Assembly: GCA_020349885.1 (NCBI GenBank)
Contig: CP070701.1
Span: 239,123-277,068, forward strand
Reading direction: 5' to 3'
DNA length: 37,946 bases
Source: Acidobacteriota bacterium
GTDB taxonomy: Bacteria; Acidobacteriota; G020349885
Every line of letters starts with the position of its first letter. Within the stretch, counting starts at the first letter, position 1. The notes under the pieces are model-generated. The model made no database searches. It was not told the origin of the DNA and saw nothing but the letters and a program-made list of their open reading frames with translations. Below, piece by piece: positions 1 through 37,946 of the stretch. Position numbers and translations under genes: made by a program.

Positions 1-219
1 GAAGCGATGGTCGCGCTGGCCGCGGCCTTCGCCGTGAACTGCACGACGAGCGTCGAGGAGCACATCGGCGCAGCGCGCTCCGCCGGCGTCACGGACGAGG
101 AAATCGATTCCATTCTCCGGATGGCGGGCTTAGTCAGAGGCAAGGCGGTGTCCCACGTCGAGCGCATAGCGGAGCGGGTGAGGAAGGGCGTGGCCCCTGG
201 GGAAAGCACGGCGGAATAG
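1..219 (+). CDS. Carboxymuconolactone decarboxylase (AhpD-like) family protein, 3' part
   Basis: The reading frame is open from the first base, so the start lies outside the window; 72 codons remain. The visible part has the all-helical AhpD/CMD pattern: NCTTSVEEH followed by AARSAGVTDEEI and a further helix. The family's redox motif is CxxCxxxH with a nearby acidic residue. Here it reads CxxSxxxH, so one of the two redox cysteines is serine, which argues against a standard AhpD peroxidase disulfide cycle. The substrate cannot be told. A GC-rich hairpin follows the stop, and ccmF starts 132 bases downstream from its own likely promoter, so it need not belong to the cytochrome operon. Confidence 0.75.
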   Translation, partial: EAMVALAAAFAVNCTTSVEEHIGAARSAGVTDEEIDSILRMAGLVRGKAVSHVERIAERVRKGVAPGESTAE

Positions 220-230
220 GATAAACCCTT

Positions 231-254
231 GGGCGGAGTCCGTCGCCCCCGCCC
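231..254 (+). terminator. Weak hairpin after the CMD-family gene
   Basis: GGGCGG (231-236) pairs with CCGCCC (249-254) across a 12-base loop, 12 bases after the stop codon. No U-tract follows, so it is at best a weak or Rho-assisted terminator. Confidence 0.25.
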
Positions 255-276
255 TATCGCAGGAAGAGACCTTCTT

Positions 277-305
277 TTGACGCGAGCGGCGCGCTGGCGT
301 AGAAT
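277..305 (+). promoter_or_regulatory. Sigma-70-type promoter for ccmF operon
   Basis: TTGACG (277-282) and TAGAAT (300-305) are separated by exactly 17 bases. The predicted transcription start is near 312, about 40 bases before the ccmF ATG. It separates ccmF from the preceding CMD-family gene. Confidence 0.55.
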
Positions 306-351
306 GTTCGATGAAGGACGTTAACGCAGCCCGCCTTCTTGTCGAGTTGAT

Positions 352-2361
352 ATGATTCCCACCCTCGGGTCTTTCCTTCTCCTTCTGGCTTTCCTCGTCT
401 GCGCCTACGGCGTTACGGTGGCGTTTTCCGGCGCCGCCCTGCGCCACCACGCGGCGGTGCGGAGCGGCGAGCACGCCGTCCATGTCGTGACGTGGCTTAC
501 CGTGCTCGCCTCGCTGTGCCTCTGGCACGCCTTCCTGACGCACGACTTCTCCGTGGACTACGTCGCCCAGTATTCCAACCGCTCGCTTCCCATGTTCTTC
601 ACGTTCGCCTCCTTCTGGGCCGGGCAGAGCGGCTCGCTGTTGTTCTGGCTTCTCGTCCTTTCCATCTGCGGCACCCTCGTGGTGCTTCAGAACCGCCGCC
701 GCAACCGGGTCCTGATGCCCTACGTGACTGGCATCCTGCTCGTGCTCGCGCTCTTTTTTCTGGTGCTTCTCAACTTTGCGGCGAGTCCCTTCGAGCGGCT
801 GGATCCCGCCCCCGCAGACGGCCGGGGCCTCAACCCCCTGCTCCAGCACCCCGCGATGGCGGTACATCCGCCCACCCTGTTCCTGGGCTACGTGGGACTT
901 TCCGTTCCGTTCGCCTTCGCCCTGGCGAGCCTCATCGCGGGCAAGATGGACGGCGACTGGCTCCGCAGCATCCGCCGCTGGACGCTCGTCACGTGGACGT
1001 TTCTCTCGGTGGGCGTCGTGCTCGGCGGCCTTTGGGCCTACCACGAGCTCGGCTGGGGCGGCTACTGGGGATGGGACCCCGTGGAGAACGCCTCCCTCAT
1101 GCCGTGGTTCCTGTCCACGGCCTTCCTCCACAGCATCATGGTTCAGGAGCGGCGCGACATGTTCCGCGTCTGGAACATGGGCCTCATCGTTGGGGCGTTC
1201 CTGCTTACGCTCTACGGCACGTTCATCACGCGAAGCGGCATCCTGTCGAGCGTTCACTCGTTCGCGCTTTCGACAGTCGGCCCCTATTTCGTGGGTTTTC
1301 TTTTGCTGGTGACGCTTTATTCTTTCGGGATGCTCTTCTACCGGACACCGCGGCTGCGCGCCGTGGGAAAGCTCGATTCCATGGTTTCGCGCGAGAGCTC
1401 TTTTCTTTTGAACAACGTCTTCCTGCTCGCCATTGCGCTCGCCGTGCTCGTGGGCACCATCTGGCCCTTTATCACGGAGGCCGTCAAAGGAGTGAAGGTC
1501 AGCGTGGGGGCGCCGTTTTTCAATTTCGTGGTCCCGCCGATCGCCCTGGGGCTTCTGCTGCTGACCGGCGTCGGTCCGCTGCTCGCCTGGCGGGCGATGT
1601 CCTGGAGACACCTCGGCCGCACCCTCGCCGTTCCCGGCGTGGGCTTTCTGGCGACGCTGGTGGGACTTCGCCTGGGGGGCGTTACGGCGTGGTACGCGAA
1701 CGTTTTCCTGGCGTCGTGCGCCTTGACGCTTCTCTCCGTTGCGGTGGAGTTTCACCGGGGCGCCCGGGCGCGGCGGGAGATGGCGGGCGAGTCGCACGGA
1801 GCGGCGCTGTGGAGACTTTTGAGGAAGAACGGGCGCCGCTACGGAGGCTATATCGTGCACGTGGGCATCGTCGCCATCTTCGCGGCTATTACATGCTCCC
1901 ACGCGTTCAAAGAGGAGGCGGAGGCGGTTCTTTACGAGGGCGAAGCCATGCAGATTCGCGGCTACACGCTTGCCTATCGCGGCATCGAATCGACACCAGT
2001 CAATCCCGACGTGACCGAGACGGTGGCCACGCTGGATGTCTCCCGCGGCGAAAAACAGCTCGGGCCCATGAAACCATCTGTCATGTTCTACACCTACTGG
2101 GAACAACCCTCCACCGAGGTGGCCATCCGCTCGACGCTCGTGGAGGACCTTTACGTGATACTCGTTTCGTGGGGTGCAGGAGGTGAGCATGCTACGTTTC
2201 GCGTGTTCGTCAACCCGCTTGTCACGTGGCTGTGGCTGGGGGTGGCTGTCATGGTGCTGGGAATCGTGTTCTGTCTTCTTCCCAAGCCCCGGCAGGCCGA
2301 GGGCAGGCCCCGGCAGGCCGAGGGCGAGCCCGCCGCTTCGCTTCCGGAGGAGCGTTCTTGA
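352..2361 (+). CDS. ccmF: Cytochrome c haem-lyase subunit CcmF
   Basis: CcmF is the integral-membrane synthase of system I cytochrome c maturation; with CcmH it attaches haem to apocytochrome CxxCH motifs on the outer face of the inner membrane. The 669-residue length matches the family, and the protein is a chain of hydrophobic spans. The tryptophan-rich haem-handling loop is clear at about residues 233-252 (GWGGYWGWDPVENASLMPW), preceded by HPPTLFLGYVG near 172. A soluble stretch at about 525-620 precedes the last span. The start has only a poor ribosome site (GAGTTGAT). The tail carries two copies of a 21-bp repeat. Its stop overlaps the ccmH start by one base (TGATG), implying translational coupling. 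No ccmE, ccmC or ccmG is visible upstream. Confidence 0.96.
   Translation: MIPTLGSFLLLLAFLVCAYGVTVAFSGAALRHHAAVRSGEHAVHVVTWLTVLASLCLWHAFLTHDFSVDYVAQYSNRSLPMFFTFASFWAGQSGSLLFWLLVLSICGTLVVLQNRRRNRVLMPYVTGILLVLALFFLVLLNFAASPFERLDPAPADGRGLNPLLQHPAMAVHPPTLFLGYVGLSVPFAFALASLIAGKMDGDWLRSIRRWTLVTWTFLSVGVVLGGLWAYHELGWGGYWGWDPVENASLMPWFLSTAFLHSIMVQERRDMFRVWNMGLIVGAFLLTLYGTFITRSGILSSVHSFALSTVGPYFVGFLLLVTLYSFGMLFYRTPRLRAVGKLDSMVSRESSFLLNNVFLLAIALAVLVGTIWPFITEAVKGVKVSVGAPFFNFVVPPIALGLLLLTGVGPLLAWRAMSWRHLGRTLAVPGVGFLATLVGLRLGGVTAWYANVFLASCALTLLSVAVEFHRGARARREMAGESHGAALWRLLRKNGRRYGGYIVHVGIVAIFAAITCSHAFKEEAEAVLYEGEAMQIRGYTLAYRGIESTPVNPDVTETVATLDVSRGEKQLGPMKPSVMFYTYWEQPSTEVAIRSTLVEDLYVILVSWGAGGEHATFRVFVNPLVTWLWLGVAVMVLGIVFCLLPKPRQAEGRPRQAEGEPAASLPEERS
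2287..2328 (+). repeat. Two tandem 21-bp repeats in the ccmF tail
   Basis: Units 2287-2307 and 2308-2328 differ only at the last bases and encode PRQAEGR/PRQAEGE after the last membrane span. This in-frame duplication lengthens the cytoplasmic or periplasmic tail and is probably neutral. Confidence 0.8.
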
Positions 2362-2897
2362 TGAAGCGCGTAGCGGGAGTCGCCGCCTTCGCCCTGTGTT
2401 TGGCCGTGCTCGGCTTTGCGTCCGTATGGGCGCAGGGCGAGGATTCGGGCGTGGAGCCTCCCGAGGCGAAGCGGGAGGGCTTTACGCAATACCGTGAGCA
2501 GGCGAAAGAGGTGGCCAGCGACCTCATCTGCTTCTGTCCCGGCTGTGACGAGCGCTCGGTGCTCAGCGAGTGCAACTGCAGCTTCGCCTACAGGGAGCTC
2601 GGCCGCGTCGAGGCGCTCCTTTCGGAAGGAAAAACGCCCGAGGAGGTCGTCGCGCTCTACGTAAAGGAGCATGGCCGGTTCGTACTGGCCGTTCCGCCCG
2701 CGAGAGGATTTCACCTCGTGGCCTGGGGGCTTCCTTTCGCGGGAATGCTGCTCGGTGCCCTGATTCTCTGGATTGTGCTGCGCCGCATCACGGCCTCCCG
2801 CGAAGAGGAGACCGAGCCGGCCGACGTCGAAACATCTTCCACCTCCCCGGAACTCTTGAAGCGCGCTCGAGAGGAACTGGAGAAATACGACTTCTGA
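2361..2897 (+). CDS. ccmH: Cytochrome c biogenesis protein CcmH (thiol-redox subunit)
   Basis: CcmH reduces or holds the apocytochrome haem-binding cysteines and works with CcmF. The ATG at 2361 is chosen because it follows GGAGGA by about nine bases and overlaps the ccmF stop; it gives 178 residues. A signal peptide or N-terminal span (about 5-25) leads to the periplasmic domain with CFCPGC near residue 55, followed by ECNCSFAYREL, the Cys-rich variant seen in some non-proteobacterial CcmH proteins instead of the plain LRCxxC. A second hydrophobic span lies at about 118-140, followed by an acidic cytoplasmic tail. A GTG/ATG-initiated longer frame starting inside ccmF is rejected. Confidence 0.9.
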   Translation: MKRVAGVAAFALCLAVLGFASVWAQGEDSGVEPPEAKREGFTQYREQAKEVASDLICFCPGCDERSVLSECNCSFAYRELGRVEALLSEGKTPEEVVALYVKEHGRFVLAVPPARGFHLVAWGLPFAGMLLGALILWIVLRRITASREEETEPADVETSSTSPELLKRAREELEKYDF

Positions 2898-2915
2898 GCG
2901 CACAGGGAGAACCCA

Positions 2916-3266
2916 ATGGCAATCGTACTGATGGTCGTCGTTATCGTGGGAACCACCGCCGTGGCGGTCGTTTACCTGATAGAGCCCTTCCTGCACAAGG
3001 AGCGTGTCCTGGAGGACGAGCTTCGAATGCGGCACGACCAGTTCGTGTGGGAAAAGAACGTCCTGCTTCAGGGCCTGAAGGAGCTGGAGATGGACTACCG
3101 GATGCAGAAGCTCTCGGAGGAGGATTACGGGGCGCATCGGGAGCTGCTTCTCGCGCGGGCGGCGGAGCGAATCGCACGGATTGAGGCCGTCAAGAAAGAG
3201 GCGGCGGAGCGGGAGATCGAGCTCGAGGTCGCGCGCGTGCGCGCGGCGCGCTCCCGCACCGCGTAG
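2916..3266 (+). CDS. CcmI-like small membrane protein
   Basis: 116 residues: one N-terminal transmembrane span (about 2-24), then a charged helical region. The segment LKELEMDYRMQKLSEEDY (near residue 51) matches the N-terminal signature of CcmI, the apocytochrome chaperone, where an LxxLExDxxxGKLSxxDY pattern follows the first span. The TPR domain of full CcmI is absent, so this is a short form rather than a complete chaperone. It lies 18 bases after ccmH with GGAGAA before the start, and probably closes the ccm operon. It may scaffold CcmF-CcmH; this is inferred from position and family resemblance. Confidence 0.75.
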   Translation: MAIVLMVVVIVGTTAVAVVYLIEPFLHKERVLEDELRMRHDQFVWEKNVLLQGLKELEMDYRMQKLSEEDYGAHRELLLARAAERIARIEAVKKEAAEREIELEVARVRAARSRTA

Positions 3267-3339
3267 GATGCGCCGGTCCATAAGGCTTTGCTTTCCAATT
3301 CTCTTTTCCCGTGTCGGGGTCGGGGCCTCCGGCTTTTGC

Positions 3340-3370
3340 TTGACGAGGGATGCATAGAGAAAGTACAATG
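3340..3370 (+). promoter_or_regulatory. Possible promoter for the DUF2703-like gene
   Basis: TTGACG (3340-3345) and TACAAT (3365-3370) lie 19 bases apart, two more than ideal. They are followed about 60 bases later by AAAGGAGAG and the ATG at 3432. The 165-base gap after the ccm operon makes a separate promoter plausible. Confidence 0.35.
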
Positions 3371-3431
3371 TTGGGGTGGGCGAGCTTGAAACAAGTTTTT
3401 AAAACCGGAAGCGAAAGAAAGGAGAGAAAGC

Positions 3432-4181
3432 ATGGTGAAGGCGAATAAGTATCTTGTCGGTCTGATGGTCATCGCGGCGTTCGGAAGCTGCGTCGCCCAG
3501 TGCAAAAGAGCGAAGACGGCGAGTCCCCCCGTGCAGCTGAAGCAGCAAACGCTTCAGGTCCGATGGCAGCGCTTTGTCGGCGAAAAGGGCGAGACGTGCG
3601 AGCGGTGCAGGGCGACCGGGCAGGAGGTCCAGAAGGCGTTCCAGACCCTTTCGCGCTCCCTGACGTCGCTGGGAATCAAGCTTTCGCTGGGCAAGGACAA
3701 GCTCGACCCCGAAGCGTTCGCCCAGGACGTTTCCCAGTCCAATCGCATCTGGATCGGCGAGAAGCCGATCGAAAAATTGCTGGGGGCGCGCGTGGGAAAA
3801 AGCACCTGCGGGGCCTGCTGTGAGATAACCGGCAAGCAGGGAGTGAAGTGCCGGACTCTCAAGATTGGAAAGGACACGTACGAGGTGGTGCCCGCGAGCC
3901 TCATTGTCCGGGCGGGGCTCATTGCCGCCTCGGAGCTCATCGTCACCGAGCCGGCGGCGGCGCCCTCCTGCAAGGTACACGGCTCGAAGGGGAAGTGCCC
4001 GCCCGGCTGCGGCGTGAGTCCTTCCAAACCCGACACGGCTTCCAAACCCGACACGGCTTCCAAACCCGGCACGGCTTCCGAACCCGGCGCGGCTTCCAAA
4101 CCCGGCACGACTTCCGAACCCGGCACGACTTCCAAACCCGGCTGCGGCACGAAGCCTCTCAAGAAACCCAGCTCGACGTAG
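3432..4181 (+). CDS. DUF2703-like exported cysteine-rich protein with SKPxTA repeat tail
   Basis: 249 residues. An N-terminal hydrophobic segment (about 6-22) suggests export; FGSC and VAQC follow but neither is a good lipobox. The core has a WQRFVGEKGETCERC motif (CxxC near residue 57), a strand carrying IWIGEKPIEKLLG, then STCGACCEITGKQGVKC and a hydrophobic helix. This fits DUF2703, an uncharacterised family with TCxRC and CxxC-type motifs and a thioredoxin-like feel. A low-complexity tail follows (residues 198-239) made of seven six-residue units, mostly SKPDTA/SKPGTA. A good ribosome site (GGAGAG) precedes the ATG. The role is unknown; metal or thiol chemistry in the periplasm is an inference from the cysteines. 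Confidence 0.6.
   Translation: MVKANKYLVGLMVIAAFGSCVAQCKRAKTASPPVQLKQQTLQVRWQRFVGEKGETCERCRATGQEVQKAFQTLSRSLTSLGIKLSLGKDKLDPEAFAQDVSQSNRIWIGEKPIEKLLGARVGKSTCGACCEITGKQGVKCRTLKIGKDTYEVVPASLIVRAGLIAASELIVTEPAAAPSCKVHGSKGKCPPGCGVSPSKPDTASKPDTASKPGTASEPGAASKPGTTSEPGTTSKPGCGTKPLKKPSST
4023..4148 (+). repeat. Seven tandem 18-bp in-frame repeats
   Basis: Units of 18 bp begin with TCCAAACCC or TCCGAACCC at 4023, 4041, 4059, 4077, 4095, 4113 and 4131; the last is degenerate. They encode the six-residue repeat S(K/E)P(D/G)(T/A)(A/T). Near-identity at DNA level points to recent slippage expansion. Confidence 0.93.
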
Positions 4182-4246
4182 CTCTTCCGACCAGAGGCCT
4201 TTCTTTCGCCCGCGGCTCCCCGCGGCGGCGTGCGGTTCGTGCTACC

Positions 4247-5608
4247 ATGGGGGCCGTGGAAAATTCTTTTCGCATCTTCGCGGCGGCGGCGCTCTGCGGC
4301 GTCGCGGCGCTTTCGCTCGGGGCGCAGCAAAGCGGCGAGGGGACCGTTCCGGGTGAGGCCGAGACGGGGGGCGAGGTGCATCTCGCCATCGCGGAGGGCG
4401 CGGCGTTCGTTCGCGTGGCCGTGCCGCCGCCCTTGCTGGAGGAGAAAACGCCGGAGCTCGAGGCGCTCGCGCGGGAGTTGCGCGAGGTGATTCTGAACGA
4501 CCTCACGTTCGCGTGGAACATCGAGCTCCTGAGTCCGTCGCTCTACAAGTACGTGCCCGAGTTTTCCCTCGAGAACCGCCAACTGAAGATCTGGCGCTCG
4601 CTCGGAGCGGACGCCGTGTTCATCGTGGTCGCGGAAAAGAGGGGCGGCGGCATGAAGGCGGAGGGGCGGCTCTTCGACGCGCGCACGGGGCAGATGATTT
4701 TCGGCAAGCGCCTGCGCGGCGAGCTGGAGCTCAAGCGCTCCATGGGACACGCCTTCTCCGACGAGATCGTGTACTACTACACGGGCACGCGGGGCTCGTT
4801 CGGCGCCCCCCTCGTCTTCGCTACATCCCGCGGCGGCGAGGGGCGCACCCTCGCCACGTCCGACTACGACGGCGAGAGCAGGCGCCTCATTCTTTCCGCC
4901 TCCGCGCTCAACATGCTGCCCGCATGGTCGCCCGACTCGGAACATATTCTTTTTACGTCATTCGAGAAGAAGCCCGTGCAGGCGGGCCTTTTTCTCATCG
5001 ACCGGTTCGGTCTCACGGAGCCGAAAAAGCTGACGCGGCTCCCCATGGCCACGGGCGGCGCGTTCTCGCCCGACGGCCGCCGCATCGTGTTCTCGGCCTC
5101 GGACGGCGACGGAAACCTCGACCTTTACGTCTGTCGGCGCGACGGCAAGCGCCTCCAGCGGCTCACCCATCACCCCGCCATAGACACCGCGCCCGCGTGG
5201 TCGCCCACGGGACGCGAGATCGCCTTCACGTCGGACCGCGGCGGCTCGCCGCAAATCTACGCGATGGACGCCGAGGGCGCGAACGTCCGCCGCCTCTCGC
5301 GGTGGGCGAGCTACTGCGACGCGCCCGCCTGGTCGCCCGACGGCGGGCGCATCGTCTACACGGCGCGGCTGGAGGGGAGCTTTCACCTCGTCGTCCTCGA
5401 CCTGGCCACCGGCGAGGAGGTGCGCCTGACCGAGCCGGGCGCGAGCCACGAGTCGCCCTCGTGGTCGCCCGACGGGAGCATGCTCGCCTACGCCTCGAAC
5501 CGCACTGGCCGCTACCAGATATACGTCTCCCGGAGCGACGGCACGCGCGCGCGGCAGGTCACTTCCGAGGGCGAGAACACGACCCCCTCGTGGGCGGCGG
5601 CTCCGTAG
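4247..5608 (+). CDS. tolB: Tol-Pal translocation protein TolB
   Basis: Periplasmic beta-propeller of the Tol-Pal envelope system. The ATG at 4247 gives 453 residues (E. coli TolB is about 430) and begins with a basic/hydrophobic signal peptide ending near ALSLGAQQ. The N-terminal TolB domain spans roughly residues 40-150; five propeller-blade motifs of the WSPDG type follow (AWSPDSEHILF, FSPDGRRIVFS, WSPTGREIAFTS, WSPDGGRIVYT, WSPDGSMLAYAS). No Shine-Dalgarno is obvious, and the upstream in-frame codons overlap the end of the previous gene's neighbourhood without a better start. tolQRA and pal are not adjacent; an Exb/TonB-type cluster about 24 kb away may supply the motor. It ends in a convergent gap with gyrB. 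Confidence 0.93.
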   Translation: MGAVENSFRIFAAAALCGVAALSLGAQQSGEGTVPGEAETGGEVHLAIAEGAAFVRVAVPPPLLEEKTPELEALARELREVILNDLTFAWNIELLSPSLYKYVPEFSLENRQLKIWRSLGADAVFIVVAEKRGGGMKAEGRLFDARTGQMIFGKRLRGELELKRSMGHAFSDEIVYYYTGTRGSFGAPLVFATSRGGEGRTLATSDYDGESRRLILSASALNMLPAWSPDSEHILFTSFEKKPVQAGLFLIDRFGLTEPKKLTRLPMATGGAFSPDGRRIVFSASDGDGNLDLYVCRRDGKRLQRLTHHPAIDTAPAWSPTGREIAFTSDRGGSPQIYAMDAEGANVRRLSRWASYCDAPAWSPDGGRIVYTARLEGSFHLVVLDLATGEEVRLTEPGASHESPSWSPDGSMLAYASNRTGRYQIYVSRSDGTRARQVTSEGENTTPSWAAAP

Positions 5609-5646
5609 AAAATTCCTGTAGAAGCGGCGGAGGTCTTCCGACCGCT

Positions 5647-5665
5647 CCCCCTTTGGTAAAGGGGG
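5647..5665. repeat. Short palindrome CCCCCTTT-GGT-AAAGGGGG
   Basis: A perfect 8-bp stem (5647-5654 with 5658-5665) with a three-base loop, followed by TTGGGGGGATTA. This motif type recurs as a small dispersed intergenic repeat in many bacterial genomes. Here it lies in the tolB-gyrB convergent gap and could also stop transcription. Confidence 0.6.
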
Positions 5666-5704
5666 TTGGGGGGATTACAAGAAATAAAGGAAAAACATCA
5701 AAAG

Positions 5705-5726
5705 GGGCGGCCCTACGTGGCCGCCC
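5705..5726. terminator. Bidirectional hairpin between convergent tolB and gyrB
   Basis: GGGCGGCC (5705-5712) and GGCCGCCC (5719-5726) form a perfect 8-bp GC stem around CTACGT. AAAA precedes it on the plus strand, which becomes a U-run when read from gyrB on the minus strand (TTTT after the stem). The position, 28 bases past the gyrB stop, fits a terminator for gyrB. Confidence 0.5.
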
Positions 5727-5753
5727 AAAGAAGGCACGCACGCAGGCGTGCTC

Positions 5754-8213
<2,460 letters not shown>

Positions 8214-8282
8214 TTAAGGTTTGACGTTCGTCATTGCCCCCGAACGATTTTAGACACTCCTCAGATTAGCACATGGGCGGCG

Positions 8283-8343
8283 AAAAATCCACCAAAAATT
8301 CGCAGAATTTTGCCCAAAATTTTCCTGAATTTTAAGGAAAAAA
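8283..8343. promoter_or_regulatory. Phased A/T tracts upstream of gyrB
   Basis: Six A/T runs centred near 8285, 8297, 8308, 8320, 8331 and 8341 recur every 11-12 bases (the last after 9) in otherwise GC-rich DNA, 85-145 bases upstream of gyrB. Helically phased A-tracts bend DNA, and supercoiling-controlled gyrase promoters are a natural place for this. A clear -35/-10 pair is not visible; TAATCT near 8265-8270 on the minus strand is a weak candidate -10. Confidence 0.45.
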
Positions 8344-8418
8344 GGGACCTGCTAGGCTAGGGCGTTCGGCGTTCGAGCGGTAGCTTCACGTCCTCCGAAA
8401 GCCGTTCGTCATCGCGGG

Positions 8419-10434
<2,016 letters not shown>

Positions 10435-10445
10435 AAGAGCCTCCT

Positions 10446-11030
10446 TTACGTTTCCGGGGTTTCAGGATTGCGTTCGTTGAATCGGTTCATTGCCTCACGC
10501 ACGCCATGGGTGAGGGCGACCTCGATGGCGTCGCAGGAGCGGTCCAGAATCCGCGGAAGCTCCGCGACTTCGTCATCGAGAAAATTTTCCAGGACGTATT
10601 CGGTCGCGTCGGCGGGCTTGTCCGCCCCGCGGATGCCGAGGCGGAGCCGCGCGAAATCATCCGTTTGCAGATTCTCCATAATCGAGTGCACCCCCTTGTG
10701 CCCGCCGTCGCCCCCGCCCTGCTTGAGCCGCAGGATGCCGAAGCGCAGATCGAGGTCGTCGTGGACGACCGTCAGCGACTCGTCCTCCTCGACGTCGAGC
10801 GCCGCCACGGCTTTGCCGCTTTCGTTCATGAAGGTGCGCGGCTTGACGAGAAGCACCTCTTTGTTTCCGAGGCGGCACAGTGCGCTCTCGTAAAGGGGAT
10901 GCGGCGCCTGGCGTTTTCCCCGGTGCCGCTGGAAGAAGTGCTCCACGCAGAGAAAGCCGAAATTGTGCCTCGTGTGCGCGTAGCGCTCGCCCGGATTGCC
11001 CAGGCCCACGATGTATCGGGGCGACGCCAT
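10446..11030 (-). CDS. pth: Peptidyl-tRNA hydrolase
   Basis: Releases tRNA from prematurely terminated peptidyl-tRNA. 194 residues, the normal size. Family signatures are visible: [20 protein letters not shown] at the N-terminus with the catalytic His of the HNFGF segment, [10 protein letters not shown], and HDDLDLRFG with the catalytic Asp. [13 protein letters not shown] follows. It sits third in the classical prs-rplY-pth order, 38 bases after rplY, with a poor ribosome site, which may suggest coupling to the upstream gene. Confidence 0.96.
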
Positions 11031-11068
11031 CGGGAAGAATCAAAGGCCGGAGGGCAAAAGGAAACGCA

Positions 11069-11869
11069 TCACTTTTTCCTCTTGCCTTTTTCTTTTTTCT
11101 TGCCTTTCTTCGCCGCCGCTTCCTCTTCCTTGGCGGGTTCCTTGCCTTTCTTCGCCGCCGCTTCCTTTTCCTCGGCGGGCTCCTTGCCTTCCGCGGGCGC
11201 CTCTTCGCCCTCGGCAACCTTCTTTCCGCGGCCGATGACTTCGGGCTCCTCGGCTGCGGCCTCGGCCTCCACGGCGGCGGCCTCCGCTTCCTCGGGCTCC
11301 GGCTCCTTCACGGGCTCCTGAATGGTCAGGAGGGGGATTTCGGGCTCGTGGAGCACTTCGACGCCTTCGCCGAAATTGACGTCGCGGATGCGCACGATGC
11401 CGTGGAGGTGGAGGTTTGAAATGTCGATGCGCACCGAGTCGGGTATGCGGCTAGGAAGGCAGCGCAGCTCGATTTCGCGCAGCACGATGGTGAGGAAGCC
11501 GCCTTCGTCCTTGATGCCCGGGGCGATGCCGTAGGTCTCGACCGGCACCTCCACCTCGACGGGCTTTGAAACGTCCACGCGCACCAGGTCCACGTGCAGG
11601 AGGTCGCCGGTGACGGGATGGTACTGGTAATCGCGGAGCATGACCATGCGCCCTTCCGCGTCATCGCGTTCTTGAATCTTGAAGAGCGTGTTGGTGCCCT
11701 TTGGCGAGTGCAGGATGTTCAGGATGTCCTTCGGGTCGAGCTGCAGGGCGGCGGTCGGTTTTCCCAGGCCGTACACCACGGCCGGAATGCGGCCCTGGCG
11801 GCGCAGGCGGCGCGATTCATTTTTTCCGGTCTTTTCTCGAAACTCGGCGGGAATGACAAGCTCAGGCAT
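11069..11869 (-). CDS. rplY: 50S ribosomal protein L25 (CTC/TL5 type) with charged tail
   Basis: Binds 5S rRNA. 266 residues: an N-terminal L25 5S-binding beta-barrel (about 1-95; KTGKNESRRLRRQGRIPAVVYG is the conserved opening, here cited from residues 9-30 in part) followed by the TL5/CTC C-terminal beta domain (to about 190). It ends in a long Glu/Ala then Lys-rich tail (about 200-266) containing two copies of a 14-residue unit. The tail is much longer than in most L25 proteins and is likely disordered; it may contact rRNA or be neutral. It starts 19 bases after prs. Confidence 0.93.
   Translation of the reverse strand: MPELVIPAEFREKTGKNESRRLRRQGRIPAVVYGLGKPTAALQLDPKDILNILHSPKGTNTLFKIQERDDAEGRMVMLRDYQYHPVTGDLLHVDLVRVDVSKPVEVEVPVETYGIAPGIKDEGGFLTIVLREIELRCLPSRIPDSVRIDISNLHLHGIVRIRDVNFGEGVEVLHEPEIPLLTIQEPVKEPEPEEAEAAAVEAEAAAEEPEVIGRGKKVAEGEEAPAEGKEPAEEKEAAAKKGKEPAKEEEAAAKKGKKKEKGKRKK
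11099..11182 (-). repeat. Two 42-bp tandem repeats encoding the L25 tail
   Basis: 11099-11140 and 11141-11182 are near-identical 42-bp units; read on the minus strand they encode EPAEEKEAAAKKGK and EPAKEEEAAAKKGK. A partial third unit follows upstream in the gene. Confidence 0.85.
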
Positions 11870-11888
11870 GGCTCGGGAATCTCCTCGG

Positions 11889-12884
11889 TCAGTCTTCCAG
11901 TTGCTCCAGTCCTTTTTCCGAAAACAGGACGTTCACGGACGTATGCCGATGGATGCGCATGATGGCCTCGGCGAAAAGCGAGGCCACGGAAAGGACGACG
12001 AATTTTTTCGACTCCAACACCGGCGCCTTGTGGGGGATCGTGTTCGTGAGAATCAGCGTTTCGATGGACGAGCGCTTGAGGCGATCGATGGCCGGTCCCG
12101 AAAGCACTCCGTGGGTGATGCACGCGTAGACGCTTTTTGCGCCTTCCTTGCGGAGCGCCTCGATGGAATTCACGAGCGTGCCCGCCGTGTCCACGATGTC
12201 GTCAAGGATCAGTGCCGTGCGTCCCTTCACGTCGCCCACCACGTGGAGCGCCTCGGCCTCGTTCGGGCCCGTGCGGCGCTTGTCGATGATGGCGAGCGAG
12301 GCGTCCACGCGCTTCGCAAGCGCCCGCGCGCGCTCCACGCCGCCCGCGTCGGGCGAGACGACGGTAAGATCCTTTAAATTAAGGGTGCGGACGTGCTCCG
12401 TGCAGACGGGCATCGCAAACAGGTGGTCCACGGGGATGTCGAAGTAACCCTGAATCTGCGCCGCGTGGAGGTCCATCGAAAGCACGCGGTCCGTGCCCGC
12501 CGCCGAGATGAGGTCGGCGACGAGCTTCGCGGTTATGGGCACGCGGGGTTTGTCCTTGCGGTCCTGACGCGCGTAGCCGTAGTAGGGGAGCACCGCCGTG
12601 ATGCGCCACGCGGACGCGCGCTTCAAGGCGTCAATCATGATGAGAAGCTCCATCAGGTGCTCGTTCGCCGGAGGCGACGTGGGCTGGACGACGAAAACGT
12701 CCCGTCCGCGGACGTTTTCCAGGATCTGGCAGCGCGTCTCGCCGTCGGAAAATTTTTTAACCTCCGCCTCCCCGCATGGCTCCTCGTTGTAGGTCTCGCC
12801 GAGGTAGTCGCAAATTTCCCGCGCGAGCGCGGGATGCGCGTTCCCCGTGAAAACCTTTAATTCGTGCTCTTCTGGCAAGGCCAT
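11889..12884 (-). CDS. prs: Ribose-phosphate pyrophosphokinase (PRPP synthetase)
   Basis: Makes PRPP from ribose 5-phosphate and ATP for purine, pyrimidine, His and Trp synthesis. The ATG at 12884 gives 331 residues beginning MALPEEHELKVFTGNAHPAL, which matches the usual PRPP synthetase N-terminus; a longer in-frame extension upstream (to 13193) has no family similarity and overlaps the promoter, so it is rejected. Motifs: DGETRCQ near 51, the PYYGYARQDRK flexible loop, DLHAAQIQGYF, VVSPDAGGVERA and the PRPP-binding loop DDIVDTAGT. It heads the prs-rplY-pth-hppA operon. Confidence 0.96.
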   Translation of the reverse strand: MALPEEHELKVFTGNAHPALAREICDYLGETYNEEPCGEAEVKKFSDGETRCQILENVRGRDVFVVQPTSPPANEHLMELLIMIDALKRASAWRITAVLPYYGYARQDRKDKPRVPITAKLVADLISAAGTDRVLSMDLHAAQIQGYFDIPVDHLFAMPVCTEHVRTLNLKDLTVVSPDAGGVERARALAKRVDASLAIIDKRRTGPNEAEALHVVGDVKGRTALILDDIVDTAGTLVNSIEALRKEGAKSVYACITHGVLSGPAIDRLKRSSIETLILTNTIPHKAPVLESKKFVVLSVASLFAEAIMRIHRHTSVNVLFSEKGLEQLED

Positions 12885-12909
12885 GGCGATTGTATCTTGG
12901 AAGTCCTTT

Positions 12910-12938
12910 ATCCTATCGTATGCCGCGCGGGGTGTCAA
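12910..12938 (-). promoter_or_regulatory. Promoter for the prs operon
   Basis: On the minus strand TTGACA (12938-12933, perfect) is followed after 17 bases by TAGGAT (12915-12910). The predicted start is near 12903, about 19 bases before the prs ATG. AAAGGA lies in the short leader. Confidence 0.55.
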
Positions 12939-12942
12939 ACCT

Positions 12943-13053
12943 TGCGGTGAGACCGATTTCCAAAACGACGCCGACCTCGACAACAGCGGCTGGGTGGACG
13001 GCGGCGACCTGGACGCTTTGGTAGGCAGCTTCGGCTGGGGTTGCGGACAGTAG
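12943..13053 (+). pseudogene. Dockerin-like EF-hand 3' remnant
   Basis: The plus-strand frame before the TAG at 13051-13053 reads CGETDFQNDADLDNSGWV, then DGGDLDALVGSFGWGC. DxDxSGxVDxxDLxxLxxxFG is the calcium-loop and helix pattern of dockerin-type repeats that end exported proteins in Planctomycetota, Acidobacteriota and similar phyla. Nothing upstream in this frame resembles a carrier domain; the frame runs back through the antisense of prs. It therefore looks like the surviving 3' end of a lost gene. The exact 5' limit is arbitrary. Confidence that it is a remnant is moderate; coincidence is possible because only about 35 codons are involved. Confidence 0.45.
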
Positions 13054-13291
13054 CCTCGCCTGCTTTCCCGCCGCACCGAAGGGAAGGAAACGAGCCTCGT
13101 CAACCTCGCCCTTGCCGAATTTCTCGTTGAGACCGCTCGCCGGCATCCTCTGAAAAGCGAGTAGTTTGAAGCCGCATCTGAAGAATTGTTCATGTGCGTT
13201 TTTAGCTCTTTCTTCTAAGGGCTTGTAAAATAATGATATTTTTAAATTTTTCTTGTGAAAAACAAGGGGGAATTTTTGTGAAATTTTTTCC
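13054..13291. other. Intergenic DNA without a recognised gene
   Basis: From 13054 to about 13180 the DNA is GC-rich and open on both strands but I recognise no protein. From 13200 it turns strongly AT-rich. A CTTGT/ACAAG hairpin lies at about 13252-13266, and A/T runs at 13270-13290 abut the nrdJ -35 hexamer and could act as an UP element. Confidence 0.5.
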
Positions 13292-13320
13292 TTGACTTTC
13301 ACAATATGTAGTAGTATAAG
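13292..13320 (+). promoter_or_regulatory. Sigma-70-type promoter for nrdJ
   Basis: TTGACT (13292-13297) and TATAAG (13315-13320) are spaced by 17 bases with A/T-rich DNA just upstream. The predicted start near 13327 leaves a leader of about 210 bases before nrdJ. Confidence 0.65.
13299..13314 (+). promoter_or_regulatory. NrdR-like box 1
   Basis: TCACAATATGTAGTAG matches the published NrdR consensus acaCwAtATaTwGtgt at 12 of 16 positions, including all six strongly conserved bases. It fills the spacer between the -35 and -10 of the nrdJ promoter, where a bound repressor would block RNA polymerase. Confidence 0.6.
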
Positions 13321-13330
13321 ACTAGGTTAC

Positions 13331-13346
13331 TGCCCAGATATTGTGG
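13331..13346 (+). promoter_or_regulatory. NrdR-like box 2
   Basis: TGCCCAGATATTGTGG matches the NrdR consensus at 10 of 16 positions, again including all six strongly conserved bases. It lies exactly 32 bp downstream of box 1, three helical turns, the usual spacing of paired NrdR boxes. Confidence 0.55.
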
Positions 13347-13536
13347 CAATTGATCTCTTTGGACTTTTCTTTTTGAGGCGGGGGCGGTATCATGGAAACA
13401 AGGTGCACGCGGGGGCAGACGGGCCTGTAGGGGTGCCTCCTCAAGGCTCGAAAGGCTGGCGCGTCCATGAAGCCGCACGAGACTTTTTGCCGCAACGCCT
13501 GGGCGCAACGAAAAACGATATAGGGAGTGCAAAACG

Positions 13537-16245
13537 ATGAAGTCTGAAAGCCAGGTGTTACGCGAGGTGAGCGCGGGCGCCGCCCCGGAGGCGGGGGGGC
13601 GGCTCGTGGAGCGCCGGTTCACGCGCGCGGGCGTCCACCCGTTCGACGAGGTCGAGTGGGAGCGGCGCGACGCCGTCATCACGAGCGAGGCGGGAAGCGT
13701 GGTCTTCGAGCAGCGAGGAGTCGAGATGCCGTCCTTCTGGTCGCAGCTCGCTACGAACGTCGTCGTGTCGAAATATTTCTACGGCGCGTTCGGCACCCCG
13801 GAGCGGGAGACGAGTCTCCGGCAGGTCATCGACCGGGTTGCGCGCACGATAACGGGGTGGGGCAGGCAGGGCGGCTACTTCCGGGACGACGAGGAGGCGG
13901 AAATCTTCTACGCCGAGCTCACGCGTCTTCTCCTCCACCAGAAGCTCGCCTTCAACAGCCCCGTGTGGTTCAACGTGGGAATCGAGGAAAAACCCCAGTG
14001 CTCGGCCTGCTTCATCAACTCAGTGGAAGACTCGATGGAGAGCATCCTGGGACTCGCGAGGACCGAGGGCATGCTCTTCAAGTGGGGCTCCGGCACGGGC
14101 ACGAATCTTTCGACCATCCGCTCGTCGCGCGAGAAGCTGGCGGGCGGAGGCGTCGCCTCTGGGCCGGTCTCCTTTCTGAGGGGCTACGACGCCTTCGCCG
14201 GGGTGATCAAATCGGGCGGAAAGACCCGCCGCGCCGCCAAGATGGTCATCCTCAACGCCGACCATCCCGACATCGAGGAGTTCATCGACTGCAAGGTCAA
14301 GGAGGAAAAGAAGGCCTGGGCGCTCATCGACATGGGCTACGACGGCGGCTTCAGCGTCTCCGGCGGGGCCTACGATTCGGTTTTTTTCCAGAACGCGAAC
14401 CACTCCGTGCGCGCGACGGACGAGTTCATGTGTGCCGTCGAGCGGGACGACAAATGGAAAACCTACTCCGTCGTCGGCCGCAAAGCGATGGATACCCTCA
14501 AGGCCCGCGACCTCCTGAGCGGGATAGCCGAAGCCACCCATTTGTGCGGCGACCCGGGTATGCAGTTCGACACCACCATCAATGATTGGAACCCGTGCTC
14601 GGACACGGCGCGCATCAACGCCTCGAACCCCTGCTCGGAGTACATGTTCCTGGACGACACGGCCTGCAATCTCGCCTCGGTGAACATCATGGGGTTCGTG
14701 GACGGGGAGGGAAACCTCGATGCTGAGGCGTTCGAGCACGCCTGTCACGTCTCCATCCTGGCGCAGGAGATTATCGTGGACAACGCCCTCTACCCGACGC
14801 CCGCCGTCACACAGAACAGCCACGAATACAGGCCGCTCGGCCTCGGCTACGCGAACCTGGGAGCGTTCCTGATGTCGCAGGGCGTGCCCTACGACAGCGA
14901 CGCCGGGCGCGCCTACTGCGGCGCCATCACGGCCCTGATGACGGGCGCGGCCTACCGCGCGTCGGCCCTCATCGCCGCGAGGGAGAGCCTCGGCCCCTTC
15001 CCCGCGTATGAGAAGAACCGCGGCTCGTTCCTGCGCGTCATCCGCAAGCACCGCGACCATGTGAGCAGTATCGAGAGGAAATACCTGCCTTCGTACCTGT
15101 ACGAGGCGGCGGAGCGGGCGTGGAACGACGCGCTCGAGACGGGCGAAAAATACGGCTTCCGAAACGCCCAGGCCACCGTCATCGCCCCCACCGGCACCAT
15201 CGCCTTCATGATGGACTGCGACACGACGGGCATCGAGCCGGACATCGCCCTGGTGAAGTACAAGAAGCTCGTGGGCGGCGGCATGCTCAAGATCGTCAAC
15301 AACACCGTGCCGCTCGCCTTGAAGCGCCTCGGCTACGACGACCCTCAGGCGAAGGCCGTCGTGGACTACATCGACCAAAACGACACCATCGAGGGCGCGC
15401 CGGGCCTGCGCGAGGAGGATTTACCGGTGTTCGACTGCGCGTTCAAGCCCACGAAGGGCGCGCGCTCCATCCACCACATGGGGCACGTCAGGATGATGGC
15501 CGCGGCGCAGCCCTTCGTCTCGGGCGCCATCTCGAAGACCGTCAACATGCCGCAGGAGTCGACCGCCGGGGAAATCATGGACACCTACGTCGAGGCGTGG
15601 AAGCTTGGCCTCAAGTCCATCGCCATCTACCGCGACGGCTCGAAGCGGACGCAGCCCCTGAACACGTCGCTCGAGACGAAGGACAAGGACGGAAAGACGG
15701 CGAGGGTCGTCTGGAAGCCCCAGCGCCGCCGCCTGCCCGACACGCGCGAGGCCGTCACGCACAAGTTTTCCGTGGGCGGCCACGAGGGCTACATCACCGC
15801 CGGCCTCTACGAGGACAAGACGCCCGGGGAGATCTTCGTCGTCATGGCGAAGGAGGGCGCCGTCATCTCGGGCCTCATCGACACGGTGGCGACGCTCACC
15901 TCCATCGCGCTCCAGTACGGCGTGCCCCTGGAGATGCTGGTCAACAAGTTCAAGAACACGCGCTTCGAGCCCTCGGGCATCACGACGAACCCCGACATCC
16001 CGATGGCCACGTCGGTCATCGACTACATCTTCAAGTGGTTAGAGAAGTGTTTCGTCCCGCAGGAGGAGGACAAGGTCGTGGAGCATCCGAAGGCGACGGA
16101 GCAGATGCGCGAGCAGTATCAGAAACTGGGCTTCGAGCCCCAGAGCGACGCGCCTCCGTGCACCGAGTGCGGCGGCCTCATGGTGCGCAAGGGCCCGTGC
16201 TACTTCTGTTTGAACTGCCTGCACCAGACGGGGGGGTGCAGTTAG
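13537..16245 (+). CDS. nrdJ: Adenosylcobalamin-dependent (class II) ribonucleotide reductase
   Basis: Reduces ribonucleotides to deoxyribonucleotides with a radical generated from coenzyme B12, needing no oxygen. 902 residues. The fold markers are present: CSACF near 155 (one half of the redox disulfide), WGSGTGTNLS, the NPCSE radical-cysteine motif at about 364 followed by ACNLASVN, and APTGTIAFMMDCDTTGIEPD from about 550. The tail carries CTECGG...CYFCLNC at about 875-896, a zinc-ribbon-like set of cysteines typical of long B12 reductases. GGGAG precedes the ATG by several bases. No cobalamin riboswitch is recognisable in the leader; control by NrdR is suggested by two boxes. Confidence 0.97.
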   Translation: MKSESQVLREVSAGAAPEAGGRLVERRFTRAGVHPFDEVEWERRDAVITSEAGSVVFEQRGVEMPSFWSQLATNVVVSKYFYGAFGTPERETSLRQVIDRVARTITGWGRQGGYFRDDEEAEIFYAELTRLLLHQKLAFNSPVWFNVGIEEKPQCSACFINSVEDSMESILGLARTEGMLFKWGSGTGTNLSTIRSSREKLAGGGVASGPVSFLRGYDAFAGVIKSGGKTRRAAKMVILNADHPDIEEFIDCKVKEEKKAWALIDMGYDGGFSVSGGAYDSVFFQNANHSVRATDEFMCAVERDDKWKTYSVVGRKAMDTLKARDLLSGIAEATHLCGDPGMQFDTTINDWNPCSDTARINASNPCSEYMFLDDTACNLASVNIMGFVDGEGNLDAEAFEHACHVSILAQEIIVDNALYPTPAVTQNSHEYRPLGLGYANLGAFLMSQGVPYDSDAGRAYCGAITALMTGAAYRASALIAARESLGPFPAYEKNRGSFLRVIRKHRDHVSSIERKYLPSYLYEAAERAWNDALETGEKYGFRNAQATVIAPTGTIAFMMDCDTTGIEPDIALVKYKKLVGGGMLKIVNNTVPLALKRLGYDDPQAKAVVDYIDQNDTIEGAPGLREEDLPVFDCAFKPTKGARSIHHMGHVRMMAAAQPFVSGAISKTVNMPQESTAGEIMDTYVEAWKLGLKSIAIYRDGSKRTQPLNTSLETKDKDGKTARVVWKPQRRRLPDTREAVTHKFSVGGHEGYITAGLYEDKTPGEIFVVMAKEGAVISGLIDTVATLTSIALQYGVPLEMLVNKFKNTRFEPSGITTNPDIPMATSVIDYIFKWLEKCFVPQEEDKVVEHPKATEQMREQYQKLGFEPQSDAPPCTECGGLMVRKGPCYFCLNCLHQTGGCS

Positions 16246-16274
16246 CCCCAAAAAATCCAGGGGATTTTTCGGGG
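16246..16274 (+). terminator. Terminator hairpin after nrdJ
   Basis: Bases 16246-16258 pair with 16262-16274: CCCC, a mismatch, AAAAATCC, a three-base loop, then GGATTTTT, mismatch, GGGG. It starts directly after the stop codon. The run of T lies in the stem rather than after it. Confidence 0.55.
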
Positions 16275-16401
16275 GCCCCAAGGGTTTAGGGGTTAGTTGT
16301 CAGTGATAAGGAAGGGGAAGGATCTTGCACCATGCCCACCCTCTGCTCTTACTGCATTCCCTTTGACGCGCCCCCAAGCGCGGCTGCCTGCACGAGCTCC
16401 A

Positions 16402-16740
16402 CTAGGCGCCGAGGAGGCGCTTGAAGAAGCCCCGGCTATCGTCGATCTTCTTGGAAAATAGTTGTTCGAGCTCGCCCGCGTCGAAATAGACGCCGCCGCA
16501 GAAGCCGCACTCGTCCACCAGGATGCTTTCGAGCGTCTTCTCCTCCATCTCGTGGCCGCACTTGGGGCACCGCAGCCAGTGCTGGGCCTTCAGCTTTTCG
16601 CGCTCCGCGGCCTCTTCGGTTTCCTGTTTCTTGCGCAGCTCGCCCTGCTTGCGCTCGCGGGCCTTCTTCAGAAGCTCCCGCTCGTGCGCGTTGAACCACT
16701 GCGCCTCCTTCGACTTGCCGATATCTTCGAAAGTGGTCAT
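16402..16740 (-). CDS. TFIIB-type zinc-ribbon protein
   Basis: 112 residues. The first half (about 10-52) is a highly charged coiled-coil-like helix rich in Lys, Glu and Gln. The second half is a zinc ribbon of the zf-TFIIB type: CPKCGHEM near 58, then CGFCGGVYFDAGELEQL, where CxxC-G-x-[WY]-[FL]D-xGEL is the family signature. Such bacterial proteins are widespread and uncharacterised; despite the name there is no evidence for a transcription-factor role. GGAGAAA lies before the ATG and TATACT about 20 bases upstream. It is separated by about 40 bases from the proC stop. Confidence 0.85.
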   Translation of the reverse strand: MTTFEDIGKSKEAQWFNAHERELLKKARERKQGELRKKQETEEAAEREKLKAQHWLRCPKCGHEMEEKTLESILVDECGFCGGVYFDAGELEQLFSKKIDDSRGFFKRLLGA

Positions 16741-16780
16741 GGGGGTTTCTCCAGGAGGGAAGTATAGCGGGGCGGCCCGG

Positions 16781-17626
16781 TCACCGTTTCTTCGCGTGCG
16801 CCTTCCCGATGCGGGCGGCCCTGCGTGCGCCGGCGCGCGTGGCGCCCGTGACGGTCTCGTGGAAGCGCCGCTTCTTGAGCACCTTGACGCCTTCCTCGGT
16901 CGTGCCGCCCGGGGTGATGACGTGCCTGGCGAAGGCGAGGGGGTCCTCGCCGTTCAGCTCGAGCATGCGCGCCGAGCCCGAAACCGTCGCCAGCGAAAGC
17001 TCTGATGCCAGGGCCTTCGAGAGCCCCAGGCGGACGCCCGCGTCCCGGAGCGCGTGCGCGAAGAGCGCCGTGTAGGCCGGGCCGCATCCGCTGATCGCCG
17101 TGATCAGGTTGAGCTGCGACTCTTTGACCCGGTGCGTCTTTCCCATGGCGGCCCACAGCTTCTCCACGCGCCGCACGTGCTCGCGCGACGCGTAACGCCC
17201 GCCGCAGAGCGCCGTGACGCCTTCCCCGACCATGCAGCAGATGTTCGGCATGCACCGCACCACGGGAACGCGCTTTTTGAGTAAGCGCTCGATGACGAAC
17301 GTCGGGATCCCCGCCATGGGGGAAACCAGGATGTGCGAGGAGCGGAGCTCGTTGCGGATCTCGCCGAGCACCGCCTCGAGGCTCTTCTGCCAGACCGAAA
17401 TGAGCACGATGCGGCTTCGGCGGATCACTTCGCGGTTGTCCGCCGCCCCGGTGATGCCGAGCTCGCGCACGAGCCTGCGCAGCGCCGGCCTGTCGGGGGG
17501 GTTGGAGGCTATGAAATCCTCGGGGTTGTAGAGCCGGCTCCAAAGGAGGCCCCGGACGAAGGCCGACCCGAGCTCTCCCGCTCCGATGACGCCGACCGGA
17601 AAAATTTTCTTCAGCTTCGCAGTCAT
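16781..17626 (-). CDS. proC: Pyrroline-5-carboxylate reductase
   Basis: Last step of proline synthesis, NAD(P)H-dependent. 281 residues, slightly long for the family. N-terminal Rossmann motif GVIGAGELGSAFVRGL at about 12, SPMAGIP near 102, VVRCMPNICCMVGEGVTAL near 120, then the dimer/active-site segment ISGCGPAYTALFAHAL and the TPGGTTEEGV motif. The C-terminus carries an unusual Arg/Ala/Lys-rich tail after the last helix. A likely -10 (TAAGAT) ends eight bases before the ATG, so the mRNA may be leaderless. Confidence 0.93.
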   Translation of the reverse strand: MTAKLKKIFPVGVIGAGELGSAFVRGLLWSRLYNPEDFIASNPPDRPALRRLVRELGITGAADNREVIRRSRIVLISVWQKSLEAVLGEIRNELRSSHILVSPMAGIPTFVIERLLKKRVPVVRCMPNICCMVGEGVTALCGGRYASREHVRRVEKLWAAMGKTHRVKESQLNLITAISGCGPAYTALFAHALRDAGVRLGLSKALASELSLATVSGSARMLELNGEDPLAFARHVITPGGTTEEGVKVLKKRRFHETVTGATRAGARRAARIGKAHAKKR

Positions 17627-17634
17627 AGACGACT

Positions 17635-17663
17635 ATCTTACCCTTGTTTTTCCCCCGACACAA
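17635..17663 (-). promoter_or_regulatory. Possible proC promoter giving a leaderless mRNA
   Basis: On the minus strand TTGTGT (17663-17658), 17 bases, TAAGAT (17640-17635). Transcription would begin within a base or two of the ATG at 17626. Confidence 0.35.
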
Positions 17664-17720
17664 ACCGCCCGGACGGGCGGGGAACAAAAAGCCCGCCGGG
17701 GCGTATATTGAGTAACGCGC

Positions 17721-17750
17721 TTGACTTCCGGCACCGCGGTTGACTACGAT
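17721..17750 (+). promoter_or_regulatory. Possible promoter for the Trm112-YceI-sodN genes
   Basis: TTGACT (17721-17726) and TACGAT (17745-17750) with an 18-base spacer. The predicted start falls near 17757, just before GAGG and the ATG at 17766. Confidence 0.3.
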
Positions 17751-17765
17751 GAGCACTGAGGTTGC

Positions 17766-17939
17766 ATGATGGCCCTGAGTCCCGATCTTCTGGAAATTCT
17801 CGTCTGCCCCGCCGACAAGGGGGAGCTTGATTTAATTAAAGACGGCGCCGCCCTCAAATGCCGCACCTGCAAGCGCGTCTACCGGATCGAGGACGACATC
17901 CCCATCATGCTGGTGGACGAGGCCACCGTCGAGGAATAA
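17766..17939 (+). CDS. Trm112 family protein (YcaR-like)
   Basis: A 57-residue gene. The product starts MMALSPDLLEILVCPADKGE, continues with CRTCKRVYRIEDDIP and ends IMLVDEATVEE. This is the YcaR/Trm112 pattern: LLxILxCP, a second CxxC, and a RDGIPxML-type strand. Trm112 activates methyltransferases in eukaryotes and archaea; the bacterial role is not settled. The first zinc knuckle has only one Cys (C14; D17 replaces the usual second Cys) while C33 and C36 are kept, so zinc binding may be altered. GAGG precedes the ATG at 17766; the second codon is also ATG. YceI follows 46 bases later. Confidence 0.85.
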   Translation: MMALSPDLLEILVCPADKGELDLIKDGAALKCRTCKRVYRIEDDIPIMLVDEATVEE

Positions 17940-17985
17940 TTTTCCGGCCGCAACTGTTGACCCGCACGCAAGGAGGAAACGAACG

Positions 17986-18654
17986 ATGAGCAGGAAATTG
18001 ACGAGAAACTTGTTTTTGGCGCTCGCCCTGGGAGTCGCCGTCGGCGCGTCCGCGCATGCCGCGGACAGGTACGACATCGATCCCGTCCACTCCTCGGTGG
18101 GCTTCAAGGTCCGCCATCTCGCAAGCTACACGACGGGCGTGTTCACCGACTTCAAGGGCACCATCATGCTCGACGAGGAAAACATCGTGAACTCCGGCGT
18201 CGAGGCGACCATCCAGGTGGCGAGCATTGACACGAACAACGAAGACCGCGACAACCACCTGCGCACCGAGGATTTTTTCCACGTCGAGAAGTATCCCGTC
18301 ATGAGGTTCGCCAGCAAGAAGGTGGCCAAGGGCGCGGACAACACCTTCAAGGTCACGGGCGAGCTGATGATGCATGGCGTCACGAAGGAAGTGACGCTGG
18401 ATGTCGAGTACTTCGGCAGGATGGCCCTCTCCCCCGACAAACCGCCGCGCGCGGGCTTCAGCGCCTCCGCGGAGCTCAACCGCAAGGATTACGGCATCGT
18501 CTGGAACAAGGTGCTCGACGCGGGGGGCCTCGTCCTGGGCGAGACCGTCAAGATTTCCATCGAGATCGAGGCCATCATGCAGGGGTGGAAGCCGCTTCCA
18601 GGGGGAGGGAAATCGCAAAAAGGAGGTATGGAGCACCCCATCCAGAGAAAATAA
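17986..18654 (+). CDS. YceI family periplasmic lipid-binding protein
   Basis: 222 residues with a clear Sec signal peptide (cleavage near ASAHA-ADRYDID). The mature domain is a lipocalin-like YceI barrel: DIDPVHSSVGFKVRHL opens it, FHVEKYPVMRFASKKV and LMMHGVTKEVTLDVEY are conserved strands, and RKDYGIVWN near the end is the family hallmark. YceI proteins bind isoprenoid-type lipids, and some are associated with quinones or stress. AAGGAGG gives a strong ribosome site. It lies 35 bases before the Ni-SOD gene, probably in one transcript, which suggests a role in periplasmic oxidative stress; that link is inference. Confidence 0.93.
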   Translation: MSRKLTRNLFLALALGVAVGASAHAADRYDIDPVHSSVGFKVRHLASYTTGVFTDFKGTIMLDEENIVNSGVEATIQVASIDTNNEDRDNHLRTEDFFHVEKYPVMRFASKKVAKGADNTFKVTGELMMHGVTKEVTLDVEYFGRMALSPDKPPRAGFSASAELNRKDYGIVWNKVLDAGGLVLGETVKISIEIEAIMQGWKPLPGGGKSQKGGMEHPIQRK

Positions 18655-18689
18655 ATTTACGAAACTGACACGACAAAGGAGGTTTGCAC

Positions 18690-19172
18690 ATGATAAATGA
18701 AATGTGGGGTTCCGGCATGGCATGGGTGGTGGTGCTCGTTCTCGGTGTGCTGGCCGCGCAGTTCGCGTGGGCGCACTGCAGCCTCCCGTGCGGCTACTAC
18801 GATTGGGACCACGAGTTCCACGACCTGGTCTACTCCGCCGAGACACTCGAAGCGCTTGCGAAGAAGGCCCAGGCGGAAAAAGGCGCTCTGTTCCAGGCGC
18901 GGGCGGCCTCCAAGAACGAGGAGTGGGGCACGCGCGCGCAGAGGCAAATTCGGCTCTTCGCGTTCGAGTACTTCGGCCCCGCGGAGCTTGCGGAAACCAA
19001 GGTGGGCGGGAAGAGCCTCTTGGAGGCCCTCCATGCCGCCGACAAGCAGGCCTACAAGTGCAAGCAGACGCTCAGCGTCGAAGAGGCACGGAAAATGATC
19101 GCTCTGGTCAAGGAAATCCAGAGCGCTTACGAGTCGGTCAAGGCCAAGCGGGACGAGGCGGAGAAGAAGTAG
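18690..19172 (+). CDS. sodN: Nickel superoxide dismutase with its own signal peptide
   Basis: Converts superoxide to oxygen and peroxide. The ATG at 18690 follows AAAGGAGG by seven bases and gives 160 residues. Residues 10-28 form a hydrophobic signal sequence ending AWA; cleavage there exposes HCSLPCGYYD, the nickel hook H-C-x-x-P-C-G-x-Y in which His1, Cys2 and Cys6 ligate nickel (here H29, C30, C34). The remaining roughly 120 residues are helical, as in Ni-SOD, but sequence is divergent, with an extra Cys (YKCKQ). Characterised SodN proteins carry a short propeptide cut by SodX; no sodX is seen here. Convergent with queA, 21 bases apart. Confidence 0.85.
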   Translation: MINEMWGSGMAWVVVLVLGVLAAQFAWAHCSLPCGYYDWDHEFHDLVYSAETLEALAKKAQAEKGALFQARAASKNEEWGTRAQRQIRLFAFEYFGPAELAETKVGGKSLLEALHAADKQAYKCKQTLSVEEARKMIALVKEIQSAYESVKAKRDEAEKK

Positions 19173-19193
19173 AAAAAGCCTGCGCGCCCGGCC

Positions 19194-20234
19194 CTATAAA
19201 AACAGGCAGGCGTCGCCGTAGGAGTAGAATCGAAAATCTTCCTCGAGCGCCTTCCCGTAGGCGCGCAGCACGAGTTTTTTCCCTTCCGTTCCGCCCGGCT
19301 GCGCGAACGCGCTCACCAGAAGGAGGAGCGAGGATTTCGGGAGATGGAAATTCGTCAGCAGAACGTCCACGGTTTTAAAATCGAACGGCGGGTAAACGAA
19401 GAGCGATGTTTTGCCCGCAAGGGCGCGGGTGCGCGCCCATGATTCGAGCATCCGCACCGATGTCGTGCCCACCGCGACGACGCGGCCGCCTCGTTCCTTC
19501 GCGTCGCGGATGATTCGGGACGTCTCCTCCGGGAGCACGTACGCCTCCTCTTCCATCGCGTGCCGGCGGACGTCCTCGACGTTGATGGGCGCGAACGTAG
19601 CGCGGCCAACGTGGAGCGTCCCGCGCAGGAGGCGCACCCCGGCGGCCTCGATTTTCTCGAGAATTTCCTCCGTGAAGTGGAGCCCCGCCGTGGGCGCGGC
19701 CACGGAGCCTTCTTCCGCGGCGTACACGGTCTGGTAGCGCTCCGCGTCCAGCGGCTCGTCCTCGCGCCGAAGATACGGCGGGATGGGCACGTGCCCGATG
19801 CGCGGAAGCTCGCCGCGGACGTCGTCCGCGTCGTGGAAGGAGACGAGGCGCGAGCCGTCGCTCTGAATCTCCTCCACGCGCGCCCACATCTTCGTCTCGT
19901 CGAAGACGAGCTCGACCCCGGGGCGCAGCGGCCGCCCCGAGAACGTGAGCGTCCGCCAGAAATTTTTTCTTTGCTCTTCGAGGAGAAATACCTCCACCTT
20001 GCCGCCCGTGCGGCGGCGCCCCCGGAGGCGCGCGCGGAAGACCGCGGTGGTGTTCAGCACTAGCACGTCGTTCGGGCGGAGGTATTGGATGAAATCGGGA
20101 AAATTTTTCGATTCCAGCTCCCCGCTCTCGCGGTGAATGACCATGAGGCGCGAGGCGTCGCGCCGCCCGGCCGGGTAGTGCGCGATGCGTTCCTCTGGGA
20201 GCGCGTAATCGTAGTCCGAGAGGAGGTGGGACAT
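19194..20234 (-). CDS. queA: tRNA preQ1(34) S-adenosylmethionine ribosyltransferase-isomerase
   Basis: Transfers the ribosyl part of SAM to preQ1 at the wobble base to make epoxyqueuosine. 346 residues, typical. Recognised by DYDYALPEERIAHYP at the N-terminus, RDASRLMVIHR, LVLNTTAVFRARLRG, the APTAGLHFTEEIL block, TLHVGRATFAPI, VGTTSVRMLESWA and LLTNFHLPKSSLLLLVSAFA near the C-terminus. The ATG overlaps the rqcH stop by one base (TAATG), so translation is coupled. No other queuosine gene is present in the window. Confidence 0.97.
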   Translation of the reverse strand: MSHLLSDYDYALPEERIAHYPAGRRDASRLMVIHRESGELESKNFPDFIQYLRPNDVLVLNTTAVFRARLRGRRRTGGKVEVFLLEEQRKNFWRTLTFSGRPLRPGVELVFDETKMWARVEEIQSDGSRLVSFHDADDVRGELPRIGHVPIPPYLRREDEPLDAERYQTVYAAEEGSVAAPTAGLHFTEEILEKIEAAGVRLLRGTLHVGRATFAPINVEDVRRHAMEEEAYVLPEETSRIIRDAKERGGRVVAVGTTSVRMLESWARTRALAGKTSLFVYPPFDFKTVDVLLTNFHLPKSSLLLLVSAFAQPGGTEGKKLVLRAYGKALEEDFRFYSYGDACLFL

Positions 20235-21964
20235 TACTTCTTCCGGCCCTCTTCCTCCACGCCCGCTTTGGGCTGGACGCGGAGGGTGCGGAATTTTTTC
20301 AAAACCACCTGGCCCGCGGGCGCGCCCCTGGCGCGGCGGACGTGGCGGCGCTCGGTGACGGCGACGTCGAGGCGCGCGTTGGGGCGCCCCTTGCTGAAGT
20401 AGGCGGCGAGCTGCGCCGCCTCTTCGACGCTGCGCTCCGGCACCGGCTCTCCCCGGCGGGGGTTGACGACGACCACGTGGCTTCCCCCGTAGCCGTGCGC
20501 GTGGAGCCAGAGGTCGTGGGGGCGCGCGACGCGGAACGTGAGGCGCTCGTTTGCGCGGGCGTCCTTGCCGACGTAGAGCGCGAAGCCGTCACTCGAGCGG
20601 AACGTGCGGATGCCGCGGAGCGAGGGCTTTTTCTGCGCCCGCCCGGCCTTCGCGGCGGGCGCCGCGCGCTTCTCTTCCTCGCCGCTGGAAATTTCTTCCG
20701 GGTGCGCTTCGATATGGACGCGGCGCTCCCGCGCCGCGTCCAGCGCCCGCTCGAGCTCCCGCATCCTTCGCTCGATCTTGGGAAGGGCCCTTTCCAGGCG
20801 GGCGGCGCGCCTGAAGTAGCGCTTGGCGTTCTCTTGAAGGTTCTTTGACGCATCGAGCGGAATGGCCGCGGGCGCGGGCGGATCCTCGTAAATGTCCCGC
20901 ACGTGGAGAGAATCTTCGCGGACGTCGGGCGCGGACAGGTTGATGAGAATGAGCTCGCCCCACCGCCGCAGCCTCCACGCCTCCCGGCTTTGCCTTTCTT
21001 CCTCGCGCACCTTCTGTAATGTCCGCTCCAGGCGCTGCTCTTCACGCCGGATTTTTCTTAGGGCGCTTGCGGCGGGCGAGTCGAGAAAACCCGACCGCCG
21101 GAGCGCCTCCGTATAGGCCGCGACAGCCTCCGAGAAGGACTCCCATGCATGCTCCTTCCACCCGGAGGAAAGGGCGGTGAGCGGGAATGGGCTCAGGACG
21201 AGGTCGCTTTTGCGCCGGACGGTCCCCGCGGGCTCGTCCAGGGAATGCGGCGCGTAGAGCCAGCCGCCCTCCCGGTCGCCGCGCAACTCTTCAAGTAGAC
21301 TCGACGCGGCGCTCCAGGAGGAGCCTTGCGTTTTTTCGGCGCGGAAGGCGAATTCGCGGCAGAACCAGCGGGGCAGGTGCGGAAAGGCTTTGCGCAGCGC
21401 CTGGCCGGGCTCTTCGCTTTCCGGCGCCCCGCCGAGGGCGGCGTCCAGCTCCGCTTCGGTGAGGGCGAGGAAATTCTTGTGGCCGCGCCCCGGAGGCGGC
21501 TTGTACGCGGAGCCCGGGGGAAGAAGCGTCCCCTTGGGGCGCTCGACAGGCGCATGGCTTCCCATGATGAATCCGTCCCACACGGCGGCGGCGTTGGGCG
21601 TGCGCGGCAGAAGCTCCAGGGCCAGGACGCCAGGGTCGAAGTCCAGGAAGAGAACGCGCTCGCCGGGCGGCTGCCGTACGCGCTTGAGCTTGCCGCGCTC
21701 GAATTGCTTCCGCAAAAGCATGGCGAAGGCCCCGGGCGCGTCGGGTACGTCCGGCTTTTCGCACGCGTAGACGTGGGGCTCTTTGGGGTCGAGGACGACG
21801 CGCAGCCCCCGCTTCACGCGCCGAAACGAAAAGAAGTATTCGCGCGGCCCGAGCGAGTACGCTTTCTCTAACATGCAGCCCTTGAAAAGGCGCTCAAGGT
21901 GCCGTCCCGAGGCGTAGAGGCATATCCAGTCCATGGCATGTCGGGCGCGATGCGCCGCCGTCAT
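20234..21964 (-). CDS. rqcH: NFACT family ribosome quality control protein RqcH
   Basis: RqcH/Rqc2 binds stalled 50S-peptidyl-tRNA and adds alanine tails. 576 residues: an N-terminal NFACT-N domain with ASGRHLERLFKG near 15, a central Arg/Glu coiled-coil region (about 300-410), a low-complexity linker, and an NFACT-R domain from about 450 (SSDGFALYVGKDARANERL, then ARPHDLWLHAHGYGGSHVVV). The Asp-Arg pair that RqcH proteins need for tailing appears as GER in PPGERVLFLDFD. The ATG at 21964 has GGCGGA just upstream; an ATG at 21934 aligns better with the usual MDxxxL start, so the true start is uncertain. Confidence 0.85.
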   Translation of the reverse strand: MTAAHRARHAMDWICLYASGRHLERLFKGCMLEKAYSLGPREYFFSFRRVKRGLRVVLDPKEPHVYACEKPDVPDAPGAFAMLLRKQFERGKLKRVRQPPGERVLFLDFDPGVLALELLPRTPNAAAVWDGFIMGSHAPVERPKGTLLPPGSAYKPPPGRGHKNFLALTEAELDAALGGAPESEEPGQALRKAFPHLPRWFCREFAFRAEKTQGSSWSAASSLLEELRGDREGGWLYAPHSLDEPAGTVRRKSDLVLSPFPLTALSSGWKEHAWESFSEAVAAYTEALRRSGFLDSPAASALRKIRREEQRLERTLQKVREEERQSREAWRLRRWGELILINLSAPDVREDSLHVRDIYEDPPAPAAIPLDASKNLQENAKRYFRRAARLERALPKIERRMRELERALDAARERRVHIEAHPEEISSGEEEKRAAPAAKAGRAQKKPSLRGIRTFRSSDGFALYVGKDARANERLTFRVARPHDLWLHAHGYGGSHVVVVNPRRGEPVPERSVEEAAQLAAYFSKGRPNARLDVAVTERRHVRRARGAPAGQVVLKKFRTLRVQPKAGVEEEGRKK

Positions 21965-22053
21965 TTCCGCCGGTTGGGCGGACAGGCTATTAAACTACCA
22001 ACGCGGCGTGGCCGCAAACCGCCTCCCCCTCCCCCAAAGGCCGGGCGAGCGCC

Positions 22054-23436
22054 CTAACGCTCCTTTTCCGCGGCCAGCTCTTTGACGAAAGGGTGCTCCG
22101 GGCTGAGCTCGGCCCGGACGGGGACGCCCGCCTGCGAGGCCGCCTTGTCCAGCGCCGAGGCGAGCAGCGCCCGCGTGGATTCGAACTCGGGCCTCGCCTC
22201 TTCGGAGATGGGCGGGGCGGGCGGAAGCACGATGCGGCGCGGATTGAGCCACTTGCCGTTCTGTTTCATGCCATAGTGGGCGTGGGGGCCGGTGGAAAGT
22301 CCCGTCGTTCCCACGGTGCCGATGGTTTGCCCCTGCTTGACGCGCGCGCCGGGGCGGATTCCTCTCGCAAAGCGCGACAGGTGAAGGTAGAACGTTTCGT
22401 AGCGGTTCGCGTGCCGCAGGTGGACGTAGTTGCCCTCTGCGGACTTCCGCGCCCGCTCGACCACCGTGCCGTCGGCCGTGGCATGGACGGGCGTTCCGCG
22501 CGGGGCGGCGTAGTCCACGCCGTAGTGCGGACGGTATTTCTTGAGGATGGGATGGAAGCGGCGGCTGCTGAAGCCCGAGCTCAGGCGGCCGTAGGAAACG
22601 GGCATTTTCAGGAATTGCCGCCGAAGCGAGCGCCCCTCCTCGTCGTAGTAGCCCGCACCCCCTTCCGCGCGAAAGAAGAGCGCTTCGTGCGTCTTCCCCG
22701 AGAGCGTGAGGCGCGCCGCGAGCACGCGGCCCAGGGTGGGCGCCGTCGAGACTCCGAACGCGTTCGCGGGCGGCCGGGCCGCCTCGTAGAGGATTTGGAA
22801 GGTGTCGCCCGGGCGGAGGTCGTAATAGAAATCGACCTCCCATTGGAACACCTGCGCGACGCGCGCCGCGAGGCTGCGGTGGATGTGAGCGAGCGCGTCG
22901 TAAAGCGAGCGCTCGATGGTGCCCGAGAACGCCTGCACCTCCCATTCGAAAGGCTCGACCTCGAGCGCCGCCTCGATCGTCTCTCCCCAGCGGAGGCGCA
23001 GCGTGCGCTCGGGGTCGACTTTGTAGTGCCACTCGACGAGGGCGCCTTCCTCGTCCAGGCCGGCGCGCTGGGCGGCTCCCGCGCGCAGCCGCCGCAGGTC
23101 GTAGACGCCGCGGGACGCCGCGACGGTCTCGGCCACCGCGGCGCGGTCGAGTCCGTAGCCCCGCATAATCGATTCGAACGTCGAGCGGCGGGGCACGCGC
23201 GATTCGCGCCACTCCGAAACGAGCGTCCGGGGAGCGAGGTCCTCCTCAAGGAGGAGGGGAGCGGGCATCTCCTCGGTCGGCCACTCCTCCTCCCAGCTCT
23301 CCTCGGGGAGCGCGAGCAGCAGCATCGCGAGGCACAGGGCGCTCAGAGTGTAGAAGTTGTGCCGCGTGGCGAAGAAACGGCGAACCTGCCTCATCCGCCT
23401 GCCACCCGAACGCCTACGGCCCATTCGTTTTTTCAC
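22054..23436 (-). CDS. M23 family peptidoglycan endopeptidase
   Basis: 460 residues. A basic N-terminus and one span (about 27-43) anchor it to the membrane, followed by an acidic, Pro-containing periplasmic linker and a region resembling the Csd3/OapA-type domain preceding the catalytic part (about 130-290). The LytM domain starts near 295: HPILKKYRPHYGVDYAAP supplies the HxxxD zinc pair, and GPHAHYGM supplies the HxH motif (most members have HLHYE). The zinc ligands are therefore all present. It probably cuts peptide crosslinks. It lies 16 bases after acs with CCGGAG before the ATG. Confidence 0.92.
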   Translation of the reverse strand: MKKRMGRRRSGGRRMRQVRRFFATRHNFYTLSALCLAMLLLALPEESWEEEWPTEEMPAPLLLEEDLAPRTLVSEWRESRVPRRSTFESIMRGYGLDRAAVAETVAASRGVYDLRRLRAGAAQRAGLDEEGALVEWHYKVDPERTLRLRWGETIEAALEVEPFEWEVQAFSGTIERSLYDALAHIHRSLAARVAQVFQWEVDFYYDLRPGDTFQILYEAARPPANAFGVSTAPTLGRVLAARLTLSGKTHEALFFRAEGGAGYYDEEGRSLRRQFLKMPVSYGRLSSGFSSRRFHPILKKYRPHYGVDYAAPRGTPVHATADGTVVERARKSAEGNYVHLRHANRYETFYLHLSRFARGIRPGARVKQGQTIGTVGTTGLSTGPHAHYGMKQNGKWLNPRRIVLPPAPPISEEARPEFESTRALLASALDKAASQAGVPVRAELSPEHPFVKELAAEKER

Positions 23437-23452
23437 TCCGGAAATCGCCGGC

Positions 23453-25438
23453 CTATCTTGGCCTCCCCTTGACCAGCTCGTCCACGACGGCGGGGTCGGC
23501 CAGGGTGGTCGTGTCGCCGATCTGCCCCACGGCGTTCTCGGCGATTTTTCTCAGGATGCGGCGCATGATTTTTCCGGAGCGCGTCTTCGGGAGCGCGGAG
23601 GCGAATTGAATCTTATCGGGCGCGGCGATGGGGCCGATTTCCTTGCGGACGTGGGCCACGAGCTCTTTTCGCAGCTCCTCGTTCCCGTCGACGCCCTCGA
23701 CGGGGGTGACGTAGGCGTAGATGGCCTGTCCCTTGATGTCGTGCGGCATGGGCACGACGGCGGCCTCCGAGACCTTCGCGTGGCTCACGAGCGCGCTTTC
23801 GACCTCGGCGGTGCCGATGCGATGGCCCGAGATGTTGATGACGTCGTCCACGCGGCCCATGAGCCAGTAGTCGCCCTCCTCGTCGAGGCGGCAGCCGTCG
23901 CCCGTGAAATAGACGTTTTCGAACAGCGTGAAATACGTGTCGATGAAGCGCCCGTGGTCGCCCCACATGGTGCGCATCATGCCGGGCCAGGGTTTCTTGA
24001 TGCAGAGTTTGCCGCCTTCGTTCACGTCGCACTCCGTGCCGTCGTCGCGCAGGACGATGGGCTCGACGCCGAAGAAGGACCGCGAGGCGCTTCCCGGCTT
24101 CAAGACGTGCGCGCCCGGAAGCGGCGTGATGAGGACGCCTCCCGTCTCCGTCTGCCACCAGGTGTCCACGACGGGGCAGCGCCCCTTTCCGATCGCGGTG
24201 TAGTACCACATCCAGGTCTCGGGGTTGATGGGCTCGCCGACCGTGCCGAGGACGCGCAGGGAGCTCATGTCGTACTTCTCCGGCCACTCGTCGCCCGACC
24301 GGATGAGCGCGCGGATGGCCGTGGGCGCTGTGTAGAACGCCGTGACCTTGTACTTCTCGACGACCTGCCAGAAGCGTCCCGGATCGGGATACGTGGGAAT
24401 GCCCTCGAACATGAGGCTCGTCGCGCCGTTCGCCAGGGGGCCGTAGACGATGTAGGTGTGCCCCGTGACCCAGCCGATGTCCGCCGTACACCAGTAGATG
24501 TCGTCCTCGTGGATGTCGAAAATATACTTGTGCGTAAGGGCGGCGTGGAGGAGATAACCGGCGGTCGTGTGCACGACGCCCTTGGGCTTGCCGGTCGAGC
24601 CGGACGTGTAGAGGATGAAAAGAGGATCCTCGGCCCCCGTCGGCTCGGCGGGGCAGTCCGAAGAGGCTTTTTCCATCTCCTCGTGGTACCAGACGTCGCG
24701 CCCTTCCTTCATCGTGCATGCATCGTCCGTGCGTTTGAGGACGATGACGCTTTCGATGGAAGAGGTTTTTTCGAGGGCTTCGTCCGCGATGCCTTTGAGG
24801 GAAATTTTCTTCCCGCCCCGCAGCGAGACGTTGGCCGTGACGAGCATCTTGCACGAGGAGTCGTTGATGCGGTCGGCCAGGGACTCGGCGCTGAAGCCGC
24901 CGAAGACCACCGAGTGAATGGCGCCGATGCGCGCGCACGCAAGGAGAGCCACCGGAAGCTCCGGCACCATTGGCATGTACACGCAGACGCGGTCGCCCTT
25001 CTTGACGCCGTGCGCCTTGAGCACGTTGGCGAACTTCGAGACCTCGCGGTGCAGCTCCTCGTACGTCAGGGTGCGCGACTCTTCGTCCGCCTCGCCCTGC
25101 CAGACGATGGCCGGCTTCGTCCGGAGCTTCGTGGAAAGATGCCGGTCGAGACAGTTCGCGGAAACGTTCAGCTCGCCGTCCTCGAACCAGGTGTGCTCAA
25201 TCTTGCGGACCTTCGTGTCCCACGTGTATTTGCGGGCGACCGTCGGTTTCTTTATCCAGTCGAGCGTTCCGGCCTGCTCGAGCCAGAATTTTTCCGGCTC
25301 CTCGACGGAGCGCTCGTACATGGCCTCGTAGGCCTCGGCGTCGAGGTGGGCCCGCTTGACGACTTCCCCCGAGGGAGGAAAGGTTCGCGTCTCTTGAAGA
25401 AGCGAGTCGGTCGAGAGGGCGGTTTTGTCCTGGATCAT
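23453..25438 (-). CDS. acs: Acetyl-CoA synthetase
   Basis: Activates acetate to acetyl-CoA through acetyl-AMP. 661 residues, the usual size. Visible motifs: the ACS N-terminal domain (YKWFxDG-type [20 protein letters not shown]), [14 protein letters not shown], the AMP-binding P-loop [64 protein letters not shown], and [14 protein letters not shown] with the catalytic, acetylation-prone lysine. It has its own promoter and is the first gene of a minus-strand group with the M23 peptidase, rqcH and queA. Confidence 0.97.
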
Positions 25439-25472
25439 AAAGATACTCTCTTGTGTTTTGAGCTTAGGAGAG

Positions 25473-25509
25473 TGGACAAGTATAGTTGTTCGTACGAGGC
25501 GTGTCCACC
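25473..25509. repeat. Inverted repeat around the acs promoter
   Basis: GTGGACA (25473-25479) and TGTCCAC (25503-25509) are perfect inverted copies that flank the -10 on one side and overlap the -35 on the other. This could be an operator for a dimeric regulator or fold as a hairpin. Confidence 0.4.
25480..25508 (-). promoter_or_regulatory. Promoter for acs
   Basis: On the minus strand TGGACA (25508-25503; one mismatch to consensus), 17 bases, TATACT (25485-25480). Predicted start near 25473, giving a leader of about 35 bases. Confidence 0.5.
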
Positions 25510-25653
25510 CTACGTTCTCCGATGCTCTTCGAGCTTAAGGAGGGCTGCGGTGGACGAGGCCAATCTTGTCAATGGATATGATAGCATAAACGGGGCGGAT
25601 TATGGACGCCGACGAGGCGGTTTTCCCAGGCAGTGTTGCTTGCGGCTCTCTCC

Positions 25654-25971
25654 CTACTCCGCCTCCGGCGGCTCTTCCTCGAAAATCTCCCGGTCGGGAA
25701 ACGCGTACTTGAGCCTGCGCGCCATCTCCGTCGGCGCACTCCCTTCGACCTTGGAATGGATGTACACCTTCGGCGGGCAGACCTTGTTCTGGATCATCCA
25801 GTCGACGAGGTTCAGCGGGGACTCGACGGCGCTGAGCCGGTGGGGTATGGAGAGCGCCTCGACCCGGTTCTCCGGGCCTGGAGAGTTGAGCAGGTTCACG
25901 GCCGTTGCGACGCTTTTCGTGCCGTGCCAGCCCTTGGGGGCCTGGCGGGCGTGGTCCACGAATAGGCGCAT
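25654..25971 (-). CDS. Degenerate cREC-like (cyclic-phosphate receiver) domain protein
   Basis: 105 residues. The sequence opens MRLFVDHARQAPKGW, continues through SVATAVNLLNSP and VEALSIPHRLSAVES, and has VYIHSKVEGSAPTEMARRL. This follows the cREC family layout: LFVDDxRxxPxGW, an AixLL helix, SLDHDLG, then HSxNxxGxxxM. Acidic positions are lost: the DD pair is DH and SLDHDL is SIPHRL, so the presumed active or phosphoacceptor site is broken while the scaffold remains. The -10 lies so close to the ATG that the mRNA should be leaderless. No toxin or nucleotide cyclase partner is nearby. The family assignment is by recognition only. Confidence 0.55.
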   Translation of the reverse strand: MRLFVDHARQAPKGWHGTKSVATAVNLLNSPGPENRVEALSIPHRLSAVESPLNLVDWMIQNKVCPPKVYIHSKVEGSAPTEMARRLKYAFPDREIFEEEPPEAE

Positions 25972-25979
25972 AGAGCGCC

Positions 25980-26008
25980 ACAGTACATCAACTTCGCTTT
26001 TTTGTCAA
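25980..26008 (-). promoter_or_regulatory. Promoter for the cREC-like gene, leaderless type
   Basis: On the minus strand TTGACA (26008-26003, perfect), 17 bases, TACTGT (25985-25980). The predicted start near 25973 is two bases from the ATG at 25971. Confidence 0.45.
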
Positions 26009-26325
26009 ATTGGGCGGGTTGACCAAAATCCCGACATAGAAACATGGAAACGAGAGGGCAGATGCCCGCGCCGTCCTATTAGTGTGTTTGGGTATGGCAA
26101 ACCCTTATTTCTTGGGGGCTATACGCTTTTCTATACATGGATCAAGAGTGTATTGGTAACATATAAACGTTCTTGTGTGAATTCCGGCCGAACGGAGGAT
26201 TCTTGGAATCGGGCTGTTTCCGCCAGCCTGACACTTCAAGTCCCGGAGCGGTACGAGCAAGGAGTGGGTATTGTTTTATAGCGAAACAAATTCTTTCGAA
26301 CGACGACGGGCAAGGATGCGGGAGA
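26009..26325. other. Intergenic region, about 320 bases, no gene seen
   Basis: Lower in GC than its neighbours. It holds small imperfect repeats (CTATACGCTTTTCTATAC at 26119-26136) and a GTTTG/CAAAC mini-hairpin near 26086-26102. No coding pattern or known RNA fold is recognised. Confidence 0.5.
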
Positions 26326-27237
26326 TTACTCCCTCTCGAAGTGCGTGAGGCGCTTGAAGGCGCGGAAGCGCTCGGCGATGTCGTCTCTCGAAAGACGCAG
26401 GAGGGCGTCGGGGCCGAACGCCTCGACGCAGAACGAGGCCATGACGCTGCCCATGACCGCCGCCCGGCGCAGCGCCGGCTCGTCGATTTTTTTCTTTTCC
26501 GCAAGGCAGCCGAAGAGGCCGCCCGCGAACGTGTCGCCCGCGCCCGTCGGGTCCTGGACGTCCTCGACGGGAAACGCGGGAAGGGCGAAGAACGAGCCCG
26601 GCGAGAGAATGAGGACGCCGTACTCGCCGCGCTTGACGACGAGGTGCTTCGGGCCCATTTGAAGAATTTTTGAGCCTGCACGCAGGATGTTCGGCTCGTC
26701 CGCGATCTCGCGCACCTCGCTCTCGTTGATAACGAGCATATCCACGCGCTTGAGGATGCGCTCCAGGGCCGGGCGCTTGTGTTCGATCCAGAAGTTCATG
26801 GTGTCGCATGCGACGACGGCGGAGTGCTTGATCTGGTCGAGGACGCTTGCCTGAACCTCCGGGTCGATGTTCGCCAGGAACACGATGTCGGCGCCGTCCC
26901 GGTAGGCCGCGGGGAGCAGGGGCTTGAAGTCGGCGAAGACGTTGAGCTCCGTCGCGTGCGTCGTCCGCTCGTTCATGTCGTAGTGGTATTCGCCCGCCCA
27001 GTGAAACGTCTTGCCCGTGCGGCGCTCAAGGCCCAGCAGGTCGATGCGCCTTCCTTCGAAGACGGCCTCCTCGCGCTTGGTGAAATCGTCGCCCACGACG
27101 GAGACGAGCTTCACGGGCGCAAAGTAGGACGCCGCCAGGGAGAAATACGTCACCGAGCCGCCAACGAGGCGCTCGCGCTCGCCGAAGGGTGTTTTGATGC
27201 TGTCAAAGGCAACCGAGCCGACCGTGAGAATCTCCAT
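26326..27237 (-). CDS. PfkB family sugar or nucleoside kinase
   Basis: 303 residues from the ATG at 27237 (a GTG three codons upstream is an alternative). Ribokinase fold: MEILTVGSVAFDSIKTPFG at the N-terminus, the GGSVTYFSLAA substrate/lid segment, INESEVREI mid-protein, and the catalytic anion-hole motif DPTGAGDTFAGGLFG near 248 with the base Asp in GAGD. The substrate cannot be decided; the N-terminal region resembles the PfkB group annotated as adenosine or ribokinase-like in many deep-branching bacteria. It stands alone between a 340-base gap and a small exported protein gene. Confidence 0.9.
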   Translation of the reverse strand: MEILTVGSVAFDSIKTPFGERERLVGGSVTYFSLAASYFAPVKLVSVVGDDFTKREEAVFEGRRIDLLGLERRTGKTFHWAGEYHYDMNERTTHATELNVFADFKPLLPAAYRDGADIVFLANIDPEVQASVLDQIKHSAVVACDTMNFWIEHKRPALERILKRVDMLVINESEVREIADEPNILRAGSKILQMGPKHLVVKRGEYGVLILSPGSFFALPAFPVEDVQDPTGAGDTFAGGLFGCLAEKKKIDEPALRRAAVMGSVMASFCVEAFGPDALLRLSRDDIAERFRAFKRLTHFERE

Positions 27238-27342
27238 AGACCGCACATCCTAGGGCAAGGCGCGCGAGATTGCAAATCCCCGTGGCCTCCAAAACAAGGA
27301 AACGCTCCCGCCAGGGAGAAGAAAATGCGGAAGGGGAGGGCG

Positions 27343-27828
27343 CTATCGGCTACCGCTCTGGCGCCGAGAATCGCTTGACGACTCCCTCGCGGTCGCCCTT
27401 CGCTCCGAGTAGGTGCTGCCGTAGCTCTCCCTCTCGCCCTCGGAAATGGAGGTTCCAATGGCTGTGAGAGGGTTGCCCGACCCGAGGCGCTCTTCGAGGT
27501 ACTCGGCCCGCTCCTCCGACTGCCGCCGCGCTTCCTCATCCGCCTTGTAACGCTCGATGTCTACAGGGGGTGGAGTTCCGGCGGGCCCGCGGGAGGGGCG
27601 TCGGGCTTTCCCCGCCGCCGAGCGGGGGGAGAAATTAATCTCGACGAGCTCGGTGGTTTTGTATTTCTCGAGAGCCTTGTTATCCACGACGGTGCTCTCG
27701 ACCCCCTGCTTGCGGAGCTCGGCGCGCCGGGCCTGTTCCTTTGCGGCCGCTTCGGCAAGTGAATCCGCCCCTTGCGCGCTTCCCGCTGCACCGCAGATTA
27801 TGACGATGGCGCACAGAACGCGTTTCAT
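27343..27828 (-). CDS. Small exported charged protein, unknown function
   Basis: 161 residues. A signal peptide (cleavage near AQGADSLAEA) is followed by a charged helix AAAKEQARRAELRKQG, then DNKALEKYKTTELVEI, a Ser/Arg/Pro linker and a second Glu/Arg-rich helix (about 95-115). The C-terminus is Ser/Arg-rich and low-complexity. The AAxKExxRRxxLR opening is common in small exported proteins of Acidobacteriota-like genomes, but no function is known to me. It is divergent from the GTPase gene with a promoter holding a perfect 12-bp palindrome. Confidence 0.7.
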   Translation of the reverse strand: MKRVLCAIVIICGAAGSAQGADSLAEAAAKEQARRAELRKQGVESTVVDNKALEKYKTTELVEINFSPRSAAGKARRPSRGPAGTPPPVDIERYKADEEARRQSEERAEYLEERLGSGNPLTAIGTSISEGERESYGSTYSERRATARESSSDSRRQSGSR

Positions 27829-27836
27829 CTTATTTC

Positions 27837-27865
27837 AATATAAGACCTTCGGCGCCGAATTGCAA
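27837..27865 (-). promoter_or_regulatory. Promoter with a palindromic operator for the small exported protein
   Basis: On the minus strand TTGCAA (27865-27860), 17 bases, TATATT (27842-27837). The spacer contains the perfect palindrome TTCGGCGCCGAA (27848-27859). The predicted start is at or within two bases of the ATG at 27828. Confidence 0.45.
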
Positions 27866-27963
27866 GCAATTCCGCCACCGATTTTTCGGGCGCGGGTTGC
27901 ACCTGCGGGCGGGCCATGATAGGGTAAACAACGCATCGGCAAAGAGAGGACTTGCAGAACCGT

Positions 27964-29226
27964 ATGGCATTTGTGAACGAACTGGAAAAGCAAATTGCCC
28001 TCAAGATCGCCTATTTCGGCCTCGAGCTTTCGGGCAAGCGCTCGAACCTGCGCTTTCTTCATGAAGCCCTTCCCGCGGAGGAGCGGGGGCGCTTTCTGCG
28101 CCTGGAGCGCAAGGGCGACAGCGTCCTGTTTTTCGAGTGCCACCCTTCGGGCTACGACAACATAGGCCCTTACGCCCCGCGCATTCATCTCTACGCGGCG
28201 CTCGGGGAGCCCAAGAACGCGGCCACGTCCCTGACGCTTTTAAGGGGAGCGGACGGCGTCGTCTTCGTGGCCGACGCGAACGAGGAAAAACTGGACGAGA
28301 ATCGCAAACAGCTCGAGCTTTTAAAGAGCCTGCTCGCGCGGCTCGAAATCAAGGAAAACGATTTTCCGCTCGTGATGCAGTTCAACAAGGTGGATCTGCC
28401 GGGGGCGCTCGCGGAGGAGGACCTCGACGAAGAGCTCAACGAATTCAACGCCCCCTTCTATTCGGCGAACGCCGCGACCGGCGTGCGCGTCGAGGAGACG
28501 TTCAGCGCGGCTGCTCGCCTGGCGCACCGCCGCGTTTCGGAAAACCTCAAGGCGCGCCGCTTCAAGGGCTGGTTCAAGTTCACCTCGCTCGACGCCCTTC
28601 TCAAGAAGAATTTCGACACCATGGAGGACTATACCGAGGCGCTCAAGCGTTCGGCGTTCGAGGAGGAGGCGCTCGGCAAGGCGGGCGTGGACGAATCGGA
28701 GGGCATCGCCGAGTTTCAGTCCCTCGACGAAAAGAGCGACCTGGCTGCTCTCGACGCGCTCCTTGAGGAGACTGACGTCCCGGAGGAGGCGGAAGCGGCG
28801 GCCGACGCCGATTCGGAGAGCGCCCTGGAGGCGCTGTTTTCGGAAGACGGCGAGTCGGCGGCCGAAGGGGAAGCTCTCGCGGCGCAAAGCGAGTCCACCC
28901 TCGTCGGCAAATTCTCTCTCGGCGGAGCCGCCGGCAACAAGACGATTCTCGCGGCGCCCTCTCCGGCGAAGGATTCTCCCAAGTTCGACCGCACCGTCCG
29001 CATGGACCGCTCCAAGCTTAACGTCGACAAGGCCGCCGCGAAGTCCCTCGGGCTGGACGAGGAAGAGCAGGAAGAAGCGGAGGAAGAAGCGGAGGAAAGG
29101 ACGATCTCGGTGGAGCTTAAGTCCGACGGGGAAGATCCCCAAACCATCACCATCCCCATAGAGCTTTCGGGCGCCCCGAAAAAGACGACGCTGAACCTGC
29201 GGCTCGAGATTCGCTTCAAGTCCTAA
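27964..29226 (+). CDS. MglA-like small GTPase with acidic C-terminal extension
   Basis: 420 residues from the ATG at 27964, with AGGAC about 11 bases upstream. Residues 10-195 follow the MglA polarity GTPase: KIAYFGLELSGKRSNLRFLHE (P-loop region, residues 13-33 in part), FFECHPSG, RIHLYAALGEP, GADGVVFVADAN, and the base-specificity motif QFNKVDLP, which is intact. The P-loop has Arg where GK[S/T] is expected, and the catalytic PGQ is LGE. A long acidic, Ala/Glu-rich linker (about 255-385) leads to a short beta-rich tail ending LNLRLEIRFKS. No mglB/roadblock gene is adjacent. It may bind rather than hydrolyse GTP; this is inference. Confidence 0.8.
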   Translation: MAFVNELEKQIALKIAYFGLELSGKRSNLRFLHEALPAEERGRFLRLERKGDSVLFFECHPSGYDNIGPYAPRIHLYAALGEPKNAATSLTLLRGADGVVFVADANEEKLDENRKQLELLKSLLARLEIKENDFPLVMQFNKVDLPGALAEEDLDEELNEFNAPFYSANAATGVRVEETFSAAARLAHRRVSENLKARRFKGWFKFTSLDALLKKNFDTMEDYTEALKRSAFEEEALGKAGVDESEGIAEFQSLDEKSDLAALDALLEETDVPEEAEAAADADSESALEALFSEDGESAAEGEALAAQSESTLVGKFSLGGAAGNKTILAAPSPAKDSPKFDRTVRMDRSKLNVDKAAAKSLGLDEEEQEEAEEEAEERTISVELKSDGEDPQTITIPIELSGAPKKTTLNLRLEIRFKS

Positions 29227-29232
29227 GAAAGC

Positions 29233-29249
29233 GGCGCGCTCGCGGCGCC
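29233..29249. terminator. Small GC hairpin in the GTPase-exbD convergent gap
   Basis: GGCGC (29233-29237) pairs with GCGCC (29245-29249) around a seven-base loop. Short and without a U-run; only its location supports a terminator role. Confidence 0.25.
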
Positions 29250-29272
29250 CGGTCTCAGTCGACTGCGCCGCG

Positions 29273-29689
29273 TCAGGAAGGCCCCGGCCGTTTTTCTTCC
29301 TCCACGGCGATGGTCAGCCCCGACGCGCCGGCCTCCTTGATGGCGTCCATGGCGCGCACGACGGCGCCGTGGCTCGTGCGCTTGTCGGCCTTTAGAACGA
29401 CGTTGTGCGTCGCGGACGTTTCCAGCGCGGTCTCGAGCGCCGCAGTCAGCGCGTCGCTCTCGTAACGCTCGCCGCGGAAATAGATAACGCCCTCGGGCGT
29501 CACCTCCACCGTAATCGTCTCCTCGCGCGCGCCCGCGTCGCCCTTGGCTTTCGGGAGCTCCAGGTCGAGGCCGCGCTCGCGCAAAAACGTCGTGGTCACC
29601 ACCAGAAAAATGATGAGAAGAAACGCGACGTCGATGAGCGCCGTGATGTCCACGCGCGGCTCGTGCCGGGCGGGCCTGGCGAAGAGCAC
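29273..29689 (-). CDS. exbD: ExbD/TolR family biopolymer transport protein
   Basis: 138 residues. A short cytoplasmic N-terminus precedes one span with the proton-path Asp (VDITALIDVAFLLIIFLVV, residues 13-31). The periplasmic ExbD/TolR domain follows, including LPKAKGDAG, VTPEGVIYFRGE, VVLKADKRTSHGAVVRAMD and AGASGLTIAVE. Together with ExbB it forms the motor that couples the proton gradient to TonB or TolA. It lies four bases after exbB. Whether it serves TonB or Tol cannot be decided by sequence, since tolB occurs elsewhere in the window. Confidence 0.93.
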   Translation of the reverse strand: MLFARPARHEPRVDITALIDVAFLLIIFLVVTTTFLRERGLDLELPKAKGDAGAREETITVEVTPEGVIYFRGERYESDALTAALETALETSATHNVVLKADKRTSHGAVVRAMDAIKEAGASGLTIAVEEEKRPGPS

Positions 29690-29693
29690 GGGA

Positions 29694-30329
29694 TCAATCC
29701 TCCCGGAGGTCGGCGGGCCCGGCCGCGCCGCGCTCCGAAATGGCGCGCACGAGGCGGAGCGTCCGCTTCTCGATTTCCGTGATCAGGGCCTCGGCGTGGT
29801 TTTGGAAATAGTTGTGGAAAATTAGCGCCGGTATGGCTATCGAGAGGCCCGACACCGTCGTGATGAGCGCTTTGGAGATGCCCGCGCCGAGGGCCGAGGC
29901 CGTGCCCGTGCCCATGTGGGCGATCACGTCGAATATTTCCCTCATGCCCAGCACCGTGCCGAGAAGCCCCAGAAGCGGGCTGACGCTCGCGAGCGTCGAG
30001 AGGGTCGGCAGGTAGCGCGTGAGCACGGGCAGCTCGTGCCGGCTCGCTTCGAGCACGATTTCCTTGAGCTCCTCGCGGGGGAGGGTGGGGTTTTCAAGCA
30101 CGGCGCCCACGATGTTCGTGTAGGGCGAGGGACTGCGCTCGCAAAGGCTCTTGGCCTTCTCGTAGACGCCGCTTTCGACGAGGCCGTCCACCGTGTCGGC
30201 CACCGAGGGCCTGAGCGCCTTCGAGGCGCGCAGGTTCACAAAGCGCTCGATCACGATGGCGAGCGCCGCGATGGAGCACGCAAGAAGCGGGTACATCACG
30301 AGGCCGCCTTTTTGGAAAAGCTCAAACAT
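29694..30329 (-). CDS. exbB: ExbB/TolQ family proton-channel protein
   Basis: 211 residues from the ATG at 30329. The longer in-frame extension upstream runs through a 7-bp tandem repeat and has no family similarity, so it is rejected. Three hydrophobic segments: FQKGGLVMYPLLACSIAAL at the N-terminus, then SVSPLLGLLGTVLGMREIF and ALITTVSGLSIAIPALIFHN, the paired helices of the MotA/TolQ/ExbB channel. It is translated just ahead of exbD and probably belongs to a transcript with the TonB-like gene 124 bases upstream. Confidence 0.93.
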   Translation of the reverse strand: MFELFQKGGLVMYPLLACSIAALAIVIERFVNLRASKALRPSVADTVDGLVESGVYEKAKSLCERSPSPYTNIVGAVLENPTLPREELKEIVLEASRHELPVLTRYLPTLSTLASVSPLLGLLGTVLGMREIFDVIAHMGTGTASALGAGISKALITTVSGLSIAIPALIFHNYFQNHAEALITEIEKRTLRLVRAISERGAAGPADLRED

Positions 30330-30338
30330 GGCGTTTAA

Positions 30339-30373
30339 AGTATAGAGTATAGAGTATGGAGTATCGAGTATCA
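30339..30373. repeat. Five tandem 7-bp repeats upstream of exbB
   Basis: AGTATAG, AGTATAG, AGTATGG, AGTATCG and AGTATCA at 30339-30373, nine bases upstream of the exbB start codon. The phase is seven bases; a slippage-prone tract of this kind could change spacing in the exbB leader. Confidence 0.85.
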
Positions 30374-30453
30374 AAGCGCGTGACGCTAAACGTTTAACGC
30401 CGAACGCCTTGGGCGGTTCGAGTGATTTGTGAACGCAATACTCCATACGGCAC

Positions 30454-31299
30454 TCAATAATACACGTGATAGTAGAAGTGCCAGCGCACGCCCACCTGGT
30501 CGTAAGGGTAGCCGTCGGGGAGCGGCTCCAGCGGATAGGAAGCCAGGATGGCGTAGAGCGACTCGCGGTCGTAGGAGGGGATGCCCGATTCGCGTATGAC
30601 GCGCAGGTTCTCGACGGTTCCGTCCTCCAGGATGTCGAATTCGATGACCGCCTCCCATGTTTTTCCGAGGTAAGCCATGGTGGGCGAGGGATGCCAGTTC
30701 GAGCGCACCTTCCAGTAGAGGCGCCGCGCGTAGGGGCCGAAGTCGAAGTCCACGGTGTCGAACGTAGGGTGTCCGAGCGCCGAGACGCTGCCGTCGGGGT
30801 TGCGGTAGCCCTCGGCCACGAGATTCTCGAGGAACGTATCGATGCGCTCGCGGAGTGCGGGCTGGCGGCTCGCCGTGCGGCGCTCGCCGTCTTCCGGCTC
30901 CATCGGTGAGGGCTCCTCCTTCGGCGGCTCGGGCGGAGCCGGAGGCACCGTGCGCCGCGGAAAAAGCGGGCGCGAGGGAAGCGTGTACTCGTAGGGGCTG
31001 AGGCCCGTCACGCGCGGCTGCTCCTCTTGCCTGCGCTCGGGCCGCGGCTCGGGGCTTCTGGCGCGGAGCTCGCGGTCCGAGAAGAAGCGGCTTTCCGACG
31101 GCTCCGGCTTTTGCTCCTCTTCCGCGGGAACGTCCACGAAGCGGAACTCCATCGGCTCGCGCTGCTCGGCCAGTTTTTCCGGAGCCTTCGCAAAAATGCC
31201 GGCCAACTGTCCCTCCGTCCACCAGTCGAGGACGAACAAGAGCGCGTGCAGAAGCACGGCGACCAGGAGAGCGTCGCGGAGCGTGAATTGGCGGTTCAT
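30454..31299 (-). CDS. TonB/TolA-like energy transducer
   Basis: 281 residues. One N-terminal span (about 9-27), a Pro/Glu/Arg-rich periplasmic spacer (about 45-145), and a C-terminal TonB/TolA-type domain: YARRLYWKVRSNWHPSP near 190, TWEAVIEFDILEDGTVENLR with the D/G-x-V pattern, and ESGIPSYDRESLYAI, ending in aromatic HFYYHVYY. The layout and the following exbB-exbD pair support a trans-envelope transducer. The spacer is too short to say which of TonB or TolA; the domain opening YxxxLxxxVxSNWxP is as in TolA-like proteins. It follows the serine hydrolase by 18 bases. Confidence 0.85.
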   Translation of the reverse strand: MNRQFTLRDALLVAVLLHALLFVLDWWTEGQLAGIFAKAPEKLAEQREPMEFRFVDVPAEEEQKPEPSESRFFSDRELRARSPEPRPERRQEEQPRVTGLSPYEYTLPSRPLFPRRTVPPAPPEPPKEEPSPMEPEDGERRTASRQPALRERIDTFLENLVAEGYRNPDGSVSALGHPTFDTVDFDFGPYARRLYWKVRSNWHPSPTMAYLGKTWEAVIEFDILEDGTVENLRVIRESGIPSYDRESLYAILASYPLEPLPDGYPYDQVGVRWHFYYHVYY

Positions 31300-31317
31300 A
31301 ACAAGATATATCTCAAC

Positions 31318-32427
31318 TTAGTGGAGCCGGCTCGCATACCTGTGAAACTCCCTGCGGCACTGTCGTATTCCTTCCGGCTTTACCTTCGGGTGCACGCGGT
31401 TCGTCAAGAGTATATAAACGCCTCGATCCCTGGAATCGATCCATAGGCTTGCGCCCGAAAACCCGTTATGCCCGACGGCGTTTTCCGAAAGAGGCTCCGC
31501 CTCCGGCGCCGCCGCCGCAGTCTTCCACCCCAACGTGCGCCCGCCCCTCAGGCTACCCGTTGCGTCGCGGAAAATCAAACGCTTCATAGGTTCGGGAACA
31601 ACGCGCCCGTCGTCCGGGCGGAGGAGCGAGCGCGCGATGACGTACAGGTCCCAGGCGGCCGAGAACAGGCCGCTGTTTCCCGCGACGCCGCCCAGGTGGT
31701 AAGTGTTCCCGTCGTGGCACTCGCCATGGAGGACGCGCGTGCGCCAGGGGACGCCGCTTCTCAGTCCCATGCGGCCCGCCATCGCTTTCTCGAGCGCGTT
31801 GCCCCTCTCCGTGGGCGCGACGCGCGCCTTCCACGACGCGGGGAGCCGGAAGCGGGTGCGGCGGAGGCCGAGCGGCCGCGCGATTCTTTCCCCGAAAAGC
31901 GCGTCCAGCCGCTTTCCCGCGACGCGCTCCAGGATGAACCCGAGCAGGATGTAGCCGAGGCAGGAATACTCGACCTTCCGCCCCGGAGGGTAGGCCGGCG
32001 GGAGGCTTTTCAACACGCTCAGATACGCCTGTCTCCCCCGCCCCTGAACGTAAAGCGGATGCCACGCCGGAAGCCCCGACACGTGAAGCAGAAGCTCTTT
32101 GAGGCTTGTTTTTCCTATCCAACGCCCCCGGAGTTCGGGGAAGAATTTTTCCGCCCGGTCGGAGGGCCTCAACGAGCCCTCGGCCATCAATTGCAGGAAA
32201 AGCGACGCCGTGACAATCGGCTTCGTGAGCGACGCCAGGTCGAAGACGGTTTGTAGCGTCATCGGCCTGCCTTGGCCGCGCAACGGCGACGTCCGGCCGA
32301 CGGCCTCCCATGAGAGAACCGCGTCGCCGCGCGCGACGAGATACACCGCGCCGGGGAAATGTTTCCTTTGAACGCAGCGCTCGACGGCGCGGCGGAGGGC
32401 TGTTGCGGGGGCAGGGCGGGAGGTCAT
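31318..32427 (-). CDS. Serine hydrolase of the beta-lactamase/PBP4-like family
   Basis: 369 residues with no clear signal peptide. The class C beta-lactamase fold motifs are S66-L-T-K69 (in DLASLTKPIV), Y154-S-C (family usually YxN; here C replaces N), and HNGFSG near the C-terminus in place of KTG, as in esterase- and amidase-like members. LLLHVSGLPAWHPLY and GGVAGNSGLFSA are typical. Such enzymes act on cell-wall peptides, esters or amino sugars; a true beta-lactamase is unlikely. It is four bases from the metallophosphoesterase gene and likely in one operon leading to the TonB-like gene. Confidence 0.9.
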   Translation of the reverse strand: MTSRPAPATALRRAVERCVQRKHFPGAVYLVARGDAVLSWEAVGRTSPLRGQGRPMTLQTVFDLASLTKPIVTASLFLQLMAEGSLRPSDRAEKFFPELRGRWIGKTSLKELLLHVSGLPAWHPLYVQGRGRQAYLSVLKSLPPAYPPGRKVEYSCLGYILLGFILERVAGKRLDALFGERIARPLGLRRTRFRLPASWKARVAPTERGNALEKAMAGRMGLRSGVPWRTRVLHGECHDGNTYHLGGVAGNSGLFSAAWDLYVIARSLLRPDDGRVVPEPMKRLIFRDATGSLRGGRTLGWKTAAAAPEAEPLSENAVGHNGFSGASLWIDSRDRGVYILLTNRVHPKVKPEGIRQCRREFHRYASRLH

Positions 32428-32431
32428 AGAT

Positions 32432-33238
32432 TCAAAATCGTATCACAGTAATCTCGGGCCTGCAGAAGAACCGCACCGGAATGAACCATGTTCCTATGCC
32501 CACATTGACGTAGAGGGGACCTCCTTTTGTTTGGTAGTAACCCTTTTCATACTTTCCCGTGCCGGACGGAACAATCAGTGCGCCCCAGAGGGGAATGCGA
32601 ACCTGACCGCCGTGCGAGTGACCCGCGAGCATTAAATCGAATGATTCATGCGCAAACCGGTCCGCGGTGCTTGGAAAATGCGCCAAGACAATGCGTTTGG
32701 TTCCTTGCGCATCTTGCGCTGGGACTTTTGATGATGGGCCGGAAATCAGAACACCCTCAGTGGCGGCAACCACCGTGTGATCGCCCACCAGCGCTCCTCC
32801 TGTCGATTCGAAGCATGCGGAAATTGCTGTAAGGGATGCCTTATTTCTTAGGTCATGGTTTCCCAGAACGCCAAAAACGGGTTGCCGGATCTGTTTGATG
32901 ATTCCCAACACCCCATCCAGATATTTCTTTTCCTCAGCCAAGTCTCCCGTGATGCAAACGAAATCCGGAGACAGATCGTTGATTCGGCCGATTACCCTTA
33001 CGAGATAATTCCGATCTCCTTTGAAGTGAATGTCGGAGATATGGACGATTCGATGGGATGGGGCGTTCGTGATGTCGATTTCGCGCACGGCAATCCATTT
33101 CGGCTCTATCAAGAATCCATACACAAGAGTGAGGAGCCCCATGGCAAGCAGTACGCTGCCTGCAAGCGTCGCCCTTCGTCTTTTGGGATCAATCCTCCGC
33201 TTGGTGAGACTCAATGAGCGCGCCTCTTCTTTTTCCAT
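32432..33238 (-). CDS. Membrane-anchored metallophosphoesterase (YaeI-like)
   Basis: 268 residues. An N-terminal span (about 24-42) anchors the enzyme. Calcineurin-like motifs are complete: ISDIHFKGD (D69, H71), ITGDL (D99), GNHD (N127, H128, D129), LAHFPS, and GHSHGGQVR. The arrangement matches YaeI-type phosphodiesterases that act near the membrane. The base composition is visibly less GC-rich than the flanking serine hydrolase, as in the adjacent creD-like gene, hinting at a different history for this pair. Confidence 0.92.
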   Translation of the reverse strand: MEKEEARSLSLTKRRIDPKRRRATLAGSVLLAMGLLTLVYGFLIEPKWIAVREIDITNAPSHRIVHISDIHFKGDRNYLVRVIGRINDLSPDFVCITGDLAEEKKYLDGVLGIIKQIRQPVFGVLGNHDLRNKASLTAISACFESTGGALVGDHTVVAATEGVLISGPSSKVPAQDAQGTKRIVLAHFPSTADRFAHESFDLMLAGHSHGGQVRIPLWGALIVPSGTGKYEKGYYQTKGGPLYVNVGIGTWFIPVRFFCRPEITVIRF

Positions 33239-33307
33239 TCTATGACGGCCTCCGGAATGGAACAGAAATAACCGAGGGTGTGTGCGCTACAAACTGAGAA
33301 CCCGCAT

Positions 33308-34573
33308 TCAAGGCGAAGGCTCGGATTTGGCAGAAAACTCCTCGTCCCAGTTGACCCTTCCCGTGAGCTGCATTACCACGAAGAGCGTCACAACGGCGCC
33401 TATGGTGACGGTCAATCCCGTATAGCCTTCCCAGAAAAATGCGTAAGAGAACAAAACCAGATAAACTAGCTGGGTCAGTCCTGCCTCGATCAGCGCGAAT
33501 TTCATGCCGACTACGAGGCGAAGATAGGACACAACTAAGAAAAGCGAAACCATGGAGGAAATCACGAAAGATAGGTTTAGCTCGAGATGGTCCACCAAGT
33601 AAGCGAAGAGCAGATGGAACGCAAAGAAGGCGGCGGCCAGGAAGAAGTAGTTCATGGGATGAATAGGTATCTTTCGAAGGACGGCGATCATAAAGAACAC
33701 GAAGAAGAAAAAGAGCAGGGACACGGGCGCGAAGAACGTGATCCGGGAAGCGGTGGGACCGGGGTTGAGTTTTTGCGGCACTTGAATGCCGACGCGCGCG
33801 TTGGCCATGAGGTTCTTGAAATTCCATACGAGCTTCCAGCCGTCGGACGTGATTTCCTTGGTCGTCGGGGAAAGGCTGCCGTCGGGAAAATCGAATCCGT
33901 CGAAATGCGTGAGAAGCGTCAGCGTAAAGTCTTTCACCCGTGATATCCGACCCTTTTCGAACACGTAGTACCAGCGATCCAGGCCCTGGGTCATGAATCC
34001 GATTTCCAAATTCACGGCTTCTGGGTAAGGCGGGGTGAGAGTTGTGATAAGGGCATTCCCCTCGGAGCGGGGCACCACGTCTTCTCCGTTTAGACGGAAC
34101 ACGATGTCGTCGTAGAGCGCTTCGGCGGCGGGAAGATCCACGCGCACGTTCGCATAGTGGGCTTCGGCAGGCGGCGCGAGAAACGCATAGCGGCCATGGT
34201 ATCGAAGGCGGTACGTGTTGTACCACAGCAAGCCCTTCCTCCGGTGATCCACCCAGAATTCTGTCTCCACGTCCGAGCGTTCGGGAAGCACGTTTTGCTT
34301 CGATTCCATGATCCTTTCCTTTTCCTCTCCGTTTTCCTCCTTGACGAGCTTCGAAGTCCGCGTGACCGCCTCCACGAAGGGTGCAGGCTGCTCGAGTTCC
34401 GATCCCCACAAGCCTTCGACCTTGGTGCGTAGGGAGCGGTCAGCTCGATCGGTGCGGGCTACGATGGAGCCCCCGAGAATGAACCAGGCGATCGTGGTTA
34501 ACGTGAAAATGGCGATAATGGCGAACGTGCGAACCGCGGAGACGACGGGTGCTTTCTCAGGCGCGTTTTGCAT
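33308..34573 (-). CDS. creD: CreD-like inner-membrane protein
   Basis: 421 residues. One N-terminal span (about 14-36), a large periplasmic domain (about 45-275, including WYNTYRLRYHGRYAFLAPP and DGFDFPDGSLSPTTKEITSD), and a C-terminal bundle of about five spans, opening with IPIHPMNYFFLAAAFFAFHL, the characteristic CreD segment. In gamma-proteobacteria CreD belongs to the CreBC regulon and affects envelope integrity and colicin E2 tolerance; no creBC is near. AAAGG lies before the ATG. Like its neighbour 32432-33238 it has a lower GC content than the rest of the window. Confidence 0.8.
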   Translation of the reverse strand: MQNAPEKAPVVSAVRTFAIIAIFTLTTIAWFILGGSIVARTDRADRSLRTKVEGLWGSELEQPAPFVEAVTRTSKLVKEENGEEKERIMESKQNVLPERSDVETEFWVDHRRKGLLWYNTYRLRYHGRYAFLAPPAEAHYANVRVDLPAAEALYDDIVFRLNGEDVVPRSEGNALITTLTPPYPEAVNLEIGFMTQGLDRWYYVFEKGRISRVKDFTLTLLTHFDGFDFPDGSLSPTTKEITSDGWKLVWNFKNLMANARVGIQVPQKLNPGPTASRITFFAPVSLLFFFFVFFMIAVLRKIPIHPMNYFFLAAAFFAFHLLFAYLVDHLELNLSFVISSMVSLFLVVSYLRLVVGMKFALIEAGLTQLVYLVLFSYAFFWEGYTGLTVTIGAVVTLFVVMQLTGRVNWDEEFSAKSEPSP

Positions 34574-34649
34574 CTGTTTGACCCTTTCTTTGCTTCCGTT
34601 TTTAAGAATATTCTATCACAGTATGGTTGTTTCTTTGCATGGCGATACA

Positions 34650-35594
34650 TCATGTAGCATCCTGCATCAGCCGCCCCTCGATCTCTTCCCGGATGCGAAG
34701 GATTAGCGCGATGACGTCCCGCGCCCGCTCGCCGGAAATGCGGGGAGTTTCTTTTCCCTGCGCGCAGCGCACGAAGTGCTCGAGCTCGCGCCGGAGCGGC
34801 TCGTCGCGCTCGATCGCGGGGGAATCGCGCACGACCTCGGGCCGCGCGCCCTTTCGAAGCGCGAGGCTGAAGCTTTCAACCTCCTGCGCGTCGTAGTCCA
34901 CGGACAGGTAGCGCCGCGGCTCGAAGACCCTTAATTTTCGCATCCGCTCGCGGCTGATGCGGCTCGCGGTCAGGTTGGCCACGCAGCCGCCCTCGAACCC
35001 CAGCCGGGCGTTCGCGATGTCCACCTTGTCTGTGAGCGCCGCCACTCCCGCCGCGCGCACCTCGGCCACGGGGCGCTGCACCATCGCAAGGAGGATGTCC
35101 AGGTCGTGCGTCATCAAATCGAGCAGGACGTCCACATCGAGGCTTCGCTCCGGAAACCCGCTCAGGCGGTGCACCTCCACAAAGCGCGGCGACGTGACCG
35201 TGGAAAGCAGGTGCTCCACGGCGGGATTGAATCGCTCAAGGTGCCCCACCGCCAGAACCGCCCCTCCTTCCCGCGCCGCCCGGACGAGGCGGTCGGCTTC
35301 TTCGAGCGAGGGCGCGAGCGGTTTTTCCACCAGGGCGTGGACGCCCGCCCGCAGGAACGGCTCGGCGGCCTCGGCATGGGCCACGGTGGGCGTGGCGACG
35401 CTCACCGCGTCCACCTTGCCGAGGAGCTCTCGCGCGTCGGTGAAGGCCTTGGTGCCGAACGCCCCCGCGATTTCCTCCGCGCGCTCGCGCCGCGCGTCCG
35501 CGACGCCGACGAGCTCGACGCCTTCGAGGTCCCGATACACGCGGACGTGGTTCTTTCCGAACTCCCCCGCCCCGACGACGGCTGCGCGGAGCAT
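34650..35594 (-). CDS. Gfo/Idh/MocA family oxidoreductase, possibly GnnA-like
   Basis: 314 residues. The N-terminal Rossmann motif is VVGAGEFGKNHVRVY; DAVSVATPTVAHAE and EKPLAPSLEEAD follow with the catalytic-type Lys of the EKP motif, then GHLERFNPAV. The C-terminal domain has LMTHDLDILLAMVQRP. It sits three bases after lpxA in the order fabZ-lpxA-oxidoreductase. In several bacteria this position is held by GnnA, which oxidises UDP-GlcNAc for a 2,3-diamino lipid A; its partner aminotransferase GnnB is not present in the window. The assignment to lipid A is therefore contextual. Confidence 0.85.
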   Translation of the reverse strand: MLRAAVVGAGEFGKNHVRVYRDLEGVELVGVADARRERAEEIAGAFGTKAFTDARELLGKVDAVSVATPTVAHAEAAEPFLRAGVHALVEKPLAPSLEEADRLVRAAREGGAVLAVGHLERFNPAVEHLLSTVTSPRFVEVHRLSGFPERSLDVDVLLDLMTHDLDILLAMVQRPVAEVRAAGVAALTDKVDIANARLGFEGGCVANLTASRISRERMRKLRVFEPRRYLSVDYDAQEVESFSLALRKGARPEVVRDSPAIERDEPLRRELEHFVRCAQGKETPRISGERARDVIALILRIREEIEGRLMQDAT

Positions 35595-35597
35595 GTC

Positions 35598-36395
35598 TTA
35601 CCCCTTGACGATGCCGCGCTCGCTCGTTTCGATGAAGCGCACGAGGTACTCGACCTCCTCGCACCCCTTGATGTCGGCGCGGACGGCCTCGATCGCCTGG
35701 GCGGTGTTCCGCCCGGTGTGAAAAAGAATACGGTAGGCGTCCTTCAGCTTCTCGATGGCCTCCTTGGAAAACCCCTTGCGCTCCAGCCCGATAGTGTTGA
35801 TGCCGTAGGCGCGGGCGCGGTTGCCCGCGGTCCGGACGAAGGGGAGCGGGTCGAGGGGAATCGCGCTCGCGCCCCCGATGAAGGCGTGTTTCCCGACGCG
35901 GCAGAACTGGTGGATCCCGGTGAACGCGCCGATGACGGCGTGGTCCTCCACGAGGACGTGGCCGGCGAGCGTGGCGGCGTTGGCGAAAACCGTGTGGTCA
36001 CCGATCTGGCAGTCGTGCGCCACGTGCGCGTAGGCCATGAAGAAATTGTCGTTTCCGATACGCGTGGTGCCGCCGCCGCCCTTGGTGCCCCGGTTGAAGG
36101 TGCAGAATTCGCGGACGACGTTTCGGTCGCCGATGACGAGCCGGCTCTCTTCCCCCTGGAACTTCAGGTCCTGCGGGACGCTGCCGATCGATGATGTGGG
36201 AAAGAAGTGGCAGTCCGAGCCTATGGTCGTGAAGGGCCAGATGCGAACGCCGGCCTCCAGCCGGGTGCGGGCGCCGATGCGGACATTTTCGTCCACGACG
36301 CAGTAGGGCCCGATGCGCACCCCTTCCTCGAGGGTGGCTTCGGGATGGACGATGGCCGTTGGATGGATGGCGGTGTCGGGGTGGCTTCGGCTCAC
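35598..36395 (-). CDS. lpxA: UDP-N-acetylglucosamine acyltransferase LpxA
   Basis: First step of lipid A synthesis: transfers a hydroxyacyl chain from ACP to the UDP sugar. 265 residues. The left-handed beta-helix is evident from hexapeptide repeats ([19 protein letters not shown] and on), with the catalytic segment [14 protein letters not shown] and [20 protein letters not shown]. The helical C-terminus has [19 protein letters not shown]. Its ATG overlaps the fabZ end by four bases (ATGA), so the two are coupled. Presence of LpxA shows an LPS-type outer membrane. Confidence 0.96.
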
Positions 36396-36856
36396 GACGG
36401 GCTTTTTTTTTCAGCCCGGCCCTTGCGGGGGACGAGCATGGACATGAACTCCGCCTCGGCGGCGAGCTCATCCCCCACGTACGCCTCGCCGCGCATCTTG
36501 CATGTTTTCGATCGGATCTTGAGCGCCGTGATCTCGAGGCGGAGCTGGTCGCCCGGGCGGACGGGGCGCCGGAAGCGGGCGTTGTCGATCCCGGCGAAAT
36601 AGACGAGTTTCTCCTCGCGGTCGTCGAGGCCCGCGAGAATGAACAGGCAGCCCACCTGGGCCATGGCCTCCAGGATCATCACGCCAGGCATGACGGGGTC
36701 GTCGGGAAAATGTCCCTGAAAAAACGCCTCGTTGAACGTGACGTTCTTAAGGCCCACTATGCGCTTCTCCGACTCGACCTCGATGATCCGGTCCACGAGG
36801 AGCATCGGGTAGCGGTGCGGCATAAGTTCCAGGATTTTCTCTATGTCCATTGCCAT
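36392..36856 (-). CDS. fabZ: 3-hydroxyacyl-ACP dehydratase FabZ
   Basis: Dehydrates 3-hydroxyacyl-ACP in fatty-acid elongation and shares that substrate with LpxA, explaining the pairing. 154 residues. Hot-dog fold with [20 protein letters not shown] at the start (residues 5-24 in part), the catalytic His in [15 protein letters not shown] (H49) and the Glu in LEAMAQ (E63). GAGGT precedes the ATG at 36856 by five bases; a second ATG lies two codons on. It leads the fabZ-lpxA-oxidoreductase operon. Confidence 0.96.
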
Positions 36857-36900
36857 CGCATACCTCGAAGGAAGCCTCCCTCAAGCAGAGAGAAGACTCG

Positions 36901-36929
36901 ATTCTATACAAATACGCCCGCGGGGGCAA
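36901..36929 (-). promoter_or_regulatory. Promoter for the fabZ-lpxA operon
   Basis: On the minus strand TTGCCC (36929-36924), 17 bases, TAGAAT (36906-36901). Predicted start near 36894, about 38 bases before fabZ. Confidence 0.5.
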
Positions 36930-37001
36930 GCGCCGCCCGCTCGAGCCGGCGCGAAGCGCCTCCCTCCAGCGGGGCCGGGTCTGTTATACTGAGGCCGCGG
37001 G

Positions 37002-37044
37002 GCGCCTGTAGCTCAATCGGATAGAGCAGCGGTTTCCTAAACCG
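37002..37044 (+). tRNA. tRNA-Arg(CCU), 5' half only
   Basis: GCGCCTG acceptor strand (37002-37008), TA, D-stem GCTC/GAGC with loop AATCGGATA, A26, then an anticodon arm with loop TTCCTAA (anticodon CCU at 37036-37038) and stem bases GCGGT/ACCG. The match ends at about 37044: no variable loop, T-arm or CAGGCGC acceptor complement follows. TTATACT sits about 20 bases upstream as a possible -10. The gene is cut at the usual crossover zone of tRNA-targeting integrases. CCTAAA (37036-37041) can pair with TTTAGG (37046-37051) just past the break. Confidence 0.75.
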
Positions 37045-37197
37045 ATTTAGGCCAATTTCGGAAGTCTTTTACCGACACAATTTACAGCATAACTCCCTGT
37101 CAAGCAAGGATTTTCCTTCTGGTGTGGCGTGGTGGGGAGTTGGTGCGCTTTTGTGGGGTCGGTGGTTGAAAAATGGTTGAATCTGAAAGGGGCATTT

Positions 37198-37216
37198 GAG
37201 GGGGGCCAAGCCCCTC
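37198..37216. terminator. Hairpin GAGGGG-GGCCAAG-CCCCTC
   Basis: A perfect six-bp stem with a seven-base loop. No U-run follows. It might close a transcript entering from either side. Confidence 0.3.
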
Positions 37217-37420
37217 CGTTATTGACCATATACCAAGTAGTCTAAGTCTCGAGTCGAACCTCAAAATAGCATTAGTTCCATGCAATTTTTGATGTAATGG
37301 GGGCAATTGATGAGAAACTACTTTAGGTGTTGGCGTGCTGATGCACGGTTTCGGCGTGATGTAAACCCGTAGGGGTGTCTCTCTACACTCTCGGAAGAAA
37401 TTTCTGCGATTTCCGGGCAA

Positions 37421-37449
37421 TTGACTCGGCGATGCAGCAAACCTATAAT
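37421..37449 (+). promoter_or_regulatory. Near-consensus promoter for the small membrane protein
   Basis: TTGACT (37421-37426) and TATAAT (37444-37449, perfect) spaced by 17 bases. Predicted start near 37456. The leader contains GAGCTTTTTGAAAAAACTC, a small hairpin, before the ribosome site. Confidence 0.65.
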
Positions 37450-37518
37450 AAAATGTTTGTAGAGCAAAGGTGCGTGAGCTTTTTGAAAAAACTCTAAGCA
37501 GAAAGGAGGTAAGGCTCA

Positions 37519-37704
37519 ATGGGTGAGTTTCTCTGGTTTATCGGCCTTCTCATCGTCATCATTGCCATAGGGGCGTTGGTGGGCCTGCCGTTGTTCTTCC
37601 TTTTCACCTGGGTAATGACGTGGTTGACGAGCTGTCATTGTTCCTGTCACAAGAGCGGTGGTGGCCCCTGTAGCTGTTGTAACCAAATTGAACCAGCTGG
37701 GTAA
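37519..37704 (+). CDS. Small one-span membrane protein with Cys/His-rich tail
   Basis: 61 residues. After MGEF a hydrophobic stretch (about 5-36, LWFIGLLIVIIAIGALVG then LPLFFLFTWVMTWL) could form one long or two short spans. The tail is CHCSCHKSGGGPCSCCNQIE, six cysteines and two histidines in 15 residues, a likely metal-binding patch. AAAGGAGGT lies eight bases before the ATG and a strong promoter stands upstream, so it is almost surely expressed. I know no family for it. It belongs to the segment beyond the broken tRNA. Confidence 0.7.
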   Translation: MGEFLWFIGLLIVIIAIGALVGLPLFFLFTWVMTWLTSCHCSCHKSGGGPCSCCNQIEPAG

Positions 37705-37946
37705 TGAAGCGTGGAATCGATCTACACCTGAATATTGAAACACTTGCCAGGCGGAGGGGAAATCCAGTAGCAGCCTAGAGAGGGGGGAGGGGAGGAGCCG
37801 GGAAAAAGAAGGCCAACCACTCAATATATTGACCTATAAAACCGGGCTCAGAAATCGAAAAAGTCTTGTTTTTGTGCTCCTCAGCGGCCCGTCCTTTTCG
37901 GTATCCTTACGCCCACTTGCAGCCTCAAAAACTCCATGGCACAATA
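37705..37946. other. Terminal 240 bases, no gene recognised
   Basis: Contains a purine-rich stretch (about 37775-37813). Open frames on the minus strand run through the small membrane gene and have no coding character. Confidence 0.4.

Follow-up and report, generated by a model that had tools for sequence, protein, structure and literature searches.

A divergent nickel superoxide dismutase with a predicted signal peptide, and a SodX-free class of its relatives

Introduction

Nickel superoxide dismutase (NiSOD) has been described as processed by a cognate peptidase, SodX (PMC3919588). The enzyme has been called cytoplasmic, and a missing sodX has been taken to mean a possible inability to use NiSOD (PMC8346466). 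On the other hand, a 2025 paper used the signal peptide of the NiSOD of the planctomycete Roseiconus lacunae (WP_230780104.1) as a search probe (PMC12537917), so that exported NiSODs are already implicit in the literature. We found no systematic account of a SodX-free class or of a split between classes in a search limited to papers available without subscription.

Here, we analyzed a stretch of 37,946 nucleotides (the window) from an Acidobacteriota genome (GCA_020349885.1, contig CP070701.1, positions 239,123 to 277,068), which encodes a SodN protein. Like the SodN of Streptomyces coelicolor (PDB 1t6i, 1t6u), the window protein has the nickel hook HCxxPCGxY, a predicted four-helix bundle, the invariant Arg39 (R43 in the window protein) and a tyrosine at the position of Y62. 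Unlike the SodX-matured S. coelicolor protein, it has no sodX and carries a predicted signal peptide instead of the short, charged propeptide, with Ser for D3, Trp at the R47 position, Gly at the K64 position and four extra residues after the hook.

The window protein resembles the signal-peptide NiSODs (the Roseiconus protein, loci L029, L040, L061, L079, L086, L096 and others) in its hydrophobic leader, the small residue before His1, the lack of an adjacent SodX, the insertion after the hook and a KCKQT-like motif, the Roseiconus features being those given in PMC12537917 alone. In contrast to the window protein, those NiSODs have E/Q3, His at the R47 position and a basic n-region, and they form one group that excludes it. 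In lytic polysaccharide monooxygenases, CopC and DUF4198 proteins, signal peptidase frees an N-terminal histidine metal ligand (PMC12537917), as predicted here, but these proteins have unrelated folds, bind mostly copper and lack the cysteine-thiolate hook of NiSOD.

Results

The window gene and its predicted product

The features of the locus were as follows.

17986 to 18654, + strand: yceI, encoding a predicted exported YceI-family protein, possible operon partner (PF04264, 171.3 bits)
18675 to 18682, + strand: ribosome binding site AAAGGAGG, with a 7-nt spacer to the ATG (sequence)
18690 to 19172, + strand: sodN, encoding a predicted nickel superoxide dismutase precursor of 160 amino acids plus stop (open reading frame, ribosome binding site, PF09055)
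18690 to 18773, + strand: putative Sec-type signal peptide, residues 1 to 28, with no Lys or Arg (hydrophobicity 3.38 against class medians of 0.64 and 2.76)
18720 to 18758, + strand: hydrophobic core AWVVVLVLGVLAA, residues 11 to 23 (sequence, hydrophobicity scan)
18765 to 18773, + strand: AWA, putative signal peptidase I recognition residues -3 to -1 (-3/-1 rule; relatives have a small residue directly before His1)
Between 18773 and 18774, + strand: predicted cut (-3/-1 rule)
18774 to 18800, + strand: nickel hook HCSLPCGYY, mature residues 1 to 9 (alignment with 87 relatives)
18774 to 19169, + strand: predicted mature Sod_Ni domain, 132 amino acids, four-helix bundle (AlphaFold2, Foldseek)

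Sequence and structure model together confirmed the predicted product as a divergent nickel superoxide dismutase. It scored 52.7 bits against PF09055 Sod_Ni (cut-off 25) and 35.3 bits against the NCBIfam sodN equivalog TIGR02753, under the curated cut-off of 90. HCSLPCGYY satisfied the hook pattern H1-C2-x-x-P5-C6-G7-x-Y9. The third-position GC content (GC3) of the gene was 0.85, similar to that of neighboring genes. The single alternative in-frame start upstream, a TTG one base past AAAGGAGG, added no basic residue to the leader.

An AlphaFold2 model of the mature protein, a prediction built on an alignment of relatives, formed a four-helix bundle with a mean pLDDT of 94.8. Foldseek returned 16 PDB matches at E <= 0.001, a NiSOD in every case, with target-normalised TM-scores to solved NiSODs of 0.87 to 0.92; apo NiSOD chains superposed on the model at 1.2 A.

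Among 87 aligned relatives, hook residues H1, C2, P5, C6 and G7 were invariant and Y9 was present in all but one. The window protein retained all of these, as well as R43, E49, Y66, F67 and K97. An earlier sequence-only reading of the window had placed the hook at the mature N-terminus, where we also predict it. The protein departed from its relatives at S3 (nearly all others have D, E or Q), Y8, W11, N48, W51, G52 and G68. The structural matches included 3g50, a solved D3A NiSOD, so that the NiSOD fold tolerates the loss of Asp3. As a separate observation, a signal-class SodN (L024, minus strand near 1890) has Phe in place of hook Tyr9 (HCQIPCGIF).

The differing second-sphere residues (S3 and W51) could also point to something other than a dismutase: an exported protein whose N-terminal histidine serves another metal, or a metal carrier; other exported His1 proteins bind copper (PMC12537917). 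We regard this as unlikely, since the NiSOD hook retains Cys2, Cys6, Pro5, Gly7 and Tyr9 and NiSOD alone matches the fold.

Two classes of SodN

SodN loci were collected from the phylum of the window, from a scan for the pattern AHCxxPCG and from samples of two further phyla. The 153 loci analyzed fell into 85 of a propeptide class, with a short charged leader and the hook HCD (HCG in one), and 68 of a signal class, with a hydrophobic leader and the hook HC[E/Q][I/V/L]PCG[I/V]. Going by record titles, the signal class occurred in Gemmatimonadota (L029), Latescibacterota (L040), Desulforhopalus and Desulfuromonadales (L061, L086), Deltaproteobacteria (L079) and Kiritimatiellales (L096); the genome set behind one of the phylum samples places L029 and L040 in a single phylum.

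A SodX profile, trained on the neighbors of propeptide-class genes, was then applied to flanking open reading frames. SodX was adjacent to sodN at 82 of the 85 propeptide-class loci, and one of the three exceptions lay at a contig end. At signal-class loci no adjacent SodX was found (0/71, or 0/68 after three repeats of the same genomes were dropped). In searches of 76 whole genomes carrying a signal-class SodN, nine of them uninspected at the leader, TIGR02754 never exceeded its cut-off.

Both classes were present in the phylum of the window: sodX lay beside sodN in 9 of 10 propeptide-class genomes and was found in none of the signal-class genomes. The only propeptide-class gene found in the sample of the Desulforhopalus phylum (genome G514) had a SodX-like open reading frame 136 bp downstream (54.3 bits). 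With both classes present in one phylum, the pairing of leader type and SodX goes with the gene and not with the organism.

In the tree, the signal class made up one side of a single branch (support 99/96; 92 in a second tree). The association of leader type with SodX therefore amounts to about one evolutionary change, and its Fisher value of 2e-41 is descriptive only.

Other features of these loci were also recorded. Signal-class sodN adjoins groES/groEL at L040 and 15 related loci (L120-L126, L128-L131, L133, L136-L138); at L125, groES is on the same strand as sodN, about 170 bp downstream. Genome G350 carries two different signal-class sodN copies (L025 and L028). The phylum of genome G396 had sodN in an unusually high 39 of 64 genomes, with the signal class in all 30 inspected. 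At a propeptide-class locus from Chloroflexota (L046), no SodX lay adjacent to sodN although the flanks were long, and nothing elsewhere in its genome was clearly a SodX (best matches about 26 bits).

Position of the window protein

The window protein joined the branch between the two classes on an end branch of 3.0 to 3.4, and this length makes its place unsure. Its best identity to any relative was 34 to 36%. No closer relative was found in one genome each of 84,980 species (pattern scan), among roughly 850 genomes from three phyla or in plasmids.

With the signal class the protein shares four residues inserted behind the hook, as well as the KCKQT motif, which some propeptide-class proteins also have; like the propeptide class, it does not have the four-residue deletion that precedes the YF motif. 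Its leader goes with the signal class (hydrophobic, a small residue before His1, sodX absent), but its place outside the signal-class branch and its S3 and W11, against E/Q3 and D11, do not. We infer that the window gene would be an outlying member of a widespread, exported, SodX-free form of NiSOD. With departures at the nearly fixed positions S3, N48, W51 and G52 and no relative above 36% identity, its function could have been lost or changed.

The leader peptide

Residues 1 to 28 of the window protein are MINEMWGSGMAWVVVLVLGVLAAQFAWA, immediately followed by HCSLPCGYY. A short c-region, QFAWA, follows the hydrophobic core, and His29 stands directly past AWA. The peak hydrophobicity of the leader (10-residue Kyte-Doolittle mean) was 3.38, above that of all 85 propeptide-type leaders (median 0.64, maximum 2.34); the median of the 68 signal-type leaders was 2.76. 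Under the -3/-1 rule, A28|H29 was the best AxA site past the core. As a chance level, small residues at -3 and -1 with a preceding hydrophobic stretch occurred at 76 of 16,010 unrelated histidines (0.5%).

The leader contains no Lys or Arg, has a net charge of -1 and lacks a basic n-region, whereas 62 of the 68 signal-class leaders have at least one Lys or Arg within the first 12 residues; the remaining six have an apparent start at an upstream GTG and would then also carry a Lys. In this respect the window leader truly differs from a typical Sec signal, which lowers confidence in efficient export. The earlier assignment of residues 1 to 28 as a Sec signal thus stood for the hydrophobic core and the AWA before His, but the predicted signal is atypical in its missing basic residues.

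Two other readings of the leader were rejected. Tat export was ruled out since a leader without Arg has no twin-arginine motif. Alanine at -1 was dropped as a diagnostic of signal peptidase because it also occurs in propeptide-type SodN and was selected by the AHCxxPCG scan, which makes -1 residue frequencies not comparable between the classes.

The missing basic n-region, together with the great branch length and a number of unusual residues, would also fit a signal anchor that is cleaved slowly or not at all, leaving a membrane-tethered helical bundle without NiSOD function. That appears improbable: an AxA lies exactly before His1, and all of the nickel-hook residues are kept, a conservation that would be pointless if the leader stayed uncleaved.

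SodX and peptidases in the host genome

The host genome is a single contig of 2.40 Mb, 95% complete. A sodX gene elsewhere in it had been set beforehand as one of the findings that would speak against maturation by signal peptidase. Searches with TIGR02754 and PF10502 did not find one: the best TIGR02754 match was a 34-position fragment of LepB (21.8 bits, cut-off 63.25), and the SodX profile found no SodX in the open reading frames flanking the window sodN. PF10502 (Peptidase_S26) had a single match in the genome, LepB, a protein of 248 residues with an N-terminal membrane segment and SxM, KR and GDNRDNSNDSR motifs. Since LepB was the only Peptidase_S26 match and no SodX was recognized, nothing recognized other than LepB would cut the leader. 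A sodX in the 5% of the genome that is missing may be an alternative, as may an unrelated protease.

SodX also cuts after alanine, so that Ala at -1 by itself does not distinguish LepB cleavage from a cytosolic NiSOD whose unusually hydrophobic propeptide is cut by an unrecognized SodX-like protease. We give the cytosolic explanation very little weight, because LepB is the only S26 peptidase found and the leader is more hydrophobic than every propeptide-type leader. From the covariation of leader type and sodX across the 153 loci we infer, as had been proposed, that signal peptidase matures the window SodN.

Gene neighborhood and other superoxide-removing enzymes

The product of yceI also bears a predicted signal peptide, and the gene ends 35 bp upstream of sodN, with no terminator-like site on the + strand. 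A shared yceI-sodN operon, suggested earlier as likely, is plausible. We rejected a conserved functional partnership with YceI: its gene lies beside sodN in the window alone and is not conserved at the other loci, although for most other signal-class loci the flank was about 1.5 kb.

Searches of the 95% complete host genome gave no Fe/Mn-SOD, Cu/Zn-SOD or superoxide reductase, which leaves the window SodN as the only superoxide-removing enzyme recognized by these families. Other window genes encode an LpxA-type acyltransferase, a FabZ-like dehydratase, TonB, ExbB, ExbD and CcmF, which indicated an outer membrane and a periplasm. Elsewhere in the window (27343 to 27828, - strand) is a possible exported protein beginning MKRVLCAIVIICGAAGSAQGA, with no Pfam match.

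Discussion

We consider it highly probable that the window gene encodes an exported NiSOD that has no need of SodX. The precursor would cross via Sec, as its leader has no Arg and hence no twin-arginine motif, and signal peptidase I (LepB) would remove residues 1 to 28, so that the mature chain would begin with a free His1. Nickel would be taken up by the hook His1-Cys2-Pro5-Cys6-Tyr9 outside the cytoplasm, after translocation, because Sec substrates cross unfolded. The assembled enzyme would then dismutate superoxide in the periplasm, where it would meet both external superoxide and that of the respiratory chain. All of these steps, from export and the precise cleavage point to nickel loading and activity, are predictions. 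Against such a route, Cys2 and Cys6 could form a disulfide in the periplasm ahead of nickel arrival.

For the evolution of NiSOD as a whole, we see an even chance that a single switch separated the cytoplasmic, SodX-matured form from the exported form matured by signal peptidase, with the window protein as a third deep lineage near the switch and the only recognizable SOD of its host located outside the cytoplasm.

The NCBIfam cut-off of 90 missed six signal-class proteins tested with TIGR02753 (L029, L040, L061, L079, L086, L096; 29 to 43 bits, against 134 to 208 bits for four propeptide-class relatives), and naming by this model would overlook the exported class. A periplasmic NiSOD also poses a problem, since nickel would have to be loaded in an oxidizing compartment while Cys2 and Cys6 stay reduced. 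The SodX-free class suggests a simple laboratory route to correctly processed NiSOD. A large SodX-free class, in which the export signal would double as the maturation propeptide, alters the inference that has been drawn from the absence of sodX.
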